Of a DNA stretch of 64,000 bases, positions 1 through 64,000 are shown piece after piece (within the stretch, counting starts at the first letter, position 1; each line of letters starts with the position of its first letter). Under the pieces are notes generated by a model. The model searched no databases, had not been told where the DNA came from, and was given only the letters and a program-made list of their open reading frames with translations. Source of the stretch: Corynebacterium sanguinis (lineage in GTDB: Bacteria; Actinomycetota; Actinomycetes; Mycobacteriales; Mycobacteriaceae); the NCBI RefSeq assembly GCF_007641235.1, contig NZ_CP038157.1, positions 2,232,001-2,296,000 of the forward strand, written 5' to 3'. The position numbers and the translations under genes are program-made.

Positions 1-1
1 C

Positions 2-1153
2 AGCGAGGGCGCAGATTTCTACTTCACCTCCGTCACCAAGGCCGGCATGTCGGTCCAGATTTCGCGTGCCGACGACCTCGATGCGCTCTGCGACGACGTC
101 GACGAGGACTACCAGGTTGACCCGGGCATTCGCCGGCTTGGCGACGTCCTGTCCGACGAGGGCGGCTACACTCGCTTCCGCTCCCCCTGCGTGGTGCCGA
201 ACTGGGAGGAAGCGGACGACCGCGACAAGGGTCAGTCCGGGTGGCTGATGCTGGCGATGACGGGCGAGCCCGAGGCCCCCGTACCCGTCGTGCTCAGCTC
301 CGAGGACGGCACTTCCTGGGGGGTGATCGGCCCGCTCGAGTTCGCCGGCGACCCCGGGTTCGACCCGGACGCCGAGCACTTGGTCGCCCCGCGCATCATC
401 CGGCTGCGCGACGAGGTCGACGCGCAAATCTACGACGTGCTGATGTTCACCCTCGAGCGCCGCGGCAAGGACACCACCGGCTACATCGTGGGCACCCTAC
501 AGGGCGCGGTGTTCACCGTGGCCAAGGAGGCCCGCCACATCGACTTTGGCCACGATTTCACCCGTCCGCGCAGCACGAACTACACCCCGGGCAGCGTCGC
601 CGAAGACGAGCGGCTCAGCCACGCCTACATCTTCGGGGTGATGACGGACACCGGCCGCGGCGGCGACGCGACCGCCGAGCCGAACTGGGAGGCCGAGGGC
701 TGGGCCACCACCCTGAGCATCCCGCGCCGGTTGACCCTGCAGGGCGGGGCGCTGTACCAGACCCCGCCGCGCGGGCTTCCCGACGCCGTGGCCGAGACGG
801 AGCGCGCCCGGATGTGGACGGGCCTGTGCGAGATCCCGGTCGGCGAGACCGGCTCGGTCACAGCCGAGATCATTGACGGCGAAGGAAACGTCGCGGCCGT
901 GATCACCCACTCTGGCGACGAGATCAGCCTCGACCGCCTGGACGGTGCGGCGGCATCCGCGCCGCTTGGCGACGATGACGAGGACAACATCACGATCCTG
1001 GTCGACAGCTCCACCATCGAGGTGTTCGCCGGCGGCGGCGCAGTGGCAATGTCCTCGCGCTTTTGGCCGAACGGCGGCACCGCCGACATCCGCATCACCA
1101 CCGACGGTGCGGCGGTGGTGCTCAACGAGTGGTACCGCAGCGCGTCTCGCTAG
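2..1153 (+). CDS. Glycoside hydrolase family 32 protein (beta-fructosidase/sucrose-6-P hydrolase type), 5' truncated
   Basis: The reading frame is open from the first bases of the window, so the true start lies upstream and only about the last 380 residues are present. The opening residues SEGADFYFTSVTKAG, the segment SGWLMLAMTG and the C-terminal beta-sandwich ending with ITILVDSSTIEVFAGGG fit GH32 enzymes, where the 'D(S/R)SSVEVFAN' block is characteristic of the C-terminal domain. GH32 enzymes hydrolyse sucrose, sucrose-6-phosphate or fructans; the catalytic N-terminal motif (NDPNG) would be outside the window, so activity cannot be judged. No signal peptide can be assessed. The gene converges on the rlmA-like gene with only 6 bp between their stop codons. 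Substrate is uncertain. Confidence 0.75.
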   Translation, partial: SEGADFYFTSVTKAGMSVQISRADDLDALCDDVDEDYQVDPGIRRLGDVLSDEGGYTRFRSPCVVPNWEEADDRDKGQSGWLMLAMTGEPEAPVPVVLSSEDGTSWGVIGPLEFAGDPGFDPDAEHLVAPRIIRLRDEVDAQIYDVLMFTLERRGKDTTGYIVGTLQGAVFTVAKEARHIDFGHDFTRPRSTNYTPGSVAEDERLSHAYIFGVMTDTGRGGDATAEPNWEAEGWATTLSIPRRLTLQGGALYQTPPRGLPDAVAETERARMWTGLCEIPVGETGSVTAEIIDGEGNVAAVITHSGDEISLDRLDGAAASAPLGDDDEDNITILVDSSTIEVFAGGGAVAMSSRFWPNGGTADIRITTDGAAVVLNEWYRSASR

Positions 1154-1159
1154 GGCGCT

Positions 1160-2017
1160 TTAAGCCTTGCGCATCCGCACGATGATGCCGCGCGCCGTCA
1201 CGTTGAGGTGATGCGGCAAGGTGCGTAGGCGCTCGGCGAGCGTCGCGGGCTCAATGTGGCGCGCCGAGGGGCTCATGCCCACCTGCGCGGCGATCGAGTC
1301 GCGGTCGAGGCGCATGGAGTAGTCCAGCACCTCCGGCTCGCCGATGAGCTCGAGGTGGCCTTCCGCCTGCTCGACGAGGCGCTCCAGCTTGCCTTCCTCC
1401 ACGCCGAGGATGCCCAGCGGGGCGCGCAGCTCGTCGAGGTGGCCGCTGCCCGGGATCATCACGATGACCTCGCCCTCCGGGGCGAGCACGCGGGCGAACT
1501 CCGCTGGGTTGCGGGGCGCGAAGATGACGGTGATGGCGTTGATGGAGGCGTCGAGAAGCGGCAGCCCTTCCCAGACATCCGCAACGACCGCACCGACCCG
1601 CGGGTGGGCCTTGGCCAGGCGCTTCGCCGCGGGCACAGAAATGTCGAGGCCGACGCCACGCACGCCGGCGATGCTGTCGAGGGTGTGCGCGAGGTAGTAG
1701 CCGGTGCCCGCGCCGACCTCGAGCACGACCGGCTCCGCGGCCTGGGTGGCCTCAAGGGCGTGGGAGACGCGTTCGGTGACGGCCTCGACGAAGGGGGCGA
1801 AGTGGCCCTGGGAGAGGAACACCTCGCGGGATATCACCATCTCCAGGCTGTCGCCCTCGTGGTTGAGCCCGGCGCCGGGGCTCAGCGTGACATAGCCCTG
1901 CTTGGCCACATCGTAAGAATGACCCGACTCGGAAACGAGCCGGGTGAAATCTTCGGCGCCGGCAAGGCGGGTGCCGTCGATGGGGTCTGCGAGAACGTCG
2001 ACAATGTCAGAGAGCAT
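1160..2017 (-). CDS. RlmA-type 23S rRNA (guanine-N1)-methyltransferase-like protein
   Basis: A class I SAM-dependent methyltransferase of 285 residues. VVLEVGAGTGYYLAHTL (about residues 98-114) is the SAM-binding glycine loop, and the N-terminal block SYDVAKQGYVTLSPG matches the RlmA/RrmA/TlrB family, which methylates G745 or G748 of 23S rRNA. The four cysteines of the usual N-terminal zinc finger are absent: the equivalent segment reads LADPIDGTRLAG. The target base is therefore inferred from the family only. The start codon ATG at 2015-2017 lies 6 nt behind a TAAGAT hexamer (2024-2029) without a clear Shine-Dalgarno, which suggests a leaderless transcript. It lies downstream of DUF3117 on the same strand, an order I remember from other corynebacteria. 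Confidence 0.8.
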   Translation of the reverse strand: MLSDIVDVLADPIDGTRLAGAEDFTRLVSESGHSYDVAKQGYVTLSPGAGLNHEGDSLEMVISREVFLSQGHFAPFVEAVTERVSHALEATQAAEPVVLEVGAGTGYYLAHTLDSIAGVRGVGLDISVPAAKRLAKAHPRVGAVVADVWEGLPLLDASINAITVIFAPRNPAEFARVLAPEGEVIVMIPGSGHLDELRAPLGILGVEEGKLERLVEQAEGHLELIGEPEVLDYSMRLDRDSIAAQVGMSPSARHIEPATLAERLRTLPHHLNVTARGIIVRMRKA

Positions 2018-2061
2018 GGGCAGATCTTACCCCCGCCCGCGACGAAGCACGGCAGTGGAGC

Positions 2062-2232
2062 TTACTCCCCCGCCGCCTGGAGCAGCAGGGCGCCAAGCTC
2101 GGACGCTTCCTCGGCGTTCAATTCCACCACGAGGCGACCACCGCCGTCAGACGGGATGCGCATAACAATCTTGCGGCTTTCCACCACTGCTTCCATGGGA
2201 CCGTTGCCGGTGCGGGGTTTCATTGCTGCCAT
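2062..2232 (-). CDS. DUF3117 domain small protein
   Basis: A 56-residue protein that begins MAAMKPRTGNGPMEAVVE, continues with VMRIPSDGGGRLVVEL and ends LLLQAAGE. This is the whole of the actinobacterial DUF3117 family, which is usually 55-60 residues and almost invariant. AAGGAG is placed correctly before the first ATG, which decides the start. Function is unknown; conservation across Actinobacteria suggests a basic role. It lies between the DivIVA-like gene and the rlmA-like gene on the same strand. Confidence 0.9.
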   Translation of the reverse strand: MAAMKPRTGNGPMEAVVESRKIVMRIPSDGGGRLVVELNAEEASELGALLLQAAGE

Positions 2233-2248
2233 TGGGTTTTACTCCTTC

Positions 2249-2569
2249 TCACGCAGGCGTTTCACCCGATCCTACGCCGTTTTTGGCGGTGGCAGCGCGA
2301 ATTTCGCTGTCGGGTGTCAGTCGGCGCAGGTCAGCGAGCTGGGTCAGAAGGGCATCAACCTGGTCCATTTTGTAGCCGCGGTGCACGACCTCGAGCTGCA
2401 CCGCGTTCATGTCGCCCTGCTCGACCGCGCGGCGGTTGTGCTCGATCACGTCGGTGGTCTCCGCCAGAGGCGGCAGCGCCTCGCCCCGGCCGAAGAGATA
2501 CACGCTGGCCATCACGCCAATCAGGCAGACGATGGCGACGATGAGCATGAGCAGGATCCAGGACAGCAT
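2249..2569 (-). CDS. Small membrane protein with DivIVA-like domain
   Basis: 106 residues. Residues 3-26 (SWILLMLIVAIVCLIGVMAS) form one N-terminal membrane helix. The cytoplasmic part contains RGYKMDQVDALLTQLADL (about residues 64-81), the short 'GYxxxxVD' block of DivIVA-domain proteins, which bind curved membrane or other polar-growth proteins. It lacks the long coiled coil of Wag31/DivIVA and so is not the main polar scaffold. The ATG is 3 bp from the gpgS stop, which indicates an operon with the mycolyl/methylglucose-related gene gpgS. A role in cell-envelope growth is inference from that neighbour. Confidence 0.75.
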   Translation of the reverse strand: MLSWILLMLIVAIVCLIGVMASVYLFGRGEALPPLAETTDVIEHNRRAVEQGDMNAVQLEVVHRGYKMDQVDALLTQLADLRRLTPDSEIRAATAKNGVGSGETPA

Positions 2570-2572
2570 GGG

Positions 2573-3313
2573 TCACATCCTAACGCTCGCCCACGGTGAT
2601 CGTTGCCCCACTCCCGCAGACGCGACCCCGGCGCGCTGAAGGATGGTCGCGGCCACCACGTCCGCCATCGGGCCGAGCTCGGTCAAGGGGCGGTTGCGGT
2701 GCTGGCGCGCGCCGAGCTCCACCTGGCTGATCGCTTCGCGGCCGTGCGTCGCGGCGACGTCGAGAAGCAAGCCCGCTTCCACCCCGTAGCCGTCGACGAA
2801 CGGCAGCTCGAGCGCGGTGTCGCGGCGGATCGCGTACTCGCCTGCCAGGGGCTGGGTGATATCGGCGAGTTCGGGGAACAGCGCGCGCAGCAGAGGCTTA
2901 GCGGTGAGCTCGGTAACCCGCCCGCCACCGCCAGCCGCGGCGCCGAGGTCGCGCCTGTACGACGCTTTAACCAAGTGGATCCCCGCATCAACGAAAGGCG
3001 CGGCGAGCGTGTCTACCCATCTAGCTTCCACCGAGGTGACGTCGGCATCGATGAACACCACCACGTCCCCGGAGGCTGCCTTCACCCCGCGCCACAGCGC
3101 CTCGCCCTTGCCCGGGCGCGGTGGGAGCTGCGGGTACACATCGGCCCAGTTGATTACCCGCGCCCCGGCCTCGCGGGCCCGGCTGGCGGTGGCGTCGGTG
3201 GAGTCGGAGTCGACGACGACGACTTCGTGCGCCTGCGAGGCCAGGCACGCGGCGACGACGTGCGCCACGGTGTCTTGCTCGTTGAGCGCTGGGATGACGA
3301 CGCTGACCCTCAC
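2573..3313 (-). CDS. gpgS: Glucosyl-3-phosphoglycerate synthase
   Basis: A GT-A-fold retaining glycosyltransferase (GT81) of about 246 residues. The N-terminus VRVSVVIPALNEQDTVAHVV is the nucleotide-sugar binding strand, VVVDSDSTD follows, and VVFIDADVTS carries the metal-binding DxD. GpgS transfers glucose from NDP-glucose to 3-phosphoglycerate, the first step towards glucosylglycerate and, in mycobacteria, methylglucose lipopolysaccharide. I chose the GTG at 3311-3313 because it overlaps the folP2 stop as GTGA; the 75 residues further upstream in this frame are low-complexity arginine-rich sequence lying over folP2. Tight coupling with folP2 and the DivIVA-like gene is typical of this actinobacterial locus. 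Confidence 0.88.
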   Translation of the reverse strand: MRVSVVIPALNEQDTVAHVVAACLASQAHEVVVVDSDSTDATASRAREAGARVINWADVYPQLPPRPGKGEALWRGVKAASGDVVVFIDADVTSVEARWVDTLAAPFVDAGIHLVKASYRRDLGAAAGGGGRVTELTAKPLLRALFPELADITQPLAGEYAIRRDTALELPFVDGYGVEAGLLLDVAATHGREAISQVELGARQHRNRPLTELGPMADVVAATILQRAGVASAGVGQRSPWASVRM

Positions 3314-4146
3314 GCTAGGCCCCGCACCGTGTTCAGCGGCGGGGCATCGCCGCCGATCGCCGCGGTCATGCGGATCACGTCGACGGTATCGCGCACCTCG
3401 TGGACGCGGAAGGCGGCCACTCCCCGCGCCGCGGCCCAGGCGGTAGCCGCGAGCGTGCCCGCGACGCGCCCGCCGACTGGGCGGTCGACGGTCTCTCCGA
3501 CGAAGTCCTTGTTGGACAGCGCCATGAGCACCGGCCACCCCGTGGCCACGAGCTCATCGACGCGGCGCAGGATCTCGAGCCCGTGGAACGTGTTCTTGCC
3601 GAAGTCGTGCGCCGGGTCGATAAAGACCTTGTCTTCGGGCACCCCGAGCGATGCCGCGCGCTCGGCCAGGCCGACTGTTTGCGTGACGACGTCATGGACA
3701 ACGTCGTCGTAATGCACGCGGTGCGGCCTCGTGCGCGGCGTTGCCCCGCCCGTGTGCGAGCAGACGTAGCCGATCCGCAGCGCCCCGGCGGCCTCGACGA
3801 GCTCGGGGTCCCAGCCCGCCCACGTGTCGTTGATCAGGTCCGCGCCGGCCTCGGCCGCGGCCTCGGCGACGGGGGCGCGCCACGTGTCCACCGAAATGCC
3901 CACGTCGCGGTGGCGCTCGCGCACCGCCGCGATGAGCGGCACGACCCGGTCGATCTCTTCTGCCACGGAGACCTGCTCACCCGGTCCCGCCTTGACCCCG
4001 CCGACGTCGACGATGGAGGCTCCGTCGGCGATGACGGCGTCGGCACGCTCAAGCGCCTTCTCCAGGTGGAAGGTTGCGCCCTTGTCGTAGAAGGAATCCG
4101 GGGTGCGGTTGATGATCGCCATCACCCGCGCGAGCTCGGCGGCCAC
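3310..4146 (-). CDS. folP2: Dihydropteroate synthase-like protein FolP2
   Basis: 278 residues with the TIM-barrel blocks of the DHPS family: VMAIINRTPDSFYDKG at the N-terminus, DVGGVKAGPG, ISVDTWR, LINDTW and FIDPAHDFGKN. DHPS condenses p-aminobenzoate with the pterin pyrophosphate. The second actinobacterial paralogue, found beside gpgS as here, is FolP2, which in mycobacteria was reported to lack measurable DHPS activity, so the name reflects position and not proven activity. The start is GTG at 4144-4146, 3 bp after the stop of the LOG gene. The reading frame ends in the GTGA overlap with gpgS, so translation of the two is probably coupled. Confidence 0.85.
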   Translation of the reverse strand: MAAELARVMAIINRTPDSFYDKGATFHLEKALERADAVIADGASIVDVGGVKAGPGEQVSVAEEIDRVVPLIAAVRERHRDVGISVDTWRAPVAEAAAEAGADLINDTWAGWDPELVEAAGALRIGYVCSHTGGATPRTRPHRVHYDDVVHDVVTQTVGLAERAASLGVPEDKVFIDPAHDFGKNTFHGLEILRRVDELVATGWPVLMALSNKDFVGETVDRPVGGRVAGTLAATAWAAARGVAAFRVHEVRDTVDVIRMTAAIGGDAPPLNTVRGLA

Positions 4147-4149
4147 GTT

Positions 4150-4938
4150 CTACTCGGTGTCTTTCAGGCGCTGGTCCGTCATCACCTTGTGCGCCTCGAC
4201 GATGTAGGCCACGGCCTCGTCGACTGAGTCGGTGACCAGGAACAGCTGGTCGTCGCCCTCGGAGATGAGGCCGCGGGCAAGCTGCTGGCCGCGAATCCAG
4301 TCGACCAGGCCGCTCCAGAAGTCGACGCCCATGAGCACGATCGGAAAGTTGGTCACCTTGCCGGTTTGCACCATGCACAGCACCTCGAAGACCTCGTCGA
4401 GGGTGCCGTAGCCGCCCGGCAGGGTGATAAACGCCTGGGAGTACTTCAAAAACATGGTCTTGCGGGCGAAGAAGTACCGGAAGTTCAAGCCCAGATCGAC
4501 CCAGTCGTTGAGGCCCTGCTCGAACGGCAGCTCGATGCCCAGACCGACGGAGAGGCCGCCCGCCTCGTGCGCGCCGCGGTTCGGGCCCTCCATCAGCCCC
4601 GGCCCGCCGCCGGTGATCACGGCGTAGCCCGCATCCACCAGCGCCTTGCCCACTTCGCGGGCCTGCTCATACTCGGCGGTGCCCTCGCCGAGGCGGGCGG
4701 AGCCGAACACGGTCACGGCCTTCGGCAGCTCGGACAGGGCGTCGAAACCGGCGACGAACTCCGACTGGATGCGCATCACGCGCCACGGGTCGGCGTGCTT
4801 CCAGTCGTGGTCGCTGCTGCCCTGGGACTCCAGCAGGCGCTGGTCGTGGGTGGACTGCTGCTGCTCGTCGCTGCGCAGCATGATCGGCCCGCGCAGTTTA
4901 CGGTTGCGCTCGGGCTTCGGGGTGATGTGGGGCGCCAC
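4150..4938 (-). CDS. TIGR00730 / LOG-family Rossmann protein (nucleotide 5'-monophosphate phosphoribohydrolase type)
   Basis: 262 residues. The family signature PGGYGTLDE (consensus PGGxGTxxE) is present, preceded by VITGGGPGLMEGPNRGA and followed by the FFARKTMFLKYSQ block in its usual place. LOG proteins hydrolyse cytokinin riboside 5'-monophosphates or purine nucleotides to base plus ribose phosphate; the physiological substrate in corynebacteria is unclear. The GTG at 4936-4938 follows GAGAGGG. The N-terminal 45 residues are polar and not part of the fold. It lies between dapE and folP2 in one transcriptional direction. Confidence 0.85.
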   Translation of the reverse strand: MAPHITPKPERNRKLRGPIMLRSDEQQQSTHDQRLLESQGSSDHDWKHADPWRVMRIQSEFVAGFDALSELPKAVTVFGSARLGEGTAEYEQAREVGKALVDAGYAVITGGGPGLMEGPNRGAHEAGGLSVGLGIELPFEQGLNDWVDLGLNFRYFFARKTMFLKYSQAFITLPGGYGTLDEVFEVLCMVQTGKVTNFPIVLMGVDFWSGLVDWIRGQQLARGLISEGDDQLFLVTDSVDEAVAYIVEAHKVMTDQRLKDTE

Positions 4939-4986
4939 GTTTCCCTCTCGTTGGTCGGTGAAGAAAGTATGTGAAAAGTTTGCCGC

Positions 4987-6078
4987 TTAGTGGGCGGGCC
5001 GGGCCGCGAGGTAGGCCTCGAGCGTGCGGGCGACGGTGTAAATCTGCTCGGTCGGGCACTGCTCGTCCACCTTGTGAGCGAAGCCGGGGTCGCCCGGCCC
5101 GAAGTTCACGGCCGGAGTTCCAAGGGTAGAGAACCGCGCCACATCCGTCCATCCGAACTTCGCCCGCACGTTTCCGCCCACGGCCTTGATCAGGTCGCGC
5201 GCCACTGGGTCGTCAAGCCCCGGCAGCGCCGCCGGGGCGATGTCGTCCCACACCAGCTCCAGGCCTTCTTCCAACTGCAGCGCCTCGACGAGGTGCGCCT
5301 TGGCGTCATCGACACTGCGGTCTGGCGCGTAGCGGAAGTTGATGGTCAGCTGGGCGAAATCCGGGATCGTGTTCGTCGCCACGAACCCCTCGAGCCCCAC
5401 GACGTTGAGCCCCTCGCGGTACTCGCAGCCCGCGATGGTGACGCTGCGCGGCTCGTAACCCGCCACGCGCGTGAGCACGCCCGCGAGCTTGTGCGCGGCG
5501 TTGTCGCCCAGCCAGCTTCGCGCCGAGTGGGCACGCGTGCCGTGGGCACGCACGAACACGCGGATCGTGCCCTGGCAGCCGGCCTCGATGATCGCGCCGG
5601 AGGGCTCGCCGAGCAGCGCCAAGTCGCCGGCGAGCAGCTCGGGGCGGTCGCGCTCCAGGTGGTACAGGCCGTTGTGTTCGCTGGAGACCTCCTCGCCCTC
5701 GTAGGCGATCAGTGTCAGATCGAAAGCGCTGGCGTGGGGCGTCGATAAGCGGGCGAAAGCTCCCAGGTAGCAGGCCAGGCCCGACTTCATGTCCACCGAC
5801 CCGCAACCGTGCAGCACCCCGTCCTCCAGGCGGTGCGGGGTATTGCCTGCCAGGGGGACGGTATCGACGTGGCCAGCGAGCACGACGCGCTGCGGCAAGC
5901 CGTGGTGGGTCCTCGCGACGACCGTGTTCCCCCGGCGGATCACCTCGACCCCCTCGAGCTCGCGCAGGGCGGCCTCGATCGCGTCCGCGATGTCGCGCTC
6001 GTGGTGCGAGGGCGACTCGATGTCGATCAAAGCCGCGGTCAGATCAACGGGATCAGCGAAGAGATTCAGTAAAGCCAC
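4987..6078 (-). CDS. dapE: Succinyl-diaminopimelate desuccinylase
   Basis: An M20 family di-zinc amidohydrolase of 363 residues. Probable metal and catalytic positions are the His of LAGHVDTVPL, the Asp of GSVDMKSG, the glutamates of AYEGEEVSS, the Glu of LLGEPSG and the C-terminal His of GFAHKVDE. It releases succinate from N-succinyl-LL-2,6-diaminopimelate to give LL-DAP for lysine and peptidoglycan. The start is GTG at 6076-6078, 6 nt behind TAGGAT (6085-6090, minus strand) with no Shine-Dalgarno, so the transcript is probably leaderless. It is transcribed away from the dapD-like gene and heads the minus-strand run that continues to rlmA. Confidence 0.93.
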   Translation of the reverse strand: MALLNLFADPVDLTAALIDIESPSHHERDIADAIEAALRELEGVEVIRRGNTVVARTHHGLPQRVVLAGHVDTVPLAGNTPHRLEDGVLHGCGSVDMKSGLACYLGAFARLSTPHASAFDLTLIAYEGEEVSSEHNGLYHLERDRPELLAGDLALLGEPSGAIIEAGCQGTIRVFVRAHGTRAHSARSWLGDNAAHKLAGVLTRVAGYEPRSVTIAGCEYREGLNVVGLEGFVATNTIPDFAQLTINFRYAPDRSVDDAKAHLVEALQLEEGLELVWDDIAPAALPGLDDPVARDLIKAVGGNVRAKFGWTDVARFSTLGTPAVNFGPGDPGFAHKVDEQCPTEQIYTVARTLEAYLAARPAH

Positions 6079-6107
6079 ACGGCAATCCTACGTTTATGAT
6101 GTGACAC
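6079..6107. promoter_or_regulatory. Divergent, interleaved dapE / dapD-like promoters
   Basis: Only 29 bp separate the two start codons. On the minus strand TAGGAT (6085-6090) is 6 nt from the dapE GTG. On the plus strand TATGAT (6095-6100) is 7 nt from the dapD-like ATG. Each -35 position would fall inside the first codons of the other gene, so the two polymerase footprints must overlap. No transcription-start data are available. Confidence 0.6.
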
Positions 6108-7040
6108 ATGCCGCTGGGAGCCGAAGCGACGGGAATCGCCAACATCGCCATGGACGGGACAACCCTGGACACGTGGTACCCCTCCCCTCGACTCATCACA
6201 GACGCTTCGCTTATCGACGCCCTCACCACCGGCACCACCCGAGTCGGGGCGCGAGAACTGTCCGACCGATTCCTCTCCATCGTCGGCATGGACCGCGACC
6301 GGCTCGTTGAGCTGGTGCCGGTGCGCACCGTCATCGCGAACCTATCCGAGCCACCCGTCGACGCCCACGACGTCTACCTGCGCCTGCACCTGCTCTCCCA
6401 CCGGCTGGTCAAGCCCCTGGAGTTGAACATGACCGACTGCCTGGAGCACCTCGTGCCGGTGGTGTGGACAAACAAGGGTCCGTGCTTGAGCGACAACTTC
6501 GAGCACGTGCGCACCTCCCTACGCTCGCGCGGGCAGATCCACGTCTACGGCATCGAGCGCCTGCCGAGGATGGTCGACTATGTCGTGCCGTCCGGAGTGT
6601 CCATCGCCGAGGCCGAGCGCGTCCGCCTCGGCGCCTACCTCGCGCCGGGCACCTCCGTGATGCGCGAAGGCTACGTGTCCTACAACTCGGGGTCGCTGGG
6701 GCGCGCCCGGATTGAGGGCCGGCTGTCCTCCGCGGTCGTCGTGGGGGAAGGCACCAATGTCGGGCTGTCCTCGGCGCTGATCGCGACGTCGGCGCAGCGT
6801 CACAACCGCACCCCGCTGCGCGTCGGCCGCGACTGCGTGCTGCGACCCGCAGCCGGGGTGATCGGTGTCGATTTGGGCGATCGCTGCGAAATCGGCGTCA
6901 ACGTCATGCTCGAGCCGACAACCACCATCGTGGATTCGCGCTCCGGGGCGATGATCTCCGCCGGGGCCATCGCGGGGCAAAGCGACATCAGCATTACCAA
7001 CGAGCCGAACTCGGCGTGCCCCGTGCTCCGGCCGCGGTAG
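6108..7040 (+). CDS. DapD-like tetrahydrodipicolinate N-succinyltransferase paralogue (diverged)
   Basis: 310 residues, homologous along its whole length to the dapD product at 10847 (shared blocks [27 protein letters not shown] and the left-handed beta-helix). The glutamate of the ARIEGRLS block, equivalent to the proposed catalytic Glu of mycobacterial DapD, is kept. The glycine-rich [14 protein letters not shown] loop is replaced by GLSSALIATSAQRHNR and the C-terminus is shorter. I infer that succinyl-CoA binding or specificity has changed. C. glutamicum also carries a second dapD-like gene near dapE (from memory). The ATG at 6108 lies 7 nt behind a TATGAT hexamer. The 85-bp repeat array begins directly after the stop codon. 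Confidence 0.85.
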   Translation: MPLGAEATGIANIAMDGTTLDTWYPSPRLITDASLIDALTTGTTRVGARELSDRFLSIVGMDRDRLVELVPVRTVIANLSEPPVDAHDVYLRLHLLSHRLVKPLELNMTDCLEHLVPVVWTNKGPCLSDNFEHVRTSLRSRGQIHVYGIERLPRMVDYVVPSGVSIAEAERVRLGAYLAPGTSVMREGYVSYNSGSLGRARIEGRLSSAVVVGEGTNVGLSSALIATSAQRHNRTPLRVGRDCVLRPAAGVIGVDLGDRCEIGVNVMLEPTTTIVDSRSGAMISAGAIAGQSDISITNEPNSACPVLRPR

Positions 7041-7950
7041 TGGGGTTTCGCGTTTTGTCGGTTGACCGTGACATTGCGGTAGGTGGGAAGTCACGATCAG
7101 GCGGTTGTCGGGGCGGCCGACCTGGGTTTTTAGGTTCTGCCGGTGGTTCACCGAGACATTTCGGTGGCCGGGATGTCACGGTCAACCCGATCCCGGCACT
7201 GCCAACCTGGGGTTTTACACCGCGCAGCCGGTTCACCGTGACATTTCACCGGGTTAGATGTCACAGTCAACCCGATCCAACGATGCGCGACCTGCGGTTT
7301 TACACCGCGCAGCCGCTTCACCGTGACATTCCACCACCCAAGATGTCACAGTCAAGCCAACCCAACTAACCCCGACCTGCGGTTTTACACCGCGCAGCCG
7401 CTTCACCGTGACATTCCACCACCCAAGATGTCACAGTCAAGCCAACCCAACGATGCGCGACCTGCGGTTTTACACCGCGCAGCCGGTTCACCGTGACATT
7501 CCACCACCCAAGATGTCACGGTCAACCCAACCCAACGATGCGCGACCTGCGGTTTTACACCGCGCAGCCGGTTCACCGTGACATTCCACCACCCAAGATG
7601 TCACAGTCAACCCGACCCAACGATGCGCGACCTGCGGTTTTACACCGCGCAGCCGCTTCACCGTGACATTCCACCACGCAAGATGTCACAGTCAAGCCAA
7701 CCCAACTAACCCCGACCTGCGGTTTTACACCGCGCAGCCGCTTCACCGTGACATTCCACCACCCAAGATGTCACAGTCAAGCCAACCCAACGAACCCCGA
7801 CCTGCGGTTTTACACCGCACAGCCGCTTCACCGTGACATTCCACCACCCAAGATGTCACGGTCAAGCCAACCCAACGAACCCCGACCAGGGCTTTCACAC
7901 CCCGCAACCCAACGACCCAGACATCCCACCGCAGAAGACACCCCAAACCC
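7041..7950. repeat. Non-coding 85-bp tandem repeat array (about 10.7 units)
   Basis: The landmark GGTTTTACAC recurs at exact 85-bp steps: 7211, 7296, 7381, 7466, 7551, 7636, 7721 and 7806. Degenerate units start at 7041, 7126 and 7891. Middle units are near-identical and both edges decay. Each unit holds a short hairpin, GCGGT-N5-ACCGC, and a longer one, ACCGTGACAT-N13-ATGTCAC(A/G)GT. A further variable block alternates between CGATGCGCGA and C(T/G)AACCCCGA. Because 85 is not a multiple of 3, no reading frame runs through; open frames here are by-products of the repeat. The array fills almost the whole gap between the dapD-like gene and the permease; 7951-8000 shows nothing else. Confidence 0.97.
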
Positions 7951-8013
7951 ACACCACGAAAAACCCACCCCCTGCGCTCTCAATTCACCGACGCCCGGTT
8001 TATTCTAAAGCGC

Positions 8014-9462
8014 ATGTCCCACACCATTTCGCCGCCCGAACCGGCGGCCCCGCGCGACCCAGGTGCCTCCACCGGGTTGCGTCGCGGGTTGAAAACCCGT
8101 CATCTGACCATGATGGGCCTCGGCTCGGCGATCGGCGCCGGGTTGTTCCTGGGCACCGGTGTCGGTATTCAAGCCGCCGGACCAGCCGTAGTCATTGCTT
8201 ATATGATTGCCGGTGCCATCACCGTGTGCATCATGCAGATGCTCGCCGAAATGGTCGCGGCGCGACCGTCGTCGGGCACGTTTTCCACCTACGCCGAGCA
8301 GGCCTTCGGCGCGTGGGCCGGCTTCGCCGTCGGCTGGCTGTACTGGTTCATGATGATCATGATCATGGCGGTGGAAATCACCGGCGCGTCCCGGATCGTC
8401 GCCGGCTGGTTCGGCGTCTCCCCGTGGATCCCCGCCTTGGTCGCCATCGTGTTCTTCACCGTGATTAACTTCGCGGCGGTGCGCAAGTTCGGCGAGTTCG
8501 AGTTCTGGTTCGCCCTGATCAAGGTCGCGGTGATTATCGCCTTCCTCGCCCTCGGCGTCGCACTGTGGCTAGGCCTGTTGCCCGCAAGCGGATTCGTCGG
8601 CTTCGACAACATCGCCGAGGTCGGGTTCATGCCCAACGGCTTCGGCGGTGTTGCCACTGCCCTGCTCGCCGTGGCGTTCGCCTTCGGCGGCATCGAGATG
8701 GTCACCATCGCCGCGGCGGAGTCCGAGGACCCGGAGGTCGCCGTCCACTCCGCGATCCGCTCGATTATGTGGCGCATCGGTATCTTCTACATTGGCTCCG
8801 TCGTCCTGATCACCCTGCTGCTGCCCTACTCCGAGATCGGTGGCGCGGACGTCGCCGCCGAGTCGCCCTTTACCGCCGTGTTGCAGCTGGCGAACATCCC
8901 CGGCGCCGTCGGAATCATGGAGGCGGTGATCGTCGTCGCGCTGCTCTCGGCCTGCAACACGCAGATCTACGGCTCCTCGCGTTTCCTGCACAACCTCGCA
9001 CACCGCTGCGACGCCCCCGTGTTCTTCCAGGCCACAGACTCGCGCGGCGTGCCCATGCGCGCCGTCGTGTTGTCGGTGTTCTTCGGCTTCGTCGCCGTGG
9101 CCCTGCAGTACTGGAACCCGCCGGGTCTGCTGCCGTTTCTGCTCAACGCGGTCGGCGGCTGCCTGATCGTTTTGTGGTTCGCCATCGCGTTTTCCTTCCT
9201 GCGCCTCCACCCGCGCCTAGTGGCATCCGGCGAGATCACGCACGTGCGCATGTGGGCGCCGCGCGTGCTGCCGTGGGCCACCATCGCGCTTGCCGCTTGC
9301 ATCGTCGCACTGATGCTCACCACCGCGGAGGGCCGCTTCCAGATGTTCGCGGTGGTGGTCGTCGTCGGCGTCGTCACCATCGCCGGGCTGGTCTGGACAC
9401 ACACTGACACGTTCAAACAGCGCACCGCGCTGCACACCGAGAGGACCCACCTTGAGCACTAA
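8014..9462 (+). CDS. APC-family amino acid permease (first of tandem pair)
   Basis: 482 residues with about 12 hydrophobic segments. The N-terminal block LKTRHLTMMGLGSAIGAGLFLGTG is the first-helix signature of the amino-acid transporter (AAT) branch of the APC superfamily (AroP, GabP, CycA and related H+-coupled importers). The substrate cannot be read from sequence. The ATG at 8014 lies 7 nt behind TATTCT (8001-8006) with no Shine-Dalgarno, so it is probably leaderless. The 3' end overlaps the second permease by 11 nt, so the two are co-translated. Placement between two dapD genes might suggest a role with lysine, DAP or related amino acids, but this is inference from position only. Confidence 0.88.
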   Translation: MSHTISPPEPAAPRDPGASTGLRRGLKTRHLTMMGLGSAIGAGLFLGTGVGIQAAGPAVVIAYMIAGAITVCIMQMLAEMVAARPSSGTFSTYAEQAFGAWAGFAVGWLYWFMMIMIMAVEITGASRIVAGWFGVSPWIPALVAIVFFTVINFAAVRKFGEFEFWFALIKVAVIIAFLALGVALWLGLLPASGFVGFDNIAEVGFMPNGFGGVATALLAVAFAFGGIEMVTIAAAESEDPEVAVHSAIRSIMWRIGIFYIGSVVLITLLLPYSEIGGADVAAESPFTAVLQLANIPGAVGIMEAVIVVALLSACNTQIYGSSRFLHNLAHRCDAPVFFQATDSRGVPMRAVVLSVFFGFVAVALQYWNPPGLLPFLLNAVGGCLIVLWFAIAFSFLRLHPRLVASGEITHVRMWAPRVLPWATIALAACIVALMLTTAEGRFQMFAVVVVVGVVTIAGLVWTHTDTFKQRTALHTERTHLEH

Positions 9463-10810
9463 ACACACCCCCGCCTCTACCAGCAACCCCGCGCTGGGCA
9501 CCGGGTTGAAGCCCCGCCACCTGACGCTGATGGGCCTGGGCATGGCCGTCGGCGCCGGACTGTTCCTGGGCGTCGGCGCGGGCATCCGCGCGGCCGGCCC
9601 CGCGATCCTGCTTGCCTACATTGTCGCCGGCGCGATCGTCGTGGCAGTCATGCGCATGCTCGGCGAGATGGCGGCGGCGCACCCCTCCCCTGGTTCCTTC
9701 GCCACCTACGGCAGATTGGCGTTTGGCAACTGGGCCGGCTTCCTGCTCGGTTGGCTGTACTGGTTCCTACTGATCATGGTCGGCGGCGCGGAAATCACGG
9801 GCGCGGCAGCGATCATGTCGCAGTGGTTCGGCGTTCCGCAGTGGGTCCCCGCCTTAGTCACCGTGCTGATCTTCACCGCGATCAACCTCGCCCAGGTCAG
9901 GGGCTTCGGCGAGTTTGAGTACTGGTTCGCGATGATCAAAATCGTCGTCATCGTCGGCTTCCTGATCATCGGCACGGCACTGTTCCTCGGCCTGTTGCCC
10001 GGCACAAACTTCGTCGGCTTCGACAACATTGCCGAGTCCGGGTTCGCGCCGAATGGCATCGCCGGCATCGCCGCGGGCCTGCTCGCCGTCGCCTTCGCGT
10101 TCGGCGGCATCGAGGTGGTCACCATCGCCGCGGCCGAGTCGAAGAACCCGGCGGCTGCCGTGAAGAAGGCGGTCACCTCGATCATTTGGCGCATCGGCCT
10201 GTTCTACATCGGCTCGGTCGTCATCATCATTTTACTGCTGCCGTACTCGCGTATCGACGACGCCCAGTCCGCCGCCGAATCCCCCTTCACCCAGGTCCTC
10301 GCCCTGGCGAACATCCCCGGCGCCGTCGGCTTCATGGAGGCCGTAATCGTGTTGGCGCTGCTCTCCGCATTCAACGCGCAGATTTACGGCACCTCGCGCA
10401 TGGCATACCAGCAGGCCCTCGACGGCGACGCTCCCGCATGGCTGCGCCGCACCAACGACCAGGGCGTGCCGATTAACTCGGTGCTGGTCTCAGTGTTCTT
10501 CGCCTTCCTCTCCGTCGGCCTGCAGTGGTGGAACCCGCCGGGGCTGCTCACCTTCCTGATGACCGCGGTCGGCGGCTGCCTCATCGTCATCTGGGTCATG
10601 ATCTCCCTGAGCTACATGCGGCTGCGCGACCGCCTCAGTGGCGACGACATCGCCCGCGCGCCCAGCTGGCTCGCACCCGTGACGCTCGTTGCGCTCGTCG
10701 GCATCGTCGCACTGATGCTTTTCGACGCCTCCGCGCGCAACCAGATCCTCGCCGTGCTTGCCCTTTCCGCGGTGCTCGTTGGCATCTCCGCACTCACCCG
10801 ACGGGCCTGA
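9452..10810 (+). CDS. APC-family amino acid permease (second of tandem pair)
   Basis: 452 residues, clearly a paralogue of the preceding permease (LKPRHLTLMGLGMAVGAGLFLGVG; FGNWAGFLLGWLYWF; AFAFGGIEVVTIAAAES). It has 12 predicted membrane helices and belongs to the AAT type. The start is TTG at 9452, supported by GAGAGG 7 nt upstream and by alignment with the N-terminus of its partner; it lies inside the last codons of the first gene. A tandem duplication followed by divergence is the simplest origin. It ends 36 bp before dapD and may be transcribed into it, although dapD has its own -10-like element. Confidence 0.88.
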   Translation: MSTKHTPASTSNPALGTGLKPRHLTLMGLGMAVGAGLFLGVGAGIRAAGPAILLAYIVAGAIVVAVMRMLGEMAAAHPSPGSFATYGRLAFGNWAGFLLGWLYWFLLIMVGGAEITGAAAIMSQWFGVPQWVPALVTVLIFTAINLAQVRGFGEFEYWFAMIKIVVIVGFLIIGTALFLGLLPGTNFVGFDNIAESGFAPNGIAGIAAGLLAVAFAFGGIEVVTIAAAESKNPAAAVKKAVTSIIWRIGLFYIGSVVIIILLLPYSRIDDAQSAAESPFTQVLALANIPGAVGFMEAVIVLALLSAFNAQIYGTSRMAYQQALDGDAPAWLRRTNDQGVPINSVLVSVFFAFLSVGLQWWNPPGLLTFLMTAVGGCLIVIWVMISLSYMRLRDRLSGDDIARAPSWLAPVTLVALVGIVALMLFDASARNQILAVLALSAVLVGISALTRRA

Positions 10811-10846
10811 CGGGTTTGGCACACACCATGATCTAAGGTGTCATGC

Positions 10847-11830
10847 ATGACTAACTCCACCACTGTGTCTGCGCGCGCCCGTGGCATCGCCACCGTCACC
10901 CACAACGGAACCGTTCTCGATGTTTGGTACCCCGCCCCCAAGCTGGGCGAGCCGGTGGAGAACACCGGCACGGTGCGTATCGACGAGCCGGACGCACGTT
11001 TCGCCCACCTGGTAGGCGCTGACGAGGACCGCGGCGTGGCGCGCGTCCAGGTTGAGACCTCGATCGCCGACATCTCCGAGCCCGCCGTCGACGCTTACGA
11101 CGTCTACCTGCGCCTGCACCTGCTGTCCCACCGCCTTGTCGCTCCCCACGGTGCGAACATGGACGGTGTCTTCGGCCTGCTGGCCAACGTCGTGTGGACC
11201 AACTACGGCCCCTGCGTAGGCTCCGACTTCCAGCTCACCCGCTCCCGCCTCGCGGCGAAGGGCCCCGTCGTCGTTCTCTCCGTGGATAAGTTCCCCCGCA
11301 TGGTCGACTACGTCGTACCGTCCGGCGTGCGCATCGGTGACGCCGACCGCGTCCGCCTCGGCGCCCACCTGGCCGAGGGCACGACCGTCATGCACGAGGG
11401 CTTCGTCAACTTCAACGCCGGCACGCTCGGCGCCTCCATGGTCGAGGGCCGGATCTCCGCGGGCGTGACCGTGGGCGACGGCACCGACATCGGCGGCGGC
11501 GCCTCCATCATGGGCACCCTGTCCGGCGGCGGCAAGGAAACGATCACCCTCGGCCAGCGCTGCCTGCTCGGCGCGAACGCCGGCGTGGGCATCTCGCTTG
11601 GCGACGACTGCATCGTCGAGGCCGGCCTCTACGTGACCGCGGGCACCCTTGTAAAGGTCACCGGCGACGTCGCGTCGGCGTACGGCTACACCGACGGCGC
11701 CGAGATCAAGGCGATTGAGCTTTCCGGCAAGAGCGGCATCCTGTTCCGCCGCAACTCCCTGACCGGCGCCGTCGAGGCGCTGCGGGCGAAGGGTGTCGAG
11801 CTCAACACCGAGCTCCACGACAACAACTAG
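10847..11830 (+). CDS. dapD: 2,3,4,5-tetrahydropyridine-2,6-dicarboxylate N-succinyltransferase
   Basis: 327 residues, full length for the actinobacterial DapD family. It transfers succinyl from succinyl-CoA to tetrahydrodipicolinate, the committed step of the succinylase DAP/lysine branch. Key features are the [12 protein letters not shown] hinge, the catalytic-type Glu in ASMVEGRIS, the succinyl-CoA loop [14 protein letters not shown] and hexapeptide beta-helix repeats. I start at ATG 10847 because a TAAGGT hexamer (10834-10839) lies exactly 7 nt upstream, a leaderless arrangement; a GTG three codons earlier is the alternative. It converges on gtrA; a weak hairpin (CTAGAGC...GCTCTTAG, 11828-11845) spans the two stops. 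Confidence 0.95.
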
Positions 11831-11840
11831 AGCCCAGCTC

Positions 11841-12377
11841 TTAGATGCCGGCGATTTTCGGCTTGCGAAACGCCCAGTACTTGTTCACCATGAAGTTCAC
11901 CGGCATCGCGATGAGCGTCGAGATGGCCTGCGCCCAGTACGACTTGGTGCGCAGGCCGGTGGAGTCGTCGAAAATGTGATCCGGCAGCGCGATCGGCGAG
12001 GTCGGGTTCATTAGCAGCGTCATGAACGTCAGCGAGACGACAAACGCGAGCGCGCCCGTGGTCAAAAACGGGAAGAACCCGGCGAACCAGTTGCGCTTCG
12101 GGATGTGCTTGAACGTCCACGAACGGTTGAGCTGGTAGTTCCAAATGTTGGCCACCACGAACGCGGCCGTGGAGAGCACGTGGTAGTAGCGGATGTTAAA
12201 GCGCGTGCCAAAGAGGTTGAGAAACGCGTCGGCCTCGTGAATGCCGAAACCCAGCTCGAGCGCCTTCTTGAACACGTAGAACGCGACCAGGTTCACGGCG
12301 AGGCCGGAGCCGCCGACGAGCCCGAACTTCACAAACTCCCTGATGCCCGCACGCAGGCGTACCGCGGTGCTGGGCAT
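11841..12377 (-). CDS. GtrA-family membrane protein
   Basis: 178 residues with four hydrophobic segments and the family blocks FVKFGLVGGSGLAVNLVAFYV at the N-terminus and ANIWNYQLNRSWTF in the middle (the 'NFxxNRxWTF' signature). GtrA proteins are proposed to move lipid-linked sugars (e.g. polyprenyl-phosphate sugars) across the membrane, and actinobacteria use related proteins in arabinogalactan or lipoarabinomannan assembly. A loop of about 25 residues (GFGIHEADAFLNLFGTRFNIR) is longer than in minimal members. It begins directly after the dapC stop on the same strand, so the two are probably cotranscribed. Confidence 0.85.
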   Translation of the reverse strand: MPSTAVRLRAGIREFVKFGLVGGSGLAVNLVAFYVFKKALELGFGIHEADAFLNLFGTRFNIRYYHVLSTAAFVVANIWNYQLNRSWTFKHIPKRNWFAGFFPFLTTGALAFVVSLTFMTLLMNPTSPIALPDHIFDDSTGLRTKSYWAQAISTLIAMPVNFMVNKYWAFRKPKIAGI

Positions 12378-13475
12378 CTAGGACACCAAACGCGACGCGG
12401 CAGCGGCGATCCGCTCGTCTGTGGCGGTCAGGGCGACGCGCACGTGGTTGGCCCCCGCCGGGCCGTAGAAGTCGCCGGGGGCGGCCAGAATACCGCGCTG
12501 CGCTAACCAGTCGAGGCTGTCGCGCGAGGTCGCGCCTTCGCGCCGCGCCCAGAGGTAGAGCCCGGCCTCGGAGTGGTCGATGCTGAACCCGGCGTTGGTC
12601 AGGGCGTCGCTAAGCACCTCGCGGCGCTTGGCGTAGATGAGGCGCTGGAGCTGCTCGTGCTCGTCGTCGACAAGCGCGGCGATCATCGCGTGCTGGATGG
12701 GGCCGGGCACCATCAGGCCGGCGTGCTTGCGCGCGAGCAGCAGCTCTTGGATGAGCGCCTCGTCGCCGGCGAGGAAACCCGCGCGGTAGGAGGCGAGGTT
12801 GGACGTCTTCGACAGCGAGTGGATCGCGACCAGGTTGGTGTTGTCGCCGTCGGTGACGCGCGGGTCGAGCAGAGACACCGGCTCGGCGGACCAGGCCAAG
12901 CCCAGGTAGCACTCGTCGGAGGCGATGATCGCGTGCGTGTCGCGGGCGTACTGCACCCACGCGCGCAGCTCGTCGATGCTGCGCACCTGACCCGACGGGT
13001 TCGACGGGGAGTTAATGAACACCAGCTCGGCGCCTGCGGCGTCCTCGGGCGTATCCGCGCGCACCACGCGGCAACCCGCGATGAGCGCTCCGACCTCGTA
13101 GGTCGGGTACGCGACCTCGGGGATCGCTACGGTTGACTCGCTAAATCCCAGTGTCGTGGGCAGCCACGCGATGGCTTCTTTGGTGCCCACCACCGGCAGC
13201 ACCGAGTCGGGCCCGAGGCCGGCTGCGTTGTAGCGGCGCGTTAGGGCGTCGACAATCGCCTGGCGCAGCTCGGGGGTGCCGACGGTCTGCGGGTAGCCGG
13301 GCTCGGCGGCGTTTTCGGCGAGCGCGAGCTGGATCGACGGGCTTACCGGGTCGACGGGCGTGCCCACGGACAGGTCCACGATGCCGTCAGGATGCGCTGC
13401 GGCGCGCTCCTTGACGTCGGCAATCGTGTCCCACGGGAAATCGGGCAGCTTCGAGCCCAGCGGTGTGCGCGGCAT
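12378..13475 (-). CDS. dapC: Succinyldiaminopimelate transaminase
   Basis: A fold-type I PLP aminotransferase of 365 residues. SLSKTSNLASYRAGFLAGD contains the PLP lysine (SLSKT), NSPSNPSGQV the conserved NPxG block and DECYLGLAW the Asp/Tyr pair. The C-terminal HVRVALT contains the substrate-carboxylate Arg. It converts N-succinyl-2-amino-6-ketopimelate to N-succinyl-LL-DAP, using glutamate. The start is ATG at 13473-13475 (MPRTPLGSKLPDFPWD); upstream residues in the same frame are antisense to the ferredoxin and are not homologous. It lies 4 bp after the ferredoxin stop, the order fdx-dapC known from other corynebacteria. Confidence 0.92.
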   Translation of the reverse strand: MPRTPLGSKLPDFPWDTIADVKERAAAHPDGIVDLSVGTPVDPVSPSIQLALAENAAEPGYPQTVGTPELRQAIVDALTRRYNAAGLGPDSVLPVVGTKEAIAWLPTTLGFSESTVAIPEVAYPTYEVGALIAGCRVVRADTPEDAAGAELVFINSPSNPSGQVRSIDELRAWVQYARDTHAIIASDECYLGLAWSAEPVSLLDPRVTDGDNTNLVAIHSLSKTSNLASYRAGFLAGDEALIQELLLARKHAGLMVPGPIQHAMIAALVDDEHEQLQRLIYAKRREVLSDALTNAGFSIDHSEAGLYLWARREGATSRDSLDWLAQRGILAAPGDFYGPAGANHVRVALTATDERIAAAASRLVS

Positions 13476-13479
13476 ATTA

Positions 13480-13800
13480 TTACTGGTTCTGGGGCGGCAG
13501 TGCGGCGACAAACGGGTGGTCGAAGTCCTGGGGGCCAAGCTTCATGGCGCCGCCCGGGGAGCCGAGGTCGTCGAAGAACGCGACGTTAGCGTCGTAGTAG
13601 TCGGCCCACTCCTCGGGGGTGTCGTCTTCGTAGAAGATGGCTTCCACCGGGCAGGCGGGCTCGCAGGCGCCGCAGTCGACGCACTCGTCCGGGTGGATGT
13701 AGAGCATGCGCTTGCCTTCGTAGATGCAGTCGACGGGGCACTCCTCCACGCAGGAGCGGTCCAGCACGTCGACACACGGCTGAGCAATGATGTAAGTCAT
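13480..13800 (-). CDS. fdxA: 7Fe/8Fe-type ferredoxin
   Basis: 106 residues from the ATG at 13798-13800 ([20 protein letters not shown]); a second ATG three codons upstream at 13809 is possible. Two cluster motifs are visible: [14 protein letters not shown] near the N-terminus and [12 protein letters not shown] in the middle. They resemble the 3Fe-4S/4Fe-4S ferredoxins of actinobacteria (FdxA/FdxC). It is a soluble electron carrier, probably for oxidoreductases or P450s; the partner is not in the window. The C-terminal extension [22 protein letters not shown] is typical of this family. It is cotranscribed with dapC. Confidence 0.9.
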
Positions 13801-13816
13801 GCCCGTCATTATGTCA

Positions 13817-14191
13817 CTACCGTTTCAAAACGGGCCACACGCCTCCGGCCAGTCCGGCAAACATCAGGACAACAGTGAGAATATTATTAGGCACCAACAT
13901 TGTTCCGCTCGCGGGTAGCACCGCCAGCAAAATCAGAAAGACCCCCACCCACACCGCCAGCGGGATAAGAGCAATCGCGCGTATCGACGCCCACAGCAAC
14001 GCCGTCCTCGTCAGCACCGCGTTAAACAGGAACGCGACGACGATGCTCATCGGCAACGGCACCCCGAAAACCGTCGCGCCGAGGTAGACTACCTCGAGCA
14101 GGACTGAGACGGCCGCGCCGATGCACAGCCAGACAATCCCCCACACCGCCTCGCCGCGGCTGAAGTTGTCGCGGACGACTGTCTCGCTCAC
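13817..14191 (-). CDS. Four-helix membrane protein of unknown function
   Basis: 124 residues with about four hydrophobic segments ([71 protein letters not shown]). No enzymatic motif is seen. The ATG overlaps the mshB stop (ATGA, 14188-14191), so it is translationally coupled to mshB. The position between mshB and the ferredoxin is also found in related corynebacteria as far as I recall. Function is not known. Confidence 0.75.
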
Positions 14192-15063
14192 TTGTCCAGC
14201 CCGCTGAGCAGCCCCGCCCTGTGCTCAATCGGGGTGTAGGCGCCGAATTTATAGTGCTCGCGGCGCAGCACAGCCTGGGCGGTGAGGTTGGAGAGCGCGT
14301 AGGCGGTGACCGGGCCGGCCGCGACGGCGGAGTGCGGGTTGGTCACGGAGGCGTACCCGTCCCCGATCCACACCTGAGTCGCGTGCGCCCGCATCGCCTC
14401 AACCTTGGCGGTGTAGACGAGGTCGTTTAGATCCACCCACGTGTCGCAGGCATCGACCGCATCGAGCTCGCCCGGCGCGGCCGCCGTCCACCCGTGCGGC
14501 ACCGTCGTGGGCAGGTTCGCCTCGAGCTCCTCGCGCAACCGCACGACCCACAGGATGCGCCCCACGCCCCCGACGCGCTCGGCGGCGGCGTGGGTGATCT
14601 CGTGGGCGCGGATGTGATCCGGGTGGCCGTAGCCACCATCGGGGCCGTAGGTGAGCACAAGGTGTGGTCGCTCCGCGGTGAAGATGTCGGCGAGATCAGC
14701 CACCGCGGCATCGCCAGAGTTGACGAAGGCCCGCGGGTGCTCGCTCGACAACGCGCCCGCCATGCCGCTGTCGCGGTAGCGGCCAGCGCCGCCTAAGAAC
14801 TGCTGGCGCACCCCCAGGATCTCGCACGCCCTGGCGAGCTCGCCGATGCGGAATCCGCCAAGCTGGTCGGCTTGATCGGCGACGAGGTAGCGGTAGGTGT
14901 CTCCGATAACTTCGCCCTCCTCACCGAGGGTGCAAGTGACAACGAGGACGTCCGCACCGCGGGAGGCGAGGTCAGCGAGGGCGCCTCCCGTGGAAATCGC
15001 CTCGTCGTCCGGGTGGGCGTGCACCGCCACTACCCTGTAGCCTGCCAAGTCACGCTGCGCCAT
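14188..15063 (-). CDS. mshB: GlcNAc-Ins deacetylase MshB (mycothiol biosynthesis)
   Basis: A LmbE/PIG-L family zinc deacetylase of 291 residues. HAHPDDEAISTGG (residues 15-27) supplies His, Asp and Asp of the zinc/catalytic site, and GYGHPDHIRAHEITH gives the third zinc histidine. It removes acetyl from 1-D-myo-inosityl 2-acetamido-2-deoxy-glucopyranoside, the second step of mycothiol synthesis, in the cytosol. ATG at 15061-15063 follows TAAAAGGAGTTCACCC, a good ribosome-binding site. The 3' end is coupled to the small membrane protein. Confidence 0.93.
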   Translation of the reverse strand: MAQRDLAGYRVVAVHAHPDDEAISTGGALADLASRGADVLVVTCTLGEEGEVIGDTYRYLVADQADQLGGFRIGELARACEILGVRQQFLGGAGRYRDSGMAGALSSEHPRAFVNSGDAAVADLADIFTAERPHLVLTYGPDGGYGHPDHIRAHEITHAAAERVGGVGRILWVVRLREELEANLPTTVPHGWTAAAPGELDAVDACDTWVDLNDLVYTAKVEAMRAHATQVWIGDGYASVTNPHSAVAAGPVTAYALSNLTAQAVLRREHYKFGAYTPIEHRAGLLSGLDK

Positions 15064-15134
15064 GGGTGAACTCCTTTTAGTGTTTCGTCAAGCGTTGACA
15101 CCAGCGTAATAGGCTTGCGTGCGGGTTAAGGATG

Positions 15135-15726
15135 CTAGCGCGAGTTTAGAGCCTGCTCGCGTGCCCGGTCTCGTGCTTTCGTTCGACGAACTGCCTGCTG
15201 AATCTGTTCCATGATCGGCTGATAATCTCTGTGCTGCGGGCCGTTGGGTAATTCGAGACCCAGATTCAGCCTCCTCTCGAACAGTCTCTCCGCCAGTACC
15301 TGGAAGCGAATCGGTTCGTCGATCCACAGCTCCTTCATCATGTCCGTCGCGTCCCGGCTCGGAACGATGTCCGAAAAGTCCTTCCACCACCCCTCCGGGT
15401 CCTGGAGTGCCTTCAGGTGCGGGTTGTCCTCCTCGTCATTGTCCAACAGCCGCTGCACGATCTCCCGCGTCATCGGTTCCAGATACGCCCCCATCACCAG
15501 ATCGGTCGCCAGCTGCTTCGCCTGGTCCACGAACTTCCCCCCTCTGCACGCCGTCCGGCCAGAGCCCCGTCTGCTCGTGGTAATCGTCGACCGCCCTATT
15601 GAGCAGGCTGTTCCACTGCCCCTCCCACTCGGTTGCTATCTGCTGGTAGAGCGAGTCCACGTGCTCGGGCGTCGCCGTCGGGTCGTAGGCCATCAACGTC
15701 GCGCGGACGTCCGACTTGTAAAACAT
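15135..15726 (-). pseudogene. Unknown cytosolic protein, split by a frameshift at a G6 tract
   Basis: Two frames join into one acidic, helical protein of about 196 residues. The first part (from ATG 15726, MFYKSDVRATLMAYDPTATP, with AGGAGAGG upstream) runs to LWPDGVQRG. The second continues KFVDQAKQLATDLVMGAYL and ends REQALNSR at 15135. The switch lies at a run of six C on the plus strand (15537-15542); with five the frame would be continuous. I recognise no family. Either the gene is broken, it is phase-variable at the homopolymer, or the assembly has an extra base. The second frame has a GTG at 15528-15530 but no ribosome-binding site. Confidence 0.65.
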
Positions 15727-15862
15727 TGCTGGGTTCCTCTCCTCGCACTTCAATGCTGTGTCAGCAATGCTACGAAGCGCTCAGACACGGCAAGGGTGCT
15801 CGAGCTCGAGTGTGGGAACACAGTTGTGAAAAGCCACGTGTGCGGCCAGCCTACACCGGCCC

Positions 15863-17497
15863 CTATTCAGGCTCCTGCGCCGGCGCCGCACCGGTCGGGC
15901 CGACGCGCCAGCCTGCTGCACTGGACAAGCCGTCCTCCCGCAGCATCACCTCGGGGTCGGTGCCCACGATGCCGCTGCCGAGGACGATGATCCGCCGCTC
16001 GTGCAGCAGAGGCACCCACACGGCCTGGCCCGTGAGCACCTCGTCGACCTTGTCGCGCGCGTCCGCCAGCGTGTAAGCGCCAGCGAGGATGTCTCCTGCC
16101 AGCTCGTCGGTCTCCGGGCTGCACAGCCCTGCGAGGTTGCCGGAGCGGTAGTCCTGCGGCGGGCAGGCGACACGGCTTGCGGCGTCGTTAAGGTTCGCGG
16201 CGGCGGGTTCCCAGTGGACGAACACGTCAACCGAGCCCGAGGGCAGGCCGGTGGACACGACGCTCAAGGTGTCGGTGGACACCACCCGCGCCTGAACCCC
16301 ACGTTGGACCAGCAGGTCCGCCAAGGAGCGGGCGGCGGCAGAGGCCTCCGGGTCGGCAGCGTCGGCGGCGATGCGCAGCGAACGATTTTCGCTCACGCGC
16401 GCCGGCAGCACGGTCGGTCCTTCGTCTGTCGGCAGCTCGTGGTCGGCGACGACGAGCTCGGAGGAGCGCCCAGCGGCCAGGCGCGCGAGCAGGGGGACGT
16501 CGACAAGCGAGCGCAGCTCTTTGCGCGCGTCCTCGCTGGACAGAAGCGGCGAGGTGGTGGACAGGGTCAGGCCGAGGGTGCGTGGGCCGTCGACAAGCCG
16601 GGTTTGGGTGCCGGGGATGAGCTCGAAGACCTCGCGCGTGGTCTCTTCTGGGATTTTGTCCACGAAGCCGAGCTGGCCGGAGCGCAGCTGGTCGGCGATC
16701 TGGGTCGTGTCGCGCACGGCGTTGATGGTGAGCACGTCGACGCGCGCGGGGTTGTCACCCCAGAACCTGTCGTTGCGGTTGAGCGTGATTGTCCCGCGGC
16801 CCCGATCAACCGACTGCAGCATGAACCGCCCGCCGGACGCGGGCAACCCGTCGTGTGCCGCGGTGGCGAAGTCGGACGCGTCGGCGGCAAGCAGGTGCGA
16901 GGGCAAAAGGTAGTTGAACAGCGACTGCCAGTCCTCCACGCGCGTGGAAAAGTCCACGTCAACGGTCTTGCCGGCGGGCCCGGACACGCGCACGTTGGAA
17001 ACCGCGAGGTAGCCCGCCGGATCGATCGCACCGGCGGTGGTGGACATGCCTCGCCACAGGTACGCGAAGTCGGCGCCGGTCAGCGGCGTCCCGTCAGACC
17101 ACTGCGCCTCCGGGTTGATCACGTAGCGCACCGTCATCGCCGCCGGCGAGGTCGCGCGCACCGCGGCGCCAACGACCACATCATTGTTTAGCGCGCCGTC
17201 GAGGTAGGCGCTGGGCAGCGCCAGATCAGCGATGAATTGCACGACCGAGGAGTCGTCGGAAAGCAAATGCGGGTTGAGCCCGCCGCGCAGCGGTTCCGCG
17301 CCGACCTGGATCTCGGTGCGTTCCGGGCGCGCTTCCGTGGGCGTCGTTGTGGTCGTGGCCGACTGGTCGAGCCGATCCAGTTCCTCCTGCTGCACCAGCG
17401 GCGGCGGGCCCGGGTCCGCGGCGCAGGCGGGCAGCGCCAGCGCCAGCAGCGCGGCGCCGGCCACCGCGGTGAGACGGGGCGTTGAGAAGAACTGCAC
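15863..17497 (-). CDS. ABC transporter family-5 solute-binding lipoprotein
   Basis: A periplasmic-type solute-binding protein of family 5 (peptide/nickel/opine class), 544 residues. The N-terminal signal ends in LALPAC with the lipidated Cys about residue 25, followed by a Thr/Pro-rich linker. The block QWSDGTPLTGADFAYLWR matches the family signature '(W)SDGxPvTAeDv'. GTG at 17495-17497 is chosen because AAAGG is spaced properly from it; a TTG three codons upstream overlaps the ribosome-binding site. No permease or ATPase genes are adjacent, so it is an orphan binding protein that must share a transporter, possibly the Opp/Dpp system at 24-30 kb. It follows typA by 28 bp. Confidence 0.85.
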   Translation of the reverse strand: MQFFSTPRLTAVAGAALLALALPACAADPGPPPLVQQEELDRLDQSATTTTTPTEARPERTEIQVGAEPLRGGLNPHLLSDDSSVVQFIADLALPSAYLDGALNNDVVVGAAVRATSPAAMTVRYVINPEAQWSDGTPLTGADFAYLWRGMSTTAGAIDPAGYLAVSNVRVSGPAGKTVDVDFSTRVEDWQSLFNYLLPSHLLAADASDFATAAHDGLPASGGRFMLQSVDRGRGTITLNRNDRFWGDNPARVDVLTINAVRDTTQIADQLRSGQLGFVDKIPEETTREVFELIPGTQTRLVDGPRTLGLTLSTTSPLLSSEDARKELRSLVDVPLLARLAAGRSSELVVADHELPTDEGPTVLPARVSENRSLRIAADAADPEASAAARSLADLLVQRGVQARVVSTDTLSVVSTGLPSGSVDVFVHWEPAAANLNDAASRVACPPQDYRSGNLAGLCSPETDELAGDILAGAYTLADARDKVDEVLTGQAVWVPLLHERRIIVLGSGIVGTDPEVMLREDGLSSAAGWRVGPTGAAPAQEPE

Positions 17498-17525
17498 GCG
17501 AGTCAAACCTTTAAGCGAGGTCGAC

Positions 17526-19442
17526 CTACTTATTCAACTGCTTCGCGCGGGAACGGGCGCGGCCGCGCTCGGTGGCGTTGAGGATGATTTTGCGCACGCG
17601 CATCGCGTTCGGGGCAACCTCGACGCACTCGTCCTCGTCGCAGAACTCAATCGCCTCATCCAGCGACAGGGTGCGCGCCTTGGCCAGGGTGACCGTCGCG
17701 TCCGCCGTGGCGGAGCGCATGTTGGTCAGCTTCTTTTCCTTGGTGATGTTGATGTCCATGTCCTCGTCGCGCGAGTTCGCGCCTACGACCATGCCCTCGT
17801 AGGCCTCGGCACCCGGCTCGACGAAGAAGTCGCCGCGGTCGGACAGCTGCATCAGCGCGTACGCGGTGACCTGGCCGGAACGGTCTGCGACCAGCGAACC
17901 GGTCGGGCGGCCCTTGATCTCGCCGGCCCACGGGCGGTGCTCGATGGAGTACGAGTTGGCAATGCCCGCGCCACGGGTTTCGGTGAGGAAGGTGGTGCGG
18001 AAGCCGATCAGGCCGCGCGACGGGATGTCGAACTCCATGCGCACCCAGTCGCCGGAACCGGTGTTCGACATGCCGGTCATCTGGCCCTTGCGGTTGGCCA
18101 TGAGCTGGGTCACCGCACCTTGGTACTCGGTGGGGGTGTCGATGATCACGTGGTCGAAGGGTTCGTGGACCTTGCCGTCGATCTCCTTCGTCACCACCTG
18201 CGGCTTGCCCACGGTCAGCTCGAAGCCTTCGCGGCGCATGGTCTCGATGAGCACGGTCAGCGCCATCTCACCGCGGCCCTGCACCTCCCACGCGTCGGGA
18301 CGCTCGGTGGGCAGGACGCGGATGGAGACGTTACCGATCAGTTCCTGGTCCAGGCGCGCCTTGACCATCCGGGCGGTGAGCTTGTCGCCGCCGCCGCGGC
18401 CAGCCAGCGGGGAGGTGTTCACGCCGATGGTCATGGAGATGGCCGGGTCGTCGACCTTGATGCGCGGCAGCGGGACGACGTTCTCGGGGTCGGTCAGGGT
18501 GTCGCCGATCATGATCTCGTCGATGCCGGACACAGCGGCGATGTCGCCCGCGACGACCTCACCGGTCGCCGGGATGCGCTCGAGGCCCTGGGTGATCAGC
18601 AGCTCGGCGATCTTGACGTTCTTGACGTGCTGGTTGCCGTCGGCGTCGTAGTGCACCCAGGCCACGGTTTGGCCCTTCTTCACCGAGCCGGCGTAGACGC
18701 GGATCAGCGCGATACGGCCGAGGAAGGACGAAGAGTCCAGGTTGGTCACCTGCGCCTGGAACGGCGCGTCGATGTCCGCCGAGGGCTCGGGCAGGGTGTC
18801 GTAGATGACGTCGAAAAGCGGCTGCAGGTCGTCGTTGTCGGGCAGCTCGCCGTTGCCCGGGTTGTTCAGCGAGGCGCGGCCTGCGCGACCCGAGGTGTAG
18901 AGCACGGGCAGCTCAAGCAGGTTCTCGGCGGCATCGGCGGCGGCGGGATCTTCCAAGCCAGCGCCGAGCTCGAGCAGGAGGTCCTGGGCTTCGTCGACGA
19001 CCTCGTCGATACGCGCGTCGGGGCGGTCCGTCTTGTTCACGCAGATGATGACGGGCTTTTTCGCCTCCAGTGCCTTGCCCAGGACGAAGCGGGTCTGGGG
19101 CAGCGGCCCCTCGGAGGCGTCGATAAGCAGCACGACGCCGTCGACCATGGACAGGCCGCGCTCGACCTCGCCACCGAAGTCGGCGTGGCCCGGGGTATCG
19201 ATGACGTTGATGACGAGGTCGCGCCCGTCCTTGCCCGCGCCCGCGCGGCGGATGGAGGTATTTTTGGCCAAAATCGTGATTCCGCGCTCGGACTCGAGCT
19301 CGCCGGAATCCATCACCCGATCTCCGTGTTCACCGTGGTCGGCGAAGACGCCGGACTGCTCCAACATCGCGTTGACTAGGGTGGTCTTGCCGTGGTCAAC
19401 GTGCGCGACGATAGCGACGTTGCGGAATTCAGGATGCGACAC
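17526..19442 (-). CDS. typA: Ribosome-associated translational GTPase TypA/BipA
   Basis: 638 residues. G1 is AHVDHGKTTL, followed by ERGITILAKNTS (switch I/G2), DTPGHADF (G3) and NKTDRPDA (G4). The EF-G-like domains III and V and the BipA-specific C-terminal domain follow (NSRDEDMDINITKEKKLTNMR), which is the usual full length. TypA binds the 70S ribosome and assists large-subunit assembly and growth under stress or cold. The start is GTG at 19440-19442 (MSHPEFRNVAIV) with AAAGGAG upstream. A perfect 6-bp hairpin sits in the leader at 19466-19482. Confidence 0.96.
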   Translation of the reverse strand: MSHPEFRNVAIVAHVDHGKTTLVNAMLEQSGVFADHGEHGDRVMDSGELESERGITILAKNTSIRRAGAGKDGRDLVINVIDTPGHADFGGEVERGLSMVDGVVLLIDASEGPLPQTRFVLGKALEAKKPVIICVNKTDRPDARIDEVVDEAQDLLLELGAGLEDPAAADAAENLLELPVLYTSGRAGRASLNNPGNGELPDNDDLQPLFDVIYDTLPEPSADIDAPFQAQVTNLDSSSFLGRIALIRVYAGSVKKGQTVAWVHYDADGNQHVKNVKIAELLITQGLERIPATGEVVAGDIAAVSGIDEIMIGDTLTDPENVVPLPRIKVDDPAISMTIGVNTSPLAGRGGGDKLTARMVKARLDQELIGNVSIRVLPTERPDAWEVQGRGEMALTVLIETMRREGFELTVGKPQVVTKEIDGKVHEPFDHVIIDTPTEYQGAVTQLMANRKGQMTGMSNTGSGDWVRMEFDIPSRGLIGFRTTFLTETRGAGIANSYSIEHRPWAGEIKGRPTGSLVADRSGQVTAYALMQLSDRGDFFVEPGAEAYEGMVVGANSRDEDMDINITKEKKLTNMRSATADATVTLAKARTLSLDEAIEFCDEDECVEVAPNAMRVRKIILNATERGRARSRAKQLNK

Positions 19443-19465
19443 TGAGCCGGTGCTCCTTTAGAAAT

Positions 19466-19482
19466 AGGGGTAAAGAACCCCT
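19466..19482 (-). promoter_or_regulatory. Hairpin in the typA leader
   Basis: On the plus strand AGGGGT (19466-19471), loop AAAGA, ACCCCT (19477-19482). It lies about 24 nt upstream of the typA start codon, just before the AAAGGAG. There is no U-run, so it is not a typical terminator; a role in leader stability or translation is possible. It could also act on transcripts entering from the divergent side. Confidence 0.4.
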
Positions 19483-19603
19483 CAAACCCTACTCGCATTG
19501 CCTATTCAATGCATTCTTACCACTTGACTACCGCCATGATGTGATTACTGTGATTAGAGTAAATTTCTCTTTTATTAATTTCCCTCACAAAAGGACCCGC
19601 GCT

Positions 19604-20308
19604 GTGCCTGCCCCCTCTTTCGCTTCTCGACGCCGCCACCGCCACGCGTCCGCCGCAGCCGCCGCGCTGCTGGCCCTGACCGCCACGTTCGCCGCGCCCG
19701 CCGCCCAGGCGGCCGAGATGTCCGCGCTGCCCGACGCCTCGCGCTACATCGACGACCTCGGCCGCCCCACCCCGCTCGCGGTGGCGAAGGTCAACGAGTT
19801 CGCCAGCCAGCCGTTTGTCCCCGCCGAGGCCGCGGACGCCCTGCGCGCGGCCGTGTCCTTCTTCGCGGGCACCGGCGAGATCGGCGGACCGCCGCTGCCC
19901 TCTGACGCGCCGACGTTTGCCCAGTTCATCTGGCCGACGGTGTCGCTGGACTGCATCGGCGAAGGACTCCACTCGACCGCCTCCGCCATCGCGGTGCCCG
20001 GCCCCGCGGAGATTCCGACCCCCGGAGCCGGCCCGGGACAGGCCGCGTTCGTCTTCACCGCGCTGGGCACCCCTCCGGCCGCCACGGACCAGGGGCTGTT
20101 AAACGCATACTGGATCAACCTCGACACCCTGCGCACCGGTGTAACACCACTGGTGAACAACGGAATAAACCCGTTAGGACCGGCCACCCTGTCCGGGACC
20201 GCCGACACGGGATCAGGCCGGGTTCTCGCAGTCGTCGGAGGAAGTGTCCGCACCTCCACCAACGTCTGCGCTTTCGCCCCGACCGCAGCTAGTTTCCATG
20301 TGAGGTAG
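19604..20308 (+). CDS. Secreted protein of unknown function
   Basis: 234 residues from GTG 19604, which has AAAGGA 8-9 nt upstream; the frame is open further back through AT-rich promoter DNA that is unlikely to be translated. The N-terminus is a signal peptide with an RRR region, a hydrophobic core (AAAAALLALTATFAAPA) and an AQA-A type cleavage site. The mature protein is alanine/proline rich, with two cysteines (LDCIGEG and NVCAFAP) that may form a disulphide. I do not recognise a domain; similar secreted proteins occur next to typA in other corynebacteria. It ends 3 bp before the DUF402 gene, which suggests cotranscription. Confidence 0.75.
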   Translation: MPAPSFASRRRHRHASAAAAALLALTATFAAPAAQAAEMSALPDASRYIDDLGRPTPLAVAKVNEFASQPFVPAEAADALRAAVSFFAGTGEIGGPPLPSDAPTFAQFIWPTVSLDCIGEGLHSTASAIAVPGPAEIPTPGAGPGQAAFVFTALGTPPAATDQGLLNAYWINLDTLRTGVTPLVNNGINPLGPATLSGTADTGSGRVLAVVGGSVRTSTNVCAFAPTAASFHVR

Positions 20309-20311
20309 ATC

Positions 20312-20848
20312 ATGAGCGCCGACCTCCACCCGGTGAAGCAGGAGACCTTCGATATCGCATCCAAGACGAACACGGACCCGAAGGGATTTCTGCGCGAGGT
20401 GGACACGTTCAAGGTCACCGAATTCGGCCTGTACATGGCGCGCGGCGCGAATCACCCTGAGTTCGGCTACCTGGAAAGCTGGCTGCTGCCCGATCTCGGG
20501 CTGCGCGCCAACATCTTCCACTTTCGCGAGGGCTCGGAGCGCGAGCAGGACTTCTACTTCGACGTGGCCCACATCGCCGTCGACGGCGCGGTGTGGGCCA
20601 CCCGCGACCTCTACGTGGACCTGGTCTCGCTAACCGGTAACCCGATTGACGTGCTCGATATCGACGAGCTCGCCGCCGCGACCTCCGCGGGCTTGATCAC
20701 GGCCGAGGAAGCCGAGAAAGCTATCGACGTCACGCTCAACGCTGTCGAGGGCATCACGCGCCACGACGACGACGCCATGCAGTGGTTGCGCACTCTTGGC
20801 ATGGACCTGACGTGGGCCGATAACGTCGAACTTACACCGGCGATTTAG
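20312..20848 (+). CDS. DUF402 domain protein
   Basis: 178 residues. The block DFYFDVAHIAVDGAVWATRDLYVDLVSL, with its repeated acidic and aromatic positions, matches DUF402 (FomD/Ntdp family), in which conserved Asp, Glu and Tyr residues bind metal and cleave nucleoside di- or triphosphates. Activity here is inferred from the fold only. ATG at 20312 is directly behind the secreted-protein gene. The stop codon overlaps that of the convergent kinase gene (20845-20848), so the 3' ends are interlocked. Confidence 0.8.
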   Translation: MSADLHPVKQETFDIASKTNTDPKGFLREVDTFKVTEFGLYMARGANHPEFGYLESWLLPDLGLRANIFHFREGSEREQDFYFDVAHIAVDGAVWATRDLYVDLVSLTGNPIDVLDIDELAAATSAGLITAEEAEKAIDVTLNAVEGITRHDDDAMQWLRTLGMDLTWADNVELTPAI

Positions 20849-21315
20849 TCCACCCACACAGTGACATCGACAGGCGGCTTCTCCAGAGCTTCTTCCTGGG
20901 CTGCCCACATGTCCCAGTACTGGGCGAAATCCTCGTCGCGTGAGAGCGCGCGGGCCTTCCTCGTCGCGTCGTCTGCCACAATACGCATCGTGTCCACATC
21001 CCCCAGCCTGCGCGCGGCGCATAGCGACGCCCCCGTCACCGCACCGACACCCTCGACGATGAGGTCCTCGCCCGGGTTGAGCGGCACCCACTCGCCGCAC
21101 GTCTGGCGCTGCCAGTCCCACCGCCAGTAACCCGGCCTGGTTGGGTGCAGCACGTCGTCGGCGACCATGCGCGCACCCTCAGCCAGGCCGCCCCAGCCGG
21201 GGTAAAAGTCGTCGAGGTGCACGACCCTGATGCCAAGACGCTCGCCGATCAGTACGGCGAGGGTGGTCTTCCCGGCGCCGGAAGGGCCGTCGATGAGCAG
21301 CGTGTAGCGTGTCAC
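20845..21315 (-). CDS. Small P-loop kinase, uridine-kinase-like
   Basis: 156 residues. The N-terminal YTLLIDGPSGAGKTTLAVLIGERL is a Walker A P-loop and VVHLDDFYPGWGGLAEG is the acidic substrate-binding turn of uridine/phosphoribulokinase-like NMP kinases. I place the start at GTG 21313-21315, overlapping the stop of the ECF T-component (GTGA). The coupling to a thiamine-precursor importer makes a role in phosphorylating an imported substrate possible, but this is inference; ordinary uridine or cytidine kinase activity is the alternative. Confidence 0.75.
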   Translation of the reverse strand: MTRYTLLIDGPSGAGKTTLAVLIGERLGIRVVHLDDFYPGWGGLAEGARMVADDVLHPTRPGYWRWDWQRQTCGEWVPLNPGEDLIVEGVGAVTGASLCAARRLGDVDTMRIVADDATRKARALSRDEDFAQYWDMWAAQEEALEKPPVDVTVWVD

Positions 21316-22076
21316 GAAATCGACACCGCCCACACGGGGCGAAGGTGCCCCGTGTACCACGCGATCGCGAGGCTGAGCAGCGCCGCACCGAGACAGGCCG
21401 CCATGACGAGGCCGTCGCGTGCGTTAAGCGTCGATACGCGCGCGTGCGTGCGCGGACCGGAGCCAAAGCCGCGAGCCTCCATCGCCGTGGCGAGCTTGCC
21501 GGCGCGGCGCAGTGACATGACGAGCACGCCGAAGGCCAGCGAGAACAGGTGGCGGATGCGGCCGGTGTCGGCGACGCCGCGCGCCCGGCGCGACATCCGC
21601 ATCGCGTCGAGGTCCTCGCGCAGCAGCGTGAGCATGCGCAGCGCGGCGACTGCGCCGATGACGAAGCGCTCCGGGAGTCTGAGCACCTGCGCCAGGCCGT
21701 CGCCGAGGTCGGTTGGGTCCACCTCGGCGGACAGCACGACCACGGGCAGCGCCACCGCCAGCACCCTCACGCCCGCCGCGAGCGCCAAGCTCAGCGACAG
21801 CTCCGTGACGTTGATCAGCCCCCAGGAGAAGTACACCTCTCCCCCGCTGCGGCCGTACAGCGCCATGGGAATCCCGGCGATCGGCGCGATGAGAAGCAGC
21901 GGCCAGGCGCGGCGGAGCAGCCTGGGCCAGGAAACCCCGCAAAACGGCGCAGCGGCGACCGTGAGCGCGACCGTCACCGCGGCGGAGACGACGTCGAGGG
22001 TGAGCATCAGCGGCGTGGTGAGAAGGGCCAGTGCGAGAATGCGGGTCACCGGGTTGACGGTTTTGAGCACGTTCAC
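21312..22076 (-). CDS. ykoC: ECF transporter T-component (YkoC/CbiQ-like permease)
   Basis: 254 residues with five to six membrane helices. Two cytoplasmic Ala-Arg-Gly signatures of EcfT proteins are present (RMSRRARGVAD and AMEARGFGS); these couple the T-component to the ATPases. The ATG overlaps the ATPase stop at 22073-22076, and its own stop overlaps the kinase start, so translation of the four genes is tightly coupled. In the YkoEDC system the T-component moves the hydroxymethylpyrimidine/thiamine-binding S-component; this assignment rests on the riboswitch and YkoE upstream. Confidence 0.87.
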   Translation of the reverse strand: MNVLKTVNPVTRILALALLTTPLMLTLDVVSAAVTVALTVAAAPFCGVSWPRLLRRAWPLLLIAPIAGIPMALYGRSGGEVYFSWGLINVTELSLSLALAAGVRVLAVALPVVVLSAEVDPTDLGDGLAQVLRLPERFVIGAVAALRMLTLLREDLDAMRMSRRARGVADTGRIRHLFSLAFGVLVMSLRRAGKLATAMEARGFGSGPRTHARVSTLNARDGLVMAACLGAALLSLAIAWYTGHLRPVWAVSIS

Positions 22077-23398
22077 CGCGCCACCGCCTCGAGCGCGAGC
22101 ACGGCGTCACCGAGCGAAGCCATGAATGCCTCATCGTGGGTGATCGACACCACGGTGATGCCCTCCTCGGTCAGTTCCCGGATAAGAGCGACGAGCTCGG
22201 CGAACGTCGTGTCGTCCTGGCCGAAGGTCGGCTCGTCCAAAAACACCAGCCGCGGTGCGTTGACCAGCGCCGTCGCCACCGACAGCCGGCGCTTCTCGCC
22301 GCCCGATAGGGTAAACGGGTTGGCGTCGACGAGGTGCTCGAGGCGCAGGCGCGCAAGCAGCGTATCGACGCGCTGCGCCGGCGCGCCGGTCAGTGCCATT
22401 TCACGGCGCACCGTGGGTGTGACAAACTGATGCTCAGGTTCCTGGAAGACGTAGCCGATTCGCTGCGACAAGTGCGTCGACGACCACGTGTGGGAGGGTT
22501 TTGTCAGCCCCTGCGCGATGTCCTCGCTGTAGGCCACTGTCCCCTCACGTGGTGCCGTCAAACCCGCCAGGGCCAGCGCCAGGGTGGTCTTGCCTGTGCC
22601 GTTTTCACCCGTGATCACCGTGGAGTAGCCCTGCGCAATCGCCAGGTCGTGCCGCGGGCCAAACCGGGTGCGCAGCCCGCTGGCGCGCACCGCCGTGGCA
22701 CATCCCTCAGGGATCGTTTTCGCCGGCGGTAGCTGCGGGGTGGGGGCGAGCTCGGACTCACCGATGCGGTGCAGCCCCGCTTCATCAAGACGGTAGTAGG
22801 TCTCCACCACGGCACTCCACGGCGCCGGGCGATGCTCCACGACCACCAGCGTTGCGCCTGTTTGCGCGCAGACCTTATCGACAGCGCGAATAATCTCGTC
22901 GCGGCCCTTCGGGTCCAGGTTCGCGGTCGGCTCATCGAGGATGATGATATCCGCGCCCATCGCCAACACCCCCGCCAGCGCGAGGCGTTGCTTCTGCCCT
23001 CCCGAAAGCCGCGCCGTGCTGTGATCGAGCTCCACGTCGAGGCCCACCGCATCAAGCGCCCAGCGCACGCGGGGCCAGATTTGCGCGGCGGGCACCGCGA
23101 TGTTTTCAGCGCCGAAGGCGACGTCGTCACCGACGCGAGACAAAATCGTCTGCGACTCCGGATCCTGCATGACCATGCCCACGGTCCCGTCGACCGTGAC
23201 CGACCCCATGGAGTGGCCGTCATCGCCATCGGCTGCGAGACCGGCGATCACGGCCAGCAGCGTCGACTTGCCTGAGCCCGAATTGCCGGAGATCAGGATC
23301 CGCTCGCCTCGCTCGACTGTCAGGTCCACGCCCGCAAACGCGGGCTCGGCGCGTGTCGCGTGCTTGTAGCCCAGCTCGCGCGCGAGAATCGCGGCCAT
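22073..23398 (-). CDS. ykoD: ECF transporter ATPase, two fused ABC domains (YkoD-like)
   Basis: 441 residues with two nucleotide-binding domains in one chain. Domain 1: Walker A GNSGSGKST, signature LSGGQKQRLA, Walker B IIILDEPTANLD. Domain 2: GENGTGKTT, LSGGEKRRLS, LVFLDEPTFGQD. Fusion of the two ATPases is typical of YkoD. ATG at 23396-23398 (MAAILARELG) lies 4 bp after the ykoE stop; upstream in-frame sequence overlaps ykoE and is basic low-complexity. It powers uptake by the YkoE/YkoC pair. Confidence 0.92.
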   Translation of the reverse strand: MAAILARELGYKHATRAEPAFAGVDLTVERGERILISGNSGSGKSTLLAVIAGLAADGDDGHSMGSVTVDGTVGMVMQDPESQTILSRVGDDVAFGAENIAVPAAQIWPRVRWALDAVGLDVELDHSTARLSGGQKQRLALAGVLAMGADIIILDEPTANLDPKGRDEIIRAVDKVCAQTGATLVVVEHRPAPWSAVVETYYRLDEAGLHRIGESELAPTPQLPPAKTIPEGCATAVRASGLRTRFGPRHDLAIAQGYSTVITGENGTGKTTLALALAGLTAPREGTVAYSEDIAQGLTKPSHTWSSTHLSQRIGYVFQEPEHQFVTPTVRREMALTGAPAQRVDTLLARLRLEHLVDANPFTLSGGEKRRLSVATALVNAPRLVFLDEPTFGQDDTTFAELVALIRELTEEGITVVSITHDEAFMASLGDAVLALEAVAR

Positions 23399-23402
23399 TG
23401 CG

Positions 23403-24017
23403 TTACGACGCCGGCGTCGCGAAACGTTCCCGGCCAGGGCCGAAGCGATCCAGTGCCCCGGTCTGCGCGAGGGCGCGCACCAGCATCCACCCGAGCACCC
23501 CGGCAAGCAGAGCTCCGGAAATGGCGGTGCACAGGAGGTAGATCAGGTTGAACGACAGGCTCATCGCGAGGTTGGCGGCGGTAAACAACTCAAGCAGGAA
23601 CGCGCCGATGCCGGCACCAACGCCGGCGAGCACGGATGTGCTCAGGGAGAAGCGTCGGTAAGCGAATGCGGCGAAGACGAGCTCGGCACCGATGCCCTGG
23701 GCGAGACCTGAGTAGATGGTTTCAATGCCCCACTGGCTGCCCAGCACCGCCGACACGCACGCGGCGAGCACCTCCACAAAAATCGCCGCCCCCGGCTTGC
23801 GAATCACCAGCCCGCCAATGATACCGCCGAGGAACCAGACGCCGTTGAACAACCCGCCGAGGCCCGGGGTGAGCGCGTCCATCGCGGTAAAACCCGCGTA
23901 ACCGACGGTGTTCCACACCCAGAAAATGAGGCCGCATGCCACGCCGAGCACGGCCGCGGTAACAATATCGATGACGCGCCACTGAAGGCGCGAGGATGCA
24001 CGTGAAGTACTGACCAT
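23403..24017 (-). CDS. ykoE: ECF transporter S-component for thiamine precursor (YkoE-like)
   Basis: 204 residues with about six membrane helices. WRVIDIVTAAVLGVACGLIFWVWN at the N-terminus, the GIIGGLVIRKPGAA block and GSQWGIE are features of YkoE, the substrate-binding subunit for hydroxymethylpyrimidine or thiamine. The TPP riboswitch directly upstream supports the substrate class. ATG at 24015-24017 is preceded by GGAAGAAGAG. It is the first gene of the ykoE-ykoD-ykoC-kinase operon. Confidence 0.9.
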   Translation of the reverse strand: MVSTSRASSRLQWRVIDIVTAAVLGVACGLIFWVWNTVGYAGFTAMDALTPGLGGLFNGVWFLGGIIGGLVIRKPGAAIFVEVLAACVSAVLGSQWGIETIYSGLAQGIGAELVFAAFAYRRFSLSTSVLAGVGAGIGAFLLELFTAANLAMSLSFNLIYLLCTAISGALLAGVLGWMLVRALAQTGALDRFGPGRERFATPAS

Positions 24018-24032
24018 GTAAAACTCTTCTTC

Positions 24033-24128
24033 CTTTCGCCGGCATTACCCGGATCAGGTTCGACGGTTCGCAGCGGTCATCGCGCCGCCGCGTCTCAGCC
24101 CCCTCGCAGTGATGAAGGGAGCACCCGT
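24033..24128 (-). ncRNA. TPP riboswitch (THI element)
   Basis: Read on the minus strand: CGGGTGCTCC at the 5' side, GGGGGCTGAGAC (the CUGAGA core) and then GAACCTGATCCGGGTAATGCC, followed by GGCGAAAGGAAG. These are the invariant blocks of the thiamine pyrophosphate aptamer. Only about 15 nt separate it from the ykoE start, and no U-tract hairpin is visible, so translational control by sequestering the ribosome-binding site is likely. TPP binding would shut down the importer. Confidence 0.95.
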
Positions 24129-24245
24129 GTGTATGCGGTTGTGGGAGTTACTGTACTAGATGTCGCGCGGATGCAGGAACTGGGTCGGCGGGGGTGTGGG
24201 CGCCGCCCTGAGACACCCACGGCGCTCGGAGCCCCGGCCGATTTC

Positions 24246-24303
24246 GAAAATCTCAGCGCGCCCAACCTGCCAAAACTAGGTCCAGAACGCGCTGAGGTCT
24301 TTT
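24246..24303 (-). terminator. Large hairpin terminating the Opp/Dpp operon
   Basis: CTCAGCGCG (24252-24260) and CGCGCTGAG (24288-24296) form a perfect 9-bp stem, extended by GAAAA/TTTTC on the outside; the loop is 27 nt. It starts a few bases after the stop of the Opp ATPase gene and, read on the minus strand, ends in GATTTTC. The 12-mer CTCAGCGCGCCC recurs in the hairpin at 34981. The rest of 24129-24245 shows nothing recognisable. Confidence 0.6.
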
Positions 24304-24310
24304 CCGCGCC

Positions 24311-26023
24311 CTATTTCACCTCGATGCCCAGGTTCTCCCCTGTGCCCAGCTCGATACCGAGACCAGGCACGGAATCGATGAGGTTTTTGGTGTAGTCGTC
24401 GACCGGGTGGTCGAAGATCGCATCCGCGGTGCCCTGCTCCACCACGGCACCCTGGCGCATGACCACAACATCGTCGGCGGTTTGCCGCACCACCGCCAGG
24501 TCGTGGGTGATGAACAGGTAGCTCAACCCCAGTTCGTCCTGCAGGCTGGTCAGCAGTTGCAGGATCTGGTTTTGGACGAGCACGTCGAGCGCGGAGACCG
24601 CCTCGTCGAGCACGATGACCTCGGGCCCAAGCGCGAGCGCACGCGCGATCGCGATGCGCTGGCGCTGACCGCCCGACAGCTCGTTCGGGTAGCGGCGCAT
24701 CGCGGAGCGCGGCATCTGAACCATGTCGAGCAGCTCGGCGACGCGCTCCTCGCGCTGCTTGCGGTTGCCCACCTTGTGCAGGGTCAGAGGCTCTTCGATG
24801 CAGCGGTAAATGGAGTACATCGGGTCCAGAGAACCGTAGGGGTTTTGGAACACCACCTGCATCTTGCGGCGCATGTCGAACAGCTCGCGGCCTTTGAGGG
24901 AGGCAACGTCCCGGCCCTCGAACGTTACGGAGCCGCTCGTGGGCTCCAGCAGCGAAAGCACCATGTTGGCCACCGTGGACTTGCCCGATCCGGACTCGCC
25001 GACCAGGGCTAATGTGGAACCGCGGCGCAGGTCGAAGGAGACGTCGTCGACTGCGCGGAGCAGCTTCTTATCGCCGCGTGCTCCGCGCACGTCGAACTCC
25101 TTGACCAGGTTCGCGACTTGGATGACGGCTTCGTTGCTGACGTGGCCGCTGGTCAGCGCCTCTTCCGTCTTAAGGCCCTTGGCCTTGGCCGATTGGATGC
25201 GTGCCGACGCCAGAGACGGAGCCGCCTTGACAAGGCGCTTTGTGTACGGGTGTTGCGGGTTGCGCAGGATCTGCAGGCTCGGGCCCTTCTCCACGATGCG
25301 GCCGCGGTGCATGACCACGAGGTAGTCCGCGCGCTCCGCTGCGAGACCCAGGTCGTGGGTGATCAACAGCAGGGCTGTCCCTAGTTCCTGGGTGAGCCCG
25401 TCCAGGTGGTCCAGGATCTTCTTCTGCACCGTTACGTCGAGGGCGGACGTCGGCTCGTCGGCGATGAGCAGCTTCGGGCGCGCAGCCAACCCGATGGCGA
25501 TGAGCGCACGCTGGCGCATGCCGCCGGAGAACTCGTGCGGGTACTGCTTCGCGCGACGCTGAGCGTCCGGCAGGCCGGCCTCTTCGAGCAGTTCGACGAC
25601 ACGCTCGTGACGCTTGGAACCCTCGACGACGTTGTTGGCGCGCAGAGACTCCTCCACCTGGGTGCCGATTCGCCACACCGGGTTGAGGTTGCTCATCGGG
25701 TCCTGCGGCACTAGGCCGATGCGGTCGCCGCGGACAGCTTGCCACCCCTTTTCATCCAGCTGAGTCAGCTCTTCACCCTCGAGCTTTATTGAGCCGTTGG
25801 TCACCTTGCCCGTGCCGGGCAGGAGCCCGAGGATGGACATGGCCGCCGTGGACTTGCCGGAGCCAGACTCACCGACAATGGCAACAGACTGGCCAGGGTA
25901 GATGGTGAGGTCGAAGCCGCGTACAGCCTCGACGGTGCCGGTGGTTGACTCGAAGGCGATCTTGAGATCGGAGATGTCGAGCAGCGGCTGCTCAACCGCG
26001 GTGCTAGAAATGCTGGAACTCAT
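24311..26023 (-). CDS. Oligopeptide/dipeptide ABC transporter ATPase, two fused domains
   Basis: 570 residues carrying two ABC domains (OppD-like then OppF-like). Walker A GESGSGKST appears in both; signatures are FSGGMRQRALIA and LSGGQRQRIAIA; Walker B are LLIADEPTSALD and VIVLDEAVSALD. Each half is followed by the Opp-specific C-terminal extension (NPQHPYTKRLV; HPVDDYTKNLI). The second Walker B has Ala where Pro is usual, which is common in this family. The ATG overlaps the permease stop (ATGA). It drives import of peptides by the adjacent permeases. Confidence 0.93.
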   Translation of the reverse strand: MSSSISSTAVEQPLLDISDLKIAFESTTGTVEAVRGFDLTIYPGQSVAIVGESGSGKSTAAMSILGLLPGTGKVTNGSIKLEGEELTQLDEKGWQAVRGDRIGLVPQDPMSNLNPVWRIGTQVEESLRANNVVEGSKRHERVVELLEEAGLPDAQRRAKQYPHEFSGGMRQRALIAIGLAARPKLLIADEPTSALDVTVQKKILDHLDGLTQELGTALLLITHDLGLAAERADYLVVMHRGRIVEKGPSLQILRNPQHPYTKRLVKAAPSLASARIQSAKAKGLKTEEALTSGHVSNEAVIQVANLVKEFDVRGARGDKKLLRAVDDVSFDLRRGSTLALVGESGSGKSTVANMVLSLLEPTSGSVTFEGRDVASLKGRELFDMRRKMQVVFQNPYGSLDPMYSIYRCIEEPLTLHKVGNRKQREERVAELLDMVQMPRSAMRRYPNELSGGQRQRIAIARALALGPEVIVLDEAVSALDVLVQNQILQLLTSLQDELGLSYLFITHDLAVVRQTADDVVVMRQGAVVEQGTADAIFDHPVDDYTKNLIDSVPGLGIELGTGENLGIEVK

Positions 26024-26985
26024 CGGGTCCTCGCCTTCGGGTCAAGAGCGTCGCGCACGGCGTCGCCCATCATGATGAAGCTCAGCACCGTCAGCGCAAG
26101 CGCGATAGCCGGGTAGAACAGCACCATCGGCTGAGTACGTAGCGACGCCTGCGCCGCCGAAATGTCGCCGCCCCACGACACCACGGTCGTCGGCAAGCCA
26201 ATGCCCAAAAACGACAGCGTGGCTTCAGCGACGATGAACGTGCCCAGCGCCACCGTGGCATAAACGATGATCGGCGCGGCCGCGTTCGGCATGATGTGCG
26301 ATGAGATGATCCGCACGTCCGAGGCTCCCAGGGCACGCGCCGCGGTGACGAACTCGTCGTTTTTGACGCCCAGCACCGCTCCGCGGGTGATGCGGGCGAT
26401 TTGCGTCCAGCCGAACATGGCGAGTGCAAGGACAACCATCCAGATGGAGCGGCGGTCTTGGAACATCGACATCACGACAATCGCGGCGAGCACGAGCGGA
26501 ACCGCGAAGAAGATGTCGGTGATGCGCGAAAGGATCGTATCCCAGATCCCGCCGTAGAAACCGGCGATCGCGCCCACTAGTGAACCGACGAGCGTGACAA
26601 TGAGGGTGGTGAGCACGCCCACGGTCACCGACGCGCGGGCACCGTAGATGGTGCGGGAGTAGATGTCACAACCCTGACGGTCGAAACCGAACGGGTGGCC
26701 CGCCTCCGGCCCGCCCAGCGAGCGCGACAGCATGCATTCGCGCGGGTCGACACTGGTGAAAAGGCTCGGGACAAGTGCCATGGCCAGCGCCACAAGAATC
26801 AAGAGGGCGGAGACCCAAAACAGCGGGCGGCGGCGCAGGTAACGCCAGGCCTCACCCCACTGGCTCGACGGGGCGGAGTCATCTGGCACCGCATCGACGG
26901 CACCGAGCCCGGTCTCGTCGGTGTCCGCGATGAAGTATTCCTGCCCGCGTCGCAGGCGGGCGTCGACAAGCTTTGGCTTATGCAT
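26020..26985 (-). CDS. Dipeptide/oligopeptide ABC permease (DppC/OppC-like)
   Basis: 321 residues. An N-terminal cytoplasmic stretch of about 50 residues, one membrane helix and the family segment LGGPEAGHPFGFDRQGCDIYSR precede the five-helix permease domain with the EAA-type loop ARALGASDVRIISSHIMPNAAAPI, the site that touches the ATPase. ATG at 26983-26985 lies within the last codons of the upstream permease (8-nt overlap). It is the third gene of the operon. Confidence 0.92.
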   Translation of the reverse strand: MHKPKLVDARLRRGQEYFIADTDETGLGAVDAVPDDSAPSSQWGEAWRYLRRRPLFWVSALLILVALAMALVPSLFTSVDPRECMLSRSLGGPEAGHPFGFDRQGCDIYSRTIYGARASVTVGVLTTLIVTLVGSLVGAIAGFYGGIWDTILSRITDIFFAVPLVLAAIVVMSMFQDRRSIWMVVLALAMFGWTQIARITRGAVLGVKNDEFVTAARALGASDVRIISSHIMPNAAAPIIVYATVALGTFIVAEATLSFLGIGLPTTVVSWGGDISAAQASLRTQPMVLFYPAIALALTVLSFIMMGDAVRDALDPKARTR

Positions 26986-27904
26986 AGCGGATCCTTGGGT
27001 CTAAAACGGCGTAGAGGAGATCGACAATGAGGTTGGCGATGATGTAGACGATCACCAGCACCGTAGTAAACGACACCACGGTCGCGGGCTCGCCCTTGAT
27101 AATCGCCTGGTAGATGGTGCCACCCACGCCGTTGATCCCGAAGATGCCCTCCGTGACAATCGCGCCACCCATCAGCGCGCCGAGGTCGGCGCCCAGGAAA
27201 GTGACCACCGGAATGAGGGAGTTGCGCAACACGTGGCGGTTCATCACCTGGCCGTTGCTCAAGCCCTTGGCCCGGGCGGTGCGCACATAATCCGCGCGCA
27301 GGTTCTCGCTGACTGACTGGCGCGTCAGCCTGATCACGTAGGCAAACGACAAGGCACCAAGCACCACCGCCGGCATCAATAGCGCGGTAAACGATTCGTT
27401 GCGGCCCACCGTTACAGGCAAAAGCCCCCACTGCACGCCGACGACGTACTGGAGCACGAAGCCGATGACGAAGGACGGTACCGCGATGACGAACAGGGAG
27501 ACGAGGAGGATGGTGGAGTCGAAGATTCCGCCGCGGCGCACGCCGGCGATGACGCCGAAGATGATGCCGAAGAAGGCCTCGAATGCCAGCGCCATGAGCG
27601 CGAGCTTGATGGTGACGGGGAAGGCGTTCGCCATCACGGAGGAGACTGGCTGGCCCGAGAACGTGGTGCCGAAGTCTCCGGTGAAAATGCCCTTGAGGTA
27701 AAGCAGGTACTGCACAATGAAAGGCTTATCGAGGTTGTATTCAGCCTCGATGCGCGCTCGCGCCGCCTCCGTCAGTCCACGGTCGCCACCGAGGGCTTGG
27801 ACCGGGTCACCCGGCATCAAAAACACCAGCGCGTACAGAAGCAGCGTGGCGCCGAAGAATACCGGGATCATCTGGAGGAGGCGTCGCCCGATGTAACGCA
27901 ACAT
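26978..27904 (-). CDS. Dipeptide/oligopeptide ABC permease (DppB/OppB-like)
   Basis: 308 residues with the DppB N-terminus LRYIGRRLLQMIPVFFGATLLLY, the loop FLMPGDPVQALGGDRGLTEAARARIEAEYNLDKP and the EAA loop RTARAKGLSNGQVMNRHVLRNSLIPV. Six membrane helices are visible. It follows the binding-protein gene after a 120-bp gap that holds a stable hairpin, a common way to keep binding protein in excess over permease. Substrate is expected to be di- or oligopeptides. Confidence 0.93.
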   Translation of the reverse strand: MLRYIGRRLLQMIPVFFGATLLLYALVFLMPGDPVQALGGDRGLTEAARARIEAEYNLDKPFIVQYLLYLKGIFTGDFGTTFSGQPVSSVMANAFPVTIKLALMALAFEAFFGIIFGVIAGVRRGGIFDSTILLVSLFVIAVPSFVIGFVLQYVVGVQWGLLPVTVGRNESFTALLMPAVVLGALSFAYVIRLTRQSVSENLRADYVRTARAKGLSNGQVMNRHVLRNSLIPVVTFLGADLGALMGGAIVTEGIFGINGVGGTIYQAIIKGEPATVVSFTTVLVIVYIIANLIVDLLYAVLDPRIRYA

Positions 27905-27976
27905 GGTCGCGGGCTCTCCTATTCTGTTGATCTATATTTGCAATTGTTTGAATACTATTTATGGCGCAAAGCCTGA

Positions 27977-28005
27977 CGCCCCGCCGGCAGAGCGCGAGCG
28001 GGGCG
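27977..28005 (-). promoter_or_regulatory. Intercistronic hairpin between binding-protein and permease genes
   Basis: CGCCCCGC (27977-27984) pairs perfectly with GCGGGGCG (27998-28005) across a 13-nt loop. It lies about 20 nt downstream of the binding-protein stop on the same transcript and lacks a U-run. It probably stabilises the upstream message or partly terminates transcription. Confidence 0.6.
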
Positions 28006-28024
28006 GGTGGGACTCACTGAGCCG

Positions 28025-29620
28025 TTATTTCTTGGTCACTTCGTAGTAGACCGGCTGGGACTTCCAGGAGAAGGTCACATTGTCGACGTTCTCGGAGGAT
28101 CCGCCTGTCACGTTGGAGTACCACAGGGGGATCGCCGGCAGGTCGGTCAGGAGAATCTCCTGCGCCTGGTTGTAGATCGGGGTTGCGCTCTCAATGTCGC
28201 CGGAGTTGGCAGCATCCTTGAGCAACTGGTCGAACTTCGCGTTGGAGTAGTCACCGTCGTTGGAGCCGGCGCCGGTGGCGTACAAGGGGCCGAGGAAGTT
28301 ACCCAGCGACGGGTAGTCCGCCTGCCAGCCGGTGCGGAACGCACCGTTGATCGTACGGTTGGTCACGTCGTCGCGCAGGGACTTGAAGTCCGGGTACGCG
28401 TTGCCCACTGCCTCGATGCCCAGGGTGTTGCGGATCGAGTTCGCCACGGCGTCAGCCCACGCCTGGTGGCCGCCGTCAGCGTTGTAGGAGATAGAGAATT
28501 CTCCGGTGAACGGGGAAATCGCGTCGGCTTCGGCCCAGAGGCGCTTGGCCTCCTCGGGGTCGTACTGGAGCACCTCCGCGCCTTCCAAGCTGTCCGAGTG
28601 GCCCGGGATCACCGGGGAAGTGAAGTCGGTGGCCGGGGTGCGGGTGCCCTGGAAGATCGTGTCGGTGATCTGCTGACGGTCGATCGCACGCGAGAGGGCG
28701 GCACGGCGCAGCTTCCCCTCCTCCCCGGAGAAGTGCTCGAGGCGCTCAGGGATGGTGAATGACTGGAACACTGCCGACGGCTGGTTGACCGCGCGGTCAC
28801 CGAGCTCATCCTCGAACGTCGCGAACGCGGAGTCCGGAATCTCATCCAGCACGTCGAGGTTGCCTGCGAGCAGGTCGGCGTACGCGGCGTCCTGCTGCGC
28901 GTAGAAGACGAAATTCACGCCGTCGTTCTGCGCCTCGCGCTCCCCTTGGTACTCCTCGTTCGGAACAATGAGGGCGTCCTGGTTGTGGTTCCACTCCGCG
29001 AGCTTGTACGGGCCGTTGGAGATCGGGCTCTCACCGTAGGCATCGATGTCGTCGTAGGCGCTCGGGTGCATCGGGAAGTAGGCAGAGTAGCCGAGGCGGG
29101 AGGCGAAGTCGGCCTCCGGCTGGTTCAGCTCGATGGTGAAGGTTTTGTCATCGACGACCTTCAAACCCTCCATCTCGGGCTTGCCCTCCTCGTAGCCCAG
29201 GATGGGCTCGAAGAAGTAGGAACCGAGAAGCGCGTTCTCCACGGTGTAGTTCCACGCCTTGACAAAATCCTCAGCAGTGACGGGGGATCCGTCGGACCAC
29301 TTAGCGTCTTTCAGGGTGACGCGGTAGGTCTTGTCGCCCTCGAGTTCGATGGACTCCGCCAGCTCGTTGTGGGCTTTGCCCTCACCGTCGTAGTACACGA
29401 GACCGGAGTAAATGTTATCCACGATCCGGCCGCCGCCGTTCTCGTTGGTGTTGCCCGGGACAAGCGGGTTTTGAGGCTCGACGCCGCGAGCGAGGACGTA
29501 GTTGTCACCGCCGCCACCCTGAGCGTTGTTTGAGCCGGAGCCCGATTCTGAACCGCAGGCAGCGAGGCCGAGCGCGAGTGCGCTGGCTGCTGCCACGGAG
29601 GTTACTTTCTTAAATCGCAA
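28025..29620 (-). CDS. Oligopeptide-binding lipoprotein (OppA/DppA-like, family 5)
   Basis: 531 residues. The signal peptide ends in LGLAACGSE with the lipidated Cys at residue 22, followed by a Ser/Gly/Asn linker. Family-5 signatures are AKWSDGSPVTAEDFVKAWNY and the LRRAALSRAIDRQQI segment. It captures peptides outside the membrane for the DppB/DppC/ATPase complex encoded downstream. The start is TTG at 29618-29620 with AAGGAG 8 nt upstream. The 208-bp gap behind it (29621-29828) is AT-rich around 29700-29780 and is the likely operon promoter region; no defined site is recognised. Confidence 0.92.
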   Translation of the reverse strand: MRFKKVTSVAAASALALGLAACGSESGSGSNNAQGGGGDNYVLARGVEPQNPLVPGNTNENGGGRIVDNIYSGLVYYDGEGKAHNELAESIELEGDKTYRVTLKDAKWSDGSPVTAEDFVKAWNYTVENALLGSYFFEPILGYEEGKPEMEGLKVVDDKTFTIELNQPEADFASRLGYSAYFPMHPSAYDDIDAYGESPISNGPYKLAEWNHNQDALIVPNEEYQGEREAQNDGVNFVFYAQQDAAYADLLAGNLDVLDEIPDSAFATFEDELGDRAVNQPSAVFQSFTIPERLEHFSGEEGKLRRAALSRAIDRQQITDTIFQGTRTPATDFTSPVIPGHSDSLEGAEVLQYDPEEAKRLWAEADAISPFTGEFSISYNADGGHQAWADAVANSIRNTLGIEAVGNAYPDFKSLRDDVTNRTINGAFRTGWQADYPSLGNFLGPLYATGAGSNDGDYSNAKFDQLLKDAANSGDIESATPIYNQAQEILLTDLPAIPLWYSNVTGGSSENVDNVTFSWKSQPVYYEVTKK

Positions 29621-29828
29621 AGCGAATCTCCTTTATCTTCGACCGACTGCACAACGCTTCGCTCCACCGAGTTCTCCAGGTGCACCAAGTACTCCAGATC
29701 ACCCGCAAGCGAATTGCGAATATTTCATCACAAAAATTGGATTTTCAATACAAAGTTAGATTTTCTCTGCGAAGTTTCTGCATTTTCGCTGGTTACAGGC
29801 GGCGCGCTCCACGAAGTTTACCCCCCGT

Positions 29829-30161
29829 TCACCCCCGCTTCCCCTCCCCCGTGCGCACCCACGTCACTACAAGCCCATCAGTTTCTCCAAAGCGCTCGAG
29901 GTGCTTGCCGACAATCTCCTCAGCCTGGTCGATATTCTCAGACGGCGCCTCCATGGCGAGCACCAGCACGTTGTCCCCGCACAACATGTCGCAGGTGCCC
30001 ACCGGGACACCGTCGCGCGGTGGGAAAATGAGCTGGCCGCGGCCGGTATCCGGGTCGAAGGCAGTCTCGATTTTCCGGCCGAGGTGGCTGGCCAGTTGTT
30101 TCGCGTAGCGTGCGGGCCTTTCCGTGGCGACACGCGCCGTGGATGTCACTAGATCAGACAT
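29829..30161 (-). CDS. DUF2218 domain protein
   Basis: 110 residues. TSTARVATERPARYAKQLASHLGRK at the N-terminus and the central GQLIFPPRDG match DUF2218, a family of small siderophore-linked or unknown proteins (often next to iron-uptake genes in Actinobacteria). I start at ATG 30159-30161 (MSDLVTS); a GTG two codons earlier is possible. No iron genes are adjacent here, so the role is not clear. It is divergent from the DUF808 gene. Confidence 0.82.
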   Translation of the reverse strand: MSDLVTSTARVATERPARYAKQLASHLGRKIETAFDPDTGRGQLIFPPRDGVPVGTCDMLCGDNVLVLAMEAPSENIDQAEEIVGKHLERFGETDGLVVTWVRTGEGKRG

Positions 30162-30249
30162 GACCACACCTTACCCACCGCACGGCGCTATGCGGTGCAC
30201 TAAGATTTCCATGTCTAACGCTCTCACCCTTACCTGAAAGGGGCACACC

Positions 30250-31179
30250 ATGGCCGGTGGCCTACTCGCGCTGCTTGACGACGTCGCACTGATCGCCCGC
30301 ACCGCCGCCTCATCCGCCGACGATGTCGCCGCAATGACCGCCAAGACCTCCGCCAAGGCCGCCGGAGTGGTGATCGACGACGCCGCAGTGACCCCGCAGT
30401 ACGTGCGCGACGTCACCCCGGCGCGCGAGCTGCCGATGATCTGGCGCATTGCAAAGGGCTCGTTCCGCAACAAGCTGCTCTTTATCCTCCCGATCGCACT
30501 GCTGCTCAACGCCATCGCCCCGTGGGCGCTGGTGCCGATCCTCATGATCGGCGGCGCCTACCTCTGCTTCGAGGGCGCGGAGAAGATCCTGCACAAGTTC
30601 TTCTCCTCACACGACACCCACGAGAACGCCCAGGGCACCGAGAAGGACGAAAAGGACGAAGACGCCCTGGTCTCGGGTGCAATCCGCACGGACCTGATCC
30701 TCTCGGCCGAGATCATGATTATCGCCCTCGACGAGGTCAAGGACGAGCCGATCTGGATGGAGGCGGCGGTCCTCGCCTCAGTGGGCATCTTTATTACCCT
30801 CGCGGTCTACGGCGCGGTGGCCCTGCTGGTCAAGATCGACGACATCGGCCTCGGCATGATCCGCCGCGGCAATGCTGTGGGCTTCGGCCGCGCGCTGGTT
30901 AAGGCCATGCCGTACGTGCTCAGCGCGATCGGCATAATCGGCACGATCGCCATGCTGTGGGTCGGCGGCCACCTCATTATCCGCGGTCTCGACGAGGTGT
31001 TCGGCCTGCACTGGCTGCACGACATCATCGTCTCCGGCCAGGAAGCCGTCGGTGGCGGCGTCGCAGGCTGGTTCGTTGACACAGGCGTCTCCCTCATCGT
31101 CGGACTGATCACGGGTCTTCTCGTCGTCGGCGTCGTCACGCTGGTGAAGAAGATGCTGCCTGCCAAGCCGAGCCGATGA
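30250..31179 (+). CDS. DUF808 family inner-membrane protein
   Basis: 309 residues, beginning MAGGLLALLDDVALIARTAASSADDVAAMTAKTSAKAAGVV, which is the DUF808 (YedI-like) signature. Several hydrophobic segments follow (LLFILPIALLLNAIAPWALVPILMIGG; VLASVGIFITLAVYGAVALLV; WFVDTGVSLIVGLITGLLVVGVVTLV). Function is unknown. GAAAGGGG lies before the ATG. A 9-codon ATG frame (30211-30237) directly upstream overlaps this ribosome-binding site. The stop overlaps the start of the UvrA-like gene (ATGA, 31176-31179). Confidence 0.88.
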   Translation: MAGGLLALLDDVALIARTAASSADDVAAMTAKTSAKAAGVVIDDAAVTPQYVRDVTPARELPMIWRIAKGSFRNKLLFILPIALLLNAIAPWALVPILMIGGAYLCFEGAEKILHKFFSSHDTHENAQGTEKDEKDEDALVSGAIRTDLILSAEIMIIALDEVKDEPIWMEAAVLASVGIFITLAVYGAVALLVKIDDIGLGMIRRGNAVGFGRALVKAMPYVLSAIGIIGTIAMLWVGGHLIIRGLDEVFGLHWLHDIIVSGQEAVGGGVAGWFVDTGVSLIVGLITGLLVVGVVTLVKKMLPAKPSR

Positions 31180-33524
31180 GTGACACGCGCGCGGCGGACT
31201 ACTACGAGTTCATCCGCGTCGTCGGGGCGCACGAGAATAACCTCAAAAATGTCTCCCTCGACATCCCGAAACGGCGCCTGACCGTGTTCGCGGGCGTATC
31301 CGGCTCCGGCAAGTCCTCGCTGGTCTTCGACACCATCGCCGCCGAATCGCGCCGGCTGATCAACGAGACCTACTCCACATTTATCCAAGGCTTCATGCCG
31401 TCGATGGCGCGCCCCGACGTCGACCGCCTCGAGGGTCTGACCACGGCGATCATCGTAGATCAAAACCAGCTCGGCACGAACGCGCGCTCCACCGTCGGAA
31501 CCGCGACCGACGCGACCGCCATGCTGCGCGTGCTGTTCTCCCGCATCGCGCAACCCAACGCGGGCGGCCCCGGCGCCTACTCCTTCAACGTCCCCTCCGT
31601 CAGCGCCGGGGGCGTGCTTACCGACGCCCGCGGCAACAAAAAGGTCCTCAAAGATTACAAGCGCACCGGCGGAATGTGCCCCGACTGCGAAGGCACGGGG
31701 CGTGCTTCGGTCCTGGACGTTGACGAGGTCGTCGACAAGCAGAAATCGCTCGATGAGGGCGCGGTGACGGTGCCCGGGTACAAGCCCGGGTCGTGGCAGC
31801 TGCGTCACTACTCGGACTCCGGCTTCTTCCCCACCGACCGGCCCGTCGGCGAGTTCACCGACGAGCAGCTGCACACTTTGTTGTACGCCGAGCCGCGCAA
31901 GGTGGACTTCCTGGGCATCAACACCACCTACGAGGGGTTGATACCGAAGCTGAGCAAGTCCCTGCTGACCAAGGAAAAGGAGGGAATGCAAAAGGCGATG
32001 CGCGAGTTCGTCGAGCGCGCCGTCACCACCGCGCCGTGCCCCGCCTGCGGTGGCACGCGTCTTGCCGACCACGCACGTGAGTCGCGCATCCGCGGCAAGA
32101 ACATCGCCGAGCTGTGCGCGATGGAAGTCGCCGACCTCGCCGCATGGTTCGCTCAGCTTGACGACGCCTCCGCGGCTCCGCTTACCTTCGCGATACGCGA
32201 AACGCTGGCCCACTTCGTCACCATCGGGCTCGGCTACATCACCCTCGACCGCCCGACGTCGACGCTGTCCGGCGGCGAGGCGCAGCGCATAAAAATGATC
32301 CGCCACCTCGGCTCCGCGCTAACGGATGTGACCTACGTCTTCGACGAGCCCACCGCCGGGCTGCACCCCGACGACATCGAGCGGATGAACACCTTGCTTC
32401 TGCAGCTGCGCGACAAGGGCAACACAGTGCTCGTGGTTGAACACAAGCCGCAGACTATCGAGATCGCCGACCACGTCGTCGAGCTGGGCCCCGGGGCGGG
32501 TGCCGCGGGTGGAGAGGTGGTGTTTGAGGGGGGCGTCGATACGCTCAAGCGCTCTGACACCATCACCGGCCGCCACCTGCACAAGCGCTACCGGCTCAAG
32601 CCGGACGCGGAGTGCCGGGCGGGCGACGGCACACTCGAGATCCGCGGCGCGAGCGAGAACAACCTGGTGGGTGTGGACACCAACATCCCGCGCGGGGCGC
32701 TGACCGTGATCACCGGCGTGGCGGGTTCCGGCAAGTCCTCGCTCGTGCGCGCGATCCCGCTTGATGATTCCGCCGTGTGGGTGGACCAGGCTTCGATTAG
32801 CGGCTCGCGCCGATCGAATCCCGCGACCTACACCGGCGCGCTGGACCCGATCCGCAAGGCGTTTGCCAAGCACAACGGGGTGAAACCCGCCCTATTTTCG
32901 CCGAATTCCGAAGGCGCCTGCGCCAACTGCAAGGGGGCCGGCGTCGTCTACGTCGACCTGGGCATGATGCAGGGCGTCGACATCACGTGCGACGTGTGCG
33001 AGGGCAAGCGCTTCGACGACGCCGTGCTCGTGCACACCTTCGGCGGGCTCAACATCGCCGAGGTGCTGGACATGCCCGCCGTGCGTGCCGCGGAGTTCTT
33101 CACCGAGAACAAGGTCCCGGCAGCCGCGCGCATCGCCGGCCACCTCGTCGACGTGGGCCTGGGCTACCTCACGCTCGGCCAGCCGCTGACCACCCTGTCC
33201 GGTGGCGAGCGCCAGCGCCTGAAACTCGCGAGCCATCTGTCGGACAAGGCGACGATGTTCGTTCTCGACGAGCCGACCACAGGGCTGCACGTCGCCGACT
33301 CGGCCGCGCTGGTAGACCTCTTCGACCGGCTTGTCGACGCCGGCGCGACCGTCATCGTCATCGAGCACAACCCCGCCGTGATTGCGCGCGCCGACTACAT
33401 CATTGACCTCGGCCCGGGCGCGGGCTCCGCTGGCGGCCGCATCGTCGCCCACGGCACCCCGAGCGCTGTCGCCGCGAACCCCGACTCGCTTACCGGGGTG
33501 TATCTGCGAAGGTTCTCAAGCTAG
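31176..33524 (+). CDS. Short UvrA-like ATPase (excinuclease subunit A paralogue)
   Basis: 782 residues, against about 950 for UvrA. Two ABC ATPase cores are seen: Walker A GVSGSGKSS and GVAGSGKSS, signatures LSGGEAQRIK and LSGGERQRLK, Walker B VFDEPTAGLHP and VLDEPTTGLHV. Zinc-binding cysteine pairs are CPDCEGTG, CPACGGTR, CANCKGAG and CDVCEGKR. The segment that in UvrA holds the UvrB-binding domain (after about residue 130) is missing. Such short paralogues occur in Actinobacteria and have been linked to tolerance of DNA-binding drugs, but the role here is inferred. Translation is coupled to the DUF808 gene. Confidence 0.88.
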   Translation: MSDTRAADYYEFIRVVGAHENNLKNVSLDIPKRRLTVFAGVSGSGKSSLVFDTIAAESRRLINETYSTFIQGFMPSMARPDVDRLEGLTTAIIVDQNQLGTNARSTVGTATDATAMLRVLFSRIAQPNAGGPGAYSFNVPSVSAGGVLTDARGNKKVLKDYKRTGGMCPDCEGTGRASVLDVDEVVDKQKSLDEGAVTVPGYKPGSWQLRHYSDSGFFPTDRPVGEFTDEQLHTLLYAEPRKVDFLGINTTYEGLIPKLSKSLLTKEKEGMQKAMREFVERAVTTAPCPACGGTRLADHARESRIRGKNIAELCAMEVADLAAWFAQLDDASAAPLTFAIRETLAHFVTIGLGYITLDRPTSTLSGGEAQRIKMIRHLGSALTDVTYVFDEPTAGLHPDDIERMNTLLLQLRDKGNTVLVVEHKPQTIEIADHVVELGPGAGAAGGEVVFEGGVDTLKRSDTITGRHLHKRYRLKPDAECRAGDGTLEIRGASENNLVGVDTNIPRGALTVITGVAGSGKSSLVRAIPLDDSAVWVDQASISGSRRSNPATYTGALDPIRKAFAKHNGVKPALFSPNSEGACANCKGAGVVYVDLGMMQGVDITCDVCEGKRFDDAVLVHTFGGLNIAEVLDMPAVRAAEFFTENKVPAAARIAGHLVDVGLGYLTLGQPLTTLSGGERQRLKLASHLSDKATMFVLDEPTTGLHVADSAALVDLFDRLVDAGATVIVIEHNPAVIARADYIIDLGPGAGSAGGRIVAHGTPSAVAANPDSLTGVYLRRFSS

Positions 33525-33594
33525 CCAAACCCGAGGCCGAATAAGGGGTATCGTCGAAGGTGTAAACGTACTCGGTATGTAAGGAGAGATTAGT

Positions 33595-34011
33595 ATGTCT
33601 CACGGCACTGGAGATCACGGCCCGAAGCCCTACGCAGTAGACATTGAGAAGGCCACGGTCGACAACGACGCCTTCCGTGACACCCTCTGGACCGGCGAGC
33701 ACCTGCAGCTCACCGTTATGACCATTCCTGCCGGTGGCGAGATCGGCGCTGAGATCCACGACGACCACGATCAGTTCCTTCGCCTCGAGGCTGGCTCCCT
33801 GCGCGCGATGATCGGCACGAGCGAGACCGAGCTCGAGCTCGACGAGACGGTCCACGACGACTTCGCCATCTTCGTGCCGGCCGGCAAGTGGCACAACTTC
33901 GTCAACGAGGGCGACGAGCCCGCGAAGCTGTACTCCATCTACGCTGCTCCGGAGCACAAGCACGGCACCTTCCACGCCACCAAGGCGGACGCGGACGCCG
34001 CTGAGCACTAG
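33595..34011 (+). CDS. Cupin domain protein
   Basis: 138 residues, a single cupin beta-barrel. Motif 1 is GGEIGAEIHDDHDQFLRLEAG (metal ligands His, His and Glu positions) and motif 2 is FVPAGKWHNFVNEGDEP. The combination with the N-terminal DNDAFRDTLWTGEHLQLTVMTI is typical of small cytosolic cupins, sometimes mannose-6-phosphate-isomerase-like. No substrate can be assigned. AAGGAGAG precedes the ATG. The next gene starts 4 bp after the stop, so the two are probably one operon. Confidence 0.85.
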   Translation: MSHGTGDHGPKPYAVDIEKATVDNDAFRDTLWTGEHLQLTVMTIPAGGEIGAEIHDDHDQFLRLEAGSLRAMIGTSETELELDETVHDDFAIFVPAGKWHNFVNEGDEPAKLYSIYAAPEHKHGTFHATKADADAAEH

Positions 34012-34015
34012 TTAC

Positions 34016-34966
34016 GTGAGCGGCCCGACCGTCTACCCCCTCGCGCCCTCGGCGTGGGGGGCAGCAGAAGAGATTGACGTCGACCACTTGGTCCAGGCGC
34101 TGCTTTTCAGCGAAGTGACCAGCACGTTCGGCACCACCTACCTCGAGGTTCGACTTGAGCCGGACCCGCTGACCCGCGGCTGGCGAGTGCGCGCGGGCGA
34201 GCACGTGATCGGTGCCATCACTGCGGCTGTGCGCAGCCGCTTCCCCGCCATCGAACGCATCCACGCGTCTGGCTTCGTGCCGAGCACCATCGCGGGAGCC
34301 CGCTTTGATTCTGAGCGAGGTCGGTGCGATGTGCAGGTGTACCTGCCCCCGCCACAGATGTGCGTGCCCCGCAACAATGCCCCCGCGGGCGCGGTCGTTC
34401 TCGGCCCCGGCGACATGATCGCCGTCGACACCTCGACCGGCGAGTTCACCGCCGCCGAGCTGGCTGCGCGCTCCCCCGGCCAATGGCTGGTTGGTCTGTC
34501 GATTGTCGGCGACGCCGTCGTGATCACCCTCGACGGGCGCGTACTGGGCACCGTCTCTGATGCCGACAACGCCGCATTAGCGTCGCTTATCGACGCCCCC
34601 ACCTCCTACGCCCGCGCCCACATCATCGACGCGATGGTTGGCCTCGACGTTTCCGAACCGGCCGCGGAGCCGGCCCCCGTACCAGCGTTAACTGTGCCGG
34701 CGCCGGAACCCGAGCGCGACTGGAACTTGGTCACGTTCCCCGACGGAACGTGGTCGGTGGTTGTGGAACGTGACGCTGCGATCGACCCGGAAGATATCGC
34801 TGCGCCGGCTCGTCGATCTCGCCCCGTGGCGGGTCCGGCTTCGATTGACTTCACGCCTACGACGAGCTTTCGGGCGTCGTCGGCCGCCTACCTCACGGAG
34901 GTGGAGAAGATGCGCATCCGCCGCGAGCAGCAAGACGCTTCCAAGGGTGGGCGGCACCGTCGGTAG
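34016..34966 (+). CDS. Unknown actinobacterial protein
   Basis: 316 residues, GTG start 4 bp after the cupin gene without its own clear ribosome-binding site. The N-terminal 200 residues look globular (LVQALLFSEVTSTFGTTYLEVRLEPDP; CDVQVYLPPPQMCVPRNNAPAG). A Pro/Ala/Glu linker (EPAAEPAPVPALTVPAPEPE) and a basic C-terminus ending KGGRHRR follow. No membrane segments or signal peptide. I do not recognise a family; the layout of a folded domain, flexible linker and charged tail suggests a scaffolding or envelope-associated cytosolic protein, but that is a guess. Confidence 0.7.
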   Translation: MSGPTVYPLAPSAWGAAEEIDVDHLVQALLFSEVTSTFGTTYLEVRLEPDPLTRGWRVRAGEHVIGAITAAVRSRFPAIERIHASGFVPSTIAGARFDSERGRCDVQVYLPPPQMCVPRNNAPAGAVVLGPGDMIAVDTSTGEFTAAELAARSPGQWLVGLSIVGDAVVITLDGRVLGTVSDADNAALASLIDAPTSYARAHIIDAMVGLDVSEPAAEPAPVPALTVPAPEPERDWNLVTFPDGTWSVVVERDAAIDPEDIAAPARRSRPVAGPASIDFTPTTSFRASSAAYLTEVEKMRIRREQQDASKGGRHRR

Positions 34967-34968
34967 TT

Positions 34969-35021
34969 CGGGTTTTGTTCGGGCGCGCTGAGGTATAGGT
35001 GCTAGACCTCAAGAAAACCCG
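34969..35021 (+). terminator. Nested inverted repeat after the cupin operon
   Basis: CGGGTTTT (34969-34976) pairs with AAAACCCG (35014-35021), and inside it TGAGGT (34989-34994) pairs with ACCTCA (35006-35011). It starts 3 nt after the stop codon. There is no U-run at the end, so termination efficiency is uncertain. It shares the 12-mer GGGCGCGCTGAG with the hairpin at 24252. Bases 35022-35112 show nothing clear. Confidence 0.5.
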
Positions 35022-35112
35022 CACCACCAACAAGCTCCCCAGCGCACCCCCCAGACCGGTATAGTCCCCAGCGTTCCCGAACCGAATTACCGAAGCCAGT
35101 CCCCGAAGTCCC

Positions 35113-36369
35113 ATGCGCATCACCTCCCGCACCCTAGCCCTCGTCACCATCGCTGCTCTCAGCGCAACGACGCTTTTCAATCTCGCGTCATCCCCGGCGA
35201 CTGCACAAAGTTCGCTGAGCTCAAGTGGCACGCGCCCGACCGCGCCTGATCTCAACCACACCGAGCCGGGCACCCCTGTGGTCATGCCCGGAGAGTTCAT
35301 CGTGCAGATCATGGGTGACATTCTTGGCCCCGGCATCTCTGACCTGGTGGGATTCCGCTCCGGCGACCTCGGCATCATGGCCCCGCTAGACAACGGCACC
35401 TTCGCGCTCATCTTCGGCGATTCCTTCCGCGAGACCGGCCTGCGCGGCGAGTGGATGAGCCCGGTGGGTGTGGTCGCGCAGCTAGTCAACGGGATCATCG
35501 AGATCATCCGCCCGCTCAACGCCGGCGATAAAGTCGAGCAGTTGCTGGACTACCCGCACGTCGACGGCCTCACGCTCATTCCCTCCGACATGATTAACAT
35601 CGACGGCACGCTGTACATGCAGGGCATGTGGAACCGCGGCATCGGCAACGTGCTGCACACGGAAATTTGGAAGTCAACGGACAACGGGCGCACGTGGGCG
35701 AGCCTCGGCACAACGCCGACGACCTACCTCAGCGGCATGGGTGACTTGATTTCCTGGGAGCGCGGCCAGGACGGCTACATCTACGTGGTGTCGTCGTCAT
35801 TCAAGCGCGACCACCCCGTCTACCTGTCGCGTTTCATGCTCGACAACATCGCCGACCGCTCGGCGTGGGAGGTATTCAACCCCGCAACGGGCTCGTGGTC
35901 GACAAGCGGCGCGCCGATCTTGAGCGGAGTCCAGGCCGGTGAGATGAACCTGCGCTTCATCGACGGCCACTGGGTGCTGGCAATGTTCAACGAGCAGACG
36001 CTGCAGATCGAGGTCCGCGTCTCCGACACGCTTGCCCAGAATTGGAACTCGGTGCCCGTGGCGGTGGTCGCGCGCCACGGCAGCTGGACCAACGAGCAAA
36101 CACCGCTCAACTTCTCCCAGCCCTATGGCGCCTACATCGTGCCGGGCTCAACCCTGGCAAACATGGACATCGTGATCTCGCAGTGGAACACGTCCAACAA
36201 CAGCCGCTACAACTCCACCCAGTTCAACGTCAAGGGCCTGGACACGTATTTTGGCGTCGATAAGCCCGCGATTCAGGCCCCTGAGGTCGTGAGCGTCGAG
36301 GAGCAGCCGGCCGCGGCCGTCGAGGAGCAGGTCCTCGAGGATGCTCTGCTCGAGCAAGCCACGAACTAG
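35113..36369 (+). CDS. Secreted DUF4185 (sialidase/beta-propeller-like) protein
   Basis: 418 residues. Signal peptide MRITSRTLALVTIAALSATTLFNLASSPATAQ, then a domain with repeated blades: GDLGIMAPLDNGTFALIFGDSFRET, EIWKSTDNGRTWASLG (a typical 'S.DgG.tW' Asp-box) and GWVLAMF-type strands. This matches DUF4185, secreted actinobacterial proteins related to glycosidase propellers. The C-terminus is acidic and repetitive (EEQPAAAVEEQVLEDALLEQ). No activity is established; binding or hydrolysis of cell-surface glycans is possible. ATG chosen because the signal peptide begins there. Confidence 0.85.
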   Translation: MRITSRTLALVTIAALSATTLFNLASSPATAQSSLSSSGTRPTAPDLNHTEPGTPVVMPGEFIVQIMGDILGPGISDLVGFRSGDLGIMAPLDNGTFALIFGDSFRETGLRGEWMSPVGVVAQLVNGIIEIIRPLNAGDKVEQLLDYPHVDGLTLIPSDMINIDGTLYMQGMWNRGIGNVLHTEIWKSTDNGRTWASLGTTPTTYLSGMGDLISWERGQDGYIYVVSSSFKRDHPVYLSRFMLDNIADRSAWEVFNPATGSWSTSGAPILSGVQAGEMNLRFIDGHWVLAMFNEQTLQIEVRVSDTLAQNWNSVPVAVVARHGSWTNEQTPLNFSQPYGAYIVPGSTLANMDIVISQWNTSNNSRYNSTQFNVKGLDTYFGVDKPAIQAPEVVSVEEQPAAAVEEQVLEDALLEQATN

Positions 36370-36405
36370 CCGCTTATCGACGCCCCCACCAACGCCAACC
36401 CGCAC

Positions 36406-36912
36406 TTAGTGGTCGAGCACCGTGGCGACCCACCCGCTGGCCTCGTAGCTGTACTCGACGCGGGTGGCGTTGCGTGCGTCAACTGCTTGGAAAAACTCCA
36501 AGCGCACCGGTTCGACGCGCAGGATGTTGACGTGCTCGTCGGATGCGCCGTCGAGACGCGCGGCTCCGCGGACGCGCACCGCGCGGTTCATCGGCTGCCA
36601 CCAGAAGTTCAGCGCCGCGACGGGGCTGTCGCTGAGTTGCTCCACTTTCGTGGAGTCCGCGCCGGTGCCGAAGCAGAAGCCGGTGTCACTGAGCTCCATG
36701 AGGTTCATCACGCGCGCGTCGGGGACGCCGTTTTCGTCAACCGTCGCCACCGTCGCGGCGCGCACGTCGTCACAGCCCGCGGCGACTGCTGCTTCGAACC
36801 ATTGGGCAAAAAGCTCGAAGGGGTCGTCGGGTAGGTTGGCGGTGTCGAAAGCGGGCGCGCTTCCGGTCAGTGACGACAGGCCCCCGAGGTAATCCGAATC
36901 AAGGTAGCTCAT
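36406..36912 (-). CDS. Pyridoxamine-5'-phosphate-oxidase-family flavoprotein
   Basis: 168 residues. DDPFELFAQWFEAAVAAGCDDVRAATVATVDENGVPDARVMNL is the PdxH-like FMN-binding entry, and ALNFWWQPMNRAVRVRGAARL is the central strand pair. The true PdxH C-terminal block (RLSP) is not present, so it is better called PNPOx-like; it could bind FMN or F420-type cofactors. The start is ATG 36910-36912 (MSYLDSDYLGG). It is divergent from the 5'-nucleotidase gene. A copy of the over-represented 10-mer GCTTATCGAC lies in the short convergent gap beyond its stop (36372-36381). Confidence 0.82.
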   Translation of the reverse strand: MSYLDSDYLGGLSSLTGSAPAFDTANLPDDPFELFAQWFEAAVAAGCDDVRAATVATVDENGVPDARVMNLMELSDTGFCFGTGADSTKVEQLSDSPVAALNFWWQPMNRAVRVRGAARLDGASDEHVNILRVEPVRLEFFQAVDARNATRVEYSYEASGWVATVLDH

Positions 36913-37049
36913 GGTTGCCAAGATACCCGCATGTGGGCGCGGGAAGCTTAACCAATTGTTCAACAAGCCGGCACCTGCGATCCACCTTGGAACCCTATGG
37001 TGATCATCGCATAACTTCCTGCATGTGCTTTGTGAAAGGACCTGTCCCC

Positions 37050-39056
37050 ATGCGGTTTCGCTCCGTGACCATTTCCCTCGCCACTGTGTCGGTCAGCGCC
37101 CTCGCGCTCGCTGGCCTGCCCCTCGCCTCGGCACAGCCCGTCAGCGAGTTCACCGTCTCCAACATCACCGACTTCCACGGCCGTTGGGAGCAAACGCTAG
37201 ACGCGAAGGACCCGAACAAGTCGATCCCTGGCGCCGTGGCGCTCAAGTGCGCCGTCGACGAGGCTGCCGAGGGCCGCGCGCACGCGTTCACGTCCTCGGG
37301 CGACCTCATCGGTGCCTCGCCGTTCGAATCGATGATTCTTGACGACCAGCCGACGATCGACATCATGAACCTCATGGGTCTCGACGTCTCGGCAGTGGGC
37401 AACCACGAGTTTGACAAGGGCGCGCAGGACTTTACAACGCGCGTCGTCCCTGAGGCTAACTGGACCTACCTCGCCGCCGGCGCCGACGGCCTCGACCGGT
37501 CGACGGGCGTGAAGGACTACGAGATCATGGACCTCGACGGCGTCAAGGTCGCCTTCATCGGCTCAGTCACCGACGACATGCCCAACCTGGTTAGCCCTGC
37601 CGGCATCGAGGGCATCACCTGGGCAAACCCGGTCGACGCCATCAACATGCGCGCAGAGGCGCTGACTGACTCAGGCGAGGCCGATGTCGTCATCGCCCTG
37701 CCGCACGAGGGCAACATCGATCCCAGCACGTGGTCGGAACACATCGACGCTGTCTTCATGGGCCACACCCACCAGTACGTCGATCCGACCGGTGATTCCC
37801 CCCTCATCATTCAGGCCGCGCAGTACTCCCAGGGCCTGGCTAACGTCAACTTCTCCTACGATCCTTCTACCGACACCCTCACGGTGAAAAAGGCCGAGCT
37901 TCTGCGTCCGGCGGACATCGTGGACTGCGACACCCCGAACGCAGAGATCCAGGCCGTGATCGACACCGCGAAGGCCGCGGCCGCTGCGGCAGGAGCCGAG
38001 GTCATCGGCACCTTGGACAGCCCCCTGTACCGCGGTGCGAACGCCGGGGCCGATTCCGGTTCCAACCGAGGCGTCGAATCCCAGCTCAACAACTTGCTCG
38101 CCAACGTGGCTAAATGGGGCGTCGCCAACAACAGCGAGGTCAATCCGGACATCGCTGTGATGAACGCAGGCGGAGTGCGCGCCGACCTCGAGGCCGGCGA
38201 GGTGACCTACGCCGATGCCTTCGCTGTCCAGCCCTTCGGCAACGAGATCACCTACACCACGCTGAAGGGCGCGGATTTCAAGGCCGCCCTGGAGCAGCAG
38301 TGGAAAAAGGGCGCTGAAGGTTCCCGCCCCATGCTTTCCCTGGGCGTGTCCGACAACGTCTCCTACACCTACGACCCGACCCGCGCGGACGGCGATCGCA
38401 TCACGAGCGTGCTTATCGACGGCCAGCCGCTCGACCCCGACAAGGATTACGTCGTCGCAGGCTCCACCTTCTTGCTCAACGGCGGCGACAGCTTCACCGC
38501 GCTGGCCCAGGGCACCCCGCTGGCGCAGCTCGGCTACATCGACATCCAGGCGTTCACCGAGTACCTGACCTCCTACCTCGGCGGCGGCGACGCTCCCGCA
38601 CCGCGCACCGGCCAGTCGAACGTCGGCGTCCACATCGCCACCCCGCTCGTCGCCGGCGAAGCCGCGACGATTGACCTGTCCTCCTTGATCTACACCTTGG
38701 GCGAGACAGCCAAGACGGTCACCATCGAGCTCGGGGACCTGAAGTACACCTCCGATATCGACTACGACTTCGGCCCCGCCGACTACAACGAGGCCGGTAA
38801 GGCGAGCCTGACCTTCGGCATCCCGAAGGAATTTGCCGGCGTTTACACCCTGCGCATCACCACCGACGCCGGCACCGACGTCACCGTGCCCGTTACCGTT
38901 GAAGGGGCCGCTGAGAACACCCCGAACGGCGGTTCCTCCTTCGGCGCGCTGGCCCCGTTTGTCACCATCATCGCCGGAATCGCGGCGGCTGTCGGTGGCT
39001 TCCTGCCACAGATCCTCGATCTGCTGCGCAACGCAGTGCCTGGGCTGCAGATCTAG
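37050..39056 (+). CDS. Membrane-anchored 5'-nucleotidase / UDP-sugar hydrolase
   Basis: 668 residues from ATG 37050 with GAAAGGA upstream. Signal peptide (LATVSVSALALAGLPLASAQP), then a metallophosphatase domain: NITDFHGRW, SSGDLIGASPFES, GNHEFDKG, LPHEGN, GHTHQYVD are the two-metal ligand blocks. The C-terminal 5'-nucleotidase substrate domain has NAGGVRADLEAGEVTYADAF and LNGGDSFTAL. A Tudor-like C-terminal segment and one terminal helix (FVTIIAGIAAAVGGFLPQIL) suggest surface anchoring. It would release phosphate and nucleosides from extracellular nucleotides. It fits with the purple-acid-phosphatase-like genes nearby. Confidence 0.93.
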   Translation: MRFRSVTISLATVSVSALALAGLPLASAQPVSEFTVSNITDFHGRWEQTLDAKDPNKSIPGAVALKCAVDEAAEGRAHAFTSSGDLIGASPFESMILDDQPTIDIMNLMGLDVSAVGNHEFDKGAQDFTTRVVPEANWTYLAAGADGLDRSTGVKDYEIMDLDGVKVAFIGSVTDDMPNLVSPAGIEGITWANPVDAINMRAEALTDSGEADVVIALPHEGNIDPSTWSEHIDAVFMGHTHQYVDPTGDSPLIIQAAQYSQGLANVNFSYDPSTDTLTVKKAELLRPADIVDCDTPNAEIQAVIDTAKAAAAAAGAEVIGTLDSPLYRGANAGADSGSNRGVESQLNNLLANVAKWGVANNSEVNPDIAVMNAGGVRADLEAGEVTYADAFAVQPFGNEITYTTLKGADFKAALEQQWKKGAEGSRPMLSLGVSDNVSYTYDPTRADGDRITSVLIDGQPLDPDKDYVVAGSTFLLNGGDSFTALAQGTPLAQLGYIDIQAFTEYLTSYLGGGDAPAPRTGQSNVGVHIATPLVAGEAATIDLSSLIYTLGETAKTVTIELGDLKYTSDIDYDFGPADYNEAGKASLTFGIPKEFAGVYTLRITTDAGTDVTVPVTVEGAAENTPNGGSSFGALAPFVTIIAGIAAAVGGFLPQILDLLRNAVPGLQI

Positions 39057-39090
39057 GGCCCAGTAATCCACCGGGCGTAGAGTAAGCGCC

Positions 39091-40482
39091 GTGCCCAGCA
39101 AAACCTCTCCGTGGCCGGCGCTGTGGACCATGATGATCGGGTTCTTCATGATCCTGGTCGACTCCACCATCGTCTCGGTCGCGATCCCAGCGATCACCGA
39201 CGCGTTCGGCGCCGGTTACAACCAGGTCATCTGGGTCAACAGCGCCTACCTTCTCGCGTATGCGGTACCGCTGTTGATCACGGGCCGCCTCGGTGATCGT
39301 TTCGGCCCCCGAAGGCTCTACATCGGGGGCTTCGCCCTATTCACGATCTCCTCCCTGGCCTGCGCCCTAGCGGGGAACATTGAGACGCTCATCGTCGCGC
39401 GCACGTTCCAGGGACTCGGTGGGGCTATCGCCACCCCGCAGACGATGAGTGTGATGATCCGCACGTTCTCCCCCCGCGAGCGCGGCGGCGCGATGGGCGT
39501 GTGGGGAGCGACCGCCGGCGTTGCCACGATCACCGGCCCGCTCGTGGGCGGCTTGCTTGTCGAGGCCGCCGGCTGGCCCTGGATCTTCTTCGTCAACGTC
39601 CCCGTGGGCGTGGTCGGACTCGCCCTAGCGTGGCGCTTTGTCCCGGTGCTCGAGAACACGGCCCGGGCCTTCGACTGGGTGGGCGTCGCAATCAGCGCGA
39701 TTGGCATGTTCAGCCTGATTTTCGGCATCCAGGAAGGCGAGCGACTGCAGTGGTCGTGGCCGGTGTGGGTACTCGTCGGCACCGGCCTTGTTCTTCTCGC
39801 CTGCTTTGTGGCGTGGCAGCGCCGAATGGGCACGAAGGCGCTCGTGCCGCTGTCCCTGTTTAAGGACCGCAACTACGCGCTCGCAGCGGTCGCGATCTCC
39901 ACCGTGGGATTCGCGGTGTCGACCTTCATCATCCCCTGGATGATCTACGTCCAGCAGGTGCGCGGTTTCAGCCCCACGCACGCCGCGCTGCTGGTGTTGC
40001 CCGCCGGCGTGATGGCCGGGGTGCTTTCCCCGTACATCGGCAAGCTCACGAACACGCGCTCGCCGAAGCCGATCGCCATCGCGGGCTTGACCTTAAACAG
40101 CCTGTCGATCGCGCTCATGGCGCTGATCACCACCCCCGCGATTGACCCGCACTGGCTGCTCGCCATCTCGGTGCTAAACGGCCTGGGTAACTCAATGATG
40201 TTCGGCCCGTTGTCGATGATTGCCACGCGCAACCTCGACCCCCACCTCGCGGGCGCGGGCTCGTCGGTCTACAACACGGTGCGCCAGGTCGGCGCCGTGA
40301 TTGGCTCCGCCGCGATCGCGGCGACGATGGCCGCCCAAATCAGAGCGCAGATGGGCCCCGGCGCGGGCGGCGCTGAGTTCGCCAGCGCCATGAGCCACTC
40401 CATGTGGCTACCGGCGGTAGTCCTGCTGTTCGGCGCGGCGGTAGCTACTGGGTTTGCTAAGACGAAGTCGTGGGACGACTAG
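39091..40482 (+). CDS. MFS drug exporter, DHA2 family (duplicated block copy 1)
   Basis: 463 residues with about 14 helices. MMIGFFMILVDSTIVSVAIPAI, GRLGDRFGPRRLY (motif A) and ARTFQGLGGAIATPQTMSVM are the DHA2/EmrB-QacA signatures for proton-driven export of lipophilic compounds. The start GTG at 39091 lies 7 nt behind TAGAGT (39078-39083) without a Shine-Dalgarno, so it is probably leaderless. The stop overlaps that of the convergent VOC gene in the shared CTAG. It is about 80% similar by eye to the MFS at 52662, which has the same neighbours. Confidence 0.92.
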   Translation: MPSKTSPWPALWTMMIGFFMILVDSTIVSVAIPAITDAFGAGYNQVIWVNSAYLLAYAVPLLITGRLGDRFGPRRLYIGGFALFTISSLACALAGNIETLIVARTFQGLGGAIATPQTMSVMIRTFSPRERGGAMGVWGATAGVATITGPLVGGLLVEAAGWPWIFFVNVPVGVVGLALAWRFVPVLENTARAFDWVGVAISAIGMFSLIFGIQEGERLQWSWPVWVLVGTGLVLLACFVAWQRRMGTKALVPLSLFKDRNYALAAVAISTVGFAVSTFIIPWMIYVQQVRGFSPTHAALLVLPAGVMAGVLSPYIGKLTNTRSPKPIAIAGLTLNSLSIALMALITTPAIDPHWLLAISVLNGLGNSMMFGPLSMIATRNLDPHLAGAGSSVYNTVRQVGAVIGSAAIAATMAAQIRAQMGPGAGGAEFASAMSHSMWLPAVVLLFGAAVATGFAKTKSWDD

Positions 40483-40895
40483 CCGTCCACTGAGACGTTC
40501 CAGGCAATCGCGTACTTGTCCTCGCACTGGCCGAAGTAGCCTCCCCACGGCGCCTGATCGAAAGGCATGGTGACCTTGCCCCCGTCTGCGGTTAGAGCGT
40601 CGATAAGCTGCTTGGCCTCGTCGGTGTCGGCAGCATCGATCATGAACGAAATGTCACCGCGCGCGATGGAGCTAGAGTCCTTGCTGAAGTCGTCGCCGCC
40701 GGTGAGGTTGAAGGTGCCGACGAGCGTGCCGTGGGCGACGGCGTCGCGCGGCGCGTCGAAGGGGAACTCGGCGCCGTTGTCGAGCAGGTCGCCGTAGGTC
40801 ATGACGGTCAGCTCGCCGCCGAAGATGGACTGGTAGTAGGAGAAGACTTCTGCTGCGTTGCCGGGGAAGGAAATGTAGGGAAACGTCGTGGTCAT
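40479..40895 (-). CDS. PhnB-like VOC-superfamily protein (block copy 1)
   Basis: 138 residues from ATG 40893-40895 (MTTTFPYISFPGNAAEVFSYYQSIFGGEL). The two beta-alpha-beta-beta modules, FSYYQSIFGGEL at the start and the C-terminal WGGYFGQCEDKYAIAWNV ('FGDRYGxxWmv'), define the PhnB/YP_DUF glyoxalase-like group. Function of these proteins is mostly unknown; they resemble 3-demethylubiquinone-like or metal-binding VOC folds. It is convergent and overlapping with the exporter gene, and a paralogue in the same place exists at 54023. Confidence 0.85.
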   Translation of the reverse strand: MTTTFPYISFPGNAAEVFSYYQSIFGGELTVMTYGDLLDNGAEFPFDAPRDAVAHGTLVGTFNLTGGDDFSKDSSSIARGDISFMIDAADTDEAKQLIDALTADGGKVTMPFDQAPWGGYFGQCEDKYAIAWNVSVDG

Positions 40896-40966
40896 GGGTG
40901 CCTCCAGTGGGTAGTATGGGTGGGCAAACCAATTATCACACGGCAAGCGCGATCCCGCACGGTGTG

Positions 40967-41389
40967 CTAGGGCTCCAGGCGGATCCCCCATGAAGAGGCC
41001 TCAAGCGGAAAGAAACCGACCTGCCGCCAGAACTGCTCCCCCGCAGTGTTGCCCTGGGCAATCAAGAGGTGAGCGGAAGCCAACCCGCGGGAGCGAAACC
41101 AGTCCAGCGCCCCGTGGGCCAGAAGATTTCCCACCCCCTGGCGCTGCACATCAGGCGCCACTCCGGCCATGTGAACCCAGCCGCGGTGGCCGTCGTCGCC
41201 GACGATGCACGCCGCCGCAATCCTCGACACCGCGGAGTCCTCGACGACGAGCACGTCGGAGTTCTCGGCGGCGACCGCGCGGTCGAAATCGTGGGGCGGG
41301 TCGTTCCAGGGTTGGCTGATCCCGGAGGCCTCCCACACCCCGACCACGCTGTCCCGGTCCTCAGCTACGGCTGCGCGCACAGTCATCAT
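40967..41389 (-). CDS. GNAT-family N-acetyltransferase
   Basis: 140 residues. VHMAGVAPDVQRQGVGNLLAHGALDWFRSRG (about residues 72-102) contains GNAT motif A (Q/R-x-x-G-x-G/A) for acetyl-CoA; the N-terminal VRAAVAEDRDSVVGVWEASG is the typical entry. QFWRQVGFFPLE near the C-terminus is motif B. Small-molecule or protein substrate is unknown. It lies inside duplicated block copy 1 between VOC and phosphatase but has no counterpart in copy 2. Confidence 0.87.
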   Translation of the reverse strand: MMTVRAAVAEDRDSVVGVWEASGISQPWNDPPHDFDRAVAAENSDVLVVEDSAVSRIAAACIVGDDGHRGWVHMAGVAPDVQRQGVGNLLAHGALDWFRSRGLASAHLLIAQGNTAGEQFWRQVGFFPLEASSWGIRLEP

Positions 41390-41411
41390 GTACGCCGAGG
41401 GTACTGGGCGC

Positions 41412-42791
41412 CTACTTGGTCAGGGTGACGTCGTCGACAAGCGAGCCGTCTGCGGCGTTGACGCTGAGGATGTTGAGGCTGCCCTGTTCAACGCTGACCA
41501 CGGAGTAGTCCGGGGTGTAGTCCTGGTTCCAGAACGCGATGGTCGGGCGGTTGAGGTTGCGCTCGCGCGCCTCGGCGAGCGTCATGCCCGGGTACTCGTT
41601 GCCGTCGTTGCCCTCGAAGTCGTAAAACTTGCCGCCGCCGGCGGTGCTCAGGGTCAGGTAGAGAACCTCGCCCGGACCCTGGTGCAACACGTCACCGGGC
41701 TCCGCGGGCGCCCCCGGCACAACCGGCTCAAGGCCGTTCATGAGGTAGGAGCGGTTGTACATGTGGTCGTGGCCGTTAAGCACAACGTCCACGCCGACCT
41801 CAGAGAACACGGGGCTTAAGACGTTCCGCATACGCACGATGTCGTCGTCGGTGTAGCGACCGCCGTGGGAATGGAACGCGAAGTGGTTGAGCACGATGAT
41901 CCAGTCCTTGTCGCCGCCGTGGGCCGCGACCGTGTCGCGCACGAACTGTGCCTGCTCGGCCAGGCCCGCGTCGTCCTTGCGGTTGGAGTTCAGCGCGATA
42001 AAGAGCGCGTTGTTCTGCTCGAAGAAGTAGTTCGAGGTCTCCCCAAGCTCGTTCGGCAGGTTCCAGTGCTCCTTGAAGTGCCGGGTGCTAGCACCGCTCG
42101 GGTACGTCTCGTGGTTGCCCTCAATCGCCGCGAAGCGGTAGTTGCGCAGCTGCGGGGCCGAGAAGAACTCGTTGTACTGGCCGTAGCGGCCGATCAGGTC
42201 GCCCCAGCCCTCCACCTGGTCGCCCAGGCTGACAAACAGCGATGCATCGGGGTTGGCCGCTGCTGCGTTGCCCGCGGTCGTGCGCCACATCGCGCCCTGC
42301 TCGGCGACCTTGAGATTGACACCGATCTGGGCGTCGCTCACCGCGACGAACTTCCAGGAATCGTCGCCGTCGTCAATGGTGAAGCTTTCCGGCGCGCTGA
42401 AGCCGCCGGCGTCGGAACCGATCTGGTAGGAGTACGTCTCCCCCGGGGTTAGGTCGGACACCTCGGCGAAGCGGGACAGGTACGCGATGGCGCCGTAATC
42501 GGCTTCGCGCCCTGCCACCTCGATGACCGCATCCGGGTTGGACACCGGGTGGATGCGCACAACCTCATCACCGGTGTAGGTGGAGCGCCAGGAGAAGTTG
42601 ACGCTCTTCTCATCAGCGCCGATGCCGGTGGCGGCGCGGAAGATCGGGCCGGACACAGCGCCGGTGTTGGGGGCGGAGGAGCCCGGGGCCGAGGACGATT
42701 GCGACGAGCTCGAGCTCATCTGGGCGTTGGCAACGGGGGTCACGGTCAGGCTCAGCGCGACGACGGCGGCGGCCAGGGTTTTGCGGGTCAT
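41412..42791 (-). CDS. Secreted purple-acid-phosphatase-like metallophosphatase (block copy 1)
   Basis: 459 residues from ATG 42789-42791. Signal peptide LAAAVVALSLTVTPVANAQ, Ser-rich linker, a fibronectin-like N-domain (SVNFSWRSTYTGDEVVRIHP) as in purple acid phosphatases, then the metallophosphatase core: VSDAQIG, SLGDQVEGWG, IEGNHETYP, NHFAFHSHGG and NGHDHMYNRSY supply the metal ligands. It would hydrolyse extracellular phosphomonoesters. Compared with copy 2 (58153) it stops at LVDDVTLTK, and the linker plus membrane helix are missing, so this form should be released and not anchored. The promoter region is the 85-bp gap 42792-42876, AT-rich near 42830. Confidence 0.9.
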   Translation of the reverse strand: MTRKTLAAAVVALSLTVTPVANAQMSSSSSQSSSAPGSSAPNTGAVSGPIFRAATGIGADEKSVNFSWRSTYTGDEVVRIHPVSNPDAVIEVAGREADYGAIAYLSRFAEVSDLTPGETYSYQIGSDAGGFSAPESFTIDDGDDSWKFVAVSDAQIGVNLKVAEQGAMWRTTAGNAAAANPDASLFVSLGDQVEGWGDLIGRYGQYNEFFSAPQLRNYRFAAIEGNHETYPSGASTRHFKEHWNLPNELGETSNYFFEQNNALFIALNSNRKDDAGLAEQAQFVRDTVAAHGGDKDWIIVLNHFAFHSHGGRYTDDDIVRMRNVLSPVFSEVGVDVVLNGHDHMYNRSYLMNGLEPVVPGAPAEPGDVLHQGPGEVLYLTLSTAGGGKFYDFEGNDGNEYPGMTLAEARERNLNRPTIAFWNQDYTPDYSVVSVEQGSLNILSVNAADGSLVDDVTLTK

Positions 42792-42876
42792 GTTCAACCT
42801 TCGGCTCGGCGGAAATCTACCTGTCAATAACAGCACACATTAGTAACATTTACGTGTACTGCACATGACTGTCTGG

Positions 42877-43929
42877 TTACCTTTTGCGAAGCGCACGCTG
42901 CAGCTTCACCACGGCCTCGCGCCCGGCGCGGTTCGCCCCGACCGTCGACTGCGAGGGCCCGAACCCAATCAGGTGCAGCATCGGCTCTCCCGACACCTGC
43001 GTGCCGTCGACCGCCACTCCCCCTCGCTCGTTGACGACGCCGAGCCCAGCGAGATGGCTTAGCGACGGCCGGAAACCGGTTGCCCAGACAATCGCGTCGC
43101 ACTTGGTCAACGACCCATCCGCCTCGATCACCCCGTCTGCTGTGATGCTGCGAAACATCTCCCGGCGCTTGAGCACCCCGCGCTCACGCGCCGCGACAAT
43201 GTAGGGGGCATCCGCGTACAGACCCGTGTACGACACAACCGAGCGCGCGGGCTCACCGCGGGCCACACTCTCCGCGACGCGCTCCTCCACATCGCGGCCG
43301 TCGAAGCCTTCCACAAACTCGGGCTGGCGGCGGGTGTACCAGCGGGTTTCGGCCACTCGCGAGATCTCCTCGAGGTGCTGCAGCGCGGAAATGCCCCCGC
43401 CGACGATGGCGACGCGCTGGGAGGCGAACTCCTCCGGCCCGGAATAGTCGTGGGTGTGGATCTGTCGCCCCTGAAATTCGCCCTGGCCAGGGTAATCAGT
43501 GCGCAGCGGGTTCTCCCACGTTCCGGTGGCGTTGATCACGCCGCGCGCGCGGATCCGTCCCGCCGTTGTGTCCAGGAGGAACTCCTCGCCGCTTTTGCTC
43601 ACGGTGAGCACCCGGACCGGCCGCGCAATGTTGAGGCCCATGCGGCGCTCGAAGTCGGCGAAGTACGCGGGGACCGCCACGGAGGCTTTTTGCTCCGGGT
43701 CGAGGGTGGGGGCGTCGAAAAGCGGCAGGCCAAAAATTCTGTTAAGCCTGTCCACCGTGAGCGTGTCCCAGCGCTGCAGCCAGGCGCCTCCCGCGCATGG
43801 CGAGGCGTCGACCGTGACGTGATCGATGCCGCGGCGAGCCAAGTGGAAGGTGGCGGACAGCCCCGCCTGGCCAGCGCCGATGACGGCGACGCTGGTTGTC
43901 ACCTCCCCGAGGTTAGCGCGGTTAGGCAT
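42877..43929 (-). CDS. Flavin monooxygenase-like FAD/NAD(P) oxidoreductase (block copy 1)
   Basis: 350 residues. N-terminal FAD site VAVIGAGQAGLSATFHLARRG, second Rossmann site RVAIVGGGISALQHLEE for NAD(P)H, ATGTWENPLRTDYPGQGEFQG between them, and C-terminal IVWATGFRPSLSHLAGLG ('ATGxxP' type). This is the layout of flavin-containing monooxygenases such as CzcO. The substrate is unknown. ATG at 43927-43929 overlaps the preceding gene by 8 nt; a GTG after GGGGAG at codon 10 is an alternative. The intact copy 1 stands against the frameshifted copy 2. Confidence 0.87.
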   Translation of the reverse strand: MPNRANLGEVTTSVAVIGAGQAGLSATFHLARRGIDHVTVDASPCAGGAWLQRWDTLTVDRLNRIFGLPLFDAPTLDPEQKASVAVPAYFADFERRMGLNIARPVRVLTVSKSGEEFLLDTTAGRIRARGVINATGTWENPLRTDYPGQGEFQGRQIHTHDYSGPEEFASQRVAIVGGGISALQHLEEISRVAETRWYTRRQPEFVEGFDGRDVEERVAESVARGEPARSVVSYTGLYADAPYIVAARERGVLKRREMFRSITADGVIEADGSLTKCDAIVWATGFRPSLSHLAGLGVVNERGGVAVDGTQVSGEPMLHLIGFGPSQSTVGANRAGREAVVKLQRALRKR

Positions 43930-44368
43930 CGTCGAAGCGCAGGGAGTCGAGGAAGGCGTCGAAGTCTCCGGCAAGCGCGGCGGCGTCGCGGGAAGCCGCT
44001 GACATCACCACGCACAGCACGCGGGTGTCTCCCTCTTCACCCGTGACCGGGTAGAACGCCTGGTGCTGGGTGAGTGCGAGATCGCCCGCGGGCGTCGCGA
44101 CGCTAAAGCTCAGCGTTTGACGCCCGGCATCGGTTTCAGCCATGCGGAAGTCGCGGGATTTCTCGCGCGTGGCCTGCGCGGACTGCTCCATCACCGTCGA
44201 CAGCGCAGTGCCGTCAGCGACCGGGATCGTGGTGGCGCCGATGTTGGGGCGGAACGCATCGAAGGCCCCGCGGCGGGCGACGATGAAGTCGTAGCCGTCG
44301 GGGGCTTCACCGATAAACCAGTCGTCGTTAGGCAGGTCGAAGCGGTAGCGGGAAGTCACACCGCCCAT
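43922..44368 (-). CDS. Unknown protein conserved in both block copies (copy 1)
   Basis: 148 residues. It begins MGGVTSRYRFDLPNDDWFIGEAPDGYDFIVARR and ends DFDAFLDSLRFDDA. One alpha/beta domain, no signal peptide or membrane helix. The pattern of an N-terminal 'lPxdW' motif and a C-terminal 'FdafldSLrf' helix recalls DUF1795/DcrB- or LpqN-type folds, but I would not assign it. The gene sits between the 2H-phosphoesterase gene (1-bp gap) and the oxidoreductase (8-nt overlap), so it is translationally coupled to both. Copy 2 is intact and similar, unlike its neighbours, which suggests it is under selection. Confidence 0.75.
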   Translation of the reverse strand: MGGVTSRYRFDLPNDDWFIGEAPDGYDFIVARRGAFDAFRPNIGATTIPVADGTALSTVMEQSAQATREKSRDFRMAETDAGRQTLSFSVATPAGDLALTQHQAFYPVTGEEGDTRVLCVVMSAASRDAAALAGDFDAFLDSLRFDDA

Positions 44369-44369
44369 T

Positions 44370-44870
44370 TTAGAGCACGAGTTCCGCCCCGAGCTGCGGC
44401 TGATAAAACGCGGCTACCTCGGCGGTCAGCGACCGCAGGTGCGGATTCGTCACCTCGGCGAGCGCCTCGATGTAGGCGGGCACTATCGCCTTCGGTAGGC
44501 GCAACCCCATCGTCAGGTGGGGGATCCAGCGCGGGCCGCGGCCATCGGGGTTCATTGCGCTTAAGCGCCGGGCGGCGTCGTCAAGCGAATCTGGCGCTTC
44601 GAGCAGCCAGGCGACGGTTTGCTTGCTCTTGGTCCCGAAGACGACCGTGCCCACGCGCTCGAGCTCGGCGGGTAACAGCGGGGGCAGGAGCACCGCGGCC
44701 TCCCCCACCACGCTCGTGCGCATGGTTTGCGCGAACGTCACCGTCACGTGTGGGCGCTGGTGTTGCTGCGGGAAGCCGCGGCGCGCCAACTCCTCGTAAA
44801 TACGAACAACCTGCTGCTCTTGCTCGCGGGCAAGACGCAGCAGGATGTTCTCCGGCGACGTGGACTGCAC
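44370..44870 (-). CDS. thpR: 2'-5' RNA ligase / 2H phosphoesterase (block copy 1)
   Basis: 166 residues from GTG 44868-44870. Both catalytic HxTx motifs of the 2H superfamily are present: RPHVTVTFA and IPHLTMGL. These enzymes ligate or hydrolyse 2'-5' linkages and open 2',3'-cyclic phosphates. The GTG start is set by alignment with copy 2 (VSVSPENILLRLP). It lies entirely within the out-of-frame 3' part of the lipase reading frame, so its start has no intergenic space. No ribosome-binding site is obvious; translation may depend on ribosomes arriving on the lipase message. Confidence 0.85.
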   Translation of the reverse strand: MQSTSPENILLRLAREQEQQVVRIYEELARRGFPQQHQRPHVTVTFAQTMRTSVVGEAAVLLPPLLPAELERVGTVVFGTKSKQTVAWLLEAPDSLDDAARRLSAMNPDGRGPRWIPHLTMGLRLPKAIVPAYIEALAEVTNPHLRSLTAEVAAFYQPQLGAELVL

Positions 44871-46101
44871 GGTGAAAATACTGCAGCTCCGGGAGGAAGG
44901 GAGCCTGGTCTTCAAGCGCGCGGCGCACCATGTCGCGGTGGCCCTCGCCGGTGCGCACCTCGAAGGTGACGTCGGTGCCCTCGTTGGCTTGGAGCTTCTT
45001 CGCCGCGGCGCTGATCTGGCTAAAGGTGATGATCTCGTCGTCCTCACTGCTGAAGATGTAGATCGGTGTGGTCGGGCGCATGTGCGCCATGGAGTTGGAA
45101 TCGAGGTGTTCCAGCAGCGCCGTAAGCTTCGGGTGGTCGTTGAGAATTTCCTTGCCGGTAACCTTGTTCTCCTCCTTAAATGTGGTCAGGCACGCGCGGG
45201 AGGCGAAGTCCATGACTTCTTTGCCCTTCTTGCTCAGGAAATCATCGGCTTTGATTCCCTTGTTGAAGTTCATCGCCCCCTTGATCGCGTAGGACGCGTA
45301 GGCGAGGTTCTTCTCGTCGATCGTGGCAACCATCGCCTTCGCCGCAACCCCGGGGACCTTAGTCGAGGGTACGAAAGTGTCGCCCGGCGCGATCGCCAGC
45401 GTCTTTTTCAAGCCCGTGGCGACATCGTCCGCCGAGGCAGCGGCGACGGCTGCAAACCCTCCCTGGCTCCACCCGGTGTTGTACCAGGAGTCGGCGAAGC
45501 CGTACTCTGCGCGGGTGGCACGAACCATCTCGTTGACCGACGAGGCCAGCGAGTGGCGGTCCATGTAGGTGCCCTTGCCGGAGGTGCCCAGGCCCACATA
45601 ATCCGGCTGGATCACGGCGAAGCCCTTGTCCAGCCACGTCTGCAGGTAGGAATCGACGACCAGGGTAAACGCCTCGTGGTCGGGGTGGGTGCCGATCGCT
45701 GTCGAGGGTGCCGCCTCCTTGGTAATGCCCGTGGTGCCGTGGGCGTAGCTCAGCACGGGCCAGCCTCCTTCCGGCGCCTCCCCCTCGGGGAATGTCACTA
45801 GCCCGGTTACCTTGATCGGGCTGCCGTGCGCGTTGCGGGCGCCGTAGGTGACGAGCAGTGTTTTGGACCCGTTCGGCGCGGAGATGATCTTCTCTGTCTC
45901 GAGAACCTCGGAATCTAGCACCGTTCCCACAGCACTTTCGTCGATCGCGAGCTCGGCTGCGGCCGCACTCCACGGCACCGACGCCTCCTTGCGCGCCTGC
46001 TTCACTTCTTGCTCCTTCTCGCGGTTCCATGTCACCGCCGCATACCCGAGTACGGCAGCAGAAGCGATGGCGGCCGTCACAGCACATTTCCTGGAGAACA
46101 T
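44581..46101 (-). CDS. Secretory lipase-like alpha/beta hydrolase lacking its own stop
   Basis: The frame codes 506 residues, but only about the first 410 look like a protein. These carry an N-terminal signal/anchor (VTAAIASAAVLGYAAVTW), VLSYAHGTTG, the nucleophile elbow TGWSQGGFAAVAAA (GWSQGG), an acid residue region YIFSSEDDEII and the histidine of GEGHRDMVRRA, which match the secretory lipase (LIP) family. At LPELQYF the frame meets the thpR start and continues about 97 residues in the wrong frame of thpR, ending RLAARSARFA. The native end was apparently lost at a recombination junction. ATG at 46099-46101 follows AAAGGAATAAAA. Confidence 0.85.
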   Translation of the reverse strand: MFSRKCAVTAAIASAAVLGYAAVTWNREKEQEVKQARKEASVPWSAAAAELAIDESAVGTVLDSEVLETEKIISAPNGSKTLLVTYGARNAHGSPIKVTGLVTFPEGEAPEGGWPVLSYAHGTTGITKEAAPSTAIGTHPDHEAFTLVVDSYLQTWLDKGFAVIQPDYVGLGTSGKGTYMDRHSLASSVNEMVRATRAEYGFADSWYNTGWSQGGFAAVAAASADDVATGLKKTLAIAPGDTFVPSTKVPGVAAKAMVATIDEKNLAYASYAIKGAMNFNKGIKADDFLSKKGKEVMDFASRACLTTFKEENKVTGKEILNDHPKLTALLEHLDSNSMAHMRPTTPIYIFSSEDDEIITFSQISAAAKKLQANEGTDVTFEVRTGEGHRDMVRRALEDQAPFLPELQYFHRAVHVAGEHPAASCPRARAAGCSYLRGVGAPRLPAATPAPTRDGDVRANHAHERGGGGRGAPAPAVTRRARARGHGRLRDQEQANRRLAARSARFA

Positions 46102-46267
46102 TTTTTATTCCTTTCGTTGTGTCCACGCGACATCCGTGACACCTAGGTAGGATCGCTTATTGCGGATATCGACATCACGAGCGTATCGCGAAAAAATGTG
46201 GGCTTCCTGACAATTTTGCTTCTGTTTTCCTCGTTGCCGATGGTTTCCGGCTGCTAGCATTTCCCCC

Positions 46268-46774
46268 ATGACTTTCACCGCGCACGCCGCCACACCGAAC
46301 CAGATTGCGAAACTGTGGGAAAGGGTCTCGGCTTCTCCCGTCAAACGCGGGTTGTTTTCGGCCTTCTACGCCCTCAAGGCACCCTACTTCCGGACTGTGC
46401 TCCCCCGGATCCAGGAACTCGTCCCGGGCAGCCACTGCACCGTCCGCATCCCGAAGTGGTGGGGCGTGAACAACCACATCGGAACTTTCCACGCGATTGC
46501 CGCGCTCAACGGTGCTGAGGCCGCGATGGGTCTATTGGCAGAGGCCACCGTGCCGCCGACGCACCGTTGGATTCCGCGCGGCATGCACGCGGATTACCCG
46601 GCGAAGTCCACCGGGGGCCTCACCGTCACAGCTGCGGCACAGTGGCCCGACTTCTCCACAATCACCCGCGACAGTGGCGGGCAGTTGGTCACCGTCGCAT
46701 GTACGCTTGTCGACGACGCGGGCACGACAGCCGTCACCGCAGACATAGATATCTGGATCAGCAAAAGGTCGTAG
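46268..46774 (+). CDS. DUF4442 hotdog-fold (thioesterase-like) protein
   Basis: 168 residues. NHIGTFHAIAALNGAEAAMGLLAEA is the hotdog central helix block with the 'N(H)xGTxHa' pattern of PaaI/YiiD-like DUF4442 proteins, followed by WIPRGMHADYPAKSTGGLTV. These bind or hydrolyse acyl-thioesters; the substrate is unknown. The ATG at 46268 lies 7 nt behind TAGCAT (46255-46260), again a leaderless pattern. The 166-bp gap to the divergent lipase gene holds both promoters. Confidence 0.85.
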   Translation: MTFTAHAATPNQIAKLWERVSASPVKRGLFSAFYALKAPYFRTVLPRIQELVPGSHCTVRIPKWWGVNNHIGTFHAIAALNGAEAAMGLLAEATVPPTHRWIPRGMHADYPAKSTGGLTVTAAAQWPDFSTITRDSGGQLVTVACTLVDDAGTTAVTADIDIWISKRS

Positions 46775-46779
46775 AGCTC

Positions 46780-47812
46780 ATGAGGCGCACCACTGCAGCC
46801 GCCACCGTCACCGCTTTCTGCGTTGTTCTCACCGGGTGCGCTGGCGCGACATCGTAGCGCGGGACGGTTACCATAACCACCCACGTACCTCACCCCGACG
46901 ACCTCGCCAACGGAGCGTCGAACGCGGCCGCGCCGACCCCGGAGCCCGTCGGAGACGGAAAACCTGAGCGCTCGAAAGACAGCATTTTCCGGGATCTTGG
47001 ATTCTCTCGGGCCGTACTCTGCGGACCCCAGCTCCCGCTTCGCGCCCGACGGGACGCACTCCTGCGCCATCGTGGAAGCTAGCGGCGACAACGAGCCGGA
47101 CATGGTGGTCACGGTCAACGCCCCGCATTCAGCCGCGTGTACCTCGCTACCGCGCTAACCGGTGTGACACCCTTGCTGGGCTCCTCCTACCCCGTGCACG
47201 GCGCGGCCGGTGTGGGCGGGTCCCGTTCCTGGGTCTACGCCTCAAACAGCGGCCAGGGCCTGTGGGAGACTGTGGGCCAATCCGTGCAGCCGATGAGCAC
47301 CTCGAAGCTCTACGCCCCGGAGGGCACCACAGTTGTCCCCACGGGCAGGCAAGTAACGACCCGGGGCCTTGGGGGAGATCAGTACGAGATCCAGAGGAAA
47401 GACTCCACCGACCGCTCCGGCCTCGCCTCGCTCGGTGTCGCACCGACGCAGCCGCCTGCTGCCGCGGCAACCCCGGCGGGTACCCAGTTCACGGGAACGG
47501 TGCTCGCGCTTTCTACCACGGAGGTCATGAACGGCGAGCCGGCTCCGAACGTCTACTACGTCCTGCAGCTCGACGCGCCGACCCCAATCGCCGCGATGCA
47601 ATCTGGCGGGGGTTCGGTTACTCGAACGACGGATCAGCTCTTTCTCGGAGAACACAGCGAGTACCATGATGACTCCGCACAGTGGGGACCACTCGTGGGC
47701 AAGTGGGTGACCCTCACCGTTGACCCGGAGACGATGTGGTGGCAATCCGATCCATCGTTGCCCCATCGGCCCGCCCCGAGTCAGGGAACCGCTCGCTGTC
47801 GATGTGCAGTAA
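46780..47812 (+). pseudogene. Degraded lipoprotein gene
   Basis: ATG 46780 begins a clear lipoprotein signal (FCVVLTGCAG, Cys at residue 20), but codon 26 is TAG (46855-46857). The frame then continues as plausible coding (TVTITTHVPHPDDLANG). Further on, protein-like sequence changes frame near 46985-47000 (ILDSLGPYSADPSSRFAPDG), again near 47125 (YLATALTGVTPLLGSSYPVHG) and near 47755, where the real end appears to be VREPLAVDVQ with TAA at 47810. At least one nonsense and three frame changes make it a pseudogene. I do not recognise its family. 47813-47969 shows nothing else. Confidence 0.7.
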
Positions 47813-47969
47813 CGCTAGTGCTCGAGCGCGACGAGGATGTTCGCCGACACGGATCTCCGTCGGGTCCAGGGTGGCTGCACGGGCATGGAGCGCCTTCGTT
47901 TATCGAAACCAGCGAGGCCGCAGTTAAAGTTGGGTAGTCCGCAGCCGCCAGACCGATCCAGGAAATCCG

Positions 47970-49490
47970 ATGACGAATCCCCCGCTCAGCACGGCGACCA
48001 CCGATGACCGCGTCCGCTACCGCGGGCAGGCGTCGATACGCGAAGCCGTGCGCGATCCACGCACGCTGCTGCGCGAGGTGCTTGCCGGGCTGGTAGTCGC
48101 GCTCGCGCTGATTCCCGAAGCGATCTCCTTTTCCATCATCGCCGGAGTGGACCCGAAGGTTGGCCTGTATTCGTCGGTGATCATGGCCATCACCATCGCG
48201 GTTGTCGGCGGGCGGCCCGCGATGATTTCGGCGGCGACCGGGGCGATTGCGCTCGTCGTCGCGCCGGTGGCGCGCGAGTACGGCATGGATTACTTGGTCG
48301 CCACCGTTTTGCTCGGCGGCCTTTTTCAAATCGTGCTTGCCGCACTAGGTGTGGCTAAGTTGATGCGCTTCATTCCGCGCAGTGTGATGGTCGGCTTCGT
48401 CAACTCGCTGGCGATTCTCATCTTCATGGCGCAGCTGCCGCAGCTTATCGACGTCCCCCTCGCCGTCTACCCGCTCGTCGCCCTTGGCTTGGCCATCCTC
48501 GTGCTGTTGCCGCGCGTGACCACGGCCATTCCCGCGCCGCTGGTCTCCATTGTGGTCGTCACGGCGATTGTGCTGGTGTTCGCCCTTAACGTGCCTACCG
48601 TCGGCGACCAGGGAGAGCTACCGCGCAGCCTGCCGGAGCTGTTCATTCCGAACATTCCACTGACACTCGAGACGCTTCGGATCATCGCCCCCTACGCCCT
48701 CGGCCTCGCGCTCGTCGGACTCATGGAATCTCTCATGACGGCCAAGCTTGTCGACGACATCACCGACACGCATTCCGACAAGACCCGCGAATCGTGGGGA
48801 CAGGGCGTGGCCAACATCGCCTCCGGCCTCTTTGGCGGCATGGGCGGCTGCGCAATGATCGGCCAGACCATGATTAACGTCAAGGTCTCCGGGGCGCGCA
48901 CGAGGATCTCGACGTTGCTTGCGGGTGTCTTCCTGCTCATCCTGATCGTTGCGCTCAGCGATGTGGTCGCGACAATCCCGATGGCGGCTCTCGTCGCCGT
49001 GATGATCATGGTGTCCGTGGGCACGTTCGACTGGCACTCGGTCTCACCCGCAACGCTGAGGCGGATGCCACGCAGCGAGACGTTCGTCATGGCTGTCACC
49101 GTCGCGGTTGTCGTGACAACGCACAACCTCGCCATCGGCGTGATCGTCGGCGTTCTCACAGCATCCGTGATGTTCGTCCGGCGGGTGTCCCACCTCTTTT
49201 CAGTCCGCCGCGAATCTGACGCCGAAACCGCCCGCTACTTCGTCGACGGGCAGTTGCTGTTCGCGTCAAGCAACGACCTGACCACGGCGTTTGAATACAC
49301 GAGCGATCCGGACCGTGTTGTGATTGATCTGTCCCGCTCACACATTTGGGATGCCTCCACCGTCGCCGCCCTCGACGCGATTGAAGCGAAGTACGAGCGC
49401 TACGGCAAGACGGTGGAGATCACGGGCATGAACGATTTCACAAACTCGTTCCACGCCCGGCTCACCCGCGAGCTGGGTGGGGATTCTTAG
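47970..49490 (+). CDS. SulP-family inorganic anion transporter with STAS domain
   Basis: 506 residues. [37 protein letters not shown] is the SLC26/SulP signature in the first helices; about 11-12 helices follow, then a cytoplasmic STAS domain ([24 protein letters not shown], with the DxSxxxxxD/S block). SulP proteins carry sulfate, bicarbonate or other anions. [22 protein letters not shown] in mid-protein is conserved in the family. ATG follows AGGAAA. The 3' end overlaps the stop of the convergent secreted-protein gene. Confidence 0.92.
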
Positions 49491-50002
49491 CGGGAGGAGT
49501 TCAGCAGCGGACGGGAATCCAGCGGAACGTTAACCGCACCGTTCGGGGTTATGTAGACCACGCAGCCCGTCAGGGTCTGGAAGTCGCCCGCCAGGCCCCA
49601 CTCGCCGGAGCACTGGGTCGGCTCGGTGCCGGAAACGCGAACGGTGCTGTTCGGGCCAGCAACCGCGATCGCCAGGCCCGGGTTCACGCCCCACGCCTCG
49701 GCGTGAGAGGCCGGGCCGACGGCGATGGCCGCGGGGCCGGAAAAGTTGGTTGCGTTGGCGACCGCGCGGCCGCCATCGACGGACACGCCCAGGGCAATTG
49801 CGTTCGCCGCGGTGGCTGCAGCGTTGCCGTTAGTAGCGATCTGCTCCGGAAGCGCACCCGCGAACTGGACGTTGCCCAGGGTGGGTTGCGGAATCGGGGA
49901 AGGTGCGGGGGCTGCCGCGGCGGTGCCGATGCCGAGTGCTGCAGCGCCGGCTGCAACAGTGAGGGAGATGGATGCGCGTCGCACAGACGAGGTGATGCTC
50001 AT
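49487..50002 (-). CDS. Small secreted protein (unknown)
   Basis: 171 residues. Signal peptide ISLTVAAGAAALGIGTAAAAPAP, then an Ala/Gly/Asn-rich domain (GNAAATAANAIALGVSVDGGRAVANATNFSGPAAIAVGP) that resembles beta-helical 'AxAxG' repeats, and a small Cys-containing C-domain (PTQCSGEWGLAGDFQTLTGCVVYI) likely to hold one disulphide. It is similar in style to small secreted mycobacterial/corynebacterial proteins of unknown function. The gene is divergent from the SigK-like gene, and the 188-bp gap 50003-50190 contains both promoters. Regulation by that sigma factor is possible but not shown. Confidence 0.8.
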   Translation of the reverse strand: MSITSSVRRASISLTVAAGAAALGIGTAAAAPAPSPIPQPTLGNVQFAGALPEQIATNGNAAATAANAIALGVSVDGGRAVANATNFSGPAAIAVGPASHAEAWGVNPGLAIAVAGPNSTVRVSGTEPTQCSGEWGLAGDFQTLTGCVVYITPNGAVNVPLDSRPLLNSSR

Positions 50003-50190
50003 AGCATTGAGTCCTTTTCAAGATGTAGTGTCTCGCCCCGTAGCTGTGTGTTGCCACGGAAGCCTTGCAGTGTGTGTTCGTTGCCGGCGTCAACGTGGAT
50101 ACCCACGCGTTTCACCACACCCCCGAGCGGGGGTAGCACAGTTAAAGGTGACCTTATGCTTACTCACACGATGAGCACGAGGATTTCGAA

Positions 50191-50767
50191 GTGAAAGAGG
50201 CAGCGCCCCGAGTGGCGCATGACGTGGCCGAGGATTTAATCCAGCTCTGAGCCGCCGGCGATCGCGCCGCATTCGCCGAGCTCTACGACTTTTTTTTCCG
50301 CGCGCGCCTACGGCATCGCGCTGCGTGTCGTCAGGGATCCAGCGCTGGCTGAGGATGTCGCCCACGACGCGTGGCTCAACGTGTGGGACTGCGCGGCTGC
50401 GTTCGACCCGGTGCGCGGCTCTGCCGCCGGTTGGATCATGTCGTTGGTGCATCGCCGCGCCGTCGACACGGTTCGCCGCATCGAGGCGGGACGAGCGCGC
50501 GAGCGTCTCGACGCCCAACGCACCCCACCCGAGTCGCACCCCAGTGGGGAAGACATCGCGGCACTCAATGAGGCCCGCCGCACCGTGCGCGACTGCATGG
50601 AGGCCATCTCAGAACGCCAGAAGGAGGCGCTCTCCTTGGCGTACTTCGAGGGTTTTACCCACAGTGAGATCGCCTCTACGCTGGGGATTGAGACAAGCGC
50701 CGTCAAATCCAGGATCCGTAAAGCTCTCGCCGGCCTGAGGAGGTGTCTGGGCAATGAACAGTTCTGA
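50191..50767 (+). pseudogene. SigK-like ECF sigma factor, broken by TGA and a T8 frameshift
   Basis: The gene is recognisable from GTG 50191 (VKEAAPRVAHDVAEDLIQL), but codon 20 is TGA (50248-50250). After AAGDRAAFAELYDFF a run of eight T (50290-50297) shifts the frame; with seven T it reads FFSARAYGIALRVVRDPALAEDVAHDAWLNVW, the region 2 (core and -10 binding) of a sigma-70 factor. The rest, RRAVDTVRRIEAGRARERLD and the region 4 helix-turn-helix FEGFTHSEIASTLGIETSAVKSR, is intact to TGA 50767. An anti-sigma gene overlaps the end. If either lesion is real no functional sigma factor is made. Confidence 0.8.
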
Positions 50768-51404
50768 CTCCGCACCAGCGGATGTCGAGGGAATCGCCGC
50801 GCTGGTGGCAACCTCGGCGCTGAGCGAGGATGAGGCGCGTTCGCGCTGGCCTGAGGCGACGAGGTCGCCGCAGTTCGACCACTGGCTCGCGATCCACCGC
50901 GATACCCTGGCCGCCGTGTCCGCACCAGAGGCCACCCCAGCACCCGCTGGGTTGCGCAAGCGGCTTCTCCGCGAAGTGGCCCAACGCTCCCATGAGCCGC
51001 GCAGCACGCGCGCGCCGTGGTTCTTCGGCGCAGCCGCGGCCGCGGCGATAGTGGTTGGCGCGGGGGCGTGGGTCGCGTTCAACCCAACCCAGGAGCAGGC
51101 CGAAGTGTACGCCGCTAACGTGGCTGATGGGACGTTGACGATCACGCTTGAACCAGGCGGAGACGTCGCCCGCCTCGAGCTCGACAATGTGCCACCTCCC
51201 CCAGAGGGCACCGTGTACCAGATGTGGGTTAGCACCTCCGATGGCGCCCGCTCGCTGGGTTCCATGGGTCCCGCTGATGTCACTGACCACACGCAGGTCG
51301 AGGTGGGGGGCTTCCGGGATGCCTCGGAGTTCATGATCACTGCCGAAGCAGGCGGGGCCGCCGAGGCCCCCTCCGAGCCGCTGGTTCTGGTTCCGTTGGA
51401 CTAG
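50754..51404 (+). CDS. rskA: RskA-like anti-sigma factor
   Basis: 216 residues. N-terminal cytoplasmic sigma-binding part (about 1-90), one membrane helix (WFFGAAAAAAIVVGAGAWVAF), then the extracytoplasmic RskA domain with LTITLEPGGDVARLELDNVPPPPEGTVYQMWV ('P.gk.YqlW') and the C-terminal VLVPLD. RskA holds SigK until proteolysis releases it. ATG 50754 lies inside the last codons of the sigma gene (14-nt overlap). It remains intact although its sigma partner is broken. An intrinsic terminator follows at 51525. Confidence 0.87.
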   Translation: MNSSDSAPADVEGIAALVATSALSEDEARSRWPEATRSPQFDHWLAIHRDTLAAVSAPEATPAPAGLRKRLLREVAQRSHEPRSTRAPWFFGAAAAAAIVVGAGAWVAFNPTQEQAEVYAANVADGTLTITLEPGGDVARLELDNVPPPPEGTVYQMWVSTSDGARSLGSMGPADVTDHTQVEVGGFRDASEFMITAEAGGAAEAPSEPLVLVPLD

Positions 51405-51524
51405 ATGGCGCAGGTTTCGCAGGCGTCCGCCGGTTTCCCCTTCTAAGGCACACCACTAGTTGAGCTACAAAACCGGCGCCCATCCCGGGTTTCCCGTTCT
51501 AATCCCCGCAACCCGTTAGACAAG

Positions 51525-51556
51525 AGACCGGTCCACACAAGGGGGCCGGTCTTTTT
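51525..51556 (+). terminator. Intrinsic terminator after the sigma/anti-sigma operon
   Basis: AGACCGG (51525-51531) pairs with CCGGTCT (51546-51552), loop of 14 nt, directly followed by a run of T (51552-51556). This is a textbook rho-independent terminator. The remaining part of the 201-bp gap (51405-51605) holds only a 15-mer present twice with one mismatch (GGTTTCCC(C/G)TTCTAA at 51432 and 51488). Confidence 0.85.
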
Positions 51557-51605
51557 CGCAACCAAACCACCAGCACCCCACCTAGATATATGATATTTTT
51601 CTTAT

Positions 51606-52598
51606 ATGTTGAGCCGTTTCGACGGAACCCCCCTCCCTGGGCAGCCCCTCATTTTGGTTTTAGGAGACGACCTTGATGACGAGGACCACGACATCCTTTT
51701 CCCCGCCCTGCGCGCGCTCGGAGTTTCCGTCGTCCGCGTTCACCCGCACGATCTCACAGTGGGAATGGATGACAACGCAATTGGCTTTTCCGTAGCCGGG
51801 ATAGAGCTCAACCCGAGCCTCGTCTTGGGCTGGGTGCTCGACGACCTCCTGCTGCTCGGTATGGCCCACCTCGACGCGTTCGCCGCCGCCGGCATCCCTG
51901 TAATCAACCACGCCCTGACGCTCTTTCGCGCCCAGGACAAAGCTGTGTGTAGCGCCCATCTAGCGTCGCACGGTATCGCGGGCTACCCCGTCATCACCGG
52001 CCGTGACCCGGACGCCCTCGAAAGGTGGCTGCAAGAGACGGGGCGGAGCGTGATGAAACCAGTTTCCGGTTTCGGCGGCGAAGGGCTTACGCTTATCGAC
52101 AATCCCGCTGACGCCAGGGTGGCCGTCGATAAGCTAAAAAATGCGCCCGCAAGCTATTACGCGGTGCCCTACATCAACAACCCAGGGCGCGATATCAGGG
52201 TCTACACCGTCAACCATCACCCCGTGTTCGCCATGTACCGCTACGCCCCCGACGGCGGCTGGATCACAAACGTCCGCGCAGGTGGCGGTATTGCAATGTG
52301 CCCGCTCACCGCCGAGATCGCCTCCCTGGCGGAGAAAGCGTCGCGGGCGTGCGGCACCCTGATCGGTGGCGTGGACATCGGTGAAAACACGACAACGGGT
52401 GGATTGGTCGTCTACGAGGTAAACTCGTGCCCCACGTTGGAACCCCCGGTGATCGAGCAAGTGGCGCTCTTCCTCGCCGACGCTGCCCGCGACTACGACT
52501 CTGCCTTGCGAGCGTGGCGGCCTTCCGCCATCTACGACACGCTGAATGAGGATCCCGCGCTCTTCCACCCCAGCAAACACGCCCAGCTCCGCCGCTGA
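51606..52598 (+). CDS. ATP-grasp ligase, RimK-like
   Basis: 330 residues. N-terminal pre-ATP-grasp domain (LILVLGDDLDDEDHDILFPALRALG), then the ATP-grasp fold: SVMKPVSGFGGEGLTLI (P-loop-like 'KPxxGxGGxGv'), YYAVPYINNPGRDIRVYTV and the Mg-binding VDIGENTTTGGLVVYEVNSCP with E and N. RimK-type enzymes join amino acids to proteins or peptides, e.g. F420 gamma-glutamyl or lysine-biosynthetic ligases; the substrate is unknown. ATG 51606 lies 11 nt behind TATGAT (51589-51594) with no Shine-Dalgarno in the AT-rich leader, so the transcript is nearly leaderless. It carries two copies of GCTTATCGAC 34 bp apart in opposite orientation. Confidence 0.87.
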   Translation: MLSRFDGTPLPGQPLILVLGDDLDDEDHDILFPALRALGVSVVRVHPHDLTVGMDDNAIGFSVAGIELNPSLVLGWVLDDLLLLGMAHLDAFAAAGIPVINHALTLFRAQDKAVCSAHLASHGIAGYPVITGRDPDALERWLQETGRSVMKPVSGFGGEGLTLIDNPADARVAVDKLKNAPASYYAVPYINNPGRDIRVYTVNHHPVFAMYRYAPDGGWITNVRAGGGIAMCPLTAEIASLAEKASRACGTLIGGVDIGENTTTGGLVVYEVNSCPTLEPPVIEQVALFLADAARDYDSALRAWRPSAIYDTLNEDPALFHPSKHAQLRR

Positions 52599-52661
52599 GA
52601 CCACCGGCGTAAAGTCGCCCTGGTGAATTCAGAAACCTAGCCGTGGCCCGCACTGTGGACG

Positions 52662-54014
52662 ATGATGATCGGCTTTTTCATGATCCTCGTCGATTCGACC
52701 GTTGTCGCCGTCGCCATCCCCGCCATCACCGCAGCGTTCGACGCCTCCTACAACGCGGTCATCTGGGTCAATAGCGCCTACCTCCTCGCCTACGCGGTCC
52801 CCCTGCTGATCACGGGCAGGCTCGGCGACCGCTTCGGCCCGCGCACTCTCTACCTCGCGGGACTGGCCCTGTTCACGGTATCGTCGCTCGCTTGCGGATT
52901 AGCTCACAACATCGAAGCCCTCATCGTGGCCCGCGCATTTCAGGGCCTCGGCGGAGCGATGGTAACCCCGCAGACAATGAGTGTGATGATCCGCACTTTC
53001 TCACCGCGCGAGCGCGGGGGCGCGATGGGCGTGTGGGGTGCGACTGCGGGTGTCGCCACGATCACGGGACCCCTTCTCGGCGGTTTGCTTGTCGACGCCG
53101 CCGGCTGGGCGTGGATCTTCTTCGTCAACGTCCCCATCGGCATCAACGGTCTCGTTCTCGCCCTGCGCTTCGTGCCGAAGCTCGATAACACCGCTAGGTC
53201 CTTCGACTGGGCTGGCGTGGTGATCAGCGCCATCGGTATGTTCTGCCTCATCTTCGGTATTCAGGAGGCGGAGCGCCTGGAGTGGTCCTGGCCGGCGTGG
53301 GCGCTCATCGGCGCGGGCCTGGCCTTCCTCGCCGGGTTCGCCGTTTGGCAGCGCCACATGACAGGAGAACCTCTGGTGCCCCCGTCACTGTTCAGCGACA
53401 GAAACTACACCCTGGCGGCCTTGGCTGTCTTCACCGTCGGTTTCGCGATTTCCACCTACATCATCCCGTGGATGATCTACATCCAGCAGGCCCGGGGCTT
53501 TTCGCCCACCCACGCGGCGCTGCTCATTCTGCCGGCGGGTGTGGTGTCCGGGGCGCTTGCCCCGTACGTCGGCAAGCTGACGAACACGATGCCGCCGAAG
53601 CCGTTCGCTATCGCCGGCCTTGCGCTGACCGGAGTGTCGATCGTGCTCATGGCGCTGATCACCAACTCGGCCGTCAACCCGAACTGGCTGCTCGCCATCT
53701 CGGTAGTCAGCGGGTTGGGCAACTCGATGATGTGGGGGCCGTTGTCGATGATCGCCACGCGCAACCTCGACCCGCGGCTTGCAGGTGCGGGTTCCTCTGT
53801 GTACAACACCGTGCGTCAAGTGGGCGCGGTCATCGGCTCCGCCGCCATTGCCACGTTGATGACGGCGCAGCTCAACCGCCACATGGGCCCCGGCGCGGGC
53901 GACGACGCCTTCGCCCGGGCCATGAGCAACTCGATGTGGCTGCCCGCCATCGTCATCCTCGCCGGTGCCGCAATCGCCACCGGGTTCGCTCGGACCAGGA
54001 CGTGGGATGACTAA
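52662..54014 (+). CDS. MFS drug exporter, DHA2 family (block copy 2, 5' end damaged)
   Basis: 450 residues from ATG 52662; about 14 helices with MMIGFFMILVDSTVVAVAIPAI, GRLGDRFGPRTLY and ARAFQGLGGAMVTPQTMS. By comparison with the copy at 39091 the ancestral start is GTG 52623, 7 nt behind TAAAGT (52610-52615); but codon 6 there is TAG (52638-52640), where copy 1 has TCT. The protein could still be made from ATG 52662, losing 13 residues ahead of helix 1, yet no ribosome-binding site precedes it. I keep it as a gene because the rest is intact. Two ATG codons follow in tandem. Confidence 0.8.
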   Translation: MMIGFFMILVDSTVVAVAIPAITAAFDASYNAVIWVNSAYLLAYAVPLLITGRLGDRFGPRTLYLAGLALFTVSSLACGLAHNIEALIVARAFQGLGGAMVTPQTMSVMIRTFSPRERGGAMGVWGATAGVATITGPLLGGLLVDAAGWAWIFFVNVPIGINGLVLALRFVPKLDNTARSFDWAGVVISAIGMFCLIFGIQEAERLEWSWPAWALIGAGLAFLAGFAVWQRHMTGEPLVPPSLFSDRNYTLAALAVFTVGFAISTYIIPWMIYIQQARGFSPTHAALLILPAGVVSGALAPYVGKLTNTMPPKPFAIAGLALTGVSIVLMALITNSAVNPNWLLAISVVSGLGNSMMWGPLSMIATRNLDPRLAGAGSSVYNTVRQVGAVIGSAAIATLMTAQLNRHMGPGAGDDAFARAMSNSMWLPAIVILAGAAIATGFARTRTWDD

Positions 54015-54022
54015 GAGGTTGA

Positions 54023-54439
54023 TTAGGCGGCGGTAGAAACGTGCCAGGCCATGCCGTACTTGTCCTCGCACTGGCCATAGTGGTCACCCCACGGAGCCTG
54101 CATGAATGGCATCGTCACCCGGCCGCCGTCCCGCGTCAGCGCCTCGATGATGCGGTTGCCCTCATCCACTGAATCGACCTCGACGACGAAGGAGAAGTCG
54201 CCTCGGTTGAGCACGCCGGAGTTATCCTCCAGGTCGTCGCCGCCGGCGAGGTTGAAGACTCCGGTCAACGTGCCGTGCGCGACTGCGTAGCGCGGCGCCT
54301 CGAAGGGGAACTCGGCGCCATTGTTCATCTGCTCGCCGTAGGTCATGATCTTGAGCTCGCCGCCGAAGATGGAATGGTAGTAGCCGAACATTTCAGTTGC
54401 GTTGCCGTGGAACGAGAGATACGGGACGGTCTGTGCCAT
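54023..54439 (-). CDS. PhnB-like VOC-superfamily protein (block copy 2)
   Basis: 138 residues from ATG 54437-54439 (MAQTVPYLSFHGNATEMFGYYHSIFGGEL), with GGAGCACTCC before it. The same fold and ending (WGDHYGQCEDKYGMAWHV) as copy 1 at 40479. It is convergent with the exporter gene as in copy 1, now with a gap of 8 bp and not an overlap. It is intact. The function is unknown. Confidence 0.85.
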   Translation of the reverse strand: MAQTVPYLSFHGNATEMFGYYHSIFGGELKIMTYGEQMNNGAEFPFEAPRYAVAHGTLTGVFNLAGGDDLEDNSGVLNRGDFSFVVEVDSVDEGNRIIEALTRDGGRVTMPFMQAPWGDHYGQCEDKYGMAWHVSTAA

Positions 54440-54590
54440 GGAGTGCTCCTCGTGTGCAGGGGTGTTTGCGCTCCCGACTATACGCAGCGGGTACACCCGT
54501 CGATATTTTTGGAACAAAGTTCCCACATTGCGGACATGTCTCATTTACGCTCTACGTATTCTGTAGCCCCCGACTGAAGGGATTGACCCC

Positions 54591-55592
54591 GTGTTCCGTA
54601 CGAGCCGCATCCGCATCACCGCCGCAGTGTTCACCGCTGCCACCCTCGCCCTCGCCGGTTGTTCCTCCGAGTCCGGTTCCTCCAATGCCGATTCCTCCAA
54701 GCCCGATGCAGGCGAAGAGCCCTACTCCATCGGCATCTCCCAGCTAGTCCAACACCCCGCCCTCGATTCAGCAACGGAAGGTTTCAAACAGGCATTCGCA
54801 GATGCCGGTATCGACGTCAAGTGGGAGGAGCAGAACGCCAACGGCGAGCAGGCCACTGCACTGACCATTGCGCAGCAGTTCACCGCGCAGGACCTCGATT
54901 TGGTGCTTGCGAACGCCACCCCGGCCGCGCAGGCCATGGCGCAAAACATCGCCGACATCCCCGTGCTGTTCACCTCGGTGACCGACCCGGTCGAGGCGCA
55001 GCTGGTCGAGTCCCTCGAATCGCCAGGTGGCAACGTCACGGGTACCTCCGACAAGACCCCGCTGGCGGACCAGTTCGACCTCATCGAGCAGCTGGTCCCG
55101 GACGCCTCGACCATCGGCATCATCTATTCCTCCGGAGAGGTCAACTCCCAGATCCAGGTCGACGAGGCCACCGCGGAGGCCGAGGGCCGCGGCATGACCG
55201 TCAAGACGCAGACCATCACTAGCGTGGGTGAGATCCCGCAGGCCGTCGCCGCGCTCGGCGATGTCGACGCGTTCTACGTCCCCACCGACAACATGGTGGT
55301 CTCGGGGATCTCGTCGCTGATTCAGGCGGCGGAAGAAGCTAAGACCCCGGTCATCGGCGCCGAGGCTGGCACCGTCGAGGGCGGGGCCGTGGCCACCATC
55401 GGCATCGATTACTTCGAGCTCGGCCGCCAGACCGGTGAGATGGCGATCCGCATCCTGCGCGACGGTGAGGACCCTGCAACAATGCCTGTGGAGACCGCCA
55501 GCGAGTTCGCGTACTACGTCAACGAGGACGCTGCCGAGGCCCAGGGCGTGACCATCCCGCAGGACATCCTCGACCAGGCCGAACGCGTCTAA
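54591..55592 (+). CDS. ABC transporter substrate-binding lipoprotein (TrpX/PF04392-like)
   Basis: 333 residues, GTG start. Signal peptide ends LALAGCSSE (lipid Cys 24). GISQLVQHPALDSATEGFKQAF at the start of the mature fold is the signature of the ABC_sub_bind family (PF04392), with QNANGEQATALTIAQQF following. Members include TrpX of streptococci (tryptophan), but other aromatic or nucleoside-like ligands are possible. It is the first gene of a three-gene operon (binding protein, permease, ATPase) that interrupts the second copy of the duplicated block. Confidence 0.88.
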   Translation: MFRTSRIRITAAVFTAATLALAGCSSESGSSNADSSKPDAGEEPYSIGISQLVQHPALDSATEGFKQAFADAGIDVKWEEQNANGEQATALTIAQQFTAQDLDLVLANATPAAQAMAQNIADIPVLFTSVTDPVEAQLVESLESPGGNVTGTSDKTPLADQFDLIEQLVPDASTIGIIYSSGEVNSQIQVDEATAEAEGRGMTVKTQTITSVGEIPQAVAALGDVDAFYVPTDNMVVSGISSLIQAAEEAKTPVIGAEAGTVEGGAVATIGIDYFELGRQTGEMAIRILRDGEDPATMPVETASEFAYYVNEDAAEAQGVTIPQDILDQAERV

Positions 55593-55597
55593 CCGCA

Positions 55598-56464
55598 ATG
55601 CTCGGAGCTCTCGAACTCGGACTCATCTACGGGGTGATGGCGCTCGGCGTCTACCTGACTTTCCGCGTCCTCAACTTTGCGGACCTCACGGTGGACGGAA
55701 GCTTCACGACGGGCGCCGGCACCGCCGCCATCCTGATAACGAACGGAATTAACCCGTTCGTTGCCACTTTCGCCGGTTTTCTCACCGGGTTTCTCGCTGG
55801 TGTCATTACCGGCCTGCTACACACGAAGGGCGGTATCGACGGGCTGCTCGCCGGCATCTTGACCCAGATCGGCTTGTGGTCGATCAACCTGCGCATCATG
55901 GGCGGGGCGAACCTGTCCATGCTGCGCGAGACGACACTTTTCACGCCGCTACGAGAGTCAAAGCTGCTGGGCACCTGGGTTAGTGTCGGCATCCTCGCCG
56001 CCGTCGCAACCCTGCTCATCCTGCTCGTGTACTGGTTCCTTACCACGGACCTCGGCCTGGCCATCCGCGCAACCGGTGACAACGGCCCGATGATTACCTC
56101 CTTTGGTGTCGGCACCGACGCAACCAAGATCATCACGCTTGCCCTGTCGAACGGCCTTGTCGGTTTGACCGGCGCGCTGGTCGCCCAGTACCAGGGTTTC
56201 GCGGACATCTCGATGGGCATAGGCCTCATCGTCGTCGGTCTCGCCTCCGTCATTGTGGGCCAGGCGATCGTCGGACAGCGCCACTTGCTGCAAGCCATCG
56301 CAGCGGTTGTCGTCGGCGCTGTCGCCTACCGCCTGATCATCTTCTTCGCTCTGCAGGTCGGCCTCGACCCGAACGATATGAAACTGGTCTCGGCTGTGCT
56401 CGTGGTCGCCGCACTGCTTCTGCCCAAACTAACCTCCCGAGCAAAGGGGAAGGCTCATGCTTGA
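55598..56464 (+). CDS. ABC transporter permease (TrpY-like)
   Basis: 288 residues, about eight to nine helices. LGALELGLIYGVMALGVYLTFRVLNFADLTVDGSFTTGA is the branched-chain-type permease N-terminus shared by the TrpY/YckA group, and the EAA-like loop TGDNGPMITSFGVGTDATKIITL contacts the ATPase. It starts 5 bp after the binding-protein gene and overlaps the ATPase gene by 8 nt. No ABC transporter counterpart exists in duplicated block copy 1. Confidence 0.88.
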   Translation: MLGALELGLIYGVMALGVYLTFRVLNFADLTVDGSFTTGAGTAAILITNGINPFVATFAGFLTGFLAGVITGLLHTKGGIDGLLAGILTQIGLWSINLRIMGGANLSMLRETTLFTPLRESKLLGTWVSVGILAAVATLLILLVYWFLTTDLGLAIRATGDNGPMITSFGVGTDATKIITLALSNGLVGLTGALVAQYQGFADISMGIGLIVVGLASVIVGQAIVGQRHLLQAIAAVVVGAVAYRLIIFFALQVGLDPNDMKLVSAVLVVAALLLPKLTSRAKGKAHA

Positions 56465-57248
56465 GATCCGCGACGTCCGCAAGACCTTCTTCGCCGGTAC
56501 CGCGAACGAGCGCGTCGCGCTCAAAGGCGTGAACCTCACGCTCGCCGAAGGTGACTTTGTCACCGTCATCGGCTCCAACGGCGCGGGCAAATCGACGCTC
56601 CTGAACATCGTCGCGGGCCGCCTCAGCCCGGACGCGGGCAGCGTGCTTATTGATGCCCGCGATGTCACCTCCCAGAAAGAACACTCCAGGGCGAAACTCA
56701 TCGGCCGGGTTTTCCAGGATCCTCTCGCGGGCACCGCCCCAAACCTGACTATCGAGGAAAACCTCTCCCTGGCCTATTTGCGCGGCAAACGCCGGGGCCT
56801 GGGGCGCTGCCTGACGCAGTCCCGCCGCTCGTTCTTCCGGGAACGCCTCGCCACGCTGGAACTGGGTCTGGAGAACCGGCTCGAACACAAGGTAGGCCTG
56901 CTCTCGGGAGGCCAGCGACAGGCGCTGTCACTTCTCATGGCCGGGTTCACCAACCCCAAGGTCATGCTTCTCGACGAGCACACGGCCGCGCTCGACCCCG
57001 AGCGCAGCGACCTGGTGACTAATTTGACGCATTCGATCGTGGAGGAAGGCGGAATGACAACGCTGATGGTCACCCACAACATGGAGCAGGCTATCCGCGT
57101 GGGCAACCGCCTGATCATGATGCACGAGGGTGACATCGTCTGGGAGGCGTCGGGTACGGAGAAACAGAAACTCACCGTGCGCGACCTCATCGCCCAATTC
57201 GCGGCGGTCAAGGGCGCCACCCTATCCGATAAGGCATTTTTGGGATGA
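56457..57248 (+). CDS. ABC transporter ATPase (TrpZ-like)
   Basis: 263 residues. Walker A GSNGAGKST, signature LSGGQRQALSLLMA, Walker B VMLLDEHTAALDP (His in place of the usual Pro after DE, common in this subfamily) and the switch His in MVTHNMEQA. ATG 56457 lies within the end of the permease gene. It energises the importer encoded by the two genes upstream. An apparent terminator follows at 57313-57348. Confidence 0.9.
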   Translation: MLEIRDVRKTFFAGTANERVALKGVNLTLAEGDFVTVIGSNGAGKSTLLNIVAGRLSPDAGSVLIDARDVTSQKEHSRAKLIGRVFQDPLAGTAPNLTIEENLSLAYLRGKRRGLGRCLTQSRRSFFRERLATLELGLENRLEHKVGLLSGGQRQALSLLMAGFTNPKVMLLDEHTAALDPERSDLVTNLTHSIVEEGGMTTLMVTHNMEQAIRVGNRLIMMHEGDIVWEASGTEKQKLTVRDLIAQFAAVKGATLSDKAFLG

Positions 57249-57312
57249 TGAACTCTAAGCCACACTCACGGAATTGGCCTAGCCGCCGGTGGCCCGGCTC
57301 TCGAAGCAAGAA

Positions 57313-57348
57313 GACGCTGCGTTAACCGGAAGACCTCAGCGTGTTTTT
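57313..57348 (+). terminator. Probable terminator after the TrpXYZ-like operon
   Basis: ACGCTG (57314-57319) pairs with CAGCGT (57337-57342), followed by GTTTTTG. The loop of 17 nt is long for the 6-bp stem, so the call is moderate. The rest of 57249-57421 shows no other structure. Confidence 0.5.
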
Positions 57349-57421
57349 GCTGGGAAGATCCTTCCTTAAATGCTCTGACGTCTTCCTGACAGCGGCTAGC
57401 CATCGAACGGAATTCCCCTCT

Positions 57422-58156
57422 ATGCGAAAACCCCGGATGCCAAAGAAACGCATCGAAGGCACGTACCCCATCGACACGGGAACCGCCAGCATCATCGAGG
57501 ATCCGCTGCGAGACGGCGGGTTCACCCTCGAGGTCAACGACGTCCCCTCTTCGTATATCGTCCTCGGCGCCCCCGAAGTGCTCACGTACGACTACATGGA
57601 GTGGATAGCAGATGTCGTGGCCGAAGCTGGTGACGGCAGCTCCTTCACCAGCACCCACCTGGGCGCGGCGGCGTGCGTGCTGCCGTCCTATTTCCACCAG
57701 CGCTGGGGCGGCGAGCACACCGCGGTGGAGGTCGACGGAGCGCTAGCGGACCTCGTGCGCTGGGCATTCGAGCCCGCGGTCCCGATCGTGGTCGCGGAGG
57801 CCCGCGCCTACACCCACGCTCTGACAGCGGGGTCCCAAGACGTCATTGTGCGAGACGTCTTCGCCGGCCCAGCCACGCCGCGACCCCTAACTACGGTCGA
57901 ATTCTTCCGAGCGGCACACGCGGCGTTGAAACCCGGGGGGCATTACATCGCCAACGTCGGCGACCGGCATGGGTTGCCCGAGGCCCGCGCCGAGCTCGCG
58001 GGCATGCGTGAGGTGTTTGCGCATGTCGCGGCCGTCGCCAAGCAGGATATGCTCGACGGCCGCGCGTATGGCAACATCGTGCTCGCGGGCTCCGACCGCC
58101 CGCTTCCACTCGGGGCCAGCAAGCTTATCGACGCCACCCTGCCGCGGCGCGACTAA
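57422..58156 (+). CDS. Spermidine-synthase-like SAM-fold protein
   Basis: 244 residues from ATG 57422 (MRKPRMPKKRIEGTYPID). SSYIVLGAPEVLTYDYMEWIADVV is the short beta-hairpin/tetramer arm of polyamine synthases ('qS.v.l.dP..L.l.Y..'). The SAM/dcSAM loop appears as STHLGAAACVLPSYFHQRW with TAVEVDGALADLVRWAF (acidic Asp/Glu after strand 2). VIVRDVFAGPATPRPLTTVEFFRAAHAAL is the catalytic 'D.f......l.t.ef' region. Whether it makes spermidine is doubtful; stand-alone corynebacterial homologues have unknown substrates. It converges with the phosphatase pseudogene; stops overlap. Confidence 0.8.
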   Translation: MRKPRMPKKRIEGTYPIDTGTASIIEDPLRDGGFTLEVNDVPSSYIVLGAPEVLTYDYMEWIADVVAEAGDGSSFTSTHLGAAACVLPSYFHQRWGGEHTAVEVDGALADLVRWAFEPAVPIVVAEARAYTHALTAGSQDVIVRDVFAGPATPRPLTTVEFFRAAHAALKPGGHYIANVGDRHGLPEARAELAGMREVFAHVAAVAKQDMLDGRAYGNIVLAGSDRPLPLGASKLIDATLPRRD

Positions 58157-59693
58157 ATCTGAATGCCGAACTGTGCCGCGAACTGCTCAACGGCGGAGCG
58201 GATCTGGGGGAAGTTGGCCACGATGGCGCCGATAATGCCGGTCAGCACCGCCGCGACACCAACGCCGATGACGGCCTGTGACGAAGACTCCTCTGCGGGC
58301 ACATTCGGCTTCTCGTCACTGGGCTTTGCGGTCGCCCCGGAGCGTACGAGCGTGACGTCGTCAACTAGCGAGTCGTCGGCCGAGTCGACGCTGCGGATGT
58401 TGAGTTTGTCGTCGCTGACGTTCACCACGGAGTAGTCGGTGGTGTAGTCCTGGTCCCAGAACGCGATGGTCGGCTGGTTCAGCCCGCGCTCGCGCGATTC
58501 GGCGAGCGTCATGCCCGGGTACTCCTTGCCGTCGTTGCCCTGGTAGTCGTAGAATTTGCCGCCGCCGGCGGTGTTGAGCGTGAGGTAGAGCGTCTCGCCC
58601 TTGTCCTTCGTAAGCACGTCGCCCGGGGCGGCGGGGGCCTCGGGCACCTTCGGGGTCAGGCCGTTCATCAGGTACGAGCGGTTGTGCATGTGGTCGTGGC
58701 CGTTGAGAACCAGGTCAACGCCAGCCTCGGAAAAGACCGGGTTGAGCTTGTTGCGCATGCGGACGATGTCACTGGATGTGTAGCGGCCACCGTGGGAGTG
58801 GAACGCGAAGTGGTCGAGCACGATGACCCAGTCCTTGTCGCCGCCGTGGGAGGCAACGGTGTCGCGCACGAACTGAGCCTGCTGCTCCAGGCCAGCGTCG
58901 TCTTTGTTGTTGGAGTTCAGCGCGATGAACAGAGCGTTGTTCTGCTCGAAGAAGTAGTTGGAGGTGTCGCCCAGCTCGTTCGGCAGGTTCCAATGCTCCT
59001 TGAAGTGGCGGGTGCTCAGTTCGGAGGGGTAGGTCTCGTGGTTGCCCGGGATAGCGGCGAAGCGGAAGTTGCGCAGCTGCGGTGCTGAGAAGAAGGCGTT
59101 GTACTGGCCGTCGGAGCCGATCAGGTCACCCCACCCCTCGACCTGGTCGCCCAGGGAGAGGAACATCGAGGCGTCGGGGGCGGCAGCGGCGGCGTTGGCT
59201 GCGGTCTGGCGCCAGTTCACCGCCTGCTCGGCGACCTTGAGGTCGACGCCGATCTGTGCGTCCGTCACCGCGACGAACTTTCAGTTGTCGTCCCCGTCAT
59301 CGATAGTGAAGGTCTCGGGCTTGCTCCACCCGCCGTCGTCCGAGCCGATCTGGTACTCGTATGTCACACCCGGGGTGAGGTCGTGAACCTCGGCGAAGAG
59401 GGACAGGTACGCGATGGCACCGTAATCGGCCTCACGCGAAGGAACTTGCTGAGCTGCGGTAGGTTCGCTCACCGGGTAGTAGCGCACGAACTCGGCACCG
59501 GCGTAGGCGGAGCGCCAAGAGAAGTTGACGCTCTGCGCGTCGGCGCCCACACCGGCCACGGCGCGGTAGATCGGTCCGGAAACGTTGCCCGTAGACGGCG
59601 CGGAGGAGTTGGGTGACGAGCTCGACTGGCGTGGGCGACAGGGACGGCGGTGAGGCTAAGCGCCAGCGCGCCAGCGGCAATCTTCTTCAGCAT
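58153..59693 (-). pseudogene. Purple-acid-phosphatase-like protein, broken (block copy 2)
   Basis: The gene runs from ATG 59691-59693 (MLKKIAAGALALSLTAVPVAHAS) to 58153. A frameshift occurs just after the signal peptide (one base missing, near 59630-59640). Later TGG of copy 1 (DDSWKFVAVSD) is TGA here (DDN*KFVAVTD, 59281-59283). Beyond the stop all metallophosphatase motifs are intact (SLGDQVEGWG, IPGNHETYP, NGHDHMHNRSY). The C-terminus has a linker and a membrane helix (AVIGVGVAAVLTGIIGAIVANF) that copy 1 lacks. Two independent lesions argue against a sequencing error. Confidence 0.88.
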
Positions 59694-59716
59694 GCGTTCA
59701 TAACAGCACAAGTCCG

Positions 59717-60759
59717 TCACTTTTTCTCGCCGAGCACCCGCCGCAGACTGACCGCCGCCTCCCGGCCGGCGCGGTTTGCCCCCACCGTCGACTGCGACGG
59801 GCCGAAACCAATGAGATGAACCATCGGTTCCGACGTCGCCGCGGTTCCATTGACGGCCACGCCGCCGCGCTCATTGACCAGACCGAGCGGCGAAAGATGG
59901 CTTATCGACGGCCTGAAGCCCGTGCCCCACACCAGCGCGTCGAGCGGGGTCACCGAACCATCGGCCGCCACCACCCCCTCGGGCACGATCGACGTGAACA
60001 TTTCCCGGCGTCTGAGCACCCCACGCTGGCGAGCCACCACGACATAGTCAGTGCTTGGGTTGAGCCCGGTGTAGGACACCACCGAGCGCGCGGGCTCGCC
60101 GCGCACTACGCTTCCCGCCACGCGCTCCTCCACCCCGCGCCCGTCGAAACGCGCACTGAACTCAGGCTCTCGTCGGGTGTACCAGAACGTCTCCGCGTGC
60201 CGCGAAATCTCCTCGAGATGCTGCAGCGCTGAAATACCGGCGCCGACAACCCCGACGCGTTGCCCCGCGAATTCCTCCGGGCCCTGGTAATCGCGGGTGT
60301 GTATCTGGCGGCCCGCGAAGCTGCCCTGTCCTGGATAGTCCGCGCGCAGCGGATTGTCCCAGGTTCCGGTTGCGTTGATTACCGCGCGGGCGCGTACACG
60401 GCCCGCGGTGCTGTCCACCAGGAACTCCCCGCCGCTTTTGCGCACGGTGAGAACTCTCACCGGACGCAGGATATTCAGAAACATGCGCCGCTCGAAGTCC
60501 GCGAAATAGGCGGGGACCGCGGTGGAAGCTTTCTCCTCCGCGGCGAGAGACGGGGCACGGAAAGCGGAAGTCCGAAAATGCTGTTCAGGCTCTCGACGGT
60601 AAGCGTGTCCCAGCTCTGCAGCCACGCTCCACCCGGCGCGGTCGAGGCATCGAGGGTGAGGTGGTCCACGCCACGGCGCTTCAGGTGGAAAGTGGCGGAC
60701 AACCCAGCCTGCCCGGCGCCGATGACGACGACATCGGCGGCCAGCTCCCCGAATCTCAT
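59717..60759 (-). pseudogene. Flavin monooxygenase-like oxidoreductase, frameshifted (block copy 2)
   Basis: ATG 60757-60759 begins MRFGELAADVVVIGAGQAGLSATFHL (FAD site). After SLNSIFGLPL the frame breaks at an A3 run near 60561-60563 (plus strand); inserting one base restores FRAPSLAAEEKASTAVPAYFADFERR, as in copy 1. The downstream part has the NAD(P) site RVGVVGAGISALQHLEE and LVWGTGFRPSISHLSPLG and runs to the natural stop at 59717. A single missing base; an assembly check would show whether it is real, but the neighbouring phosphatase is broken too. Confidence 0.85.
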
Positions 60760-60763
60760 GGCG

Positions 60764-61243
60764 CTACGTCGTCGCGTCCTCGAAGCGCAGGGTGTCCAAG
60801 AACGCGTCGAAGTCGTCGTACAGCTCACCCGCGTTGCGCGTCTGAGCCGACATGACAACGCACAGCACGTGTTCCTCTCCCGCGCTACCCGCATCATCGG
60901 GAAGCCGGTAGAAGACCTGGTACTGCGTCAGCTCGAGCGCGCCGTGCGGGGAAGCGACGGCGAAGCTCAGTGTCTGGCGGCCGACAGTGCCGTCGTCGTT
61001 GATCGCCTCCTCACCCACGCTCAGGTTCTCGGAGCTCGAGGCGGTGGAGTTGGCGGAACTTGCCATCACTTCGGCCAGCGGCGTGCCCGCCCCGACGCCG
61101 ATCGTGGTGGCGCCGATGTTGGGGCGGAACGCCGGGAAGTCTCCGGCTCGCGCAACGATGAAGTCGTAACCGGACGGGGCCTCACCGATGAACCAGTCGT
61201 CGTTGGGGAGATCGAAGCGGTAACGGGTACCCACGCCCCCCAT
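60764..61243 (-). CDS. Unknown protein conserved in both block copies (copy 2)
   Basis: 159 residues (MGGVGTRYRFDLPNDDWFIGEAPSGYDFIVARAG), intact and close to copy 1 at 43922, with a 10-residue insertion rich in Ser/Asn around residue 65. It ends DDFDAFLDTLRFEDATT. It starts 1 bp after thpR copy 2 and ends 4 bp before the oxidoreductase pseudogene. Its retention, while two neighbours decay, suggests function together with the 2H-phosphoesterase. No family is assigned. Confidence 0.75.
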   Translation of the reverse strand: MGGVGTRYRFDLPNDDWFIGEAPSGYDFIVARAGDFPAFRPNIGATTIGVGAGTPLAEVMASSANSTASSSENLSVGEEAINDDGTVGRQTLSFAVASPHGALELTQYQVFYRLPDDAGSAGEEHVLCVVMSAQTRNAGELYDDFDAFLDTLRFEDATT

Positions 61244-61244
61244 T

Positions 61245-61742
61245 CTAAAGCACGAGCTCGGCGCCGAGGCCGGGTTGGTAAAAGGCGGCCCGTTGCGCAG
61301 TAATCGACGTAAGGTGCGGGCTGGTCGCTTCCGCCAGCGCTTCGATGTACCCGGGAACGATCGCTTTCGGGATGCGCAACCCCATCGTCAGGTGCGGGAT
61401 CCACCTCGGACCGCGCCCGTCGGGGTTCATCGCGCTCACCCGGCGAGCCGCGACCTCCAGCTCGTCAGAGGCCTCAAGCAGCCAGGCCACCGTTTGCTTG
61501 CTCTTGGTGCCGAACACCACGGTGCCCACCCGCTCCATCCGCGCGGGCAGCAACGGCGGCAGTACCACCGCGGCTTCCCCCACCACCCGCCGGTCCATCG
61601 TCGGAGCGAATGTCACGCTCACGTGCGGGCGCTGACTCTGCTCCGGGAAACCGCGGCGCGCCAACTCGGTGTAGATTGCGCGCACTTGGCTCTCCTGCTC
61701 GCGCGGCAACCGCAGCAGGATGTTCTCGGGCGACACGCTCAC
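61245..61742 (-). CDS. thpR: 2'-5' RNA ligase / 2H phosphoesterase (block copy 2, coupled to ligD)
   Basis: 165 residues from GTG 61740-61742 (VSVSPENILLRLPREQESQ), which overlaps the ligD stop as GTGA. Catalytic motifs RPHVSVTFA and IPHLTMGL are intact. LigD polymerase domains prefer ribonucleotides, and the LigD phosphoesterase trims 3' ribonucleotide/phosphate ends; a 2H enzyme that opens 2',3'-cyclic phosphates would fit as an end-cleaning partner. That is inference; a housekeeping RNA role is equally possible. Confidence 0.87.
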   Translation of the reverse strand: MSVSPENILLRLPREQESQVRAIYTELARRGFPEQSQRPHVSVTFAPTMDRRVVGEAAVVLPPLLPARMERVGTVVFGTKSKQTVAWLLEASDELEVAARRVSAMNPDGRGPRWIPHLTMGLRIPKAIVPGYIEALAEATSPHLTSITAQRAAFYQPGLGAELVL

Positions 61743-63994
61743 ATCTCCCAGCGAACGTCGGCCGGTTCCTTGTCCTCGCGCCAGCCGCGCCACGACGCCT
61801 GCCTCAGGCTGCCGCCACCGGTTTTGCCAGCCACCTGCACCTCGGCCACGAACTTCGGCGTGACCCACCACGCGTCCTTCGCGTCCGAATCCGGCACTTC
61901 AATTGGCGGGGTTTTGCGCTCAGCTGCGCGCAACTTTTTCTCGATGTCTCTCAACTGCGCGGCGCTGAAACCGGTGCCCACCCGCCCGGCATAGGTCAAC
62001 TCACCGTCGGCGTTGGGCACCGCCACGAGCAGCGACGATACTGCGCGCTTGCCGGTCCTCACGCCCACGACAACCACCTCCTGATGCAGCTGTGTCTTCA
62101 GCTTCAGCCAGGCTCTCGAGCGCTCGCCCGGGGTGTACACCGAGTCCGCCCGCTTCGCCATCACCCCCTCCAGGCCGAGCGTGCGGCTCGCCTGCTCCGC
62201 CGTTTCGAAGGAACCGGTAAACCTCGGCGGGATCGCCACATGCTCTGTCTCCTCCAATGCCTCCATAGCTTCTCGACGCCCCGTGTACGCCTCCCCCACC
62301 ATCGAGCGCCCTCCGACCTCCAGCACGTCGAACGCCATGTAGCGCAGCTCCGCGTCGGACCCTTCCCGGTCCGCTGCGTGCAGCAGCGAGAAGTTGGGGC
62401 GCCCCTGCTCATCAAGGGCGACAAGCTCGCCGTCCAACACGCCGTCGCCGCCAAGCACCTCGGCGATTTCATTGGCGTGGGGGAACAGGTGGGTGTAGTC
62501 CTTGCCCGCCCTGCTGCGCAGCGTGACCTTGCCCCCGTCCACGAACGCGAGGATGCGGTAGCCGTCCCATTTCATCTCGAACTCGTAGCGCACCCCGTCC
62601 TTCTCGCCCAGTGTCAAATCCCCCGCGCTACCCATTGTCGCGAGCATGGGCGTCAGCGACTTTGGCTGCGAACTAGGCTGCTTTGCCATCAGCTTCATCA
62701 GCCAGTTCTTCCCGTTGGTGTGGATGAGCGCGTAGCGGCGGGGCCCGCCACTGCCGCGGAACACGGCGATGACCTCCTCCCCCTCGCGCCACTTCTCAAT
62801 CTCCACGGTGCCCGAATCCCAGATGCTCATCTCGCCGGCGCCGTACTCTCCCTTGGCAATCGTGCCTTCGAAGGTGGCGTACTCGACCGGGTGATCTTCG
62901 GTCTGCACCGCCAACCGGTTCTCCTTCGGGTCCTCTGGCGGCCCCTTCGGCACAGCCCAGGACACCAGCACACCCTCGTGCTCGATGCGCACGTCCCAGT
63001 GCAGGCGGCGCGCGTGGTGCTCCTGGATGACAAAGATCGGCTCCCCGTCGCGTAGCATCGGTGCCTCCTGCGGGACCGGCTCCGCGGTCTTGCGCGGGTC
63101 GCGCATGGAGCGGTAGGTGGCCAGCCTGTCGACGACCGGCGCGCCCAGCGGCGCCATCGGGTCAATGCCGTCCTCCACACGCGCGAGGACTTCCTCGAAG
63201 TCCAGGTGCTTAAGAGCAGGGTCCTCGATTTCCTCCCACGTCCTCGGCGCCGCCACCATGGGCCGCTCGCGCCCGCGCAGGGAGTACGGCGCCACCGTCG
63301 TCTTCGACCCATTGTTCTGGCTCCAATCCAGAAACACCTTGCCCTCGCGCGAAGTTTTCTTCATCACCGACGTCACCCTGTCCGGGTAGTCCTCTTCCAA
63401 TCCGCGGGCCAACGCCTTCGCCACCTTGGACACGGTGTCGGAGTCGTAAGTGCCGTCCAGCGCGGCGTAGAGGTGGATGCCCTTCGACCCAGACGTCACC
63501 GGCACGCACTCCATGCCCATGCCGTCGAGGATCTCCCGGCACCACAGCGCCACCTGCGCCGTCTGCGCCATGGTCACACCCGGCCCGGGGTCCAAATCCA
63601 GCACCATCCTGTCGGGGTTGGCGTGCGAGCCGTCCGGCGCGAAGCGCCACTGCGGGGTGTGCAGCTCCAAGGCGGCGACTTGGGCGAACCAGGCGAGGGT
63701 GGAGGGGGCGTCGACAAGCGGGTACCTATTCACCGAGGTCGAGTGCTCGATCTCGCCGACGGTGACCCACTCCGGCGCCGAATCCTCGAGGTCCTTGCGG
63801 AAGAAGCTCTCCCCCTCTACCCCGTCCGGCCAGCGCTTGCGGGTCACCGGGCGCCGCGTGACCTGGGGGATCATAACCTCAGCGACGGAGAGGTAGTAGT
63901 GCATCACGTCCGCCTTCGTCGTGCCGGTGGACGGGTAGAGCACCTTGTTCAGGCTCGTGACGTTGAGGCTGCGGCCGTCGACCTGGAACTTCAC
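61739..63994 (-). CDS. ligD: Multifunctional NHEJ DNA ligase D (possibly truncated at the window edge)
   Basis: 751 residues from GTG 63992-63994; the window ends 6 bp upstream, so the start is provisional. Domain order is mycobacterial: polymerase/primase (about 1-290, with MVLDLDPGPGVTM metal site and SGSKGIHLYAAL), 3'-phosphoesterase (about 320-450, FVIQEHHARRLHWDVRIEHEG), ATP-dependent ligase (about 470-751: MKWDGYRILAF with the adenylated Lys, VLDGELVAL, LEGVMAKRAD, AWLKLKTQL). It repairs double-strand breaks with Ku, which is not in the window. Its stop overlaps thpR copy 2. Confidence 0.94.
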   Translation of the reverse strand: MKFQVDGRSLNVTSLNKVLYPSTGTTKADVMHYYLSVAEVMIPQVTRRPVTRKRWPDGVEGESFFRKDLEDSAPEWVTVGEIEHSTSVNRYPLVDAPSTLAWFAQVAALELHTPQWRFAPDGSHANPDRMVLDLDPGPGVTMAQTAQVALWCREILDGMGMECVPVTSGSKGIHLYAALDGTYDSDTVSKVAKALARGLEEDYPDRVTSVMKKTSREGKVFLDWSQNNGSKTTVAPYSLRGRERPMVAAPRTWEEIEDPALKHLDFEEVLARVEDGIDPMAPLGAPVVDRLATYRSMRDPRKTAEPVPQEAPMLRDGEPIFVIQEHHARRLHWDVRIEHEGVLVSWAVPKGPPEDPKENRLAVQTEDHPVEYATFEGTIAKGEYGAGEMSIWDSGTVEIEKWREGEEVIAVFRGSGGPRRYALIHTNGKNWLMKLMAKQPSSQPKSLTPMLATMGSAGDLTLGEKDGVRYEFEMKWDGYRILAFVDGGKVTLRSRAGKDYTHLFPHANEIAEVLGGDGVLDGELVALDEQGRPNFSLLHAADREGSDAELRYMAFDVLEVGGRSMVGEAYTGRREAMEALEETEHVAIPPRFTGSFETAEQASRTLGLEGVMAKRADSVYTPGERSRAWLKLKTQLHQEVVVVGVRTGKRAVSSLLVAVPNADGELTYAGRVGTGFSAAQLRDIEKKLRAAERKTPPIEVPDSDAKDAWWVTPKFVAEVQVAGKTGGGSLRQASWRGWREDKEPADVRWEM

Positions 63995-64000
63995 GCGCCC

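Follow-up and report, generated by a model that had tools for sequence, protein, structure and literature searches.

The 85-bp tandem array that separates a dapD-like gene from an amino acid permease gene in the window (the whole stretch of 64,000 nucleotides analysed, positions 2,232,001-2,296,000 of the single 2,362,885-bp contig of its own genome, here G000) is real, and it belongs to an array-forming repeat family that is spread over the genome, has a module of three parts at fixed spacing and is confined to a few Corynebacterium species. Membership in this family, the 72-bp module and a strong compositional polarity of the array ends all go beyond the preliminary description of the array. 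The best explanation overall would be a dispersed repeat family recognised by a protein and possibly acting as a two-way insulator, for which we put the chances at about even.

The array and its genome-wide family

The array and its surroundings hold the following features, where coordinates are those of the window unless a locus is named. Modules come from the module scan, neighbouring genes from open reading frames and Pfam, and edges from composition.

6108..7040, plus strand: dapD-like gene (Pfam THDPS_M), upstream neighbour
7041..7930, no strand assigned: entire array, about 10.5 units of 85 bp with decay in the outer ones (Tandem Repeats Finder, repeat and profile searches)
7041..7160, plus strand: left edge, G/T-rich on the plus strand; highest C/G ratio in 78 nt of the minus strand 2.69
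7088..7159, minus strand: module 1, ATGTCAC-N21-AAAACCNCAGGT-N25-GTGACAT, 3 of 25 fixed positions differ
7173..7244, minus strand: module 2, 25 of 25 fixed positions match
7258..7329, minus strand: module 3, exact
7343..7414, minus strand: module 4, exact
7428..7499, minus strand: module 5, exact
7513..7584, minus strand: module 6, exact
7598..7669, minus strand: module 7, exact
7683..7754, minus strand: module 8, exact
7768..7839, minus strand: module 9, exact
7853..7924, minus strand: module 10, decayed, 5 of 25 fixed positions differ
7780..7980, plus strand: right edge, C/A-rich on the plus strand; best 78-nt C/G ratio 5.25 (3.33 in the frame of ±100 bp)
8014..9462, plus strand: amino acid permease gene, downstream neighbour, ATG at 8014
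Locus L027, 4601..5530: REase-like gene (MTES_1575/DUF559, below the Pfam cut-offs), array neighbour at the def junction

Tandem Repeats Finder gives a period of 85 bp over 8.3 copies at 7205-7906, with 93% matches and no indels, and a repeat search of the window finds nine copies of 300 nt that overlap, each offset from the last by exactly 85 bp, from 7035-7334 (the first) to 7715-8014 (the last). Both agree with the exact 85-bp step of the preliminary description, whose 910 bp make 10.7 units (910/85). The profile search delimits 10 units at 7038-7884, with a single 82-bp step at the decayed left end, and an extra decayed module lies beyond them at 7853-7924. As had been described, the array starts at the stop codon of the dapD-like gene and ends before the start of the permease gene, and its units, as delimited by the profile search, are homogenised in the centre and decayed at both ends.

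The finer structure first proposed for the unit holds in part. Of its two hairpins, the large palindrome ACCGTGACAT-N13-ATGTCAC(A/G)GT is present in all eight units at 7205-7884 and altered in the two left-most ones, whereas the small GCGGT-N5-ACCGC occurs in this array but is not general in the family. The 10-bp block thought to switch between two versions does vary, but in at least three of them (..GATGCGCG, ..TAACCCCG and ..GAACCCCG). A sigma-70 type scan found no promoter at 6950-8050, where two terminator-like sites occur against 1.3 expected. In the rest of the 64-kb window no module copy is found by a scan of the 25 fixed positions allowing up to seven mismatches, and a 15-bp repeat, TTCCTCCAAGCCCGA, is present in 3.1 copies at 54662-54707.

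A search of G000 itself yielded 46 matches, which group into at least 18 arrays including that of the window, many more than expected by chance, at approximately 56, 100, 459, 979, 1086, 1099, 1111, 1120, 1129, 1140, 1248, 1409, 1606, 1803, 2151, 2190, 2201 and 2239 kb. The 85-bp period is recovered by Tandem Repeats Finder in all 18, an iterated profile delimits 109 units in them with 88 of 91 unit steps of exactly 85 bp, and the scan with up to seven mismatches gives 113 module matches in these loci. All 18 arrays are intergenic by our own gene calls, with some small overlaps at uncertain gene starts or ends, and they are found on both strands, at six convergent, seven co-directional and five divergent junctions (read by eye). 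Their neighbours are unrelated, and include genes for acetate kinase, a PknG-like kinase, peptide deformylase, a chaperonin, YebC and RuvC, NAD synthase and histidinol dehydrogenase. A regulon was rejected as an explanation on the grounds that the flanking genes matched by Pfam have unrelated, mostly housekeeping functions. We are highly confident that the array belongs to a dispersed intergenic repeat family with a fixed module.

The consensus search suggested in the preliminary description extends this family to other Corynebacterium genomes. Several copies are present in five of 242 genomes of the genus according to the profile search, namely G000, G020 (C. lipophiloflavum DSM 44291), G041, G058 and G117, where copy counts are lower bounds, scored under stricter filters on 20 candidates per genome in the genus search and on 24 in the search of the taxonomic family. 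G000 has 73 exact copies of the core GTGACAT-N13-ATGTCAC, G020 has 21, and G058 and G138 have one each, while the other 238 of the 242 genomes have none; the same pattern read backwards, used as a control, occurs once (G221). Matches taken as chance were obtained in G069 (one weak profile match), G138 (the one pattern match), and G054 and G066 (weak blastn matches). In a draw of 201 genomes of the taxonomic family, two from other genera (G384 and G421) have one partial, low-scoring match each, also taken as chance. A scan of named genomes, in collections that may exclude records of the window's own genome, returned 14 loci, 13 of them in Corynebacterium lipophiloflavum DSM 44291 and one, taken as chance, in a Bryobacterales metagenome-assembled genome. 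Plasmid and phage records had no match to the repeat, while viral contigs gave one single match without the repeat (first 600 bases) and none for the palindrome.

Geometry and constraint of the 72-bp module

Each unit is built on a 72-bp module, ATGTCAC-N21-AAAACCNCAGGT-N25-GTGACAT, in which two inverted half-sites (in their longer form TTSACYGTGACAT) surround the asymmetric central motif AAAACCNCAGGT. Counting every occurrence of the central motif with an arm within reach, the gap of 25 between motif and GTGACAT is kept in 96 of 98 cases in G000, 30 of 31 in G020, 5 of 5 in G041, 4 of 5 in G058 and 8 of 12 in G117, and the gap of 21 on the opposite side in 91 of 97, 30 of 32, 5 of 5, 5 of 6 and 11 of 13, respectively, counts that leave out many G117 units with a variant motif (..TTTCCCCAGGT) and variant arms. 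On the other hand, the junction between consecutive modules differs among species: 13 bp in G000 (87/88) and G020 (23/23), 22 bp in G117 (6/7), 5 bp in G058 (2/3), and 12 and 29 bp (one each) in G041. Since this junction of 5 to 22 bp sets the period, which Tandem Repeats Finder places at 77, 83, 84, 85 or 94 bp across arrays (a range of 77 to 94), the 85 bp is a derived property and the 72-bp module is the unit. Two modules lie 77 bp apart at L180 of G020, and loci with a single module exist in G041 (L089 and L090). At L085 and L086 of G117, L091 of G041 and L180 of G020, a subtype is observed in which the central motif of the module is followed immediately by an additional arm-like GGTCAC(A/G)GTC.

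Three blocks are conserved per aligned unit, and the stretches between them mostly hold 0.1-0.8 bit per column, in a profile from which 38 of the 109 units were dropped and whose filter requires motif pieces, so that the conservation of the motif blocks is inflated. A further view comes from 11 orthologous array loci of G000 and G020, where motif columns changed at 166 of 1593 positions and variable columns at 308 of 1658 (chi-square p 6e-11), that is, motif columns change about half as fast; three of these loci (L022, L025 and L028) align poorly, and the counts without them, made by hand, are 58 of 1178 and 123 of 1228. Drift free of selection would presumably also have left more indels in the variable stretches.

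Units with variants in both half-sites are depleted at three of four symmetric position pairs (one-sided Fisher p 0.037, 0.019 and 0.011; 0.38 for the fourth), in uncorrected tests on 45 non-redundant units from the information-profile filter; the half-site table drops 13 of the 109 units, and these p values are optimistic because the units of one array are related. The depletion is modest, and fits a double-stranded site in which at most one half is weaker, or else an avoidance of perfect palindromes.

Among the functions first considered for the array, a clustered protein-binding site is the one that the fixed geometry and the slower change of motif positions favour most, and the family resembles an array of double-stranded protein sites in having conserved motifs at fixed spacing with freer sequence between them. 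As far as sequence can tell, the module is probably an array-forming, double-stranded protein site under selection. A sequence-specific protein would read the module as double-stranded DNA, probably as a dimer on the half-sites with an additional contact at the central motif, and selection for its binding would keep the geometry of the module, while slippage or unequal crossing-over would generate the tandem copies in place. The REase-like gene beside L027 was considered as the source of this binder and set aside as a weak candidate, since its multi-copy family has matches in 168 of the 242 Corynebacterium genomes. Modules are present at the L027 junction in all five species (1 to 11 by scans), where the assignment in G020 follows from the REase-like neighbour, the one of the two neighbours that was checked.

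Compositional polarity of the array ends

In 17 of 18 arrays, G and T are enriched in the first half and C and A in the last half, by GC skew as well as by TA skew; L036 is the exception. The keto skew, taken in 50-bp bins, is positive at the left boundary in 17 and 18 of the 18 arrays and negative at the right boundary in 16 and 15 of them, and it fades past about 100 bp. No comparable pattern is seen in 13 control intergenic regions taken from our own gene calls.

Consequently to this polarity being read on the strand of the transcript, RNA leaving an array contains a 78-nt stretch with a C/G ratio of at least 2, a cut-off picked after the skew had been seen, at 30 of 36 outward ends, against 1 of 36 inward ends and 16 of 312 control windows; of the 26 edges of the control intergenic regions, 1 reaches this ratio outward and 2 do so inward. 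The boundaries used for the comparison across species give 27 of 36 outward ends for G000. With the same measure, outward and inward ends differ in G020 (20/30 vs 1/30) and G117 (10/14 vs 0/14), while the outward tracts are weaker in G041 (3 of 12 ends), and in G058 (1 of 6, from three sites) the difference is not significant (p 0.2).

Several readings of the array ends were tried and rejected. Transcription from the flanks is not supported as the cause of the skew, since the outward C/G is independent of the direction of the neighbouring gene (16/19 vs 14/17). Deamination cannot be the sole cause, as C>G transversions are as common as C>T in the left-end units (17 each). Folding back of the two ends of an array on each other is not favoured, as pairs of own ends (43.1) score no better than swapped ends (46.9).

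RhoTermPredict, according to the available text of its description (PMC6407284), seeks a 78-nt RUT site with an excess of C over G and a regular spacing of C. The RNA leaving the arrays is similar to the RUT sites of Rho-dependent terminators in its 78-nt C-over-G stretches, a likeness scored on the C/G ratio. Unlike RUT sites, the C-rich stretches of the family are tied to repeat arrays and found at both of their ends. Such a C-rich, G-poor stretch, present at most ends, might serve as a Rho entry site, and since it is found in either direction, read-through would stop from whichever side it comes. Thus, the arrays may conceivably act as two-way transcription insulators, perhaps by Rho-type termination, a tentative reading drawn from composition. 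Their presence at convergent, co-directional and divergent junctions alike would be unexpected for a terminator alone.

Alternative explanations and comparison with known repeats

A possible, though rather unlikely, alternative to a protein-binding site is a MITE-like origin, in which a non-autonomous element of 72 to 85 bp with terminal inverted repeats was moved by a transposase in trans and then amplified in tandem, the geometry being kept because only intact modules move. Like a MITE, the module is bounded by terminal inverted repeats (ATGTCAC..GTGACAT), and copies exist singly. Arrays are also missing at orthologous junctions of relatives. In a comparison of the window site across 10 genomes, from which G069 was left out (a match of only 47%, likely a paralogue), the dapD-permease junction lacks the array in G041, G058, G066, G021, G120, G034 and G054, and holds decayed modules in G117 (L194), followed by what appears to be a transposase gene. 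The yebC-ruvC array is shared only with G020 among 10 relatives; about 4 bp separate the genes in G058, and they overlap in G117. Because close relatives do without arrays at these orthologous junctions, the two sites looked at are dispensable. Moreover, the type of module at one junction varies between species. Contrary to the expectation for a mobile element, flanking-protein searches place counterparts in G020 for 14 of the 18 arrays of G000, a count in which the G020 counterparts of L024, L029, L037 and L038 were not sought individually, and the motifs at these old shared sites are largely intact; in addition, a target-site duplication is not established, the flanks of array-free sites being too diverged to call, and no full-length element came up in the searches made for the repeat.

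Two further observations concern single loci. At L144 of C. lipophiloflavum, two modules lie 147 bp apart, and their flanks match none of the 18 array loci of G000. Upstream of a groEL-type gene, in the same gap as L028, G002, G016 and G037 (L157, L154 and L156) carry a different repeat, in which GATGCTTACC copies at the left end face GTAAGCATCC copies at the right end, which may be the intergenic repeat of another lineage at this site.

Quite unlikely, in our estimate, is a chromosome-organising site (for partition, macrodomains or replication forks) bound by an architectural protein and centred on a cluster of six arrays. These arrays follow one another at intervals of 8 to 13 kb over about 1085-1140 kb, 275-330 kb from dnaA, and counterparts of part of the cluster are found in the same order in G117 (L026, L027, L028 and L030), in G058 (L027 and L028) and in G041 (L027 and L029, with L031 less certain), at about 265-385 kb from dnaA; the fixed geometry of the module also suits this explanation. 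Against it, close relatives differ in which sites they have, neither dnaA (810 kb) nor the dif-like site (1953 kb) is at the centre of the arrays, and 11 of the 18 are co-oriented with replication by a hand count, which is no clear bias. A marker of the terminus or origin was likewise rejected, given the distance of the cluster from both landmarks.

A neutral minisatellite family, whose modules spread once, whose arrays are resized by slippage and whose similarity reflects shared ancestry only, is already disfavoured and would be improbable. It draws support from the homogenised centres and decayed ends, and from length differences between G000 and G020 that come to nearly whole units at seven of 11 loci (+9, +7, +5, +3, +2, 0 and -1, within 14 bp), while the differences are 92, 234 and 55 bp at L022, L025 and L031, and L028 is unreadable. 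The window site is among those resized: in G020 it has the same decayed outer units and a segment shorter by 594 bp, about seven units (7 x 85 = 595), so that the copy-number comparison once proposed does reveal a difference. Together, the presence or absence of arrays across relatives and their changes of length indicate that arrays were gained or lost at junctions and resized in place. The idea of a recombination element thus finds backing in a change of copy number between sister species, but a specific recombination site is unsupported. However, neutrality does not predict gaps of 21 and 25 held fixed across variable sequence in five species, motif columns that change about half as fast as variable ones, or the inward G/T skew at most ends. 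The arms are also conserved in four relatives, whereas the preliminary description had regarded an absence of such conservation as the sign of a neutral minisatellite.

The suggestion that the units are transcribed and fold into a structured RNA with two hairpins is very improbable: most units do contain a 40-bp imperfect palindrome, but alignment A1 (31 of the 45 non-redundant units) contains no covariation (84.5% of cells paired vs 85.0% in shuffles, with 401 of 500 shuffles at or above the observed value), complementary double variants are depleted at three of the four position pairs tested, the small hairpin pairs in only 64.5% of cells in the 31 family units, the arrays lie on both strands and in all gene arrangements, and a search of the window against Rfam at gathering thresholds gives no match.

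In proteobacteria, dispersed palindromic repeats have been studied extensively, and many of them are linked to RAYT transposases. Neisseria harbours the NIME and dRS3 repeats, whose units form intergenic arrays and have short inverted repeats at their boundaries, and Mycobacterium the MIRU-VNTR loci, dispersed intergenic tandem repeats of 50-100 bp with variable copy number. The family resembles NIME and dRS3, as these are generally described, in its inverted-repeat boundaries and intergenic arrays, and differs from them in the sequence of its arms and in its fixed internal motif and spacing, with no phage link found. It shares with MIRU-VNTR, again by general description, the dispersed intergenic tandem repeats of variable copy number in an actinobacterium, but has palindromic half-sites and a fixed module. 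With the REP and BIME elements of enterobacteria and pseudomonads it has in common extragenic palindromic repeats in many copies and regular arrays; unlike them, it has a second, non-palindromic motif at a fixed distance and a single head-to-tail period. Whole units follow head to tail at 85 bp, and the half-sites inside them alternate in orientation. The Y1/RAYT transposase domain (PF01797) is absent from all five carrier genomes, which led us to reject an identity with REP/RAYT systems, and is matched in five of 14 control genomes. REP and BIME elements are described, in the available text of PMC2817692, as binding sites of several proteins, and REPs are reported there to facilitate Rho-dependent termination. 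By word search, neither Corynebacterium nor Actinobacteria is mentioned in the available text of a survey of GTAG/CGTC repeats (PMC3733652). Literature searches on tandem or intergenic repeats, palindromes, MITEs and VNTR in Corynebacterium, and on C. lipophiloflavum and C. sanguinis, gave no title describing the family among the matches listed, in a literature where most subscription journals fall outside the scope.

Returning to the protein-recognised family, its most far-reaching form, in which a putative protein reads the three-part module, the arrays are two-way barriers and the modules have spread to new gene junctions and expanded there, is speculative and, taken together, unlikely. If true, genome-wide insulation would have arisen in a few Corynebacterium species without RAYT-type transposases. 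In any case the family offers a compact, testable system for asking about the spread of new intergenic elements, the keeping of spacing and a possible insulation of genes. A few actinobacterial species hold a repeat family whose architecture is different from, and more constrained than, that of the well-studied proteobacterial ones.
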